Below are positions 1 to 31,908 of a stretch of 31,908 nucleotides of DNA, piece after piece. Both the position numbers and the translations under genes were made by a program. The notes below the pieces were generated by a model. That model worked only from the letters and a program-made list of their open reading frames with translations, did no database searches and had not been told where the DNA came from. Source of the DNA: a virus; IMG/VR virus record IMGVR_UViG_3300017963_000577, positions 1 to 31,908 of that record; one strand, 5' to 3'. Numbering within the stretch: position 1 is the stretch's first letter; every line of letters starts with the position of its first letter.

Positions 1-5
1 ACATG

Positions 6-164
6 TTAAAACCCTAAAAATGCTGTTAACAGCTCTATAATAGAATCCATATCCTCGCTCATATTTTCCTGAAATGCTGTGAACCCGTCCTCACCACTAT
101 AATGAGTAGCATCCAGCTGTTGATCTAATCTATCAAAAAACTCGTCAAAAAACTCATCGAACAT
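6..164 (-). CDS. small acidic hypothetical protein (52 aa)
   Basis: Reads MFDEFFDEFFDRLDQQLD and ends with a TAA at 6-8. It is strongly acidic, with a repeated DEFF motif at residues 3-10. The start is supported by a GAGGTG ribosome site about 4 nt upstream of the ATG. It overlaps the end of the preceding membrane-protein gene by 11 bp, as expected for translational coupling in a compact phage operon. It is the last gene of the leftward operon visible here; the operon may continue beyond the window. No family recognised. Confidence 0.7.
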   Translation of the reverse strand: MFDEFFDEFFDRLDQQLDATHYSGEDGFTAFQENMSEDMDSIIELLTAFLGF

Positions 165-381
165 CTTTCACCTCGCAGGTTACAACACCTTCTTTATTAA
201 ATTTTGGAGAAAAGGCAAATCTACTAGGAGTATAAAAATAGTAGTAAACTACTCCATCTTTACATACTTCTTTTAACTCTGGTGCTTTTTTATAAGCATT
301 ACTCATACCAATAATTAATAGAAAAACTACTATTGCTGGAATAAGTATAAACATTAAACCTTTTAAATCACTATTCATCAT
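154..381 (-). CDS. small single-pass membrane protein (75 aa)
   Basis: A hydrophobic segment at about residues 9-25 (LMFILIPAIVVFLLIIGM) follows a short polar N-terminus. The rest is a basic, aromatic domain with two cysteines, which suggests an inner-membrane protein with a soluble tail. Its ATG overlaps the TGA of the upstream gene (ATGA), a standard coupling arrangement. No function recognised. It could be a host-takeover or superinfection-related membrane peptide, but nothing in the sequence shows this. Confidence 0.75.
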   Translation of the reverse strand: MMNSDLKGLMFILIPAIVVFLLIIGMSNAYKKAPELKEVCKDGVVYYYFYTPSRFAFSPKFNKEGVVTCEVKDVR

Positions 382-716
382 TCTGCATACCGATTGGCTG
401 GAACGGACACTTCTGCCGATTCAGTCTGATAATCGCTTGGGAGTTTCTTTGGCTCATCACTTTTCTCCTTTACCGCGTCTGTCTCGTCTATGGTGCTGCG
501 CTGTTTCCTACGCATACGCAGTAATCGCCACTCTTCTTTCCACTCCACAACTTCGTTCGAATGAGTCTCAGGCCAGCCGCTCAGACTGCGAATCAAAGCC
601 TCTGCCCAAGTCAACAATACCCAGGCTTTGTCTCGATCCGCCTCAAGCTCTTTGATGCGCTCGCGGCAATGGGTGTGGATTGGACTTGGCTGTCCATGTA
701 TGTACTCGTCACTCAT
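378..716 (-). CDS. hypothetical coiled-coil protein (112 aa)
   Basis: The ATG at 716 is chosen over the GTG one codon upstream because an AAGGAGG ribosome site lies at the right distance. Residues about 15-45 (CRERIKELEADRDKAWVLL) have the heptad pattern of a short coiled coil. The C-terminal third is polar and probably disordered. It overlaps both neighbours by a few bases within the leftward operon. This layout, a short helix rich in E/R/K followed by tryptophans, is common among uncharacterised phage proteins; no function assigned. Confidence 0.75.
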   Translation of the reverse strand: MSDEYIHGQPSPIHTHCRERIKELEADRDKAWVLLTWAEALIRSLSGWPETHSNEVVEWKEEWRLLRMRRKQRSTIDETDAVKEKSDEPKKLPSDYQTESAEVSVPANRYAE

Positions 717-1071
717 CACCCTCCTCCTTTACCGCGTCAATTGCGGCGTCTGTAATCTCATGGATTTCTTCTACAAGGTATGCCAATTCCCCTTTAACCA
801 AACCGCTAGGATTAGTTAATGTTCGGCATACTCTATCTAGTATTGGCTCAATCTTTTGCCACCGCTCAGCATCTTCCAGCGTTTGTTCGTAACCGCTGCG
901 AGACATTTGTATCTCCAAGTAGTTGATGCGCTTCTTCAGCCGCTCGTTTTCTTCCTGGCATTCCCGCATCTCTGTAGCCATATTTTTCATGCCAGCTTCT
1001 AGCTTTTTAATCTCTCGCTTATCTACATCTATACCATGCATTTTAAGCATACTATTAATTCTATTAGTCAT
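709..1071 (-). CDS. hypothetical coiled-coil protein (120 aa)
   Basis: Residues about 18-58 are nearly all E/K/R/M/L with heptad spacing (ECQEENERLKKRINYLEIQM), a clear coiled coil likely to oligomerise. A second helical stretch lies at about 64-118. It ends 8 bp inside the downstream gene and begins inside the stop region of the upstream membrane peptide. Its coiled coil resembles that of the neighbour at 378-716, so the two could form a hetero-oligomer; this is inference only. Confidence 0.75.
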   Translation of the reverse strand: MTNRINSMLKMHGIDVDKREIKKLEAGMKNMATEMRECQEENERLKKRINYLEIQMSRSGYEQTLEDAERWQKIEPILDRVCRTLTNPSGLVKGELAYLVEEIHEITDAAIDAVKEEGDE

Positions 1072-1228
1072 CTCTTGTAGTCCACAATAAAAATGTCATA
1101 ACTAAAATTACAATACTAGCATACAAAGCTCCATCACCCGGAGTTACAAGTGCACCAGTTTTTTCTAAATAAGGGCCACCAAAACTAAAGGCAGCAATTG
1201 TAGCAATTAAAATTAATACTTGTATCAT
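1064..1228 (-). CDS. small two-pass membrane protein (54 aa)
   Basis: MIQVLILIATIAAFSFGG forms one membrane segment and residues about 33-49 (GALYASIVILVMTFLLW) a second, ending in a basic/acidic tail. Such two-helix peptides occur throughout phage early operons. It overlaps both neighbours by 4-8 bp (ATGA-type junction upstream). No holin-specific feature or lysis gene is adjacent, so a holin role is not proposed. Confidence 0.7.
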   Translation of the reverse strand: MIQVLILIATIAAFSFGGPYLEKTGALVTPGDGALYASIVILVMTFLLWTTRDD

Positions 1229-1392
1229 CTTTTCCACACAAATTCTTTGGTTTCAGTATCATAAGTACCATAGCCATATGCTACAGCTTGTCTTTGGTAC
1301 GCACTTTCTGCTTTATCGAAGCCTAAGCCAAAACCTAACACAAACATACAAAATGCAGTTACAGAAATTAAAACATAGTGATAATCACTCAT
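1225..1392 (-). CDS. small membrane-anchored hypothetical protein (55 aa)
   Basis: One N-terminal membrane segment (about residues 5-25, YVLISVTAFCMFVLGFGLGF) is followed by AESAYQRQAVAYGYGTYD and an ending in FVWK. A membrane helix followed by an alternating Ala/Gly/Tyr stretch and a terminal F-x-W-K is common in small phage proteins of unknown function. Its ATG overlaps the end of the upstream gene and its TGA overlaps the next ATG. Confidence 0.7.
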   Translation of the reverse strand: MSDYHYVLISVTAFCMFVLGFGLGFDKAESAYQRQAVAYGYGTYDTETKEFVWKR

Positions 1393-1648
1393 AGCTAAGA
1401 TCCAAATTCACTCTACATTTACGAATCTCGTACCAAGTACCAGCATCATAATTAGCGCTAGTATAGGGCAGGCCACCAGCAAAAGTATCAAAGGTACAAT
1501 TAAAAGTAGTGCAGGCCTGGTCCAGGGCAGCATCTAAGCTAGAGTAAGCAGCTACAAGTTCTTCAGCTACATCTAAATAGCTGTCATCGTAACAACGAAC
1601 AATAGCATAAGCCTCTTCAAAACTAATCATATTCATACTATTCGCCAT
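1385..1648 (-). CDS. hypothetical protein (about 87 aa)
   Basis: An acidic, mostly helical protein (FEEAYAIVRCYDDSYLDVAE) with three cysteines. The start is uncertain: ATGs at 1648, 1636 and 1630 are all possible and none has a strong ribosome site. 1648 gives the usual short overlap with the upstream gene, whose TAG is at 1638-1640. No family recognised. Confidence 0.65.
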   Translation of the reverse strand: MANSMNMISFEEAYAIVRCYDDSYLDVAEELVAAYSSLDAALDQACTTFNCTFDTFAGGLPYTSANYDAGTWYEIRKCRVNLDLSYE

Positions 1649-1928
1649 CTTCAAATTTCTCTACAATTTTTTTAACGTAAGGTAAATTAGGTCTTTTTCG
1701 TTTTCTTGAGCACTTAGGAATTTTAAATAAATTCCTAACTACTTTAGCTTCTGCTTCGGTGGTTGTATATACATATGGATACCGGGTAGCATGCTCTTCT
1801 TCAACCCAATTTTCTTCTACACCTTCTGACTCAATAAAAATAAAACAGTTTAGATACCTTAGGTTACCAAAAATTGTTCTCTTACAAAATACAAATCGTC
1901 CATTTTGTAATTCTACTAATTCAATCAT
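1638..1928 (-). CDS. hypothetical protein (96 aa)
   Basis: The N-terminal half is beta-rich (MIELVELQNGRFVFCKRTIF). A basic patch, CSRKRKRP, lies near residues 73-80 and could contact nucleic acid. AGAG ribosome-site bases precede the ATG. Member of the leftward operon, overlapping the next gene. No family recognised. Confidence 0.7.
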   Translation of the reverse strand: MIELVELQNGRFVFCKRTIFGNLRYLNCFIFIESEGVEENWVEEEHATRYPYVYTTTEAEAKVVRNLFKIPKCSRKRKRPNLPYVKKIVEKFEDGE

Positions 1929-1929
1929 G

Positions 1930-2115
1930 TTAACTCTCTGAACTCTCTGATACCAGTTTTTCTACAATTGCAGCCGGCCAAACTATTGCTATAAGTAACA
2001 CAAAAGTTAGTTTAAAGAGAAAAGTTTCATCCTCTTTAAATTCTTTAACGTAATTCCAAGCTGCTGCAATTGCTCCCATAGTGCCTAATGCATATGCTCC
2101 GTAAAATAACCACAT
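1930..2115 (-). CDS. small two-pass membrane protein (61 aa)
   Basis: There are two hydrophobic segments at about residues 3-20 (LFYGAYALGTMGAIAAAW) and 35-52 (LTFVLLIAIVWPAAIVEK), separated by a charged loop. GAGGT lies upstream of the ATG. It abuts the upstream gene, whose stop overlaps this ATG. Function unknown. Confidence 0.7.
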   Translation of the reverse strand: MWLFYGAYALGTMGAIAAAWNYVKEFKEDETFLFKLTFVLLIAIVWPAAIVEKLVSESSES

Positions 2116-2345
2116 TACATGATTACCTCATTAAAGAAAGGAATTTCCTCAGCCCAAGCCCAAACGCGACCTTCTTTAGCTGCATCCTCTTGATTAGCCC
2201 AGCCACTAAAACCAGTTTGCCAGGGAGTATGACAGCCCATCTCATCGTCGTAGGACATAAGAACGCATTTCCACCCAGCGATAGGCTTATACACAGCAAT
2301 AAAGTCTTGCCGCGCATCAATTACTTTTTCGAGCTCAGGACTCAT
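2115..2345 (-). CDS. hypothetical phage protein (76 aa)
   Basis: The start at 2345 (MSPELEKVIDARQDFIAVYK) is preferred because a GAGGAAG ribosome site lies just upstream and the ATG overlaps the end of the upstream frame. The protein reads IDARQDFIAVYKPIAGWKCV then a Gly/Trp-rich middle and a helical WAWAEE end. This resembles small uncharacterised proteins of lytic phages with an aspartate/tryptophan-rich fold. No catalytic motif seen. Confidence 0.75.
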   Translation of the reverse strand: MSPELEKVIDARQDFIAVYKPIAGWKCVLMSYDDEMGCHTPWQTGFSGWANQEDAAKEGRVWAWAEEIPFFNEVIM

Positions 2346-2520
2346 CAATAACTTCCTCGTGTGAAATTTTCCAACCATTAACAGGAATGCAAATTCCGTT
2401 ATCAGTATAAACTTGCGCGATCTTCTGCTTAAGCAGAATGTGCGCCATAGATACGTTTACGGCATCTACATTGATTCTAAGGCCACTAAGGCACTCGTGG
2501 ATAAAGGTATATTTATTCAT
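2335..2520 (-). CDS. hypothetical protein (61 aa)
   Basis: The ATG at 2520 is chosen over 2538 because it makes an ATGA overlap with the membrane peptide upstream. Mixed alpha/beta composition with one Cys in the N-terminal and one in the C-terminal half. It overlaps the downstream gene by 11 bp. Nothing identifies a function. Confidence 0.65.
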   Translation of the reverse strand: MNKYTFIHECLSGLRINVDAVNVSMAHILLKQKIAQVYTDNGICIPVNGWKISHEEVIDES

Positions 2521-2588
2521 CGAAAAAACACATCCCATGCAATGTAGATGCAGAACAAAACAATCATAACAAAAGCAAATTCAAGCAT
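2517..2588 (-). CDS. 23-residue membrane peptide
   Basis: Reads MLEFAFVMIVLFCIYIAWDV and ends RFFR-like, a single hydrophobic helix. It fills the gap between two genes, starts 1 nt after the upstream stop region with a GAGAA ribosome-like sequence, and overlaps the next ATG by 4 bp. Its position and overlaps support a real but minimal gene. Confidence 0.55.
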   Translation of the reverse strand: MLEFAFVMIVLFCIYIAWDVFFR

Positions 2589-2589
2589 T

Positions 2590-2769
2590 TTAGTTATTCT
2601 CTAGTTTCCAAAAGTAGTTATCGTTAAACCAGTGGCTATCCAAAATAATGTAACCAATCAGTAAAGCAGCCGCGGCTACCCCAACATAGTCTTCTCTAAC
2701 CCAATTCCCAAGCATAGCTATGGAAAAGACCATAAAGAAGACACAATCTGCAAAAAGGTAACGATTCAT
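2590..2769 (-). CDS. small two-pass membrane protein (59 aa)
   Basis: Start at 2769 (MNRYLFADCVFFMVFSIAML) is supported by GAGGGT upstream. There are two membrane segments, about residues 5-22 and 29-44 (GVAAAALLIGYIILD), then an aromatic tail. Second gene of the leftward operon. Function unknown. Confidence 0.7.
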   Translation of the reverse strand: MNRYLFADCVFFMVFSIAMLGNWVREDYVGVAAAALLIGYIILDSHWFNDNYFWKLENN

Positions 2770-2770
2770 A

Positions 2771-2974
2771 TTAACCCTCAATAACGTTAAAACCAAGAGA
2801 CCAGGCTAGTGCATTTTCCACATCAGTAATGGTACTACGACCATGTTTATAGTTATTCAGTTCATGTCGAAGATGCTTAAGTTTTGGACCTTCACTTATG
2901 TGGTCCAGTAAGCTAGGATCAGCGATTATACGGCTTGCTGCTTGTTTAATACGCCAACGATCCACATTATTCAT
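2771..2974 (-). CDS. hypothetical helical protein, first gene of the left operon (67 aa)
   Basis: Start at 2974 (MNNVDRWRIKQAASRIIADP) has GGGAGA 9 nt upstream. Helix-rich and basic, with no recognised motif. It lies about 28 nt downstream of the -10 of a good minus-strand promoter and is separated by 1 nt from the next gene, so it opens the operon running to the window edge. Confidence 0.7.
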   Translation of the reverse strand: MNNVDRWRIKQAASRIIADPSLLDHISEGPKLKHLRHELNNYKHGRSTITDVENALAWSLGFNVIEG

Positions 2975-3001
2975 AGCATAGTTCTCCCATTCAATATAAA
3001 T

Positions 3002-3030
3002 ATTATACACCAAAAGCTAAACAAATTCAA
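3002..3030 (-). promoter_or_regulatory. sigma70-like promoter of the left operon
   Basis: On the minus strand, TTGAAT (3030-3025), a 17-nt spacer and a perfect TATAAT (3007-3002), preceded by the GCTTGA/A-tract context seen at the other minus-strand promoters. It drives the operon 2974 to 6. Confidence 0.8.
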
Positions 3031-3114
3031 GCTCAATTTTTCGCTTCCTTAAGGATTTACACTTTTACAGCTAATAAAATATCCAGTACTCAGAGCTAAA
3101 ATGTAAAAAAATAC

Positions 3115-3143
3115 TTGACGTGGAGAAAAAAATGTGATATAAT
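3115..3143 (+). promoter_or_regulatory. strong sigma70-like promoter
   Basis: TTGACG (3115-3120), a 17-nt spacer and a perfect TATAAT (3138-3143). It diverges from the promoter at 3002-3030 and is the only evident promoter for the gene at 3425-4201. Confidence 0.8.
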
Positions 3144-3424
3144 AATTATATAAATTAGAGAGGTTAGAGAGTATCAGAATCAATTTAGCAGAAAAATGTA
3201 AAAACATAGTGAAGTGTAACTACTTGTGATAAGTGATTAGACCAGCTCCGCTAGGTCAAAGAACGCTAGGAACAAGAGTGTAGCGCTTACGTGTGTTTAT
3301 TACATTTTTCTTGCCTTCGGGGGTAATATGCCCAAAATTCGTTTTAAATTTATGTAAAAAATTAAGTGAATTTTATTACTTCAAATGGAAACTATAAAAT
3401 AACTGTAACACTAAGGAAAAATAT
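3144..3424 (+). other. long 5' leader (about 270-280 nt)
   Basis: Lies between the promoter and the ATG at 3425. It has no plausible ORF. It includes possible stems, such as GACC at 3239 pairing with GGTC at 3256 and a CCTTCGGGGG segment near 3316, followed by an AU-rich stretch. No known riboswitch or tRNA was recognised. The ribosome site AAGGA just before the start is conventional. It may be a structured leader or host an independent small RNA. Confidence 0.45.
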
Positions 3425-4201
3425 ATGAGTGATTATAACTTTGAACACATTGTATCACAACTAATACTTTATAACAATTGGAAAGAACAATACTTATCTA
3501 TAAAATCAACTAAGGAAAAGCATGCGTTCAAATCTAAGGAGCCCGAAAAGCCTCGCCCAAAATTATATAAAGAAGATTTATTGAAGTTTGATGTACAAAT
3601 CAGTAACTACCGCCCCGTTTCAGGGGATAATGGCTTTAGCGTTACAGAGACTTTCAAACAAATTGATGATGTAAATTTGAAAAACTATTTAAAGTATTGT
3701 GCTCTAGAACAAGCTAGAAGTGATCTAACACAAGCCAAAGCTACCGAAGCAACTCGACACTGCCCACTAGTTCCTATATTTCTAGCTGCTCATAAAGAAT
3801 ATAATGGAGTCAACTATAATGATTGGGATAGGTCAGATAAGTTTATGAGATTTGCTGTAGGTTATCGCTTGTATGATAGTATTGAAAAGTGGAGAAAGAT
3901 TCCTCTTAGTAAAGAACTGCGAGATATCGCTAGAAGAAATGCATTGATAACTCCGAAAGGAAAAGAGGTAAATCCAGCAGTTTGGCCTTTACATAATATT
4001 AGAATAGATAAAAACAATGTACTACGCCCAACTGATTACTTTCGTCATATTTGGTTACAAACATGGGTAGCTAATGTTGAGAATAGAAATGAATTTATGA
4101 TACTAGATGTAAATGACTGGGATTTGATGCCGGAGGCATTAGATGCAGTATTTAAACCACAAGAGATAGAGATGAAAATGGTAGATGAGATGCCATTTTA
4201 A
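3425..4201 (+). CDS. hypothetical protein (258 aa)
   Basis: A single plus-strand gene in an otherwise leftward arm, with its own strong promoter and AAGGA ribosome site. The N-terminal 50 residues are basic and charged (KSTKEKHAFKSKEPEKPRPK). The middle contains LKNYLKYCALEQARSDLTQA, and the C-terminal half is rich in Trp, Tyr and Arg. No signal peptide, membrane segment or catalytic motif is evident. The charged N-terminus and isolated, strongly expressed position would suit a nucleic-acid-binding or early host-takeover protein. I do not recognise a family. Confidence 0.8.
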   Translation: MSDYNFEHIVSQLILYNNWKEQYLSIKSTKEKHAFKSKEPEKPRPKLYKEDLLKFDVQISNYRPVSGDNGFSVTETFKQIDDVNLKNYLKYCALEQARSDLTQAKATEATRHCPLVPIFLAAHKEYNGVNYNDWDRSDKFMRFAVGYRLYDSIEKWRKIPLSKELRDIARRNALITPKGKEVNPAVWPLHNIRIDKNNVLRPTDYFRHIWLQTWVANVENRNEFMILDVNDWDLMPEALDAVFKPQEIEMKMVDEMPF

Positions 4202-4265
4202 GCAATTTGGCCCCTTACGGGGCCAAATTGCTATGGATACTATCACCCTGAGATGGTGATAGTAT
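4201..4265. terminator. paired hairpins between convergent genes
   Basis: A perfect 14-bp stem (4201-4214 with 4219-4232, loop TTAC) begins in the stop codon of the plus-strand gene. A perfect 11-bp stem (4237-4247 with 4255-4265) follows and is trailed by TCTTTAG. They separate genes converging at 4201 and 4269. Neither has a long U-tract, so they may act as a bidirectional terminator or 3'-end protection. Confidence 0.65.
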
Positions 4266-4268
4266 TCT

Positions 4269-4880
4269 TTAGTTACCCATCACCATCTCATAATTGCTTT
4301 TACTGCGAATTACAGAAACTTTTTCAGTCTCACTCTCATTAGCATACTCTAGCAGCTTTTGCTGAATCACTCGATTAGCTAGAGCTTTACTAGTAGCATC
4401 TCCTCTCAAACCAAGACGTACAGTCTCTCGAAGTTCACAGTTTTCATCAACATATGCTGATCCACCAGAGATCCCGACGGCAGCCGGCAATGTTAGCCCT
4501 CCAGTTACCGGAATTGCACACGGGACCGTAGCGTTGATACTCGGGGCGTAGCCAGGAGCTGTATAGTCCTTGTATGTATCGCTGTAGTCCTGTTTTGCTT
4601 CGTTGTACTGAAGGGATTGTTCGTTTCCCTGCTTATTGCTCACAAAAGCAGAGCCACCCATGGCAGAAGACCTACTAGAAGCGTTACCGCCCATGCCGAT
4701 CCCCACACCAACAGACTTGCTATTTGCATTAGATTTTGCTCCAGCCATTGCAGTGGAATTAAACGGTACACTACTGTCACCTCCACAATTACCTACACAT
4801 TTATCATCGCCAGGACTGGCGAATACTGGTGATGTGATCAAAATTGCCGCGACAGCGGCTGATAGGATAAGTTTGTTCAT
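4269..4880 (-). CDS. secreted Gly/Ser/Asn-rich protein with signal peptide (203 aa)
   Basis: An N-terminal signal peptide (MNKLILSAAVAAILITSPVFA, likely cut after residue 21) shows export to the periplasm or beyond. A Cys pair (KCVGNCGG) follows, then a low-complexity region at about 40-85 rich in G, S, A, N and M. A globular C-terminal half contains PCAIPVTGGLTLPAAVGISG and a conserved-looking RETVRLGLRG stretch. AAGGAG precedes the ATG. It is the last gene of the SprT operon. Exported proteins of this Gly-rich composition occur in several marine and enteric phages with no known function; envelope modification or superinfection exclusion are possibilities without direct support. Confidence 0.75.
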   Translation of the reverse strand: MNKLILSAAVAAILITSPVFASPGDDKCVGNCGGDSSVPFNSTAMAGAKSNANSKSVGVGIGMGGNASSRSSAMGGSAFVSNKQGNEQSLQYNEAKQDYSDTYKDYTAPGYAPSINATVPCAIPVTGGLTLPAAVGISGGSAYVDENCELRETVRLGLRGDATSKALANRVIQQKLLEYANESETEKVSVIRSKSNYEMVMGN

Positions 4881-4929
4881 TTATTACTCCTTATGTTACT
4901 CCCCCTAAAATATAAATAGTTTATTATTA

Positions 4930-5205
4930 TTAGAATTCTTCCCAATCTATACCACGAGTACGTAGATACTCAGTTATAGGGCCATAGTTATCTCCCCACC
5001 TATTAGCTCGCACAGTAGCATAGAATTCTCCATTATGAAGAAATGGATGAAAATCTACCCAACCATTCATGTTAGGCATACGAATAACGTAGCACAGATT
5101 TTGTTCCTCTGCACCTTCGTCTCGAAAGTCCTCTACAAATACTTTAGTTTCGACATCACACATATCAGTGACGTCGCCCAGTCGAAATTTAATATCCAAG
5201 CCCAT
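4930..5205 (-). CDS. hypothetical protein (91 aa)
   Basis: Beta-rich, acidic protein (MGLDIKFRLGDVTDMCDVET) with a Trp- and Tyr-rich C-terminal half. GAGGAAGGA lies upstream. It starts 1 nt after the stop of the SprT-like gene, clearly the same transcript. No family recognised. Confidence 0.7.
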   Translation of the reverse strand: MGLDIKFRLGDVTDMCDVETKVFVEDFRDEGAEEQNLCYVIRMPNMNGWVDFHPFLHNGEFYATVRANRWGDNYGPITEYLRTRGIDWEEF

Positions 5206-5206
5206 T

Positions 5207-5524
5207 TTAAATATCCTTCCTCTTCCAACCTTCTTTTTTAGCGATTTTCTTTGCTACTGCTTTAAAAGTTTTGCCATGATCCATCGGCTGATCATAGTGA
5301 GCCTGCTTAACATGAATCATTTCATGTACTAAAGTAGTGATAGTATCTTTTTTATTCATACCTTTAGCCAGCAGAATAACAATATCAGATGCAGTAGAGG
5401 TCATAGTATAACCATAAGCATCTTTCAGGTCTGCATAGACTATATCTACAAACGGCAAAGTATTTTTGAAGTACTTTTCATTGTAGTGATCGTACAGGTC
5501 AAATAATTTAGTGATTTTCATCAT
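5207..5524 (-). CDS. SprT-like zinc metallopeptidase (105 aa)
   Basis: The HExxH zinc motif is HEMIH at residues 67-71, and the third ligand is probably His83 in MDHGKTF, the H-G-x-x-F arrangement of the SprT/WLM class. The start at 5524 (MMKITKLFDL) is chosen because GGAGA sits 7 nt upstream; longer in-frame starts lack a site and would run into the promoter. SprT-family proteins cut DNA-bound or crosslinked proteins in cells and are common in phages. This one is short and appears to be little more than the catalytic core. First gene of the operon 5524 to 4269. Confidence 0.85.
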   Translation of the reverse strand: MMKITKLFDLYDHYNEKYFKNTLPFVDIVYADLKDAYGYTMTSTASDIVILLAKGMNKKDTITTLVHEMIHVKQAHYDQPMDHGKTFKAVAKKIAKKEGWKRKDI

Positions 5525-5543
5525 TTCTTTCTCCATTTTGTAT

Positions 5544-5572
5544 ATTATACGCCCTTTGCGAAAATAAATCAA
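5544..5572 (-). promoter_or_regulatory. sigma70-like promoter of the SprT operon
   Basis: On the minus strand, TTGATT (5572-5567), 17-nt spacer, perfect TATAAT (5549-5544), in the AAATTTGCGCTTGATT context shared with the other minus-strand promoters. Confidence 0.8.
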
Positions 5573-5715
5573 GCGCAAATTTCTTTTTGCAATCGCCCTG
5601 CGTAGTAGTACCTCTCACTTTAACTACAAGAATTAAAATACTAAGGTTACACAAATAATAGACTTCACAGAAAACTATCTACTGGATTTTTCAAGTTTTG
5701 AAGAACGTAAAGTTG

Positions 5716-5787
5716 CTAGATGTTACCCCATAAAATTAAAAAATGTTGGGTAACAAATCTCCACGATTTTACACTTGTTACGGTCAT
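5716..5787 (-). CDS. possible 23-residue peptide
   Basis: ATG at 5787 with GGAAG upstream, reading MTVTSVKSWRFVTQHFLILW and ending GNI. It lies downstream of a weak promoter-like sequence and overlaps the AT-rich inverted repeat. Nothing else supports it. Confidence 0.25.
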   Translation of the reverse strand: MTVTSVKSWRFVTQHFLILWGNI

Positions 5788-5997
5788 TTTTACTTCCACT
5801 AGACTCTATAACTAAACCTAGAATGTATTTTTCGGGGGCCGCTCGAGAAAATCAAGCCCAAATTTCGAAAATAGGACAAAATAAGAACATATAAGCGCGC
5901 ACAGACCCAAAGTTGCCCGTTTTAAGTCAAATTAGACGCCGGAGGCGTCAAACAGACATGGATTTTGGAATATGGATTGGATTTTTCAATTTTGAGC

Positions 5998-6027
5998 TTG
6001 ACAAAAAGCCAGGCACTGTGCTAAAAT
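5998..6027 (+). promoter_or_regulatory. outward (antisense) sigma70-like promoter P+1
   Basis: TTGACA (5998-6003), 18-nt spacer, TAAAAT (6022-6027), followed at once by the GC-rich CGGCGCCGCGG. It faces the 3' end of the minus-strand gene at 6144-6500. Member of a repeated promoter family. Confidence 0.6.
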
Positions 6028-6073
6028 CGGCGCCGCGGGCTCAAAATTTCGGATGTGGAGTAATTGGAGGCAC

Positions 6074-6111
6074 AAAAAAGCCCATCCGGTCCTGAAAGGA
6101 CCAGACGGGCT
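6074..6111 (-). terminator. intrinsic terminator of the gene at 6144-6500
   Basis: On the minus strand, AGCCC/GGGCT and GGTCC/GGACC stems are followed by six U residues (6079-6074). A textbook Rho-independent terminator downstream of the first paralog. Confidence 0.8.
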
Positions 6112-6143
6112 AAACAGACTTGGATTTTTGACTTAGACTGGAT

Positions 6144-6500
6144 TTACGATTCCAGTTCGACTCCCGAGCACTCGACCAGGAAGGCACGCAGGCTCTTCAG
6201 GACCGGCTTAGTAGCTTTCTCAAGCGACTCAAAGGCCTCTTCCTCGACACCCACGATTTCTGCGATGTCGGCAACGATCTTTGCCTTGCTTTCGATAGCT
6301 TCACCGGCTTTGGTCTTACGGGCTTTCGCCTTGTACACGCCCATTGCGACGAGCTTCGAGCGAACCGAAGCAACGGATGCGCCCAGCTCCTTGTGGAAAG
6401 CTTCCACAACTCCTGCTCGCGCTTCGTCAGAATCGGCAGAAGTGTAGGCCTCGACCATACGAGAGGTAACTTCAGCGGTGTAGATGGTTTCTTTAGACAT
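6144..6500 (-). CDS. SANT/HTH-like putative DNA-binding protein, paralog 1 (118 aa)
   Basis: One of three paralogs in the window (with 7604-7936 and 11620-11961). All begin with K-x-x-x-YT-x-E, have a helix, then (A/K)S-(V/L)-ASVR-x-K (residues 41-49 here), then G-(V/L)-Y and a C-terminal helix with LEKAT near residues 93-97. The SVRxKL helix preceded by two helices resembles SANT/Myb-type or HTH DNA-binding folds found in small phage proteins; this is inferred from pattern, not proven. It is the most divergent copy and lacks the leader hairpin of the other two. It has its own promoter and terminator, so it is a monocistronic unit. AGGAGC precedes the ATG. Confidence 0.75.
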   Translation of the reverse strand: MSKETIYTAEVTSRMVEAYTSADSDEARAGVVEAFHKELGASVASVRSKLVAMGVYKAKARKTKAGEAIESKAKIVADIAEIVGVEEEAFESLEKATKPVLKSLRAFLVECSGVELES

Positions 6501-6529
6501 GTTTAGCTCCTTTTTCAGTTTACAAATAT

Positions 6530-6558
6530 ATTATAGCGTGGCGGGCTGAAGAAATCAA
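6530..6558 (-). promoter_or_regulatory. sigma70-like promoter of paralog 1
   Basis: TTGATT (6558-6553), 17-nt spacer, perfect TATAAT (6535-6530) on the minus strand, with upstream GGGCTTGATT context. Confidence 0.8.
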
Positions 6559-6568
6559 GCCCAAATTT

Positions 6569-6718
6569 TCAGATGAGATCCCAGAGTGAGCCCTTTTTGA
6601 ACCCGTCCCAAGTCTCGTTTCGCGCTTTGCGCTTCTTATTTTCGTGTACCATAGCACGATTACTCTTCCTCGCGTGCTTGGCCACTAAATTCCTCGTCTT
6701 GACAGTTTTCGTTTTCAT
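6569..6718 (-). CDS. small basic hypothetical protein (49 aa)
   Basis: Reads MKTKTVKTRNLVAKHARKSN with MVHENKKRKARN in the middle and a tryptophan-containing tail. It is very basic. The RN-x-VAKH-A-R-x-x-N pattern followed by K/R clusters occurs in many tiny phage proteins of unknown function. GAGGAAAAG precedes the ATG and a sigma70-like promoter lies upstream. Its high charge suggests nucleic-acid or ribosome binding (inference). Confidence 0.7.
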   Translation of the reverse strand: MKTKTVKTRNLVAKHARKSNRAMVHENKKRKARNETWDGFKKGSLWDLI

Positions 6719-6742
6719 TGCTTTTCCTCAAATTATGTATAT

Positions 6743-6771
6743 ATTATAGACCTTTGGCTGGCTCCGCGCAA
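6743..6771 (-). promoter_or_regulatory. sigma70-like promoter of the 49-aa gene
   Basis: TTGCGC (6771-6766), 17-nt spacer, perfect TATAAT (6748-6743), minus strand. The outward promoter at 6788 lies back to back with it. Confidence 0.65.
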
Positions 6772-6787
6772 GCCGAAAAGTTTGTGC

Positions 6788-6817
6788 TTGACAAGAAGGC
6801 AACTACTGTGGTATAAT
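6788..6817 (+). promoter_or_regulatory. outward (antisense) promoter P+2
   Basis: TTGACA (6788-6793), 18-nt spacer, perfect TATAAT (6812-6817), then ATCGGCGCC. It is nearly consensus but has no plus-strand gene downstream. Confidence 0.65.
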
Positions 6818-6820
6818 ATC

Positions 6821-6842
6821 GGCGCCGTTGCGCCACTTTTTT
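6821..6842 (+). terminator. hairpin plus U-tract on the plus strand
   Basis: GGCGC (6821-6825), loop CGTT, GCGCC (6830-6834), then ACTTTTTT. It has intrinsic-terminator form on the plus strand but lies at the start point expected for P+2, so it would stop transcripts entering from further left. Confidence 0.5.
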
Positions 6843-6906
6843 GAGCTTGAAATCGCTAAAACATTGATTTTATTGAAAAAATTAAATCAAGTCGAAAAAT
6901 TTGAGC

Positions 6907-6935
6907 TTGACACGACCAGACTCCTCCAAAATAAT
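6907..6935 (+). promoter_or_regulatory. outward (antisense) promoter P+3
   Basis: TTGACA (6907-6912), 17-nt spacer, AATAAT (6930-6935), with a GAGC upstream context shared by the family. About 60-75 nt downstream is a perfect palindrome (GCGGAGCG/CGCTCCGC) followed by TTT, a possible early stop. Confidence 0.55.
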
Positions 6936-7029
6936 ACGCTTGCGTACTGCACCGCGCGGCACTGAAATATCTGTACTTGAAATCCGACTACTGGCGCGGA
7001 GCGCGCTCCGCTTTAAATGCGAAAGCAAA

Positions 7030-7044
7030 TGATAATGATTCGCA
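7030..7044. promoter_or_regulatory. Fur-box-like palindrome A
   Basis: TGATAATGATTCGCA, a 7-1-7 arrangement differing from TGATAATnATTATCA only in the right arm. It sits in a 36-bp segment (7019-7054) repeated exactly at 8288-8323. Confidence 0.6.
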
Positions 7045-7070
7045 TTCCGCCGCCTCACGGCGCCCGCGAA

Positions 7071-7085
7071 TGAGAATCATTCGCA
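7071..7085. promoter_or_regulatory. Fur-box-like palindrome B
   Basis: TGAGAATCATTCGCA, close to the 7-1-7 Fur motif. Together with box A it forms a long inverted repeat (7034-7047 with 7068-7081, 13 of 14 bases paired). Confidence 0.6.
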
Positions 7086-7097
7086 TTTGGGGGCAGT

Positions 7098-7120
7098 AAA
7101 AAACCAGGCGTTGCGCCTGG
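7098..7120 (-). terminator. intrinsic terminator of the gene at 7233-7544
   Basis: On the minus strand, CCAGGCG, loop CAA, CGCCTGG, then six U residues (7103-7098). It lies about 110 nt after the stop codon; that stretch (7121-7232) holds no convincing ORF. Confidence 0.75.
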
Positions 7121-7232
7121 CATGAAAGTTGCATATTTTTCTCGGCAGCGGTTTTTAGCTTTACCCGTTAGGAACCGCCTTCCGCCTTTATATCCTTGCA
7201 GATGCGCGGGCCATCCTTGGCACGCTTTTTGC

Positions 7233-7544
7233 TTATTCCGCCTGGCGGCGAAGGAAATTCGGGATTTCTTCGTCTGTCGTAATGTCGTCAAATTCGACGG
7301 GGAACCTCGTTCCGGCTTTGAAGAAAGGAACCTCGGTAATGAGAATGATAGGCAGAATCGAATCGGCCACGTCACCCACCCAATATTTTTGCAGGGAAAG
7401 CGAATCCCATTCAGATTCCCATGAAATATCCGAGCGATCATAGCGGCAATCCATTTCTTCGCGCGCCAATTTTTTGGCGGTGAGCAGATCGGGGGTAATG
7501 CCGACAAAATCGTTATCTTCAGTTGAAACCAGATACATTTTCAT
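7233..7544 (-). CDS. hypothetical acidic protein (103 aa)
   Basis: MKMYLVSTEDNDFVGITPDL opens a beta-rich N-terminus. Many Asp and Glu follow, and IPNFLRRQ lies near the end. GAGGTG is 5 nt upstream of the ATG, and a strong promoter with a palindromic spacer precedes it. Not recognised. The mix of a short beta-hairpin and an acidic surface resembles small host-protein inhibitors or DNA mimics in general, but there is no specific evidence. Confidence 0.7.
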   Translation of the reverse strand: MKMYLVSTEDNDFVGITPDLLTAKKLAREEMDCRYDRSDISWESEWDSLSLQKYWVGDVADSILPIILITEVPFFKAGTRFPVEFDDITTDEEIPNFLRRQAE

Positions 7545-7571
7545 TTTGTCACCTCGTTTAATTGAGTCTTA

Positions 7572-7600
7572 ATTATCGGCCATCCTTGGCCGATTGTCAA
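7572..7600 (-). promoter_or_regulatory. promoter with inverted repeat in the spacer
   Basis: Minus strand TTGACA (7600-7595), 17-nt spacer, GATAAT (7577-7572). The space between the two boxes is an inverted repeat, ATCGGCC and GGCCGAT (7588-7594 with 7575-7581, 6-nt gap), placed as an operator would be. Two other promoters here share this design. Confidence 0.75.
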
Positions 7601-7603
7601 CCC

Positions 7604-7936
7604 TTATTCGCTATCCTGCGAAAGCGCTTCCCGAAGCGCGACCAGAACCTTTTTAGTCGCTTTTTCGAGCGACTCGGCCTGCTCCGCTTCCATGCCGAGA
7701 ACCTCGGCAATGTCGGCCACAATAGCGGCTTTGGTTTCCGGCTTTGCGCCAGTTTTGGAAACGTATTCCGCTTTTTTGTAGAGGCCCATGCGGACCGCTT
7801 TCTGGCGGACCGATGCAAGCGACTTGCCGAGAGTAGATGCCAGTTCGGCCACAGCAGCCTTATGGTCCACCTCGCCCGCGAAAGCTTCGCGGATTGCGGT
7901 TTCCATCTCAGGAGTATAATTTACGGTTTTAGCCAT
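7604..7936 (-). CDS. SANT/HTH-like putative DNA-binding protein, paralog 2 (110 aa)
   Basis: Reads MAKTVNYTPEMETAIREAFA, GKSLASVRQK at residues 37-46 and LEKATKKVLVALREALSQ near the C-terminus. It shares the MAKTVNYTPEM start and the SQD-type end with paralog 3, so the two are recent duplicates, while paralog 1 is older. GAGGAGG lies 7 nt upstream of the ATG. Its leader holds a perfect 8-bp hairpin that has a counterpart before paralog 3. A role as a DNA-binding regulator of the local promoter family is plausible but inferred. Confidence 0.8.
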   Translation of the reverse strand: MAKTVNYTPEMETAIREAFAGEVDHKAAVAELASTLGKSLASVRQKAVRMGLYKKAEYVSKTGAKPETKAAIVADIAEVLGMEAEQAESLEKATKKVLVALREALSQDSE

Positions 7937-7963
7937 TTCAGAACCTCCTCGGTTCGGTTAAAT

Positions 7964-7984
7964 GGTTGGGGCCAATCCCCAACC
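7964..7984 (-). promoter_or_regulatory. leader hairpin of paralog 2
   Basis: GGTTGGGG (7984-7977 read on the minus strand), loop ATTGG, CCCCAACC, upstream of AACCGA and the ribosome site. The counterpart before paralog 3 at 11989-12009 has the same layout, so the leader is part of the duplicated unit and may be a protein-binding or attenuator site. Confidence 0.6.
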
Positions 7985-7993
7985 GATAAGAAT

Positions 7994-8022
7994 ATTTTAC
8001 AGAATTCAGTAGCCGAGGTCAA
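7994..8022 (-). promoter_or_regulatory. sigma70-like promoter of paralog 2
   Basis: TTGACC (8022-8017), 17-nt spacer, TAAAAT (7999-7994), minus strand, with TTGCTTGACC context. The -35 lies inside the 3' end of the upstream gene. Confidence 0.75.
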
Positions 8023-8170
8023 GCAATTTTTTTGCCGACTCCACTACGGCCAGCTCACCGCACGCGCGCCCCATCCGCAGAAGCATTTGCGAGCTACGCT
8101 TATGAGAGTATTTTGCAACCCCCGACAGGTAAATTTTCGCGGCCGCGTGCGTATAGCTGTCGTCTTTCAT
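8006..8170 (-). CDS. small basic hypothetical protein (54 aa)
   Basis: Start at 8170 (MKDDSYTHAAAKIYLSGVAK) is chosen over the ATG at 8197 because 8197 falls at the predicted transcription start. The sequence between them matches the leader conserved at other local promoters (TAAAnCATnGG then an A-rich stretch). Helical and basic, with no family recognised. It is followed directly by the paralog 2 promoter. Confidence 0.65.
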   Translation of the reverse strand: MKDDSYTHAAAKIYLSGVAKYSHKRSSQMLLRMGRACGELAVVESAKKLLDLGY

Positions 8171-8203
8171 TTTGCTGGTTTCCGTTTGCTTTTCCATGGT
8201 TTA

Positions 8204-8232
8204 ATTATGGGGGAATCCGGCCAAAAATTCAA
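8204..8232 (-). promoter_or_regulatory. sigma70-like promoter of the 54-aa gene
   Basis: TTGAAT (8232-8227), 17-nt spacer, CATAAT (8209-8204), minus strand, with an A/T-rich upstream stretch. Confidence 0.65.
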
Positions 8233-8287
8233 GCAAAAAATTTCTATCTTGACTCGCCAGGTGATAGACCAGGCCTAACGTACGAAC

Positions 8288-8323
8288 GCGAAAGCAAATG
8301 ATAATGATTCGCATTCCGCCGCC
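8288..8323. promoter_or_regulatory. Fur-box-like palindrome C in a repeated 36-bp segment
   Basis: Identical over 36 bp to 7019-7054. The box itself is TGATAATGATTCGCA at 8299-8313. It lies between a TTGACT-containing promoter-like sequence (8249-8254, poor -10) and a plus-strand terminator. Confidence 0.6.
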
Positions 8324-8353
8324 GGCGCTTCGCGCGGGTTACGGCGCAATTTT

Positions 8354-8383
8354 CGTGCCAGGTTTGCGCCTGGCACGTTTTTT
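8354..8383 (+). terminator. strong intrinsic terminator on the plus strand
   Basis: CGTGCCAGG (8354-8362), loop TTTGCG, CCTGGCACG (8369-8377), then six U residues. The U-tract exists only on the plus strand, so it must serve a plus-strand transcript, although all annotated genes here are on the minus strand. Confidence 0.75.
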
Positions 8384-8385
8384 GC

Positions 8386-8580
8386 TTAAAGATATCTCTC
8401 GTAATAAGACAAAGTATCTAGCAATTCTAATATAGTTTCCTGTATTTCCTCTGCTTTATCTTCCGGTATATTTCCATTCATTAGGCCAGAATCTACAAAT
8501 TGCATTGCATAAAGTAAATTGTGGATTTCCCGCATATTTTTCAGGGTGATAGTTAATTCTATTTTGTGTTCAAAGTTCAT
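8386..8580 (-). CDS. hypothetical acidic helical protein (64 aa)
   Basis: MNFEHKIELTITLKNMREIH followed by amphipathic, acidic helices (EDKAEEIQETILELLDTL). GGAGA precedes the ATG, which overlaps the stop of the exonuclease gene by 11 bp. Last gene of the three-gene unit 9449 to 8386. Function unknown; coupling to the exonuclease suggests a related role. Confidence 0.7.
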   Translation of the reverse strand: MNFEHKIELTITLKNMREIHNLLYAMQFVDSGLMNGNIPEDKAEEIQETILELLDTLSYYERYL

Positions 8581-9232
8581 TTACAATTCTCCAAGGTTGA
8601 GCATTTACCTTTCCGAAAGGTATCTTTTTCTTCTGGCGAAAGCAAGCGGCCAAAATTCTATTTTCGATCTTTACATCTTCCAATGCTGTATGTTCTTCGA
8701 TATAATTCCAATCGGCTGAAATATAGCTGTATGCTTTCTCGGCATTAGTTCGTATATTTCCAGCGTCAGAAACCCAATTTTGTTCTCTAGCAAGTTGCAT
8801 ATAGGTTTTGCTGGAAAGTATAGTTTCGCAAGCGAATTGCCAAATATCTAGAACCCGCATGGGGCGATGCAGAAATTTACCTTCGCCGTTTGTAGATTTA
8901 ATTGCACCCATGTCAAAACCTACATTATAAGCGGCGAAAACATCTACATTGAATTTATCCAAATCCGCAAGAAATTCCGAGCGAATATCCTTCCAAGGTT
9001 TAATGGTAATGATACCTTTTGCGAGCATCGGTATATAATGCGAAAATATCTTTTTCGCATAAAACGCGCCCATCATTTTGTCGGCATCTATAATAGTTTC
9101 TTCGACAAGATAGGAACCTTCAGAATATACATTTCCTTTCTTATCTACAATTTGCCAAGCAAAATCATATACAGATTTATCTTGTAAACCGACGCATTCT
9201 GTATCAACAACGGCAAGCATCATTTTAGCCAT
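8570..9232 (-). CDS. DEDD-family (DnaQ/RNase T-like) 3'-5' exonuclease (220 aa)
   Basis: The exonuclease motifs are in order: Exo I with D10-T-E12 (AVVDTECVG), Exo II with N103 and D107 (AAYNVGFDMGA), and Exo III with H181 and D186 (HTALEDV). The four acidic residues and the His of a DEDDh enzyme are all present, so it should be an active two-metal-ion 3'-5' exonuclease on DNA or RNA. The ATG at 9232 is preferred to a TTG three codons earlier. It sits between two small genes in one overlapping unit. No polymerase is fused or adjacent, so it is free-standing and may trim RNA, degrade host DNA or proofread in trans. Confidence 0.85.
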   Translation of the reverse strand: MAKMMLAVVDTECVGLQDKSVYDFAWQIVDKKGNVYSEGSYLVEETIIDADKMMGAFYAKKIFSHYIPMLAKGIITIKPWKDIRSEFLADLDKFNVDVFAAYNVGFDMGAIKSTNGEGKFLHRPMRVLDIWQFACETILSSKTYMQLAREQNWVSDAGNIRTNAEKAYSYISADWNYIEEHTALEDVKIENRILAACFRQKKKIPFGKVNAQPWRIVNEL

Positions 9233-9233
9233 T

Positions 9234-9449
9234 TTATACAACCCCCAAACCGTTAAGGTTTATAAACATCAAAAGTAGATTGGTAATAAGTAAACCGAGC
9301 ATATTTCGTTCATGCGCGATATACATCCAAAGTATATTAGAAAACATCCCGATTGTAAAGCCGTGCGATACATTTTCGGAAAGTAAATAAAGGCCGACGA
9401 TCGTCAGGACCGTTGCTAGTGCTTCGATGATTTGTTCTGCTCTGTTCAT
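9234..9449 (-). CDS. small membrane protein (71 aa), possibly leaderless
   Basis: There are hydrophobic stretches at about residues 8-25 (EALATVLTIVGLYLLS), 30-43 and 50-66 (MLGLLITNLLLMFINL), giving two or three membrane helices. The ATG lies only 7 nt after the -10 box, at the expected transcription start, and no ribosome site precedes it, so the mRNA may be leaderless. It opens the operon with the exonuclease, whose ATG lies just past this stop. Function unknown. Confidence 0.65.
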   Translation of the reverse strand: MNRAEQIIEALATVLTIVGLYLLSENVSHGFTIGMFSNILWMYIAHERNMLGLLITNLLLMFINLNGLGVV

Positions 9450-9455
9450 GCTGTA

Positions 9456-9483
9456 ATTATAGCAAAGTGAATCGCTAAGTCAA
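9456..9483 (-). promoter_or_regulatory. sigma70-like promoter of the exonuclease operon
   Basis: TTGACT (9483-9478), 16-nt spacer, perfect TATAAT (9461-9456), minus strand. Confidence 0.75.
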
Positions 9484-9518
9484 CCAAAAAGATTCTATAG
9501 GCCCATAAAAATTTTTGC

Positions 9519-9548
9519 TTGACACCAGGCCGCGCGCCAGGGTATAAT
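9519..9548 (+). promoter_or_regulatory. outward (antisense) promoter P+5
   Basis: TTGACA (9519-9524), 18-nt spacer, perfect TATAAT (9543-9548), then CGGCGCGGCG. Fur-box-like palindrome D begins 7 nt after the -10, so a bound repressor would cover the start site. Confidence 0.7.
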
Positions 9549-9555
9549 CGGCGCG

Positions 9556-9580
9556 GCGAATGAGAATCATTCTCATTCGC
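9556..9580. promoter_or_regulatory. Fur-box-like palindrome D
   Basis: A perfect 12-1-12 palindrome. The core 9559-9577 is AATGAGAATCATTCTCATT, the classic form of a gammaproteobacterial Fur box. It lies 11 nt past the stop codon of the HAD gene and directly downstream of P+5. Flanking GCCAGGG (9536-9542) and CCCTGGC (9582-9588) extend the symmetry, so an RNA hairpin is also possible. Confidence 0.7.
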
Positions 9581-9591
9581 GCCCTGGCTAT

Positions 9592-10065
9592 TTAGTATCC
9601 TTGCGTTGATGGTACATAATGCGGAATCGCGCCGATAGCTTCCGAAACATCGCGCAAATAGTCTTTATTATCCTCCCAGAAATGCACGACCGCATTAGGG
9701 AAGCTAGCGATTATCGGCAACAATCCATTGATTTTCAATTCCGCGCCTTTGCGAACGTCATTCGGGCCGAGGCGATGAATGAAAAAATCCGGCAGCCCGA
9801 GCCGCTTTTCGACAAATTGCCAGTTTGCGTCACCCTTGACACAAGCGCGCGCGGTAGCAATTACGACCAAGGTTTCCGGGTCCATAATATCTTGCTTATA
9901 TTGTGCAGCATGGGGCAAAAGCGAGTCTTTTGCGATCTGTTCGGGAATGTCATTCTCGCGCCAGTGTTTGAGATCAATTCTCATTTCGCCGGGCACAGTC
10001 CGGTAACGATGGGAGCTAGAAATTACAGTCCCGTCAAGATCATAAACGTGAATCTTTTTAATCAT
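9592..10065 (-). CDS. HAD-superfamily phosphatase-like protein (157 aa)
   Basis: The HAD motifs are in order: motif I D9-x-D11-G-T (VYDLDGTV), motif II T71 (VIATARA), a lysine candidate for motif III (K106 in VRKGAELK) and motif IV EDN (131-133, HFWEDNKDY). It is therefore probably an Mg-dependent phosphohydrolase; small HAD proteins of phages act on nucleotide or nucleic-acid phosphates, including end-healing enzymes. Substrate unknown. The start at 10065 (MIKKIHVYDL) is chosen for GGAGAA 7 nt upstream. Single-gene unit with its own promoter; its 3' end abuts Fur-like box D. Confidence 0.8.
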   Translation of the reverse strand: MIKKIHVYDLDGTVISSSHRYRTVPGEMRIDLKHWRENDIPEQIAKDSLLPHAAQYKQDIMDPETLVVIATARACVKGDANWQFVEKRLGLPDFFIHRLGPNDVRKGAELKINGLLPIIASFPNAVVHFWEDNKDYLRDVSEAIGAIPHYVPSTQGY

Positions 10066-10089
10066 GCAATTTTCTCCTTTCATGCTTAT

Positions 10090-10117
10090 ATTATAGACCC
10101 TTGCCCCAAAATGTCAA
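10090..10117 (-). promoter_or_regulatory. sigma70-like promoter of the HAD gene
   Basis: TTGACA (10117-10112), 16-nt spacer, perfect TATAAT (10095-10090), minus strand. It is part of a duplicated divergent-promoter cassette matched at 11147-11227. Confidence 0.8.
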
Positions 10118-10140
10118 GCTATTTTTGTGAATTAAAAGAT

Positions 10141-10169
10141 TTGATTTCGCCAGGCGGCTGTGGTATAAT
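10141..10169 (+). promoter_or_regulatory. outward (antisense) promoter P+6
   Basis: TTGATT (10141-10146), 17-nt spacer, perfect TATAAT (10164-10169), then CGGCGCGGCC. The start site would lie just before or at the edge of Fur box E. Confidence 0.7.
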
Positions 10170-10180
10170 CGGCGCGGCCA

Positions 10181-10205
10181 GATGATAATGATTATCATTA
10201 TCATC
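10181..10205. promoter_or_regulatory. Fur box E (matches the consensus exactly)
   Basis: A perfect 12-1-12 palindrome. Read on the minus strand, 10202-10184 is GATAATGATAATCATTATC, identical at all 19 positions to the established Escherichia coli Fur-box consensus. It lies 10 nt after the stop codon of the gene at 10216-10488 and about 11 nt after the -10 of P+6, an ideal place to repress that promoter. Confidence 0.8.
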
Positions 10206-10215
10206 GGCTGCTCCG

Positions 10216-10488
10216 TTAGCGATAGCTTGCCCAGCTATCCGCATCATAGTGCGATTCGAGCCAATTGCAGATCCTAATTCCCAGCGGATCATCGTGCAGG
10301 ATCCGATCGCGCAGCTTGTCCCAGCTATAGCCCATCGCCAAGCCTAGCCCGATCACATCGTACCAATCATGAAACCAATGTACCGCATCGGGCGGAGCGC
10401 CGAAAGCCTCGCGCATGTTGTCGTCGATTGATTGAAAGGTAGCCGGATCGCTTGCGCCTTTCGGGGTAAGGGTGAAATAATTAGCCAT
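10216..10488 (-). CDS. hypothetical phage protein (90 aa)
   Basis: Start at 10488 (MANYFTLTPKGASDPATFQS) with GAGGAAA upstream. The middle reads WYDVIGLGLAMGYSWDKLRD and the end ESHYDADSWASYR. This YFTLT start, WYD-x-IG core and C-terminal D-x-W is a layout seen in many uncharacterised phage proteins. Last gene of a three-gene unit with ATG/stop overlaps. Function unknown. Confidence 0.75.
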   Translation of the reverse strand: MANYFTLTPKGASDPATFQSIDDNMREAFGAPPDAVHWFHDWYDVIGLGLAMGYSWDKLRDRILHDDPLGIRICNWLESHYDADSWASYR

Positions 10489-10627
10489 AATTAATTTCCT
10501 CGATATAGTAGCCTTGCCGGCCGTGTTCAAGAATCCAGCGCAGCGCCTGGCTGCGGCTGCGAAAGAATTTAACGGCGATGGGCCATCCTAGCCCGTTCTC
10601 GCCTTTGCAGATGATATATTCGATCAT
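10481..10627 (-). CDS. small hypothetical protein (48 aa)
   Basis: Reads MIEYIICKGENGLGWPIAVK, then an Arg/Ser-rich helix and a tyrosine-rich end. CGGAGGA precedes the ATG, which overlaps the upstream stop (ATGA); its own stop lies inside the next gene. These overlaps support it despite its length. Unknown function. Confidence 0.65.
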   Translation of the reverse strand: MIEYIICKGENGLGWPIAVKFFRSRSQALRWILEHGRQGYYIEEINYG

Positions 10628-10782
10628 CGAATCCTCCGAATTTTAATGATGCTATGCCCGACAGTCTGGCCGAATTTCCTGCAAACCTCGGCAGCACGCT
10701 TTTTAGCTTCTTTCTTGTCGGTAGCCCAATCAAGAAAGGTTCCGCGTTCGGTAGTAATTTCGTAGTGGCTAACCCGTGGCAT
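10624..10782 (-). CDS. small basic hypothetical protein (52 aa)
   Basis: Reads MPRVSHYEITTERGTFLDWA then DKKEAKKRAAEVCRKFGQTV. A beta-hairpin followed by a basic helix is suggested. GGAGAAAG precedes the ATG and a promoter with a palindromic spacer lies upstream. First gene of the unit 10782 to 10216. Confidence 0.7.
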   Translation of the reverse strand: MPRVSHYEITTERGTFLDWATDKKEAKKRAAEVCRKFGQTVGHSIIKIRRIR

Positions 10783-10815
10783 TTTGCTTTCTCCGTTCCG
10801 TTTCCCTATGCTTTA

Positions 10816-10844
10816 AGTATAGGGCAGTCCGTTGCCCTTGTCAA
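10816..10844 (-). promoter_or_regulatory. promoter with inverted repeat in the spacer
   Basis: TTGACA (10844-10839), 17-nt spacer, TATACT (10821-10816), minus strand. AGGGCA and TGCCCT (10821-10826 and 10833-10838) form an inverted repeat inside the spacer, as at 7572-7600 and 11588-11616. Confidence 0.75.
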
Positions 10845-10849
10845 GGGGT

Positions 10850-11020
10850 TTAGGCAAAAAATCCTTCGCCTTCCAAATAATCCGCGACAGCCTCGCGCGG
10901 GGTTAGCTCGGAATCCCAAAGATCCCACCAGCACCAGTCCGGCAGATCTCCGGAATCCATGCCGCCGAAACGCTCGCGGAGCAGATGGTCAACGATTATC
11001 ATCCATTGGTCAAAGCTCAT
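10850..11020 (-). CDS. hypothetical acidic, Trp-rich protein (56 aa)
   Basis: Reads MSFDQWMIIVDHLLRERFGG, DLPDWCWWDLWDSELTPREA and ends in an acidic helix. A D-L-P-D-W core followed by a P-x-EA helix occurs in short phage proteins of unknown function. GGGAGAA precedes the ATG. It follows the membrane peptide at 11032-11112 in the same unit. Confidence 0.7.
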   Translation of the reverse strand: MSFDQWMIIVDHLLRERFGGMDSGDLPDWCWWDLWDSELTPREAVADYLEGEGFFA

Positions 11021-11031
11021 TTTATTCTCCC

Positions 11032-11112
11032 TTAGACGATTGCGATGGTGAGCAGCATCACGATAGTGAAGCCTACGATAGTAGCGTTGCGAATCAGGTT
11101 CCAGTCGATCAT
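11032..11112 (-). CDS. 26-residue membrane peptide
   Basis: Reads MIDWNLIRNATIVGFTIVML and ends LTIAIV, a single hydrophobic helix. It has a ribosome-site-like GAGAGACAAG upstream and a strong promoter, and is followed after 11 nt by the next start. The promoter and leader support it. Confidence 0.6.
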   Translation of the reverse strand: MIDWNLIRNATIVGFTIVMLLTIAIV

Positions 11113-11146
11113 TTTCTTGTCTCTCGTTCCGTTTGCCTATGATTTA

Positions 11147-11174
11147 ATTATAGACCCCTGCCGCAAAATGTCAA
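11147..11174 (-). promoter_or_regulatory. sigma70-like promoter of the 26-aa gene
   Basis: TTGACA (11174-11169), 16-nt spacer, perfect TATAAT (11152-11147), minus strand. Near-identical to the promoter at 10090-10117 including flanks. Confidence 0.8.
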
Positions 11175-11197
11175 GCTATTTTTGAGAATTAAACGAT

Positions 11198-11227
11198 TTG
11201 ATTTCACCGCCAGGCCCGTGTTATAAT
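11198..11227 (+). promoter_or_regulatory. outward (antisense) promoter P+7
   Basis: TTGATT (11198-11203), 18-nt spacer, perfect TATAAT (11222-11227). Homologous to P+6 through the ATTTGATTTC and CGCCAGGC blocks. Fur-like box F lies about 30 nt downstream. Confidence 0.6.
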
Positions 11228-11256
11228 TGTAGTAGCGTCTTGCCCCGACGGCGCCT

Positions 11257-11285
11257 GTAACGCTAATCATAATGATTCGCATTAC
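11257..11285. promoter_or_regulatory. Fur-box-like palindrome F (weakest match)
   Basis: A 14-1-14 imperfect palindrome with two mismatched pairs. The core 11267-11281 is TCATAATGATTCGCA. It shares AATGATTCGCATT with boxes A and C and occupies the equivalent intergenic place, past a stop codon and next to an outward promoter. Confidence 0.45.
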
Positions 11286-11336
11286 GCCGCTACGGCGCCG
11301 CTAGGCAGCAGGTTCCTACCCTGCGCCTGGCTATGG

Positions 11337-11402
11337 TTAATCGGTTTCCGTTGACCAGCCCGACATGGCCAGCAATGCAATCAACAAAATGAATTCGAAC
11401 AT
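11337..11402 (-). CDS. 21-residue membrane peptide
   Basis: Reads MFEFILLIALLAMSGWSTET plus a final Asp; a single hydrophobic helix. Its ATG overlaps the stop of the upstream gene (TGATG), typical coupling. Small but positioned like a gene. Confidence 0.5.
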   Translation of the reverse strand: MFEFILLIALLAMSGWSTETD

Positions 11403-11560
11403 CACGCCCTCCACCAATCTTTCCTGCCTTCTTTCTTCGCACGTTCCTGCCTGATCTTACGGGCAGCAGCTTGCGTTTTGGCATGCGCTTCCATCAGGGG
11501 AGCTTCTTTGTTAGCCACGCCCATCTGATAGTTTGCCCAGTATTCGCTTCTGCTAGTCAT
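11402..11560 (-). CDS. small basic helical protein (52 aa)
   Basis: Reads MTSRSEYWANYQMGVANKEA followed by AARKIRQERAKKEGRKDWW, a long basic helix. GGGAGAAG precedes the ATG. It has a promoter with palindromic spacer and overlaps the 21-residue peptide downstream. Possibly nucleic-acid binding (inference). Confidence 0.65.
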   Translation of the reverse strand: MTSRSEYWANYQMGVANKEAPLMEAHAKTQAAARKIRQERAKKEGRKDWWRA

Positions 11561-11587
11561 GCTTGCTTCTCCCTTGTCTATGGTTTA

Positions 11588-11616
11588 AGTATAGGGGCAT
11601 CCCTGCCCCTTGTCAA
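11588..11616 (-). promoter_or_regulatory. promoter with inverted repeat in the spacer
   Basis: TTGACA (11616-11611), 17-nt spacer, TATACT (11593-11588), minus strand. AGGGGCA and TGCCCCT (11593-11599, 11604-11610) form a perfect inverted repeat filling the spacer. Confidence 0.75.
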
Positions 11617-11619
11617 GGT

Positions 11620-11961
11620 CTAGTCAGCATCCTGCGAAAGAGCTTCCCGCACCTTCAGCAGTACCGGCTTGGTCGCTTTCTCCAGCGATTCAACCTGCTC
11701 CGCTTCCATGCCCAGCAGGGCAGCAATCTCGCCCACAATGTGAGCCTTGCTTTCGGCTTTCTCGCCTTGCTTGTTGGTGTATTCCTTCTTCTGATACACA
11801 CCCTCACGGCTCAGCTTCTGCCGGACCGAAGCAACGCTTTTGCCGAATTTCGTAGCCATGTTTGCGATCACCTCGGAGCGGGCATCGTAGCCCTCAGCCG
11901 CCTCATAGGCAGCGATGATTTCCTTGGTCATCTCAGGGGTATAGTTCACAGTCTTAGCCAT
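11620..11961 (-). CDS. SANT/HTH-like putative DNA-binding protein, paralog 3 (113 aa)
   Basis: Reads MAKTVNYTPEMTKEIIAAYE, with GKSVASVRQKL at residues 40-50, GVYQKKEY after it, and LEKATKPVLLKVREAL near the end. Closest to paralog 2: same first 11 residues, same ending type and a related leader hairpin. AGGAGAT precedes the ATG. It has its own promoter at 12019-12047 and lies at the right edge of the GC-richer minus-strand block. As with the other copies, DNA binding is inferred from the helix pattern. Confidence 0.8.
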   Translation of the reverse strand: MAKTVNYTPEMTKEIIAAYEAAEGYDARSEVIANMATKFGKSVASVRQKLSREGVYQKKEYTNKQGEKAESKAHIVGEIAALLGMEAEQVESLEKATKPVLLKVREALSQDAD

Positions 11962-11988
11962 ATCCAGATCTCCTTAGATCGGTTGATT

Positions 11989-12009
11989 GGTTCGGGCCTT
12001 TCCCTAACC
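11989..12009 (-). promoter_or_regulatory. leader hairpin of paralog 3
   Basis: GGTTAGGG, loop AAAGG, CCCGAACC on the minus strand (12009-11989), one mismatch in the stem, followed by AACCGAT and the ribosome site. Counterpart of 7964-7984. Confidence 0.55.
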
Positions 12010-12018
12010 TGTGAATAT

Positions 12019-12047
12019 ATTATAGGTCATTCGGTCGAGAGATTCAA
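12019..12047 (-). promoter_or_regulatory. sigma70-like promoter of paralog 3
   Basis: TTGAAT (12047-12042), 17-nt spacer, perfect TATAAT (12024-12019), minus strand. Confidence 0.8.
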
Positions 12048-12061
12048 GTCAAAGTTTTTTA

Positions 12062-12320
12062 TAGCCACATAAGCCAGGCTTATACAAATCCAAAACAAAA
12101 AGAATTTGTAATTAGCCAGGTGGTATGATCTTTGCTTATGCAAGAATCGTGCCAAGCCGGTTGGCACAGCTCTTGCTTAGCAAGAAGCGTGCCAGGGGCG
12201 GTTATCAGACTTTTCTTCCTACGGACTAGCCTGACCCCTCCTCACGTAAACCATCACAAAAAATTTCAATCAATTATGGTGCAATAATAGGGCTGCCATA
12301 CCCAAAACCAAAAAAATCTC
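12062..12320. repeat. intergenic repeats and hairpins upstream of terS
   Basis: No gene in about 300 bp. A direct repeat (12132-12154 and 12173-12194, TTGCTTA(T)GCAAGAA then CGTGCCA) flanks a hairpin GTGCCAA/TTGGCAC (12149-12155 with 12161-12167). Each repeat also has a small internal stem (TTGC/GCAA). A CCAGGTGGTATGAT sequence at 12114-12128 resembles the outward promoter family. This is the junction between the leftward block and the packaging genes, so a cis-acting packaging or replication site is conceivable. Confidence 0.5.
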
Positions 12321-12349
12321 TTGACATTTACAAAAGTTGGTGTTATAAT
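12321..12349 (+). promoter_or_regulatory. strong sigma70-like promoter for terS/terL
   Basis: Perfect TTGACA (12321-12326), 17-nt spacer, perfect TATAAT (12344-12349); GGAGG follows, upstream of the ATG at 12370. It drives the packaging operon. Confidence 0.85.
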
Positions 12350-12369
12350 ATGAGAATGGAGGAATATTT

Positions 12370-12819
12370 ATGACAACTGCACTAACAAACCCCGATGATA
12401 CTTACAAATTAAATCCGGAGGCTCTTGATTTTGTGCAAACCTATTTAAGTTGCCTTAATGTAGATGAAGCAGCGAATACTTTAGGTATTTCCCGCGAAGA
12501 AGCAACTGGATACTTAAATCAGCGCGAAGTAAAGAGATTTATGGATACTATCTTTATGGAACAAGGATATATGAATCGCTTTAAATTAAGCGGAATTCTT
12601 GAAGATGTAATTAATAGTAAACTTGAAGAAGCAGAAGAAACTGGAGTATACTCAGGAAAAGACCTTGTGGATATACTTACTCTTATGCATAAAATTCAAA
12701 TGGACCATGCTAAAATTGCAAAAGAATCAGCTCCGGGAACACAAAATAATGTACAAGTAAACAACTATGGAGAAGGAAACTTAGGTAGTTTAATTGAACA
12801 AATTGTAAAAGGAGGATAA
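12370..12819 (+). CDS. terS: terminase small subunit (149 aa)
   Basis: Recognises the packaging site and loads TerL. An N-terminal helical HTH-like segment (residues about 17-55: ALDFVQTYLSCLNVDEAANT, then LGISREEATGYLNQREVKRF) is followed by a helical oligomerisation part and an Asn-rich tail (NNVQVNNYGEGN). Length and domain order suit the small subunits of T4-like and siphoviral terminases. The assignment also rests on position: first gene after a strong promoter and one gene before terL. GGAGG ribosome site. Confidence 0.85.
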   Translation: MTTALTNPDDTYKLNPEALDFVQTYLSCLNVDEAANTLGISREEATGYLNQREVKRFMDTIFMEQGYMNRFKLSGILEDVINSKLEEAEETGVYSGKDLVDILTLMHKIQMDHAKIAKESAPGTQNNVQVNNYGEGNLGSLIEQIVKGG

Positions 12820-13230
12820 ATGAATCTTTTGGTCACTATTCTATATGGCCAGTTCGAAAAAGGGCGACAAGTCTACAGATTAGAACAAGATGTAGAATTT
12901 TTAGGTTGGGAACATCAAGTAGGAGTCTACAAGGGATTTCCAACAGATTTAGTAAGTTTACCATGGTTGCTGCGATTAGTTGCCTCTCCTACCGGACGCT
13001 GGGCAATTGGAGCAATCTTTCATGATATGTTATATCATACACACTATCTTCCTAGAAAGGAAGCAGATCTACTTTTCTATAAAATTATGAAAGATCATGA
13101 CGTACCTGCGTGGAAAGCAGTACCTGCATACTACTTGGTGCGATGGTTTGGATGGTATAGATATAATCAATATAAAAAAGATATAAATAACTATAGAAGA
13201 TACGGATATGTTGAAAATATCAAGAGATGA
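12820..13230 (+). CDS. DUF1353-family phage protein (136 aa)
   Basis: It carries the signature of the DUF1353 family: GFPTDLVSLP (residues 39-48), GAIFHDMLY (64-72) and RKEADLLF (79-86), then a Trp/Tyr-rich tail (LVRWFGWYRY). The His-Asp pair and acidic residues suggest a possible metal site, but no activity is established for the family, which is common in phage structural and lysis regions. It starts at the nucleotide after the terS stop and overlaps terL by 23 bp, so the three are translated together. Confidence 0.85.
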   Translation: MNLLVTILYGQFEKGRQVYRLEQDVEFLGWEHQVGVYKGFPTDLVSLPWLLRLVASPTGRWAIGAIFHDMLYHTHYLPRKEADLLFYKIMKDHDVPAWKAVPAYYLVRWFGWYRYNQYKKDINNYRRYGYVENIKR

Positions 13231-14515
13231 CGTTCCTGCAGATGAGATTTTAGAATTTCCTGTATCAGAACGTTTTATTAAGCTACCCATAGAAAATTAC
13301 CTTAAGTTACTAAAAGATCCTCAAGGTAATCCTATTGAGGCTATTCCGCCACAAATAGCGCTCATTAATGCAATCAATAATCCTAAGTATAGATTTGTTG
13401 TCGCGGCCCTTAGTCGTCGTACTGGCAAAACTTTTATTTCGAATGTGATTGCGCAACTTGTGGCATTTGTGCCTGGTACTAATATACTTATTATGGCACC
13501 TAATTATAGTCTTAGCACTATTAGTTGGGAATTGCAGCGTCAGCTGCTGAATAAGTTTGAAATTGAGTTAACTCGATCAAATGCTAAAGATAAGATACTA
13601 GAACTAGAAAATGGATCTACTATACGAATGGGCTCTGTGGGACAAGCTGATTCCGTAGTTGGTAGATCATATGACTTAATTCTATTTGACGAAGCTGCCC
13701 TTGACGATAAGGGTAAAGATGCGTTTCAAATTCAGCTACGTCCTACTCTAGACAAACTAAATTCAAAAGCTATCTTTATTAGTACTCCCCGTGGTAAGAA
13801 CTGGTTTTGGGAGTTCTTTATGCGTGGGTGGGGAGAAGATGACGAGTGGGTATCAATTCACTCTGATTGGAAAGAAAATCCTCGTGCTGTAGAAAAAGAT
13901 ATTCAAAAAGCTAAAAACTCTATGAGTTCTGCTGAGTTTAAACAAGAGTATGAAGCTGACTTTGTTGTTCTACAAGGTAAGATCTGGGACTTCAGTAATG
14001 AATGTGTTGTTAAGATAGACCTTGATAGAATAAATAAATGGGATGTAATTGCTGGCATGGATATCGGCTTTAGAGATGCTACTGCTTTTGTTGTAGCTAT
14101 CACCGATGGCGAAAAGTTTTACATAGTTGATGAGTATCAAGCTAGTGGTAAGACTACTGCAGCACATGCTAAGAAAATACAGAAACTAGTGGATAAATGG
14201 GAAATTGATTTTATTTATATTGATTCTGCGGCTCAGCAGACGAAGTTTGACTTCGCTATGAATTTTGACATCTCAACTATTAACGCTAATAAGTCTATAC
14301 TAGATGGAATTGGTTATGTAGCTTCTATTGTTGAACACGATAGACTACTAGTTGATGAATCTTGTAAAGATGTTATTGCTTCTTTAGATAATTATGTGTG
14401 GGATGACCGAGAAGGGCTAATTAAAGAAAAAGCTAAAAATAATGGTTTTCAACACATGGCAGACGCTATACGTTATGCCCTTTATTCTCATGCTTATAAC
14501 ATGGAAACCTTATGA
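13208..14515 (+). CDS. terL: terminase large subunit (435 aa)
   Basis: ATP-driven DNA packaging motor and nuclease. The ATPase domain has a Walker A variant SRRTGKT (residues 69-75), Walker B LILFDEA (157-163) with Glu162, and coupling motif ISTP (191-194). The RNase H-like nuclease domain has acidic residues D285 (AGMDIGFRD), D339 (IYIDSA) and D419 (HMADAIRYAL). Motif order and spacing are those of T4-type large subunits, at a rather short length. It cuts concatemers and translocates DNA through the portal at the procapsid vertex. Overlaps the following gene by 4 bp. Confidence 0.95.
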   Translation: MLKISRDDVPADEILEFPVSERFIKLPIENYLKLLKDPQGNPIEAIPPQIALINAINNPKYRFVVAALSRRTGKTFISNVIAQLVAFVPGTNILIMAPNYSLSTISWELQRQLLNKFEIELTRSNAKDKILELENGSTIRMGSVGQADSVVGRSYDLILFDEAALDDKGKDAFQIQLRPTLDKLNSKAIFISTPRGKNWFWEFFMRGWGEDDEWVSIHSDWKENPRAVEKDIQKAKNSMSSAEFKQEYEADFVVLQGKIWDFSNECVVKIDLDRINKWDVIAGMDIGFRDATAFVVAITDGEKFYIVDEYQASGKTTAAHAKKIQKLVDKWEIDFIYIDSAAQQTKFDFAMNFDISTINANKSILDGIGYVASIVEHDRLLVDESCKDVIASLDNYVWDDREGLIKEKAKNNGFQHMADAIRYALYSHAYNMETL

Positions 14516-14934
14516 CTTTATCCTATTTACGAGCTATCGCAGAGTTTTGTGATAGAAAGTTTGAGTTTGTTCCGGGTATGGAGTCTGATGACCTCCATAT
14601 AAATGATGTAAGAAAAGAGTTAGCACTCAAAGATAGAGTAAGCGGAGGTACAAGTCAATTTTGTTCATTTCTTTTTTGGCAACTTAAAAGAAATGGCTAC
14701 AAACCGGTTATTTGGTTTGTTAATGATTTTAATGAAAAATTTTTTGTAGTACAAGTAAACGATTATTTCGTTTCATATTACGACGGTAAGATATATTTAA
14801 GTGACGAATGTCCCTGGAAACCACTAAAATATACTCTAGACTTAAAAGAGTGGTATAATGCTAGAGGCACTTCTTATAATACTTTTTGTGATTCTGAACT
14901 ACTTGGATGTTATAACTACGCTCCGAGCACTTAA
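14512..14934 (+). CDS. hypothetical protein (140 aa)
   Basis: ATGA overlap with terL. An N-terminal helical part is followed by SGGTSQFCSFLFWQLKRNGY at about residues 44-63, then a beta-rich, aromatic region (FVVQVNDYFVSYYDGKIY). A Cys at a helix start followed by beta strands recalls papain/transglutaminase-type folds, but the His and Asp partners are not convincingly placed. Not recognised. The end of the gene overlaps the next one by 77 bp in another frame. Confidence 0.75.
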   Translation: MTLSYLRAIAEFCDRKFEFVPGMESDDLHINDVRKELALKDRVSGGTSQFCSFLFWQLKRNGYKPVIWFVNDFNEKFFVVQVNDYFVSYYDGKIYLSDECPWKPLKYTLDLKEWYNARGTSYNTFCDSELLGCYNYAPST

Positions 14935-15142
14935 TAGGGACTTAAAAGAGATCAATCCATTAGTATATAAAATATACAGAAAATATGGTAAAAAAGGATT
15001 ATTACTATTTAAAGTTTCATCTGTAACAGGATTCATGTTTACAGTATTTATCTATCCTATTAATATCACAATAATCGTTGTACTTGTATACGCACTTATA
15101 GTTGCAAATAATGTAGGAGCATTATGTCATGCTAGAACTTAA
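14858..15142 (+). CDS. small membrane protein, DUF5658-like (94 aa)
   Basis: An N-terminal membrane helix ends in NYLDVITTLRALNRDLKEIN and then NPL: the D-x-x-TT...E-x-NP pattern of DUF5658-type membrane proteins. Two more hydrophobic helices follow at about 51-66 and 70-86. AAGAG precedes the ATG. It lies largely inside the end of the upstream gene and overlaps the following gene by 14 bp. Function unknown; a lysis-related role is possible from its context of small membrane proteins after terL. Confidence 0.75.
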   Translation: MLEALLIILFVILNYLDVITTLRALNRDLKEINPLVYKIYRKYGKKGLLLFKVSSVTGFMFTVFIYPINITIIVVLVYALIVANNVGALCHART

Positions 15143-15464
15143 AGCTTTACTAGTTCATGTTTTGCCCTATATTCCTTTTTTAAGTGCCGCTGTAATAAAG
15201 TCACCCGAAGGTGTCGGCGGAGTGGGTGTAGTAATTACTAGACTTGTCGAAGCTGGCATTATTGGTGCGATTATTTTATATGCAAACATGCAGGTCTTAG
15301 AGCAAAAGTTTACTGAAGTGAAAAAGGATATAGAGGCTTGCGAAGTCGGTGAAGATAGAATGTCTAAACAACTGGAGGAAAATAGAATCCAGTTACGAAT
15401 ATTAAATCTTAGGATGGAAGATTTATTAAAGGGGCACGAACACAACCCCCACAGCAAAAATTGA
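15129..15464 (+). CDS. membrane-anchored coiled-coil protein, possible holin-like (111 aa)
   Basis: Hydrophobic N-terminal part (LLVHVLPYIPFLSAAVIK), then a membrane helix at about residues 41-57 (EAGIIGAIILYANMQVL), followed by a coiled coil (KFTEVKKDIEACEVGEDRM onward). One or two N-terminal helices with a charged coiled-coil tail is a common layout for holin-like or membrane-tethering phage proteins. TAGGAG precedes the ATG. Last gene before the next promoter. No endolysin is adjacent, so the holin label is tentative. Confidence 0.65.
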   Translation: MLELKALLVHVLPYIPFLSAAVIKSPEGVGGVGVVITRLVEAGIIGAIILYANMQVLEQKFTEVKKDIEACEVGEDRMSKQLEENRIQLRILNLRMEDLLKGHEHNPHSKN

Positions 15465-15473
15465 AAAAAATTG

Positions 15474-15502
15474 TTGACATCTGGGAAAAAGTATGCTACA
15501 AT
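15474..15502 (+). promoter_or_regulatory. sigma70-like promoter of the structural operon
   Basis: TTGACA (15474-15479), 17-nt spacer, TACAAT (15497-15502), 47 nt before the next ATG. It follows an A-rich tract that may also mark the end of the upstream transcript. Confidence 0.8.
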
Positions 15503-15549
15503 TTAGAAAATGAAAATATATTTATAAAAAATTTGGGAGTTAATTTCAT

Positions 15550-15903
15550 ATGGCAGCCGGCAAGTTGGATTTAAAAATAGAAAAGGGAGCTACATTCAAG
15601 CATCGTCTTTATATGAAAGATGCTAGTAAAAATCCCATTGACCTAACTGGATTTACAGCCAGAATGCAGATTCGCTCTTCCGCCTCGGCTAGTTCTATAA
15701 TAGTAGAACTAACAACAGAAAATGGTAGAATTGCTATAACTGCTGGTGCCGGACAAATTGATTTATATATATCCGATGAAGATACTACCGCTATTACACA
15801 TAAAGGTACAGCAGTATACGATTTAGAACTAGAGGACTCCTTGGGTGATGTTACTAAACTTACCCGAGGAGTTGTATCTTTTGAAGAAGAAGTTACATAT
15901 TAA
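15550..15903 (+). CDS. small beta-rich structural protein (117 aa)
   Basis: Reads LDLKIEKGATFKHRLYMKDA, then PIDLTGFTARMQIRS, and ends YDLELEDSLGDVTKLTRGVV. The KGATF, DLTG-x-xARMQIR and YDLEL...G-x-V-TRL-x-x-G-x-V blocks are typical of a widespread small phage structural/baseplate-associated protein with a beta-sandwich fold. First gene after the structural promoter; GGGAG ribosome site. Confidence 0.75.
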   Translation: MAAGKLDLKIEKGATFKHRLYMKDASKNPIDLTGFTARMQIRSSASASSIIVELTTENGRIAITAGAGQIDLYISDEDTTAITHKGTAVYDLELEDSLGDVTKLTRGVVSFEEEVTY

Positions 15904-15915
15904 GGAGACAAATAA

Positions 15916-16377
15916 ATGGCTGTATCAGCGTTCACTTTTACAGATCCTGGCTACCTTGCAACTAGAAAAGGTACAATAGATCTAGAAAACGATGCAATTC
16001 GCGCAGTGTTAGTAGATAACGCACACACACCAAGTGTGGTAAATGACGACATATACTCAGATATTAGCGCAAATGAATGTGCTGATGGTGATTATTCATC
16101 ACAACTTATAACCGGACTTACTTGGTCCGAGGTTTCTAGTAGAAACTTTAAACTTGATCACGCACTAATAAACTTTGGAGATGCTGTTACAATAAGTGCA
16201 AGATATTGTTACTTCGTAAGAGATGCAGACTCTAATGGTACATTAGTAGCTGGTGATCTTATTGTAGGCTACTACGATTTAAATGATGGTGGAAGTGCAA
16301 ACGTATCTTCTACTTCTTCTGACTTTGACGTAGATGCTAATGCTAGTGGATGTTTCACAGAAACACTAACACCATAA
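15916..16377 (+). CDS. putative structural protein (153 aa)
   Basis: Beta-rich and acidic, with few Lys/Arg, opening MAVSAFTFTDPGYLATRKGT and containing ALINFGDAVTISARYCYFVR. This resembles phage virion proteins that coat capsids or fibres. AGGAGAC precedes the ATG, the same ribosome-site context as the next genes. Exact role unknown. Confidence 0.7.
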   Translation: MAVSAFTFTDPGYLATRKGTIDLENDAIRAVLVDNAHTPSVVNDDIYSDISANECADGDYSSQLITGLTWSEVSSRNFKLDHALINFGDAVTISARYCYFVRDADSNGTLVAGDLIVGYYDLNDGGSANVSSTSSDFDVDANASGCFTETLTP

Positions 16378-16392
16378 TTTAGGAGACAATAA

Positions 16393-16695
16393 ATGGCAAC
16401 ATATCAAGAATTAGCAAATATTAGCAACGACGCATCATGGTCTGGACTAGTAGATAAAGTAAAGGTAGCAGTTACAGTCAAGGCAGCTGCTGTTATTGAT
16501 TCCACTACTCCACCAGCTACTTTATTAGACTGGGCGAAGGGAGCTATCATAAGTCCTGGTACTACTGCTCTTACTTTAGTATACTACATAGTAGCTAAAA
16601 ATCAAGCACAGGATATAGCTACTATTCTAGCAGCAGGCGATGCTGCGATTCAAACAAATGTTGACGCTGCAGTAGATGCACTTTACGGGAGTTAA
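16393..16695 (+). CDS. putative structural protein (100 aa)
   Basis: Ala-rich, mostly helical (MATYQELANISNDASWSGLV onward; VKVAVTVKAAAVIDSTTPPA), with a Leu/Tyr stretch near residues 60-70. AGGAGAC ribosome site. The genomic run of similarly spaced genes implies a virion or assembly role. Not recognised. Confidence 0.65.
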   Translation: MATYQELANISNDASWSGLVDKVKVAVTVKAAAVIDSTTPPATLLDWAKGAIISPGTTALTLVYYIVAKNQAQDIATILAAGDAAIQTNVDAAVDALYGS

Positions 16696-16697
16696 TA

Positions 16698-17126
16698 ATG
16701 GCAGGTGAAACAATTAATACAGCTTCTGCATATACACAAATAATTTCGTCAGCAGCTGTAGGTACCGGAGCGTGGAGTGCTGATAGTAGTGCACTTAACT
16801 CTGTACTTACTACAGGTAATGAAAAAGATTATCCTCTGCTAGACTTTCAATTATTAGTTACGTCAGAAACTTTTACCGACGGAGAGACAATAGATCTATA
16901 CCGTATTCCTAGTGATGGAACTAACGAAGCTGTTTCTCCTGATGATTACACAAGTGGGCCTCCTCACTACTTAGGTAGTTTTGTAGTTGAGGCCGCGTCA
17001 GCAGCCCTTTATATTTTAAATGTATCGAATATCCATAATACCGATAAATTTAAAGTACAAAATAATAGTGCCTCATCGGCCACTTTTAGTATGAGAGTGA
17101 GGTCTAGAACAGCAAAAGGTATTTAG
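16698..17126 (+). CDS. putative structural protein (142 aa)
   Basis: Beta-rich, Ser/Thr/Asp-rich (GETINTASAYTQIISSAAVG; FTDGETIDLYRIPSDGTNEA), ending in strands (FSMRVRSR). Typical composition of a small virion surface protein. It is 4 nt upstream of the giant fibre gene, so the two may form part of one assembly. Confidence 0.7.
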   Translation: MAGETINTASAYTQIISSAAVGTGAWSADSSALNSVLTTGNEKDYPLLDFQLLVTSETFTDGETIDLYRIPSDGTNEAVSPDDYTSGPPHYLGSFVVEAASAALYILNVSNIHNTDKFKVQNNSASSATFSMRVRSRTAKGI

Positions 17127-17130
17127 TAAA

Positions 17131-20100
17131 ATGGCATCACCTGTACGTTTACTACCAGATTTTCCCCTCGCCCGTGCGGCGAGGGGCTGGCCCAGCAATC
17201 CGCTAGAAAGGCCAGCATGTGCCTTGATCCCAGGTGGAAAACTTGGCGCAAAACTGTCTTTCTTTGCCAGCCAGTTTCGTGGTCGCAATTCAATACAGAA
17301 TTACACCGGCAAAGACTTTACGATCAACGGCACGGTCGGAGTCGATCATGTAGAAAAAGCAAATTCGACCGCACTAGTGTACTCGTCAGATTATGCTGAT
17401 CTGTCATCGGCACTCAACGGGCCAAACCCTCCGACGCCGACATCTGGCACGATTGCTTTTTATACAAAGATAACAACAACATCTAGCGGCGAAGACTTTT
17501 TCGGCATTGCTTGCGATGGCACAGATTTTATAGGATTTCGCAACATCACCGGCGATATGTATGCCAGATATAGAGGAGGCGGCTCAAATTATAATGCGGT
17601 GCTTGGTAATATCCCGACAGGTGAATGGCACCTTTTTGCGATGTCATGGGATGCCACCACAGTTTACGGTTATGTTGACGGGGTTCTAGTAGATTCTGCA
17701 GCACACTCAAAAGATACTGTATCTTGCGATAATATTTACATTAATGGCGACCTGCAAAACGATAATGTAACAACAAATGTTCAAAGCGTGTATTTTGCTG
17801 CGGGGTGGGGAGTACCGCTATCTGAGGCTGAACACGCCGAACTGTTTAGGGCGCCATTTAATTCAAGCCTCCAACCCGCCAACGACTCACCACTCCTGAT
17901 AGGTACCGCAGCAGAGACAAGTCAGTATTTTATTCCGGCTAATACGCCACTGGCTAAGGCGGCGAGGGGCTGGCCTACTGCTCCCGTAGAAAAACCAAAC
18001 CCGGGCACAGCCGAAGTCAACCGCAACAATGCGTTTGGTTCGATGGTCGCGGACTTTTGGATCTTTGGCGACGGTCCAGAAATAAAATCAATCACCGGGT
18101 CGGGTGCTGATTTTAACGCAAGTGCGACAAACACCGGTGTAACTAATCAACCGTCTTATACAGACGAGCCTTCTTATGAAGAAGACCCGTTAAATCTTAG
18201 ATCGCGGTCAGGAATGGGGTATGGGGCGACCGGGTTTAGCAATGACGTATTTGAAAACTTTAGAGTTAGGCCAAATTACGGCACTGAATATACAATTTTT
18301 GGCGTATGTATTCGTGCTGCTGATGATTATCACCGTGCAATAGCACCAACCGCAGCTTATGGGTCTGGTGGTTATTGTATGCTCGATGCTGGCGCAGACA
18401 TATACCACGCGGCGGGCGGCGGGCCAGGGGGTAGCGCAAGCACTAATACTATAATTGCGACCAATGCTGGAGACAGGGGTTACGGGAAATTTGATTATTA
18501 CTGCCTGACCCGCAAAGGAACAGATGTCACTGTCTGGTGGAATGGAGAAAAGCAAGGAACCGGGACAACTCTAAATGCCACATCAGAATTTGAACCACTA
18601 GGACTTGGCTACGGTGCGATCGCTAGCAAGTGGTTTAGAGGCGTCGCCTTCTGGTGTGGAGTCCTAGACAAGGGATTCCCAAATGACGATGCTGTTATTG
18701 AGGCGCTGCTGGCAGATCCGTTTCAATGCTTGCAGCCCGCCGACCAGTCGCCATTCCTGATAGGCACCGCAGCAGCCGAGGCAACGATCAGCCAATACTT
18801 CATTCCGCCTGGTACGCCGGTTCACAAAGCGCTATCGGGCTGGCCTGCTTCGCCACAAGAAAAGCCAAAGGTTCCTGTAAGAATCAATTGGCAGCATTCC
18901 GACGCGCAAGGGCTGCACCATTGCTATGCGTTTACCCGTGACACTTACATCGGGAAGGATCTGACCGGCAGGCGTGATGGCACGTTAGTCGGAGACAGTA
19001 TTGAGCATCAGCAGGATTGGCTTAATTTTTCCGGCGACAATTCAGCTGATCGTATAGATCTTGGAACCGTAACGGCTACAGGCGATCTACTTGGCGTAAA
19101 AGCTCAAGAATTAACAATCGTAGGAAGTTTCAGATGGGAAGATACCTCTGGTAATGGGTTCCCAAGAATTATAGAGAAGTCTAATGCTGCCGGTGGTGGA
19201 GTTGGTGGTTGGGGTTTGTTTTTTACCAACAGCTCAAACACATTTGAGTTATTTATTAACGGATCAGGAAAAGCGAGTGTATCCGTAACTGCAAACGTAT
19301 GGCACGACTTTTTAGTTACTTTTAGCCCGACAAGCGGATACAAGCTGACAGTTAAAAACAGAAACACAGGGGCGGAAGTTTCCAATTCATCCTCGCCGAC
19401 AAATGTTCCAACCGATACATGCAGTGTCGCAATTGGTAACTGGGCACATGCGTCAGACCGTGAAATGCAGGGAGATATTGGATATCTCTATGTGTTTTCA
19501 GATGTCAGGGAGGAGCAAGCAAAAAGAATCTGGGATGCACCGTTTGCTTTCTTAGAACCCGCTAACCAGTCGCCATTCCTGATAGGCACCGCAGCAGCCG
19601 AGGCAACGACAAGCCAATACTTTATCCCTGCCGGTACGCCGATACACAAGGCGTTGTCGAGCTGGCCTGCGCCTGAGGAAAAACCCACTATTCCGCTTCG
19701 TCTCAAATCCGATTTGCAAATCGCATCGGCGTGGATTGATAAATCACTTCGGGATTTTGCTACGCCGGGACTTGGTGGATATACGCCAGACAGTGATGCG
19801 GAATGGCAGGCTGACAGTTGGTCTTTTCCATCATCGCTTGACACGATCAAAAGTGCAGACAATCTTGTTATGTCTGCCAATCAAGATTGGTCGATGGCTT
19901 GTCAATTCCGAATTGATACCTTAGTCGGCAACCAGTACATAATGTCATGCCAAAGCAGAGACATTCTTTCGGTTCACATAGATTCGGCAACAAGGCTAGA
20001 AGTCAATGCCGATGCACGAGACGGCCCCACGTTTCCTACTAATCAGTGGATAACACTTGTTGTCAGATCGGAGGGAACCGGGTCAACACGCTGGTTTTTG

Positions 20101-22125
20101 CTTGGCGAAGAGGTTGCGGGATGGGCACCGCAAGATCCAGTAAATGGCGTATTAGAATGGGGTGATCTGGCTGGATTGACTAACACAAGGCAGTTGCGGG
20201 GTAATCTGCGGTTTGGTGTTTTTAGAATCGGCAGATGGTCTGACGCAAAATGCAGGGCGATAGTAAAAGATCCTTATGGGGAACTTTTCGAACCCGCCAA
20301 CCAATCGCCGTTACTGATAGGCGTATCGGGCGGGGCTGAGCCTGGCGATATAGTACCTTTTAATGGTATCGGTTCTAATGGTATCTCAGCAGGTACAGGT
20401 CAAGTTGGTCAATTAATACTCGGATATGTATTAACTGGTACTAACGGTACTTCAGCTGGTACGGGACAAATAGGTACTTTAACCACTGGTACTAGTTTCA
20501 TTGGTATTGGTTCTAATGGTACCTCAGCAGGTACAGGTCAAGGTGGAACACTAGCTCGCGGAGCTGTTGTAGTTGGTAATACAGGTACTTCAGCTGGTAC
20601 TGGTAATACTGGTACTCAAAATGTAGGGCACGTATTAACTGGTACTAACGGTACTTCAACGGGTACTGGTCAAACAGGCTCTGAGATTAGAGGTAACATT
20701 TTTGTTGGTTCTAATGGTACCTCAGCAGGTACAGGTCAAGGTGGAACACTAGCTCGTGGAGCTGTTGTAGTTGGTAATACAGGTACTTCAGCTGGTACTG
20801 GTAATACTGGTACTCAAAATGTAGGGCACGTATTAATTGGCTCTAATGGAACTTCAGCTGGTACAGGTCAAACAGGCGCTGAAGCGCTAGGATTAGTATT
20901 AACTGGGTCTAACGGTACTGCAACTGGCACTGGACAATTAGGTACCTTATATACAGGAAATGCATTTAGTGCAATCGGAGGTACAGGTACCTCAGTCGGC
21001 ACTGGACAATTAGGTACTCTAGCCAAAGGTCATGTACTAAATGGCGCTAGTGGAACTTCAACGGGTACTGGTCAAATAGGCTCTGAAGCGCTAGGATTAG
21101 TATTAACTGGTTCTAACGGTACTTCAGCTGGTACTGGTCAAACAGGTACTATAGCTGGCGGTGTAGAAGCTAATGGCCAATCAGGTACTTCAACAGGTAC
21201 TGGAGAAACAGGTACTGAAGTACGTGGTAATATTTTTGTTGGTTCTACTGGCACTTCAGCTGGTGTAGGTCAAAACGGTAATTTAATTGCTGGAGATTCC
21301 TTCATTGGAGCAGGAGGTACTGGTACTTCAGTTGGTACAGGCCAAACAGGTCAATTAAATCGTGGTAATGTACTTACTGGAAACTTCGGTACTTCAGCAG
21401 GTACAAGCCAACCAGGTACTGAAGTACGTGGTAATGTATTAACTGGCTCTTTTGGTACTTCAGCAGGTACAGGTAGTACAGGTACCGAAGTACGTGGTAA
21501 TGTATTTACTGGAGCTTCTGGTACTTCAGCAGGTACAGGTCAACCTGGAGACCTAACATATAACTTTGCTTTTGTAGGAGGTACGGGTACTTCGACAGGT
21601 ACAGGTAATACAGGTACCGAAGTACGTGGTAATATATTTACTGGAGCTTCTGGTACTTCTATAGGTACTGGTTTACAAGGTCTATTTAACGCAGTAGCGG
21701 GTACCGGACTGTACTTTGATAAATTAATATTACAGAGTGTAGAAGAGGATACTTTATTAACAGTTGTACAAAATCCTACTATTTTACAAAGTTTAGGTGA
21801 TAGTATAATTGTTGTAGAAAGTAATGATACAGTTGTACTAGTACAAGATGATACTACAGATGTTAAATTTATATATGTAGCAGAACAAGGACCAGCAGGA
21901 CCAGCCGGAGGAGAAGAAGTGCCATTAGCAAAGCAAGTTGATTTTATTGATGATGAGCATATTTATATTGGAGAGGCTGATCCAGGTACTCCGACATCTT
22001 CTGCTTTATGGCGTATTAAATATGTAGTAATAGCAACTGATAGTGATGTTGCTATTACTTGGGCGCAAGGTAACGCTACATTTGATAAAGTATGGGATGA
22101 TAGATTAATCTATACATATTCGTAA
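17131..22125 (+). CDS. giant fibre-like structural protein with LamG modules and Gly-rich repeats (1664 aa)
   Basis: Four modules of about 250-280 residues occupy residues 1-1070. Each looks like a concanavalin/LamG sandwich (TGEWHLFAMSWDATTVYGYV; NVWHDFLVTFSPTSGYKLTV). They are joined by related linkers at about 249-290, 532-580, 808-853 and 1053-1068 (SPFLIGTAA; QYFIPAGTPIHKAL; GWP). Residues about 1076-1523 hold 20 repeats built on GTSAGTGQ. The C-terminal 140 residues include EQGPAGPAGG and a folded end. Such proteins bind host surface glycans and form long fibres or appendages. The LamG part is clearly GC-richer than the repeat part, and the linkers are conserved in DNA, pointing to transfer and module duplication. 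Role in adsorption is inferred. Confidence 0.85.
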   Translation: MASPVRLLPDFPLARAARGWPSNPLERPACALIPGGKLGAKLSFFASQFRGRNSIQNYTGKDFTINGTVGVDHVEKANSTALVYSSDYADLSSALNGPNPPTPTSGTIAFYTKITTTSSGEDFFGIACDGTDFIGFRNITGDMYARYRGGGSNYNAVLGNIPTGEWHLFAMSWDATTVYGYVDGVLVDSAAHSKDTVSCDNIYINGDLQNDNVTTNVQSVYFAAGWGVPLSEAEHAELFRAPFNSSLQPANDSPLLIGTAAETSQYFIPANTPLAKAARGWPTAPVEKPNPGTAEVNRNNAFGSMVADFWIFGDGPEIKSITGSGADFNASATNTGVTNQPSYTDEPSYEEDPLNLRSRSGMGYGATGFSNDVFENFRVRPNYGTEYTIFGVCIRAADDYHRAIAPTAAYGSGGYCMLDAGADIYHAAGGGPGGSASTNTIIATNAGDRGYGKFDYYCLTRKGTDVTVWWNGEKQGTGTTLNATSEFEPLGLGYGAIASKWFRGVAFWCGVLDKGFPNDDAVIEALLADPFQCLQPADQSPFLIGTAAAEATISQYFIPPGTPVHKALSGWPASPQEKPKVPVRINWQHSDAQGLHHCYAFTRDTYIGKDLTGRRDGTLVGDSIEHQQDWLNFSGDNSADRIDLGTVTATGDLLGVKAQELTIVGSFRWEDTSGNGFPRIIEKSNAAGGGVGGWGLFFTNSSNTFELFINGSGKASVSVTANVWHDFLVTFSPTSGYKLTVKNRNTGAEVSNSSSPTNVPTDTCSVAIGNWAHASDREMQGDIGYLYVFSDVREEQAKRIWDAPFAFLEPANQSPFLIGTAAAEATTSQYFIPAGTPIHKALSSWPAPEEKPTIPLRLKSDLQIASAWIDKSLRDFATPGLGGYTPDSDAEWQADSWSFPSSLDTIKSADNLVMSANQDWSMACQFRIDTLVGNQYIMSCQSRDILSVHIDSATRLEVNADARDGPTFPTNQWITLVVRSEGTGSTRWFLLGEEVAGWAPQDPVNGVLEWGDLAGLTNTRQLRGNLRFGVFRIGRWSDAKCRAIVKDPYGELFEPANQSPLLIGVSGGAEPGDIVPFNGIGSNGISAGTGQVGQLILGYVLTGTNGTSAGTGQIGTLTTGTSFIGIGSNGTSAGTGQGGTLARGAVVVGNTGTSAGTGNTGTQNVGHVLTGTNGTSTGTGQTGSEIRGNIFVGSNGTSAGTGQGGTLARGAVVVGNTGTSAGTGNTGTQNVGHVLIGSNGTSAGTGQTGAEALGLVLTGSNGTATGTGQLGTLYTGNAFSAIGGTGTSVGTGQLGTLAKGHVLNGASGTSTGTGQIGSEALGLVLTGSNGTSAGTGQTGTIAGGVEANGQSGTSTGTGETGTEVRGNIFVGSTGTSAGVGQNGNLIAGDSFIGAGGTGTSVGTGQTGQLNRGNVLTGNFGTSAGTSQPGTEVRGNVLTGSFGTSAGTGSTGTEVRGNVFTGASGTSAGTGQPGDLTYNFAFVGGTGTSTGTGNTGTEVRGNIFTGASGTSIGTGLQGLFNAVAGTGLYFDKLILQSVEEDTLLTVVQNPTILQSLGDSIIVVESNDTVVLVQDDTTDVKFIYVAEQGPAGPAGGEEVPLAKQVDFIDDEHIYIGEADPGTPTSSALWRIKYVVIATDSDVAITWAQGNATFDKVWDDRLIYTYS
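20509..20836 (+). repeat. 130-bp direct repeat inside the fibre gene
   Basis: 20509-20638 and 20707-20836 are nearly identical (one visible C/T difference near 20560/20758), offset by 198 bp. They encode repeat units 3-4 and 6-7 of the Gly-rich region. Slippage or recombination between them would change fibre length in frame. Confidence 0.8.
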
Positions 22126-22134
22126 GGAGTGTAA

Positions 22135-22467
22135 ATGGGTATAAAAATAACTAATAGTAGAAAACAACCTGCTCTAGAGTATGATAGAATAAAAATTAAA
22201 GAAATTAGAATTACAGAAAAACTTCTTAATACAGAAAGTGAGCCCAAAATTGAACTTACTTTTTCGTATATACCTTATGCAGTAGATGCAGATGGAATTA
22301 TACACTATGAGAAAAAGCAAGTAAATGTTAATATCGCTGATTATATGGAGGAATCCAAAAAAGACAGGGGCGATAAAGTTTTACAAAAAGCATATGATGC
22401 TATTGAAAAAATGATAGCAAAAATTATATCAGATTCTAATAGACATGGATTTGCAAAAGTAGAGTAA
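22135..22467 (+). CDS. hypothetical protein (110 aa)
   Basis: Basic N-terminus with ITNSRKQPALEYDRIKIKEI, a beta-rich middle and a helical C-terminus (DKVLQKAYDAIEKMIAKIIS). AAGGAG precedes the ATG. Located directly after the fibre gene, where small chaperones or accessory proteins often sit, but no such family is recognised. Confidence 0.65.
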   Translation: MGIKITNSRKQPALEYDRIKIKEIRITEKLLNTESEPKIELTFSYIPYAVDADGIIHYEKKQVNVNIADYMEESKKDRGDKVLQKAYDAIEKMIAKIISDSNRHGFAKVE

Positions 22468-22493
22468 ATGTCTGTTTAAGAGGAGAAATATAA

Positions 22494-24656
22494 ATGGCAA
22501 TTGCTGACGATTTTTCAGTTGCTACAAATGGCGATATTAGATATACTGGTGACGCTCACGGTCTTAGTACTGCTGGTTACTACACTGTAATCGAGTTTCA
22601 CAGATGGTTACAAGATCTAGCGGATGATGCAGTAGCATCTTCTGTTTCATCTGACTATATGGATATGACATTCGATACTCCATCTAGCCGTCAGACTGAT
22701 AACATTATTGAACTTATCAATGGTTATAATATTGATCAGACAGCATCTGAACACTTATACGATGGTTCTATTATTCAAGGTGGGGGTGCTGAGATCTGGG
22801 ATGGTCTTGTTGTACTTGCTAACCAAGGTATGAACCTTCAAATCATTCAAGATGAAGCTAGAATTACAAATGACTTCTGGAACTATAGCATTATTGGAAC
22901 TGCTACCGGTGGTTCTGCTACTACATGTGTAGATACTGGAGCTACTTTTGGTACTAATGATGAACTAGTAGGTTACTACATTGAAAATACTACAGAAGGA
23001 TGTTGGGGTGTAATTACTTCTCATACTGATACTACTATTACATGTAGTGCTGGTTTTGAAGAAGGTACAAATCAAGACTTCGCTAATACTGATGGTTATA
23101 GAATTGTAAAAGGATTAAACGCTGATCCAGTTTCTGGTTATTCACACCGTTTCATGCTTAAAGTAGTAAATGCTAGTACTCCAATTGATGGTAGACGCCT
23201 AATTGGTCAGACTCGTGTATGGTATAAAACCTATTCTGAGTTCCGTATCGGTACTGGTACCGCGCGGGGTAACAACGTTCTTGCGTTAACTTACGCAGCT
23301 GACCTTAATAACTCTAGTACTGTTGCTACTATTGCAGCAAAATCTATTTCAAATACTACTGCTGGTTATAACGCTATTGACGTTAATGCTGATACTACAG
23401 ATGAGTTTTACTACTCAGAATGGAATGTTAATAAGCCTACAAACTCTATTAACGATTTCTATGAATATGCTAAGTATCTAACTCGTCAAGATACAGCACA
23501 AACACTTTACGGTATTAATGGTGAGCTATTCCGTGGTATTACTCATGAACTTGATGTTGATGGTGGTACTGGTACTTGGACTGCTGTTTCTGAGGCAGAA
23601 GAAATTACTTGGTCAACAGGATCAGGCAGACTTCTAGCTGTAGATAGTGGAGCAGGTACTCTAGCTAGCACAACTACTAAGATTTGGTTCCAGCTAACCG
23701 CTGGTACTGTTCCAGCAGATAACGTAACTATTACTGGTACTACTTCTAGTGCAACTGTAGATGCTGAATTAACAGGTGGTTCAATTACTGACCGTGTACT
23801 TTCATTCCCCTTTGTTGGTCAGTCTACTGGTTCTGCTATTATTGGTGCTTATGGTCTTGGTATTGAAACTGATGATTTAACATCTAGCGACTTAATTACA
23901 GCCCTTGATGGTGTTGTATATACACCACCAAATAATCAAAACTTCTTTGTTACTGGTCTATATGACCAAGAAGACTATGTAATTGTTGCCCCTTATGATG
24001 CTACAACATTAATTGATTATGGTCAAATGACATTAAATGGTACATTAAATACTAATGATGTTGCTTCTGTTGTAGTAGCTAATGGTACAGAAACAGCTAT
24101 CCCTTCTGATACTCCAGCTTCTGGTTGGCTACGTGTTGAAGATGATACTGGTCGTTATCGTAGACTTAAGTATTCTAGTTGGACAGGTACTACATTTACT
24201 ATTGATACAACTTGGCATACAGCGAATGACTCACAGAACGACTTTGGAGGTACTGGAGATACCGGAGCAGCTACAACTGGTAACAATGTTTATATTGGTT
24301 ATATTGACGAACTAGCTAGTGGTAGTACTGTAAACTCTAGTTCTCTAACAATTGGTGTAGAATATAGAATTGCAACAATTGTTGGTGATGATTATACTAC
24401 AGTAGGTGCTTCTGCTAACACTGTAGGAACTATATTCACAGCAACTGGAACAGATGCCGGAGGAACAGGTACTGTACGTACAACTGCCTCAACTGCTACT
24501 TTCCAGGCAACGTATAGCTCAGATCGTACTCTTTGGGTACGTGCTAGAGATGGTGGAGCAGGTAAAGGTGATACACCTATTAAGACTTTCGAGTCTGCTG
24601 CTACATTTGGTTCTGCTGGTGGTACTTCAACAGTTATTCGTACTTCAGACGCATAA
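22494..24656 (+). CDS. large structural protein (720 aa)
   Basis: Opens MAIADDFSVATNGDIRYTGD with YYTVIEFHRWLQDLADDA, a start seen in large virion proteins of marine and other phages. The remainder is beta-rich, low in Lys and very high in Thr/Gly/Asp, with repeat-like strands (GTGTWTAVSEAEEITWSTGS), fitting a fibre or capsid-decorating protein. AGAGGAG ribosome site. It uses AT-rich codons like its downstream neighbours, unlike the LamG region of the previous fibre. Confidence 0.8.
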   Translation: MAIADDFSVATNGDIRYTGDAHGLSTAGYYTVIEFHRWLQDLADDAVASSVSSDYMDMTFDTPSSRQTDNIIELINGYNIDQTASEHLYDGSIIQGGGAEIWDGLVVLANQGMNLQIIQDEARITNDFWNYSIIGTATGGSATTCVDTGATFGTNDELVGYYIENTTEGCWGVITSHTDTTITCSAGFEEGTNQDFANTDGYRIVKGLNADPVSGYSHRFMLKVVNASTPIDGRRLIGQTRVWYKTYSEFRIGTGTARGNNVLALTYAADLNNSSTVATIAAKSISNTTAGYNAIDVNADTTDEFYYSEWNVNKPTNSINDFYEYAKYLTRQDTAQTLYGINGELFRGITHELDVDGGTGTWTAVSEAEEITWSTGSGRLLAVDSGAGTLASTTTKIWFQLTAGTVPADNVTITGTTSSATVDAELTGGSITDRVLSFPFVGQSTGSAIIGAYGLGIETDDLTSSDLITALDGVVYTPPNNQNFFVTGLYDQEDYVIVAPYDATTLIDYGQMTLNGTLNTNDVASVVVANGTETAIPSDTPASGWLRVEDDTGRYRRLKYSSWTGTTFTIDTTWHTANDSQNDFGGTGDTGAATTGNNVYIGYIDELASGSTVNSSSLTIGVEYRIATIVGDDYTTVGASANTVGTIFTATGTDAGGTGTVRTTASTATFQATYSSDRTLWVRARDGGAGKGDTPIKTFESAATFGSAGGTSTVIRTSDA

Positions 24657-24665
24657 GGAAAAATT

Positions 24666-25088
24666 ATGGAATGTGGGGAATGCACAGCATGTTGCTCTGT
24701 TTTAAAAATAGATGCATTAGATAAACCCGCGTACACCCCTTGTACGCACTGTAACAAGGGGTGTACTATCCATAAAACAAAACCTCAGACTTGTACTGAA
24801 TTTGAATGTGGATATTATCAAGGAAAAAATATTCCAATAGAGTTAAGACCAGATAATTGTGGTATTATTTTTATTAAAAAGACGGATAGAATATTTAGCG
24901 GACTAATAGTTCCAGGAGTAGAAGTAACGGATATAGCTAAAGGCCAGATAAAAGCATTTAATGACCAAGGTTACTCCGTTATATTATTGAAACAGGGAGC
25001 TAACCAATTTCATTTAATGTTAGCAGATGGTCATAGGGCAGAAGATATTTATAAAGAATATCAGGAGTATTTAAGTGGCAACATATAG
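24666..25088 (+). CDS. YkgJ-like Cys-rich putative metal-binding protein (140 aa)
   Basis: The N-terminus has C-x2-C-x2-CC (C3, C6, C9, C10: MECGECTACCS), then C26, C29, C33, C43 and C48: nine cysteines in 48 residues. This matches the CxxCxxCC (YkgJ/UPF0153) domain, thought to bind zinc or iron; no activity is established. The C-terminal half is an ordinary alpha/beta region. AAGGA precedes the ATG. It sits between two virion genes and overlaps the next by 14 bp, so it is made with structural proteins and could mature one of them or ride in the virion (inference). Confidence 0.8.
   Translation: MECGECTACCSVLKIDALDKPAYTPCTHCNKGCTIHKTKPQTCTEFECGYYQGKNIPIELRPDNCGIIFIKKTDRIFSGLIVPGVEVTDIAKGQIKAFNDQGYSVILLKQGANQFHLMLADGHRAEDIYKEYQEYLSGNI
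24731..24766 (+). promoter_or_regulatory. perfect 13-bp inverted repeat inside the YkgJ-like gene
   Basis: GTACACCCCTTGT (24731-24743) and ACAAGGGGTGTAC (24754-24766), 10-nt loop. On mRNA this forms a stable stem about 65 nt into the coding region, over the codons for the second cysteine cluster. Confidence 0.6.
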
Positions 25089-26937
25089 TACGGATTTAAC
25101 TACATTAAATACTACTGATACTACTGGTACTTATACTGAATTTGCTTCTCCATATAATGGTGGTGGTTCTCCTGCTCATTCTGGAGAACAGTATATTCAA
25201 GGTATTGACTGTGTTTCTCAGAACACTGGTAAAGCTAATGGACTTGAGATAAGTTGTGTATATGATCACGGAACAGGTTACACATTTGGAACTAACGAAG
25301 TTATCTTTATGTGGTTATTCTACTTCGCTGGTACTAACTTAGAAAGTTATGCAAATAGTGGGTGGAGATTAGCTATCGGTTCTAGCACTTCTGCTTGGGA
25401 TTGGTTTAGAGTTGGTGGTTCTGATTATGGATCACACAAATATGGTGGTTGGTTCAACTTCGCTGTAGATCCAACAGCTACTGAAACTGGTACTATTGGT
25501 GGTGGCAATGGTGGCACTTATAGATATTTTGGTAATGTACCATATACTATCAATGAGGTAACAAAAGGTGACCCGGTAGCTATTGATGCTATTAGAGCTG
25601 GTAGAGGAGAAATTTCTATTACTGGTTCTGGAGGTACCTTCTCTGAGCTAGCTAGTTATAATGACTATAATGCTGGTGGTACTCCACCAGGAACATCTTC
25701 TACTTCTGTAGACTCAGGTAGACATGTACTTGGATTATTCCAAGCTGCTGGTGGTAGTTATTTATGGAAAGGCCTAATGTCTTTAGGCATTACAGCAACC
25801 TCAGTTACTTTTTCTGATTCAAATGAAACTATCGTAATTGATGACTGCCCGCATACTTATGCCGAATTTAATAAGGTAGAAATAAATAATGCAAGTTCTT
25901 CTGTAACACTAACAAATATAACCTTTATTTCTACAGCTACAACAACTGTAGCCTTAGGTAGATTTGAGGTAGTTGATGATGCAACTGTAAACTTAATTGG
26001 TTGTAGCTTCAACGAAATGGATACTTTTATATTTAAAAGTAACACTACTTGTGATTCTACATTTAACAGTTGTGCTTTAGTAACTGCAAATAGTGCAGAT
26101 TTAAGTGGTAGTACTTTTAATAATAGTACCTCTTCTGCTTCTGTATTATGGAATACAGCAGTAGATACTACTGGTAAACTAGATGGATGTGTATTTTCAT
26201 CAGATGGTTCTAACCATGCTATAGAAATTACTTCTTTTCCTGGTTCTAACCAAATTACTATAAATGATGCAACATTTACTGGATACGCTTCTGCTAATGG
26301 AAGTACTGGAAATGAAGCAATTTATGTAAATATTGCATCTGGTACTTATACTATTTATACAAGTAATTGTACTGGTAATATATTTTATAGAACTGCTGGT
26401 GCTTCAGTAACTATTGTTGCTGACCCAGTAACAGTACAGGTTACTACGCAAACTGGTACAGGTACAGCCATAGGTTCAGCTAGAGTATTTTTAGCTGCAG
26501 CAAATGGTACAGGACCTTTCCCTTACCAAGAAGCCGTAACATTAAATGCTACTGCTAGTACAGCAGTAACTGCTACACATACCGCACATGGTATGGCAAC
26601 GGGCGATAAAATAGTAGTATATGATGCAGCAGATCAATTAGCTAATGGTGTATTTACTATTACAGTAACTAATGTAAATACTTATACATATACAGCTAGG
26701 GGAACAGTTACACTATCATCTGATGCAGCAACTGTTAGTTTTGTAGCCTTAGAGGGTACAACAAACGCTACTACGGGTGTATTAAGTACCTCTAGGGTAT
26801 ACCCATCTAATCAGCCAGTTACAGGATGGGCTAGAAAAAGTTCAGCAAGTCCTTTTTATAAGCAAGGACCAATAGCTGGTACAATAAGTTCTACTACAGG
26901 ACTTACTGCTACTGCGGTAATGATTCCGGATGAATAA
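25075..26937 (+). CDS. large beta-rich structural protein (620 aa)
   Basis: GTG start (25075) with AGGAG 8 nt upstream, overlapping the YkgJ-like gene. Residues about 1-240 form a Gly/Tyr/Trp-rich domain resembling a carbohydrate-recognition sandwich (GWFNFAVDPTATETGTIGGG). Residues about 260-450 have short repeated strands with N/T/S/C-rich turns (NLIGCSFNEMDTF; NSCALVTANSADLSGSTF) typical of a right-handed beta-helix. The C-terminal part is strand-rich again. A host-surface fibre or spike is the likely role; the enzyme class is not evident. Confidence 0.75.
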   Translation: MATYSTDLTTLNTTDTTGTYTEFASPYNGGGSPAHSGEQYIQGIDCVSQNTGKANGLEISCVYDHGTGYTFGTNEVIFMWLFYFAGTNLESYANSGWRLAIGSSTSAWDWFRVGGSDYGSHKYGGWFNFAVDPTATETGTIGGGNGGTYRYFGNVPYTINEVTKGDPVAIDAIRAGRGEISITGSGGTFSELASYNDYNAGGTPPGTSSTSVDSGRHVLGLFQAAGGSYLWKGLMSLGITATSVTFSDSNETIVIDDCPHTYAEFNKVEINNASSSVTLTNITFISTATTTVALGRFEVVDDATVNLIGCSFNEMDTFIFKSNTTCDSTFNSCALVTANSADLSGSTFNNSTSSASVLWNTAVDTTGKLDGCVFSSDGSNHAIEITSFPGSNQITINDATFTGYASANGSTGNEAIYVNIASGTYTIYTSNCTGNIFYRTAGASVTIVADPVTVQVTTQTGTGTAIGSARVFLAAANGTGPFPYQEAVTLNATASTAVTATHTAHGMATGDKIVVYDAADQLANGVFTITVTNVNTYTYTARGTVTLSSDAATVSFVALEGTTNATTGVLSTSRVYPSNQPVTGWARKSSASPFYKQGPIAGTISSTTGLTATAVMIPDE

Positions 26938-26939
26938 AT

Positions 26940-27143
26940 ATGGATGAACCAACGAAAAAGAATTTTGCAGTACTGCAAGAAGCGTTTAATCATATGAATA
27001 GACGTTTAGATGAACAACATCATCAGATACGTAATTTACAGTCTGAAATTGTTATGTTAAAAACTAATTTACAAGAAACTACACAACATCTTCAGGTTCT
27101 TAGGGCATTAACAGGAGGAACTGGACCAACTGTAAGGAGTTAA
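26940..27143 (+). CDS. small coiled-coil protein (67 aa)
   Basis: Residues about 10-55 form a continuous heptad helix (NHMNRRLDEQHHQIRNLQSE, then IVMLKTNLQETTQHL). It starts 2 nt after the upstream stop and lacks a strong ribosome site, so translation is probably coupled. It may trimerise as a connector or chaperone for the neighbouring fibres (inference). Confidence 0.7.
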   Translation: MDEPTKKNFAVLQEAFNHMNRRLDEQHHQIRNLQSEIVMLKTNLQETTQHLQVLRALTGGTGPTVRS

Positions 27144-27146
27144 TAT

Positions 27147-28385
27147 ATGGCTATAACAGTAAATTGGACAACTAAAGTTATTAATGTCCCTAAAGCCGAT
27201 TTAACACTTGTACAATCTGTTCCGACCGAAATTAGATCTATGGACCTAAACTGGTTTCGTTTAAGCTTAAAAGATTTAGAAGATGATCCATTCGAGGGTG
27301 TGCCTTTTTTAGATACACATCGCCATAATACTACAGTTACGGTAGGTGGGGTAGAGCTAGCGAGAGTTATTGAGATTATCAATGGCTATACAGTTACATT
27401 TGAAGATGGGCAATACGCTGTTAATCTATTCGGCGCCAACTCAAATGTTGGGGACGTAACTAATGTTAACCAAGTATCTGTTCGTTCAGCTAACTCTGCT
27501 GGACTTGTAACTTCACAAGCTATTGAATATGGTGAGTATGGAAATCAAGTTCATGTAGATGTAATAAATGGAGAAAGTGGTACTATATACCCTATTGGAA
27601 CCCACCGTAGACCAGTAAATAATATTCCTGATGCTAAATTAATAGCTGAAGCGAGAGGATTTACTACTTTTCATATAATGAATAATATAGTACTAGATAC
27701 CGGAGATAATATTGAAGGGTACGCTCTTACAGGTATAAATCCTGCTAGTACAAGTATAACAATAAATTCTGGTGCTGATACTATAGGTTGCGAGATATTA
27801 GAAGCAACCATTTCTGGAAATCTAGATGGTGGGACAATACTTAGAAATTGTGTTATACAAGATTTAAATTATATCAACGGTTTTATATATCAATGTATGA
27901 TAAATCCAGGAACAATTAGTTTAGGCGGTAGCGATACTGCTCATTTCCTAAATTGTTACTCTGGAGTGCCGGGAGTGAGTACCCCCGTATTAGATATGAA
28001 TGGTGTTAGCGGAATTCAGGATACACCATTAGCTATCCGTAATTATAACGGCGGTATTAAATTAATAGATAAAACAGATACATCTAGTACCAGCATAGAT
28101 TTAAATTCAGGACAAGTAATAATAGATTCTACATGTACTGCAGGTACAATAGTAGTTAGGGGTATAGGAAAAGTCATTGACTCTTCCGGTAATTATTTAA
28201 AAAGTGGAATAATTAATGGTGGCCTTAACCTAATTAATGAAACGGTAACAGGCCCATTATCTAAAACAGATATTGAAGAAAGTATATGGGACGCTGATTT
28301 AGCAGACCACAATGTAACAGGATCCTTTGGTAATTTTGTACAGAAGAAAATTCTTACGGTGGCAAAATTCTTAGGACTTAAGTAA
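27147..28385 (+). CDS. structural protein with beta-helix-like region (412 aa)
   Basis: Opens ITVNWTTKVINVPKADLTLV and PTEIRSMDLNWFRLSLKDLE, then THRHNTTVTVGGVELARVIE and QYAVNLFGANSNVGDV: a conserved-looking head also seen in virion proteins of diverse tailed phages. Residues about 190-320 have stacked short strands (TIGCEILEATISGNLDGGTI). AAGGAG precedes the ATG. A virion surface protein, fibre-associated, is the best guess. Confidence 0.75.
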   Translation: MAITVNWTTKVINVPKADLTLVQSVPTEIRSMDLNWFRLSLKDLEDDPFEGVPFLDTHRHNTTVTVGGVELARVIEIINGYTVTFEDGQYAVNLFGANSNVGDVTNVNQVSVRSANSAGLVTSQAIEYGEYGNQVHVDVINGESGTIYPIGTHRRPVNNIPDAKLIAEARGFTTFHIMNNIVLDTGDNIEGYALTGINPASTSITINSGADTIGCEILEATISGNLDGGTILRNCVIQDLNYINGFIYQCMINPGTISLGGSDTAHFLNCYSGVPGVSTPVLDMNGVSGIQDTPLAIRNYNGGIKLIDKTDTSSTSIDLNSGQVIIDSTCTAGTIVVRGIGKVIDSSGNYLKSGIINGGLNLINETVTGPLSKTDIEESIWDADLADHNVTGSFGNFVQKKILTVAKFLGLK

Positions 28386-28399
28386 TTTAGGAGATATAA

Positions 28400-28570
28400 A
28401 TGGCTAAAGAGACACTATCAAGTGCAGCTATTAATGAAATTTTACAGGGTGTAAATGCACCTTCAGCAAATACTAATGCTGTACCAACAAACTCTGACTT
28501 TGCATTGCCAATTTATGATAAAAATGGTACATTAATTGGATATGTACCAGTATTTAGTACTGAATGGTAA
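28400..28570 (+). CDS. small structural-operon protein (56 aa)
   Basis: Reads MAKETLSSAAINEILQGVNA and ends YVPVFSTEW. TAGGAGAT lies 6 nt upstream, and spacing and codon use match the neighbouring virion genes. Too short to classify; the C-terminal strand (GTLIGYVPVF) could dock on a larger fibre. Confidence 0.7.
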   Translation: MAKETLSSAAINEILQGVNAPSANTNAVPTNSDFALPIYDKNGTLIGYVPVFSTEW

Positions 28571-28726
28571 TAGTTTATTGGGGGACTATTGTTAGGGAAC
28601 AACGGGCCTCCCACCTAGTATAACTAGGTAAAGTTAATGTTGTAAAAACCTTCGAATGCGCTTGGTTTATCGACATAATTAGGTATTTTTGTTAACAAAA
28701 TTATTTTAATCTAGGAGAAAAACATC
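28571..28726 (+). ncRNA. structured intergenic region, possible RNA element
   Basis: A 156-bp gap in an otherwise tight operon. It contains a nested hairpin (GGGGG 28580-28584 with CTCCC 28608-28612, one G-U pair; TTGTT 28589-28593 with AACAA 28598-28602) and then a perfect stem ACCTAGT/ACTAGGT (28613-28619 with 28623-28629). AU-rich sequence leads to TAGGAGAAAAAC and the next ATG. There is no long U-tract. It could be a processing site, partial terminator or small RNA; class not recognised. Confidence 0.4.
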
Positions 28727-29284
28727 ATGGCAATTTCGTCACTATTTACAATTTATCACAACCGCAACCACGAACTTCGTACAGTAGTAAAGGCTATGTT
28801 TGAGTTTGGAGCAACTATTGCTAAAGAACCTTCAGCAGCTCATAGTAATGGTTTAGATGTTCACGCAATTCAGCGTCAGCAGTCATATATTGCATATGCT
28901 AAAGATATGGTTACTGCATTAAATGCTAAGCCAATTCCTGATAATCCAGCTACTCACCCAACTGATATGCCAGTTGATTTTAGTAAAGAGTATATTACAT
29001 TTACAACTGATGTAAACGGAAATCAGGTTCCACTTAATGAAGCTACTCAAATGCTTGCAGAAAAATGGTTACTAACAGCTGTAGAGCTTGTTAAGTCACA
29101 ATCTGCTGGTATGGCTGGTTCACTTGTATCTTTCGATTTTGATCGAGCAATGAATAATCTAGACACTCTAGAAAAAATGCTTGCTGAAATTGAAAATCGT
29201 CCATTCCTTGACTTACCAGAAACAGCTGAGCCTGGTAGTGCTTATGGACCACGTTCTGCAATTAGTGCAGGTGGGGCACGATAA
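28727..29284 (+). CDS. hypothetical, probably virion-associated protein (185 aa)
   Basis: Opens MAISSLFTIYHNRNHELRTV; mostly helical, with a polar N/A-rich middle and a Gly/Ser C-terminus. TAGGAG ribosome site. Its last codons overlap the next start. No motif recognised. It lies between the fibre genes and the head genes. Confidence 0.7.
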   Translation: MAISSLFTIYHNRNHELRTVVKAMFEFGATIAKEPSAAHSNGLDVHAIQRQQSYIAYAKDMVTALNAKPIPDNPATHPTDMPVDFSKEYITFTTDVNGNQVPLNEATQMLAEKWLLTAVELVKSQSAGMAGSLVSFDFDRAMNNLDTLEKMLAEIENRPFLDLPETAEPGSAYGPRSAISAGGAR

Positions 29285-29577
29285 TGGAAGAAGCAAAAGA
29301 CAACGAACTAAAACTAACTATGCTTATTGAGATGGAGCAAAGCGATTCTAATGGGCGCCTTTCTCGTTATCGCAGTAAAGAGGATTTAGAGTATCCTACT
29401 CTAACAAATTCTCAAGCCAATCAAATTTCTATGGATATTAACATGATTGTTAAAGCTGCAGTAGCAGATTACATTAGAGGTTTAGCAGACGAGAAAAAAG
29501 AGCGTGTAACAAAAGAACTCGCCGAGGTGGAGGAAAAGGCTAATAAAAAAGAATTACCTCCAGGTGCGATTAGGTAA
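29284..29577 (+). CDS. hypothetical charged protein (97 aa)
   Basis: Acidic start (MEEAKDNELKLTMLIEMEQS) and a charged helical C-terminus (DEKKERVTKELAEVEEKANK). Starts at the stop of the upstream gene. It could be a chaperone- or scaffold-like helper, but nothing specific identifies it. Confidence 0.65.
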   Translation: MEEAKDNELKLTMLIEMEQSDSNGRLSRYRSKEDLEYPTLTNSQANQISMDINMIVKAAVADYIRGLADEKKERVTKELAEVEEKANKKELPPGAIR

Positions 29578-29591
29578 GTAGTCTTATTGTC

Positions 29592-29613
29592 GTCGGGGGC
29601 AGGAGCCCCCGAC
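29592..29613 (+). terminator. GC-rich hairpin, possible attenuator
   Basis: A perfect 9-bp stem GTCGGGGGC/GCCCCCGAC with loop AGGA, followed by TTCTTAAG. It is the strongest hairpin in the structural block but has a poor U-tract, so it may attenuate transcription or protect the 3' end of the upstream mRNA. Confidence 0.6.
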
Positions 29614-29632
29614 TTCTTAAGGGAGTTAAAGA

Positions 29633-30019
29633 ATGAGCACTGAATTAAAAAGGGATGAAATAAAATATATAAGGGACTTAGCTAAGTCATCATATAAAAA
29701 AGATGATAAGTGTTACATTTGTGGAACTACAGAAAATTTACAGTTTCATCACTATTATTCTTTAACTGCTTTGTGGAATAAGTTTAAGAAAAAAGCAAAG
29801 ATCACAATAAAAACTGTACAAGATATACTAGATTATAGAGAGCAGTTTAAAGCAGCACATCACACAGAGATATATGATGAAACAGTTACTTTGTGTAAAT
29901 ATCATCATATGGATAGATTACATAAAATTTATGGTAAATCACCCTCACTAGCAACTGCACAAAAGCAAAAGAGGTGGGTAAATATTCAAAGAGAGAAAGA
30001 GAATAATGCGAATTCTTGA
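29633..30019 (+). CDS. HNH-type zinc-finger nuclease-like protein (128 aa)
   Basis: A zinc knuckle C27-x2-C30 (KCYICG) is followed by FHH (38-40) and later LCKYHHMDRLHKIYG with C88, H91, H92 and H97, the arrangement of HNH/His-Me nucleases with two cysteine pairs. Such proteins in phages are either homing endonucleases or packaging-linked nucleases. Its place immediately before the portal and in the same region as terL favours a packaging role, and the preceding isolated hairpin could equally mark an inserted homing gene. AGGGAG ribosome site. Overlaps the portal start by 14 bp. Confidence 0.75.
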   Translation: MSTELKRDEIKYIRDLAKSSYKKDDKCYICGTTENLQFHHYYSLTALWNKFKKKAKITIKTVQDILDYREQFKAAHHTEIYDETVTLCKYHHMDRLHKIYGKSPSLATAQKQKRWVNIQREKENNANS

Positions 30020-31202
30020 TTATATAAGAGAAAAGTTAAACCCGGCTCAAGATGAAATACTGCTAGATTATGGTGAAACGCATGATAGTACTAGTGTATG
30101 GACAGTAAGAAAAGCATATCTAGAATTAGATGTTGTTAATAGAGGCGTTAATCTTACTGTAGATTCTGCTGCTGGAGTTGATTTTGATATTGCAAATAAG
30201 TTAAGAGACGTCGGACAAGTTGTTCCTAGTAAAGACTCTCGAATGACTAAAGAACGTTTAAATAAACTTCTTAACTTTAAGCCAAATCCCTATCAAAACG
30301 CTGATACTTTCAAAAGAGAGTTATATATGGATATGCTGTTAGAAGGTAATATCTTTATATACTTTGATGGAATGAATTTATTTCATCTACCAGCACAAAA
30401 TGTTGAGATTATAGGAGATAAGAAAACATGGATTAAAGGGTATAAGTATAAAGATACTCCATTTAAGCCAGAAGAAATTATTTTTGTTAAAGAAAATTCA
30501 GCAAGAACTATTTATAGAGGAGATTCTAGATTATTATCTGCACTTCCAGCTATAAATACACTATCTTCAATGCTAGAGTTTCAGCGTAATTTCTTTAAGA
30601 ATAACGCAATTCCTGGTTTAGTACTTAAAACACCTAATACTCTATCAAAAAGAATAAAAGATAGAATTGTTATGGAGTGGATGCAAAAATATAATCCAAA
30701 GGTTGGAGGAAAGAGACCAGTAGTTTTAGACGGAGACTTTGATATTAAAAACTTAGGTCATACCGATTTTAGAGAGTTAGATTTTAGAGATAGTATTGAT
30801 ACTCAAGAACGAAAGATACTAAAAGCTATCGGAGTTCCTCCTTTATTATTAGATTCTGGAAATAACGCAAATATAACGCCCAATCAAAAAATGTTTTATA
30901 CTAATACTATTTTACCAATAGTAGATAGGTTAGTGGCAGGCCTTGAATTCTTTTTTGGTTATGATATTAAACCAGTTACACAAGATGTGTTGGCCTTACG
31001 TCCAGAATTAAAGGAAGAGTCAGATTATTATGTTGGCCTGGTAAATGGAGGTATTATTACTCCTAATGAGGCTAGAGTTAATTTAAGATATCCAGAGGAC
31101 GCTGATGAATCATCTGGTAAACTAAGAATTCCAGCTAATATCGCAGGTAGTGCCGCTCAACCATCAGAAGGTGGAAGACCAAGCGACGATGAAGAAACTT
31201 GA
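30006..31202 (+). CDS. HK97-type portal protein (398 aa)
   Basis: Forms the dodecameric DNA channel at one capsid vertex and docks TerL. Family features: an N-terminal region with WTVRKAYLELDVVNRGVNLT, a DMLLEGNIFIYF strand-turn motif at about residues 109-120, PAQNVEII, and later FKNNAIPGLVL and IGVPPLLLDSGNN with MFYTNTILPIVDRL, all typical of the Phage_portal (HK97) family. Length about 400 is normal. GAGAAAGAGAAT precedes the ATG. The Asp/Glu-rich C-terminal end overlaps the next gene in another frame. Confidence 0.92.
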   Translation: MRILDYIREKLNPAQDEILLDYGETHDSTSVWTVRKAYLELDVVNRGVNLTVDSAAGVDFDIANKLRDVGQVVPSKDSRMTKERLNKLLNFKPNPYQNADTFKRELYMDMLLEGNIFIYFDGMNLFHLPAQNVEIIGDKKTWIKGYKYKDTPFKPEEIIFVKENSARTIYRGDSRLLSALPAINTLSSMLEFQRNFFKNNAIPGLVLKTPNTLSKRIKDRIVMEWMQKYNPKVGGKRPVVLDGDFDIKNLGHTDFRELDFRDSIDTQERKILKAIGVPPLLLDSGNNANITPNQKMFYTNTILPIVDRLVAGLEFFFGYDIKPVTQDVLALRPELKEESDYYVGLVNGGIITPNEARVNLRYPEDADESSGKLRIPANIAGSAAQPSEGGRPSDDEET

Positions 31203-31395
31203 TATTGGTGGAAAATGTGCTTCTACTTTATTTTCTTATCTATTAAATTTAAGAGATGAAGAGAAGTGGCATTACGACAATGCTGTGCGACAGGGATCTA
31301 AAGATGTTGAAGCACAGCAAGCAGGTAGAGTAAGACTCCTAAATTATTTAATATGGGAGGCTGAAAATAACCTTGAGAAAAACGAGGAATTATAA
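31189..31395 (+). CDS. small hypothetical protein between portal and protease (68 aa)
   Basis: ATG at 31189 (MKKLDIGGKCASTLFSYLLN) preferred to a GTG at 31150, because it gives the short 14-bp overlap typical here. Helical and charged (DEEKWHYDNAVRQGSKDVEA). It is 2 nt upstream of the protease gene. Possibly a scaffold or chaperone; not recognised. Confidence 0.65.
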   Translation: MKKLDIGGKCASTLFSYLLNLRDEEKWHYDNAVRQGSKDVEAQQAGRVRLLNYLIWEAENNLEKNEEL

Positions 31396-31397
31396 AC

Positions 31398-31908
31398 ATG
31401 AGTGATAAACAATTTTCATTAACAGCTGATTTTACAGTAAAACAGCTAGATGAAGAAGATAATTCTATCGTAATCGAAGGATATGCGAACACTACTGAAA
31501 AAGATAGAGTTGGTGATATTGTTTTAGAGGAAGCGTGGGCTAAAGGTGGTATGGCTAATTATATGTCAAACCCTATTGTACTAGCGTTTCATGATTATAC
31601 TAAGCCTATTGGTACAGTAATAGAACATTCCATAGATGCGAAAGGATTGAGAGTAGTAGCTAAAATTTCTGAAGCGGCAGGTAATATTTTAACATTCATT
31701 AAAGATGGTATATTAAAAACTTTTTCTGTTGGTTTTAGAGTAAAAGATGCAGAATACGATGAAGAAAGAGATATATTCTTTATTAAAGATTTAGAGCTAC
31801 TAGAGATTTCAGTAGTTAGTGTTCCTGCTAATGCTGGTTCAGTATTTTCAGTTCGTAAAGCATTTAAGGATGCAAACGAATATACTGAATTTAAAGAGGA
31901 GTTTAAAA
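31398..31908 (+). CDS. HK97-type prohead protease (partial, first 170 aa)
   Basis: Serine protease of the HK97 prohead (S78-like) family that trims capsid precursors. Characteristic blocks: IEGYANTTEKDRVGD (residues 27-41), AFHDYTKPIG (63-72) with the catalytic His candidate H65, KTFSVGFRV (107-115) with the Ser candidate S110, and LLEISVVSVPANAGS (134-148), where E136 is a candidate third member. GAGGAAT precedes the ATG. The frame continues past the window end; major capsid protein would be expected next. Confidence 0.92.
   Translation, partial: MSDKQFSLTADFTVKQLDEEDNSIVIEGYANTTEKDRVGDIVLEEAWAKGGMANYMSNPIVLAFHDYTKPIGTVIEHSIDAKGLRVVAKISEAAGNILTFIKDGILKTFSVGFRVKDAEYDEERDIFFIKDLELLEISVVSVPANAGSVFSVRKAFKDANEYTEFKEEFK

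Follow-up and report, generated by a model that had tools for sequence, protein, structure and literature searches.

Fur-type boxes between pre-early genes of a T5-family phage genome fragment, candidate docking sites for host Fur

The window, that is, the whole stretch of DNA analysed here (IMG/VR virus record, 31,908 bases), is a fragment of the genome of a marine T5-family phage. Its large terminase matches those of T5-type phages, with the best matches in Vibrio phages (~49% identity), and no direct nucleotide relatives of the window were found among isolates. On the minus strand, the gene at 11620..11961 encodes an A2-family DNA-binding protein, as judged by alignment and by a match (E 5.9e-12) to phrog_1725, the family of T5 A2, which T5 A2 itself matches at 4.3e-52; two A2-family paralogues, each identified by profile match and alignment, are encoded on the same strand at 7604..7936 and 6144..6500. 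Between these genes lie a HAD-type phosphatase gene (9592..10083, minus strand, phrog_415), homologous to the pre-early gene dmp of the T5 family, and a gene for a DEDD-type exonuclease-like protein (8570..9241, minus strand, phrog_20187), which follows dmp as its neighbour in relatives. The dmp-like protein of the window and the Dmp proteins of T5 and KIT04 matched the same place in locus L138 and other relatives; when the dmp-like gene was queried against viral contigs, one weak place only was obtained. An element conserved in the T5 family (GGCGGT(A/T)AT(G/C)AGACT..TTCTC..CACGTA in an alignment of nine phages) is located at 12195..12251, between this region and terS. In VspSw_1, KIT04, KPP2018, AhSzq-1, and marine contigs it occupies the interval from dmp to terS or a position close to the genome end; it is probably a genome-end or packaging region, and the junction of the minus-strand block with terS probably represents a collapsed genome end. 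Because the block carries three A2 homologues and a dmp homologue and adjoins the conserved element on the terS side, we assigned it to the pre-early (first-step-transfer) region, with the location beside a genome end that is typical of such DNA.

Frames of 19 bp were scored (maximum, 18 matches) against the Fur consensus AATGATAATNATTATCATT, which the Fur of the host was assumed to share. Seven positions in the window scored at least 15/18, against an average of 0.07 in 100 dinucleotide shuffles, and five scored at least 16/18, against none in the same shuffles (best shuffle, 15), and this excess ruled out chance AT-rich palindromes. All positions of at least 15/18 were located in 7028-11283. 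The first two boxes, AATGATAATGATTCGCATT at 7028..7046 (half-sites GAT/GCG, 16/18) and AATGAGAATCATTCGCATT at 7069..7087 (half-sites GAG/GCG, 15/18), follow the exact family pattern. The sequence AATGATAATGATTCGCATT recurs at 8297..8315 (16/18), 71 nt behind a gene 3' end, between the end of the gene at 8386-8580 and the gene at 8006-8197. The box at 9559..9577, AATGAGAATCATTCTCATT (16/18), is a perfect palindrome situated 15 nt behind the dmp-like gene. Two overlapping boxes, GATGATAATGATTATCATTATCATC, occupy 10181..10205 (10181-10199, 17/18; 10187-10205, 16/18), and another overlapping pair is found at 11259..11283 (11259-11277, 14/18; 11265-11283, AATCATAATGATTCGCATT, 15/18). All six are intergenic, between minus-strand genes; four lie at most 71 nt behind a gene 3' end (for box 11265, that of a 64-amino-acid ORF only), and the 7028/7069 pair lies 146 to 187 nt behind one.

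The initial annotation had noticed six Fur-box-like palindromes in the gaps of this block and had seen none in either the left operon or the block of plus-strand genes. All six exist, at starts that differ by 0 to 8 nt from those first given; their confinement to these gaps was borne out by the scan, and the excess over shuffles extends well beyond box E, which alone had been singled out. The 7-1-7 form that they were said to share is exact only in box 9559; in the other boxes 6 to 8 of the 9 arm positions are identical, which fits mixed Fur half-sites. As in the bacterial Fur box (the 7-1-7 consensus of Escherichia coli and Vibrio), the boxes are 19-bp inverted repeats of heptamers ending in AAT-N-ATT that match the consensus well above chance, frames may overlap 6 bp apart (10181/10187), and a box can lie over a sigma-70 start site. 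They differ from bacterial Fur boxes in residing in a phage, behind pre-early genes and on antisense-facing promoters. For the Vibrio Fur consensus, AATGATAATAATTATCATT, binding by Fur has been observed in vitro (PMC7536154). The six palindromes are likely to be bound by host Fur, and we hold this with good confidence.

Two of the boxes (9559 and 10181) are part of a canonical promoter module, which is loose or absent at the other four. A consensus sigma-70 promoter on the plus strand (TTGACA-18-TATAAT, 9519..9548, 12/12) points back across the dmp-like gene; its -10 is followed after 10 nt by box 9559, which spans about +3 to +22, a usual position for a repressor site. Likewise, a sigma-70-like plus-strand promoter at 10141..10169 (TTGATT-17-TATAAT, 10/12) faces back over the gene at 10216-10530 and is followed just downstream by box 10181, 11 nt past the -10. 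At 11198..11227, a sigma-70-like promoter (TTGATT-18-TATAAT, plus strand) precedes box 11265 by 37 nt in what appears to be a degenerate module. Another consensus promoter of the same style (TTGACA-18-TATAAT, 6788..6817, plus strand), with ATCGGCGCCG after the -10, is without a box. A box start 9 to 13 nt past a -10 was also found in relatives' loci L153, L170 (three times), L173, L187, L188, L189, L203, L206, L223, and L228 (three times). Besides the window, about ten relatives thus have the module. Its strong sigma-70 promoter is nearly always TTGACA with a spacer of 17 to 18 bp (TTGATT at 10141 in the window is the exception) and usually points back towards a pre-early gene; the 3' end of this gene is close by in the window, L170, and L228. 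Antisense transcripts are predicted from the box-linked promoters. The promoter spacing favours local repression or a roadblock.

Since most boxes lie close behind genes, they might be read as 3'-terminal RNA hairpins of pre-early transcripts, protecting or terminating the message. Four of five window stretches indeed folded better than shuffles, as any palindrome can; the stretch at 8297 did not, and a U tract directly behind the boxes is absent. Moreover, homotypic half-sites made up 10 of 29 recognised sites, against 11.2 expected under independence, and the flanks of 242 sites did not pair consistently. Half-sites that vary independently favour recognition by a protein, a dimer with degenerate half-sites, over an RNA stem; selection for RNA hairpins was therefore dropped for want of covariation, and we regard this reading as very unlikely. 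An intrinsic-terminator-like hairpin with TTTTTT is located at 8354..8384 (plus strand), 39 nt downstream of box 8297.

We investigated loci of relatives, picked by similarity of the terminase or the exonuclease and independently of the box motif, and the same boxes were present. The exonuclease relatives (592 kb) contained 10 exact Fur-type sites and the terminase relatives (716 kb) 7, with 0 in shuffles in either case, and parS-like sites numbered 25 in exonuclease relatives against 0 expected; as some contigs overlap or are near-duplicates, not all of these counts are independent. In a palindrome count made without any motif, parS-like GTTCCACGTGGAAC/GTTTCACGTGAAAC ranked top among even palindromes and Fur-type TGAGAATnATTCTCA top among odd ones, and twelve other regulator motifs showed little or no enrichment in the relatives. 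Sites in the relatives favour gaps, in a test that is conservative because a simple gene caller over-calls ORFs in gaps. The conservation that the initial annotation called for was thus found: the gaps that hold boxes in relatives are equivalent ones, near dmp and the exonuclease gene, and T5 has boxes in its injection stop signal (iss). In enterobacterial, Vibrio, and Aeromonas members the Fur-type sites are accompanied by DnaA and LexA sites; parS occurs instead in many marine relatives. A search of the window yielded no perfect DnaA box, LexA site, or parS site.

Among isolates, T5 carries boxes within its annotated iss (9140-10149), at 9552, 9656, and 9691. Fur-type boxes are located at 6969-7563 in DT57C, at 49519-50027 in KPP2018, at 83991-84386 in VspSw_1, at 6052 in KIT04, and, with one mismatch, near 107 kb in Aeromonas phage AhSzq-1; the relatives with boxes include Klebsiella, Vibrio, and Aeromonas phages as well as many marine contigs. 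A search for parS in T5, DT57C, KPP2018, VspSw_1, KIT04, and AhSzq-1 yielded none. Five isolates were scanned, T5 and KIT04 over the first 30 kb. The first-step region made up 14.7% of the scanned bases and held 18 of 18 Fur, 7 of 7 LexA, and 21 of 21 DnaA sites. In complete genomes, the exact Fur-type pattern was confined to the two repeated terminal regions in T5 and DT57C, was missing from some relatives, and where present occurred 1 to 8 times per genome; a reversed control pattern was never found in these genomes. The literature searched contained no description of Fur sites in T5-type phages; an earlier mention in the main review of T5 pre-early functions or in the T5 genome paper is possible.

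What the T5 iss binds is an old question. The T5 record (AY587007) annotates palindromes D to J and direct repeats B and C, giving no identity; palindrome D, TACTGTATAAATATACAGTA, is a LexA-type box, repeat C includes AAATGAGAATCATTATCATTT, and one LexA-type box and DnaA-type repeats lie in the iss together with the Fur-type boxes. The box reading names candidate binders for these elements, which had been recorded with no function assigned: repeat C and palindromes E to I would bind Fur, palindrome D LexA, and repeat B DnaA. The boxes possibly play a part in the injection stop, Fur, DnaA, LexA, or ParB on first-step DNA forming a nucleoprotein block or anchor that would pause transfer until A1 and A2 act. 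The second transfer step is still poorly understood, and host components are suspected in blocking it (PMC13250531), a suspicion with which such a part would connect. The content of the T5 iss and the three A2-like proteins encoded beside the window boxes also speak for it. The window resembles the T5 iss in the letters of the boxes and in its genome region, as judged by gene content (A2 and dmp) and the terS-side element. It differs from the T5 iss, in which DnaA boxes and other palindromes are clustered in one gap, in that its boxes are scattered across 4 kb rather than gathered at one end, and are without DnaA, LexA, or parS sites. In addition, proteins on DNA already in the cytoplasm need not halt further entry, and an A1 homologue was found neither in the window nor in the relatives' loci, save for one partial match in L090. 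We therefore consider a part in the injection stop rather unlikely.

The initial annotation had suggested that the boxes, multiplying with the phage genome, soak up Fur and so derepress iron-uptake genes and TonB-type receptors. Its identification of the sites as Fur-type is well supported by their sequence; titration is disfavoured. There are several real Fur-type sites, doubled where terminal repeats hold them, and sites of other host regulators lie nearby in relatives; as in the Fur titration assay (FURTA), multicopy Fur sites could compete for Fur. However, FURTA plasmid copy numbers are far higher than phage box numbers, a cell holds thousands of Fur molecules, and 1 to 8 exact sites per genome would titrate only weakly until late in infection. 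Titration would require a much larger number of sites or a late onset, when extra receptors would bring no obvious benefit. The window has few sites, all within one region and some of them linked to promoters, those of the isolates are confined to the pre-early region, and a decoy has no need of a fixed promoter spacing. A purely iron-related purpose also leaves the accompanying DnaA, LexA, and ParB sites of relatives unexplained. Finally, T5-type (A1-type) phages destroy host DNA early (PMC13250531), which would leave little host regulon to derepress. Decoy titration is, on these grounds, unlikely.

Whether a phage protein could be the binder was also considered. A2 is a DNA-binding pre-early protein, and with three A2-like genes among the boxes these might be operators for a phage protein, most likely of the A2 family, that merely resemble Fur boxes. 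The match of the boxes to the host Fur consensus, however, extends over 19 bp, and in relatives they stand alongside LexA, DnaA, and parS sites; similar sites form a gap array, with boxes 29 bp apart, in Phapecoctavirus nepoznato, which lies outside the T5 family, and no phage of that size occurred in a spread sample of A2 matches. Operators of this kind are quite unlikely, and A2 could instead be a second binder sharing the boxes with Fur. A phage-encoded Fur or ParB was rejected, as no FUR-family gene was found in 24 records searched and no ParB gene in the 18 of these also searched for ParB.

The best reading, to which we assign a probability of about 0.55, is that host Fur docks on the boxes and that these have a local action, as an operator or a roadblock. 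The first-injected DNA of T5-type phages would, by a family-wide design, offer host DNA-binding proteins places to dock: most members have Fur-type sites, with DnaA and LexA sites in enterobacterial, Vibrio, and Aeromonas phages and parS, for ParB, in many marine phages. Iron-loaded Fur would bind the boxes while the DNA enters the cell and would cover the start site of the backward-facing sigma-70 promoters (at the positions seen for 9559 and 10181), keeping these antisense promoters off; Fur on the boxes would probably also stop read-through between pre-early units. We infer all of this, from Fur binding in vivo through repression or a roadblock to any role in the pause of DNA transfer at the iss; what we observed are the sites, their non-random placement and conservation, the promoter spacing, and the lack of Fur and ParB genes in the records searched. 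On the reading of local Fur docking, the promoter-operator module could let the iron status of the host act on pre-early transcription of the phage.

Outside the window, Fur-type boxes and parS can occur together. As with chromosomal parS and ParB, parS is found near Fur-type boxes in marine T5-type relatives and in the unrelated Pseudomonas phage phiPsa374, in which a Fur-type box and parS are confined to the terminal repeats; unlike the chromosomal system, the window lacks parS, and the records searched lack a phage ParB. More tentatively, and as a possibility that we would not put at even odds, T5-type phages and, independently, phiPsa374 and other virulent phages may equip the DNA that they inject first with docking sites for several abundant proteins that bind the host chromosome (Fur, DnaA, LexA, ParB), selected according to the host; these proteins would then coat or anchor the entering DNA and help to drive the two-step takeover.

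A plus-strand promoter family carrying CGGCGC soon after the −10 element was observed in the window (5988, 6778, and 9509). Its members at 5998, 6788, and 6907 were found without an adjoining Fur box, and all three point away from the minus-strand genes.

In contigs from relatives (L094, L096, L098, L101, L105, L128, L228, and others), parS-like palindromes, TGTTCCACGTGGAACA and TGTTTCACGTGAAACA or near variants of these, were present approximately 0.1 to 1 kb from the exonuclease gene, and in several of these contigs a Fur-type box lay no more than 50 bp from such a palindrome. No member of the ParB family was found in the 18 records searched for one. In phiPsa374, a Pseudomonas phage not related to T5, the terminal repeats were the only place with a parS site and a Fur-type box, the latter with one mismatch (L272 1-526, sites at 208 and 390). 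An array of three Fur-type boxes with 29-bp spacing was identified inside an 800-bp gap of the Escherichia coli phage Phapecoctavirus nepoznato, which is not a T5-family member (L273 2200-2276, phage positions 73699-73775).

An element adjoining terS (window 12195-12251) was conserved in nine T5-type phages and is probably the genome end or packaging site. In T5 itself, TGTGCAAATCCGACA recurred in the injection stop signal and beyond (L147 9750-10480), and the T5 record lists it as direct repeat D; the T5-type isolate KIT04 carried the similar GGTGCAAATCCGA.

The window encodes an SprT-like metallopeptidase at 5207-5578, and a gene resembling it adjoins a Fur-type module in a relative (L170 8810-9196). 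Within a 1,664-amino-acid protein in the late-gene area, GTSAGTGQ-like units were encoded by approximately 20 imperfect copies of a 66-nt repeat (window 20358-21685).

Follow-up and report, generated by a model that had tools for sequence, protein, structure and literature searches.

A terminator-like hairpin in a viral genome fragment reads as a divergent pair of sigma-54-type elements beside a Fur-type box, within a probable cluster of host-regulator binding sites

The locus examined here raises the question of what a strong terminator-like hairpin contributes at the end of a gene lying on the opposite strand. In the window (the whole 31.9 kb stretch of viral DNA that was analysed), the best plus-strand terminator-like site between 5 and 12 kb was found at 8354–8377 (CGTGCCAGGT TTGC GCCTGGCACG), followed by TTTTTT at 8378–8383. 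The hairpin at 8354–8383 alone scored −18.6 kcal/mol, a stability equalled by 0 of 200 shuffles (z −6.4), and its T run stops 2 nt short of the stop codon (8386–8388) of a minus-strand ORF (8386–8580). The initial annotation, which had described a stem with six U residues ending 2 nt ahead of that stop codon, was accurate in both respects. It had missed an outer GCAA...TTGC extension and the fit of both halves to a sigma-54 consensus. The hairpin is the inner part of a 40-bp inverted repeat at 8346–8385 with the arrangement GCAA-N4-CGTGCCA-N10-TGGCACG-N4-TTGC. Read outwards, the plus half (8370–8386) is CTGGCACG-TTTT-TTGCT and the minus half (8361–8345) is CTGGCACG-AAAA-TTGCG. The consensus of the −24/−12 element of sigma-54 (RpoN) was reportedly given by Barrios et al. 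in 1999 as mrNrYTGGCACGNNNNTTGCWNNw, and the likeness extends to all of its fixed positions, the 4-nt spacer and the preferred flanks (R and Y before, W after); TGGCAC/T-G and TTGC are both present, with GG and GC 10 bp apart. The plus element (CTGGCACGTTTTTTGCT, 8370–8386), which overlaps the stop codon of the minus ORF, matches YTGGCAYGN4TTGCW exactly, and the minus element (CTGGCACGAAAATTGCG, 8345–8361) has an exact core with G as its last base.

In a longer RNA fold the outer GCAA pairs with TTGC and the 4-nt spacers stay unpaired, so the symmetry covers both the −24 and the −12 boxes; the outer GCAA and the final GC are superfluous for a terminator. Of the six T residues, four are the variable N4 spacer and two open the TTGC box. 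The appearance of a terminator thus comes from two back-to-back sigma-54 elements with a T-rich spacer, and terminator finders can call such paired elements terminators. A second back-to-back pair in the window (12139–12177) likewise forms a hairpin, with no T run. Consensus matching strongly supports reading 8345–8386 as a divergent pair of sigma-54 (−24/−12) elements beside a Fur-type operator at 8294–8315.

The proposal that a plus-strand, Fur-controlled small RNA ends at this hairpin, or that the hairpin terminates some other plus-strand transcript, draws on the strength of the stem with its six U residues, which on structure only has the form of the intrinsic terminator of a Fur-regulated sRNA, on the Fur-like box upstream and on the presence of several good plus promoters in the region. 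The box (GCAAATGATAATGATTCGCATT, 8294–8315; 12 of 14 positions of TGATAATNATTATCA) proved stronger than had been claimed, being one of six in the window, a near-perfect one (10184–10202) among them, and of a kind that T5-like phages share. However, TTGACT (8249–8254, plus strand), which had been put forward with the remark that its −10 was poor, is a decayed copy of the region's plus-strand promoter family with no −10: by eye, the best candidate at 16–18 nt matches at one of six positions and is not acceptable, and a promoter scan reported no plus promoter at 8249. An Rfam search of the whole window returned no match at gathering score, and the would-be transcript aligned with relatives only over the Fur box and the minus sigma-54 site. 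The orthologous elements of three relatives that keep this minus site (G004, G005 and L186) have no plus-strand T run or terminator. Moreover, the paired sigma-54 sites account fully for the hairpin, and a comparable T run was present in just 4 of 48 arms among 24 distinct pairs of the same geometry. The suggested kinship with RyhB and PrrF comes down to a terminator-like hairpin that has a Fur-like box ahead of it, with no promoter, family match or conserved transcript. The box, the hairpin and the TTGACT motif stand, whereas a small RNA or a genuine plus-strand terminator is improbable.

Compared with phages by megablast, 24 kb of the window gave no match. The large terminase of the window is T5-like (49.5 % identity to that of Vibrio phage VspSw_1). 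In two metagenomic relatives of 100–102 kb (G004 and G005) the Fur box and, next to it, the minus sigma-54 site have both been retained. In G005 a small ORF and then a gene for a 110-aa protein lie downstream of the two sites, in the same order as in the window, where these genes occupy 8006–8197 and 7604–7936 on the minus strand and the latter belongs to a family with three copies (MAKTVNYTPEM type). In L186 both genes and the sigma-54 site are present and the Fur box is absent. In a 46-kb relative (G011), a gene that resembles one for a small terminase is immediately preceded by eight alternating sites; this block has nucleotide similarity to window positions 12132–12326, and Fur-like boxes lie further left. 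Terminase relatives among marine contigs (L004–L083) had no exact-form sigma-54 site, so the trait is not general to the window's terminase type. A Pfam search of ten minus-strand proteins of the window yielded a single weak match, below cut-off.

Exact YTGGCAYG-N4-TTGCW sites numbered five in the window against 0.01 expected from Markov shuffles, and the sigma-54-type sites and Fur-like boxes all fall within a stretch of small leftward genes at 7.0–12.2 kb. Apart from the pair, sigma-54-type sites are present at 7117–7133 (plus strand; CTGGCATGAAAGTTGCA), at 7217–7233 (plus strand; TTGGCACGCTTTTTGCT), where the site overlaps the stop codon of a minus ORF (7233–7544), and in an array of three that precedes the terminase operon and is homologous to the eight-site array of G011. 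The array members lie at 12139–12155 (minus strand; TTGGCACGATTCTTGCA), 12161–12177 (plus strand; TTGGCACAGCTCTTGCT), back-to-back with the first, and 12179–12195 (minus strand; CTGGCACGCTTCTTGCT). A good minus-strand terminator at 7098–7121 (GCCAGGCGCAACGCCTGG-TTTTTT) has an arm that overlaps the 7117–7133 site.

When the spacer between the two boxes was varied from 1 to 9 nt, 4 nt alone was enriched: five sites against 0–1 for other lengths in the window, 13 against 0–1 in cultured Vibrio phages and 178 against 0–1 in a set of array-bearing sequences. Because membership of that set required one pair with a 4-nt spacer, its first pair does not count as independent evidence, whereas no such selection applies to the window and the Vibrio phages. 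Flanking bases unused by the search also followed sigma-54 preferences, with Y at −1 in 87 %, R at −2 in 81 % and W after TTGC in 95 % of 173 array sites, and with Y in 32 and W in 34 of 41 other sites. Within one array the N4 spacer bases vary and TGGCA and TTGC, the bases that sigma-54 reads, are constant, and a reversed-pattern control gave 0 matches in all records tested. A scan of the window for LexA, CRP, ArgR, PurR, MetJ, Zur, NrdR, PhoB, IHF, Lrp, FNR, TyrR and DnaA sites found none above chance. The sites described here are very likely of sigma-54 type and Fur type.

Fur-like boxes are similarly concentrated. The six members of the family start at 7025, 7066, 8294, 9556, 10178 and 11262, with about 0.5 expected, and GATAATGATTCGCATT with up to three mismatches was matched nine times against 0.5. 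At a threshold of at least 12 of 14 positions of the 7-1-7 consensus, the window holds six boxes against 0.25 expected, five of them in 7.0–10.2 kb; phages PG07 and DT57C hold 4 against 0.15 and 4 against 0.2, respectively. The boxes besides that at 8294 span 7025–7046, 7066–7087 (palindromic, GCGAATGAGAATCATTCGC), 9556–9577, 10178–10202 and 11262–11283. Their likeness to the Fur box (TGATAATNATTATCA) amounts to 11–14 of 14 positions, being perfect at 10183–10197, and 10184–10202 agrees with 18 of 19 positions of the Fur consensus. Two boxes directly follow plus-strand promoter-like sequences, the 9556 box a TTGACA-18-TATAAT at 9519–9548 that is divergent from a minus-gene promoter, and the 10178 box a TTGATT-17-TATAAT with TG before the −10 at 10141–10169. 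Since these two boxes, at the +1 of their promoters, resemble ordinary operators, part of the cluster may regulate transcription; the differences from known Fur boxes are that the phage has no Fur and that T5 also has promoterless tandem arrays. The plus-strand promoter-like family of the window comprises 5998–6027, 6788–6817, 6907–6935, 9519–9548, 10141–10169 and 11198–11227, placed back-to-back with minus-gene promoters and facing minus-gene 3′ ends, in some cases followed by GGCGC and a Fur box. Similar promoter-like sites (TTGACACGGGC...TATAAT) were seen in G004, G005 and G007.

The exact geometry of the pair, with its 10-nt gap and some 21 fixed bases, recurred in 32 other IMG/VR stretches, which include near-identical contigs and reduce to 24 distinct sequences counting the window's own. 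In prokaryote genomes it was found in three stretches in 257 billion bases. Many of the 32 stretches proved to be arrays in which up to about 12 sites alternate in strand, as in G017, with ten exact sites within 268 bp, and L230, with ten within 295 bp and two DnaA boxes inside. These dense alternating arrays were found almost only in viruses, and carriers of the motif are diverse, including T5-like phages of 100–120 kb, a Pakpunavirus of 92 kb and contigs of 37–128 kb. Among arrays of sigma-54 consensus sites (L217 3562–3779, L230 3411–3705, L233 13256–13523, and also L226, L232 and L240), regular start-to-start spacings of 18–19, 22, 25, 26 and 28 bp were apparent, and some enclose DnaA boxes. 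A lac-operator-like palindrome, GTGAGCGCTCAC, which is perhaps another host-regulator site, occurs near sigma-54 pairs or Fur boxes in L225 (3082), L237 (9639) and L117.

Cultured T5-like Vibrio phages carry one to six exact sigma-54 sites per genome, confined to about 4.4 kb (reversed-pattern control, 0), and these adjoin the A1, dmp and terminase genes where annotation permits judging; Fur, LexA and DnaA sites accompany them in this terminal-repeat/pre-early region. The annotated left terminal repeat of VF16 contains all four kinds, sigma-54, LexA, DnaA and Fur. Fur-like boxes and no sigma-54 site were seen in T5, DT57C and a Klebsiella relative; DT57C also has perfect LexA boxes and T5 near-perfect ones. 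The Fur-like, LexA and DnaA sites of T5 are located at 9.33–9.64 kb, by nick 1 at 7.9 % (9661–9668) and inside the 10.1-kb terminal repeat, a stretch for which the T5 record annotates repeats and palindromes only. Positions 1454–1766 of L176 (T5, AY587007 7841–11095, reverse complement) hold ‘direct repeat C’ and palindromes, which are Fur-like boxes, and ‘palindrome D’ (9330–9349), a near-perfect LexA box; both adjoin DnaA boxes and nick 1. Elsewhere in T5, a 7-1-7 Fur box at 233–247 is perfect.

According to a 2026 paper, the T5 injection stop signal consists of repeats, palindromes and DnaA boxes with which host components may interact, and how it is released is still poorly understood (PMC13250531). 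The noncoding region of the T5 left terminal repeat that holds this signal (AY587007 9.3–10.1 kb) corresponds in genome position to the Vibrio-phage site clusters and resembles the window in having Fur-like palindromes, there by pre-early genes and with LexA and DnaA boxes. It differs in that T5 has no sigma-54 site and the window no DnaA or LexA box. An A1 homologue was present in G001–G003 and T5, and none was found in the window, a 31.9-kb fragment, or in G004, G005, G007 and G011. With a T5-like large terminase nearby, yet neither an A1 homologue nor DnaA boxes, the window was not classed as a T5-type injection-stop region, since two of the defining features fail.

Genes for sigma-54, Fur or a sigma-54 activator (enhancer-binding protein) were absent from the 17 phage records searched, so the readers of the sites must be host proteins; a phage-encoded Fur or sigma-54 as reader was rejected on the same ground. 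We propose that the 7.0–12.2 kb cluster of consensus sites is there for host sigma-54, alone or as holoenzyme, and Fur to bind, not to encode an RNA. Once phage DNA has replicated, many high-affinity sites would draw off scarce sigma-54 and, in part, Fur, and this sequestration would blunt sigma-54-dependent host responses involving phage-shock and RNA-repair genes, flagella and secretion systems. A second effect might be that stable, inactive sigma-54 closed complexes, with Fur, block antisense transcription through the region. Both the binding and its effect are what we infer here. To the statement as a whole, that the sigma-54 pair and Fur operator are part of a host-regulator binding cluster with sequestration as the preferred effect, we assign a probability of roughly 60 %; that sequestration is the main function has slightly less than even odds. 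Binding for its own sake is favoured because the alternating orientation, dense packing, stop-codon placement and lack of a consistent downstream gene are unsuited to promoters.

Sigma-54 is present at about a hundred molecules per E. coli cell, and precedents for titration exist in datA, which titrates DnaA, and in the Fur titration assay, which employs a multicopy Fur box. The likeness lies in clusters of consensus sites able to draw off a limited regulator; the difference is that the clusters described here are on a virus and are mainly for a sigma factor, and titration by them is proposed from sequence. Several points weigh against capture. No sigma-54 site is present in enteric T5 phages, even though E. 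coli possesses sigma-54; for a protein as abundant as Fur, six boxes per genome might not suffice for titration; and T5 degrades host DNA, which would make the gain from capturing host regulators smaller.

Some of the sites could be real promoters. If host sigma-54 holoenzyme and a host enhancer-binding protein transcribed from one or both paired sites, with Fur repressing in an iron-dependent manner at the start or close to it, phage genes would respond to host nitrogen, stress and iron state. The exact consensus suits this, as do the position of the site in G005 and L186, upstream of and pointing to the conserved small ORF and 110-aa gene, the Fur box of G004 and G005 about at the predicted start of the sigma-54 site, and, in the window, several Fur boxes at the +1 of strong sigma-70-like promoters, directly after the −10 elements ending at 9548 and 10169. 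Dense alternating arrays, plus sites at 7217 and 8370 that start inside minus-gene 3′ ends and read antisense, and phages with no activator gene, whose genes there already have near-consensus sigma-70-type promoters, argue otherwise; unlike ordinary −24/−12 elements, those described here occur as back-to-back pairs or alternating arrays. Overall, we regard working promoters as an unlikely explanation.

A structural or replicative role, in which host proteins assemble on the DNA into a nucleoprotein block, like the one proposed for the injection stop signal of T5, or mark an origin, would fit the clustering of T5 sites by nick 1 within the terminal repeat, the four kinds of site in that of VF16, and the description of the stop signal as an element of repeats, palindromes and DnaA boxes with possible host interaction (PMC13250531). 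The window and its nearest relatives, however, have no A1 homologue and hence give no indication of two-step injection, and neither DnaA box, TTATCCACA or TTATCAACA, has an exact copy in the window, for which reason the window's reading as a replication origin was rejected; such a role is quite unlikely here. It is also improbable that the motif merely resembles sigma-54 sites and is bound by a phage-encoded protein, such as a small terminase at a packaging array, a replication initiator or a repressor. The 12139–12195 array and that of G011 do lie just upstream of terminase genes, and some arrays enclose DnaA boxes, but the 7117 and 8345 sites are far from the terminase. Furthermore, the same motif, 4-nt spacer and weak sigma-54 flank preferences recur in very different phages, whose DNA-binding proteins should differ, and the sites co-occur with consensus Fur, LexA and DnaA sites, all for host proteins.

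Sigma-54 promoters, Fur boxes and the repeat-rich region of T5 are already known. In open-licence literature on the injection stop signal, and on sites for Fur or sigma-54 in T5-like phages, we found no description of the sites reported here, and no prior identification of clusters or arrays of host-regulator sites in phages. More tentatively, many aquatic phages, T5-like and others, may carry virus-specific sigma-54 arrays, accompanied by Fur, LexA and DnaA sites, which during infection would work on host regulators as sponges or roadblocks; in that case Fur and LexA would be among the host components whose involvement in the T5 injection stop signal has long been suspected. If so, phages bind and possibly disarm host global regulators via non-coding DNA, alternating fixed-spacing sigma-54 arrays constitute a viral DNA element not found described in that literature, and host proteins can be named as candidates at the stop signal.

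Fur-like boxes were also observed in unrelated Klebsiella jumbo and Pectobacterium phages (RaK2 225873, K64-1 225224, phiTE 39530 and CB7 75437), mostly with no annotated feature beneath. Elsewhere in the window, about twenty 66-bp repeats at 20358–21700 lie in a 1664-aa ORF (17131–22125) and probably represent a tail-fibre repeat domain.

Follow-up and report, generated by a model that had tools for sequence, protein, structure and literature searches.

Background

The entry of phage T5 DNA halts after about 9% of the genome, and the cause of this halt is still poorly understood, as is, according to a recent article, the mechanism of the second-step transfer (PMC13250531, PNAS 2026). The injection stop signal of T5 is described there as holding repeats, palindromes and DnaA boxes, elements which might fold into secondary structures or engage components of the host and so block transfer; the word LexA is absent from the text of this article, and the string "Fur" occurs, among the passages listed, only within words such as "further". 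Fur boxes in phage DNA have been described for temperate lambda-like phages in which such a box precedes a phage-borne sit operon and controls the cargo iron or manganese transporter (PMC6969025). A link of Fur or LexA boxes with T5 was not found in the open PMC literature, including passages of PMC6969025, PMC13250531 and PMC10219339.

Here we describe Fur-type palindromes in a stretch of viral DNA of 31,908 nucleotides, henceforth the window, whose source record is a linear virus contig of 31.9 kb. The window has in common with the sit-operon phages a Fur box in phage DNA, but it encodes no transporter and the box lies in the arm of a lytic phage. In T5 (AY543070), Fur-type matches with at most two mismatches cluster at positions 9552-9709, within the annotated injection stop signal (9140-10149), and this cluster is repeated in the right terminal repeat. 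Like the window, T5 thus shows Fur-type palindromes near dmp and A2 genes, in its case in first-step DNA; in contrast to T5, the boxes of the window do not form one array ending a terminal repeat, and an A1-sized ORF is missing. If an injection stop signal is understood as a single noncoding block, close to a terminal-repeat end, that combines a LexA box, DnaA boxes and a Fur array, the window is not classed as such, because it contains no LexA box, its exact DnaA boxes (TTATNCACA) are found only at 2287 and 23138, none of them near Fur boxes, and the Fur-type boxes are scattered between genes.

A pre-early type gene module

The following genes place the window among known phages:
6144-6500, minus strand: A2-like DNA-binding protein 1 (phrog_1725, the family of T5 A2)
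7604-7936, minus strand: A2-like protein 2 (phrog_1725)
9592-10083, minus strand: Dmp-like gene (phrog_415, E 1.7e-13)
10216-10488, minus strand: 90-aa ORF without PHROG match, its 3' end adjoining the palindrome at 10181-10205
11620-11961, minus strand: A2-like protein 3 (phrog_1725)
13208-14515, plus strand: terminase large subunit, up to 49.5% identity to T5-like Vibrio phages

The portal is likewise closest to T5-like Vibrio phages (41.3%), while a near match to the window at the DNA level was not found in the phage collection. Since T5 Dmp and T5 A2 belong to phrog_415 and phrog_1725, respectively, the boxes sit in a module of the pre-early type, with dmp and A2 homologues beside the terminase. 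An A1 homologue was not recognized left of 12.3 kb, where no ORF exceeds 258 aa, a statement based on length alone in a fragment contig. Judged by its gene content, the source is a T5-like lytic phage and the boxes lie in its pre-early type arm. This arm carries three phrog_1725 paralogues, compared with the single A2 gene annotated in the left repeat of T5. At 12190-12265 an element of the form GGGGCGGTTATCAGAC ... CCCCTCCTCACGTAA precedes the terminase genes; similar elements are present in the viral loci L022, L041, L049, L054, L057 and L137, and some of them enclose a Fur-type box.

The palindrome at 10181-10205 is one of six Fur-type boxes

The original prediction concerned a single site, for which three features are relevant (boxes are listed here and below without a strand):
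10181-10205: Fur-type box, perfect 12-1-12 palindrome, GATGATAATGAT-T-ATCATTATCATC
10141-10169, plus strand: antisense sigma70-type promoter TTGATT-17-TATAAT, 10/12, with TG before the second hexamer
10117-10090, minus strand: divergent sense promoter TTGACA-16-TATAAT, 12/12, before the Dmp-like gene

Checking the sequence bore out the description that had been given of this site: the palindrome is perfect, its minus strand at 10184-10202 reads GATAATGATAATCATTATC, the 19-bp Fur consensus, without a single mismatch, and the proposed TTGATT/TATAAT promoter lies just upstream with a spacer of 17. Both yardsticks, the 19-bp E. coli Fur-box consensus and the inverted 7-1-7 Fur core, which the palindrome matches as well, were used in their commonly accepted form. 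On a 25-bp matrix whose training set included the boxes of the window, the site scores 23.5 (centre 10190), with an overlapping site of 15.3 at 10196. The claim that a full-length match is unexpected by chance also agrees with our simulations, as 100 dinucleotide shuffles of the window gave on average 0.02 and at most one match with up to three mismatches to the 19-bp consensus. Chance as the origin of the box is ruled out by these and by Markov shuffles of the window.

What the earlier account omits are five sibling boxes, including a second perfect 12-1-12 palindrome, so that six Fur-type boxes are spread between 7.0 and 11.3 kb among the Dmp-like gene and the three A2 paralogues. The siblings and the promoters near them are as follows (scores from the same matrix):
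7025-7049: Fur-type box, score 33.2, centre 7037, 25-mer identical to that at 8294-8318
7066-7090: Fur-type box, score 38.0, centre 7078, 41 bp from the box at 7025-7049
8294-8318: Fur-type box, score 33.2, centre 8306, followed by a terminator-like site at 8354-8377
9519-9548, plus strand: antisense promoter TTGACA-18-TATAAT, 12/12
9556-9580: Fur-type box, second perfect 12-1-12 palindrome GCGAATGAGAATCATTCTCATTCGC, score 38.5, centre 9568
11198-11227, plus strand: antisense promoter TTGATT-18-TATAAT, upstream of the following box
11262-11286: Fur-type box, score 22.4, centre 11274, adjoining the 3' end of the minus-strand ORF 11290-11484

All six boxes are intergenic, compared with an intergenic share of 15% for the window as a whole, and the highest matrix score across 20 Markov shuffles was 10.6, against 22 to 38 for the six boxes, on which the matrix had in part been trained. 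Scans for matS, SlmA, Noc, PurR, Zur, CRP, FNR, NrdR and MetJ sites gave scattered weak matches only, and an exact 24-mer from the window was absent from the other viral contigs searched. Every box is found beyond the 3' end of a minus-strand ORF, and three junctions are built alike, with a gene end followed by the box, an antisense promoter, a sense promoter and the next gene. At the focal junction the promoters at 10141-10169 and 10117-10090 stand back to back; the -10 hexamer of the former stops 11 bp short of the palindrome and lies 21 bp from the box centre, and transcription from it would run into the 3' end of the ORF 10216-10488, hence in antisense orientation.

This arrangement would be compatible with an iron-gated promoter, with iron-loaded Fur repressing the antisense promoters and antisense RNA tuning the pre-early genes in iron-poor cells. 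A box overlaps the promoter or its start region, as at Fur-repressed promoters, at 10141-10169 and at 9519-9548, with centres 21 and 20 bp past the -10 hexamer, and the centre at 11274 follows its antisense promoter at 47 bp. Similar spacing recurs in an uncultured relative (L382, a piece of the record behind L144), all six boxes of which are found 21-31 bp downstream of 12/12 promoters that are antisense to the gene array; when five loci are pooled, 11 of the 26 boxes follow a promoter of 10/12 or better at a distance of 15-35 bp, where 1.66 would be expected. However, for three of the six boxes in the window no promoter of at least 9/12 lies within -45 to +60 bp, boxes of T5-like isolates generally lack strong promoters (see below), and nothing credible is encoded behind the antisense promoter at 10141-10169. 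We therefore consider iron gating as the purpose of the boxes a possible but less than likely explanation.

The motif is that of host Fur sites

Recognition of the motif does not depend on the 19-bp consensus. A matrix built solely from phage sites (78 sites, 74 of them distinct) was run on E. coli K-12, and in 136 kb around iron genes it gave 12 matches with a score of at least 5. Eleven of these fall in the fepA-fes, fepD-entS, fepB-entC, fhuF, cirA and fiu promoters, whose genes are Fur-regulated; the remaining one is at yeiS-preT, which is not known as an iron locus. In a 49-kb control region around oriC nothing scored above -0.2. The boxes thus have the same motif as proteobacterial Fur boxes such as those at fepA-fes and fhuF, promoters which the phage-only matrix ranks first, and overlapping sites 6 bp apart occur at fepB-entC as they do in the T5 arrays. 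In contrast to the proteobacterial sites, the window boxes belong to a lytic phage, are situated at gene ends and precede no iron gene. Individual matches can be less clear, as for one T5 box whose best match in E. coli lies inside a prophage and not at an iron gene, and for another whose best match is found before mntH.

Bacterial genomes gave the same picture. A search pattern that fits five of the six window boxes matched at least 119 bacterial loci, and the facing ORF, defined as the nearest within 350 bp of the box, was scanned with Pfam in 93 cases. Among the matches listed there were 16 TonB plug, six Peripla_BP_2 (siderophore-binding type), five cupredoxin, four FeoA, two FTR1 and two IucA/IucC domains. 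None of these iron families was among the 25 of 159 families listed for 93 control ORFs of the same loci (out of 116), which included one FeoB; single TonB plug matches may be hidden among the controls, as their table lists 25 of the 159 families. The motif of the window boxes is thus the one found before host iron genes. Operators of a DNA-binding protein of the phage, A2 for example, that only look like Fur boxes could be considered given the three A2 paralogues among the boxes, but an operator used only by phages would not mark host iron promoters, and it is precisely these which the phage-trained matrix finds and which boxes of the window type precede in bacteria. We regard A2 operators as quite improbable.

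The motif is conserved through the centre of the palindrome, with 1.5-1.7 bits at positions 1-3 on either side, a pattern expected where a protein dimer binds DNA, whereas the loop of a hairpin would vary. Perfect palindromes in intergenic DNA, together with terminator-like sites at 7103-7121 and 8354-8377, could also point to an RNA hairpin, a terminator or a packaging signal; with this conserved centre and no T run after 10205, such a role appears highly improbable. An RNA element was ruled out by the absence of Rfam matches in four sources and by the conserved motif centre.

None of the 20 phage records searched encodes a Fur homologue, whereas Fur was detected in 13 of the 14 genomes used as a control. 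A phage-encoded Fur as the binder is ruled out by this absence, and the binder would consequently be the Fur protein of the host. Taken together, the identification of the focal palindrome as a Fur site is well supported at the level of the motif, and very probably the iron regulator Fur of the host docks there.

Fur-type boxes in T5-like isolates

Fourteen cultured T5-like isolates were scanned with the usual LexA and DnaA consensus sequences, together with the Fur motif. Allowing one mismatch, 50 matches were found in 13 of the 14 records, compared with six for the reversed motif; as the isolates are related and terminal repeats were counted twice, p-values are not independent and the statistics are inflated. 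The injection stop signal is annotated only in T5, and its counterparts in the other isolates were inferred from position and content. In the stop signal or the corresponding region a LexA-type box and DnaA-type boxes are present in all 14 isolates, and LexA, DnaA and Fur boxes are grouped together in 13; phage phi3 is the exception, with no Fur boxes in that region. A guessed DnaA pattern of fixed spacing was a poor choice (0 of 14 isolates), and single DnaA boxes were scanned instead. In T5, DT57C, Eps7, Spivey and GZ8 the distance between a Fur-type box and the start of the LexA box is 143 bp, and the spacing within the Fur arrays is often 35 bp. No promoter of at least 10/12 was found at the boxes of these isolates, except for one secondary pair in PG07.

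Multicopy Fur boxes titrate Fur in the classical titration assay. Replicated phage DNA might therefore act as a sponge for host Fur and derepress iron uptake, a role consistent with several strong boxes per genome, with their doubling by the terminal repeats in the T5, DT57C and GZ8 records, and with the occurrence of Fur-type boxes in unrelated large lytic phages. However, the T5 sites are located on the first-entering DNA, at a stage when there is one copy, and iron does not explain the accompanying LexA and DnaA boxes. Titration of Fur is in our view unlikely.

Distribution among uncultured relatives and other phages

A search with the motif alone recovered 118 new viral loci, of which 36 code for a protein homologous to one from the window and 16 code for two or more such proteins, whereas none of the 26 viral loci recovered with the reversed motif does so (Fisher 0.0002 for the comparison with 36 of 118, the phages being related and the loci non-independent). 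The unbiased figure for the exact core box is six of 80 terminase-bearing viral loci, most of them short fragments. In a set of 37 records, 16 had been selected through the motif search itself and seven more (behind L022, L041, L045, L049, L054, L057 and L083) on account of a box or near-box in the locus.

In L382 the exact 16-bp parS sequence TGTTTCACGTGAAACA occurs at 3835, 4711, 5454 and 6830, starting 29-37 bp from a box centre, so that four of the six boxes are accompanied by parS. Five tandem DnaA boxes with a spacing of 11-12 bp directly follow a Fur-type box in L187 (10540-10635). Outside the T5-like phages, Fur-type boxes were observed in Cronobacter phage CR3 (an array of four), Klebsiella phage phi1_175008 and Pseudomonas phage PA5oct, in the last of these inside the annotated terminal repeat; the pieces concerned are L387 (about 2380-2565), L388 (about 2440-2525) and L386 (about 2440-2525). 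In each of these three phages one of the boxes comes after a GC-rich element with GGAGACAA.CACC, and the three elements resemble each other.

Proposed docking of host proteins on the DNA that enters first

The Fur reading of the palindrome thus holds as far as the motif and its position at a promoter start region are concerned, but plain control of a phage promoter is too narrow, because the promoter points in the antisense direction and precedes no credible gene, because the site has five siblings, and because the arrays of T5-like phages lack strong promoters and come with LexA and DnaA boxes. We hold it moderately probable that the palindrome is an operator for host Fur, one of six at gene junctions, which serves docking on first-entering DNA more than iron sensing. 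Metal-loaded host Fur would bind once the DNA of this arm enters the cell. At the boxes centred at 9568 and 10190, over the starts of antisense promoters, it would silence the promoter and insulate the gene cassette. More generally, the boxes would load abundant host DNA-binding proteins on the segment that enters first and thereby hold, mark or insulate it.

Such loading of host proteins is most likely the underlying role, rather than iron sensing, since in T5-like relatives the Fur boxes are retained in company with LexA and DnaA boxes at the stop signal or the matching region or, in one relative, alongside parS sites. Docking is favoured, with silencing of antisense transcription as a local effect in this phage, because the Fur motif is constant while promoters come and go, and because its companions are LexA, DnaA and ParB sites. 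A broader and rather doubtful extension would be that T5-like phages halt the entry of their DNA by means of sites occupied by abundant host proteins (Fur, LexA and DnaA, and in some lineages also ParB and sigma70 RNA polymerase) before phage proteins are made, that A1 and A2 later clear the array, and that the window represents a dispersed version with Fur only.

The Fur and other host-protein sites in the T5 pause segment offer a concrete test of the pause mechanism: if Fur, LexA and DnaA sites form the stop signal, the entry pause becomes directly testable in E. coli. If true, phage entry would be tied to the iron and SOS state of the host, which points to a type of phage-host interaction invisible to searches for protein homology.
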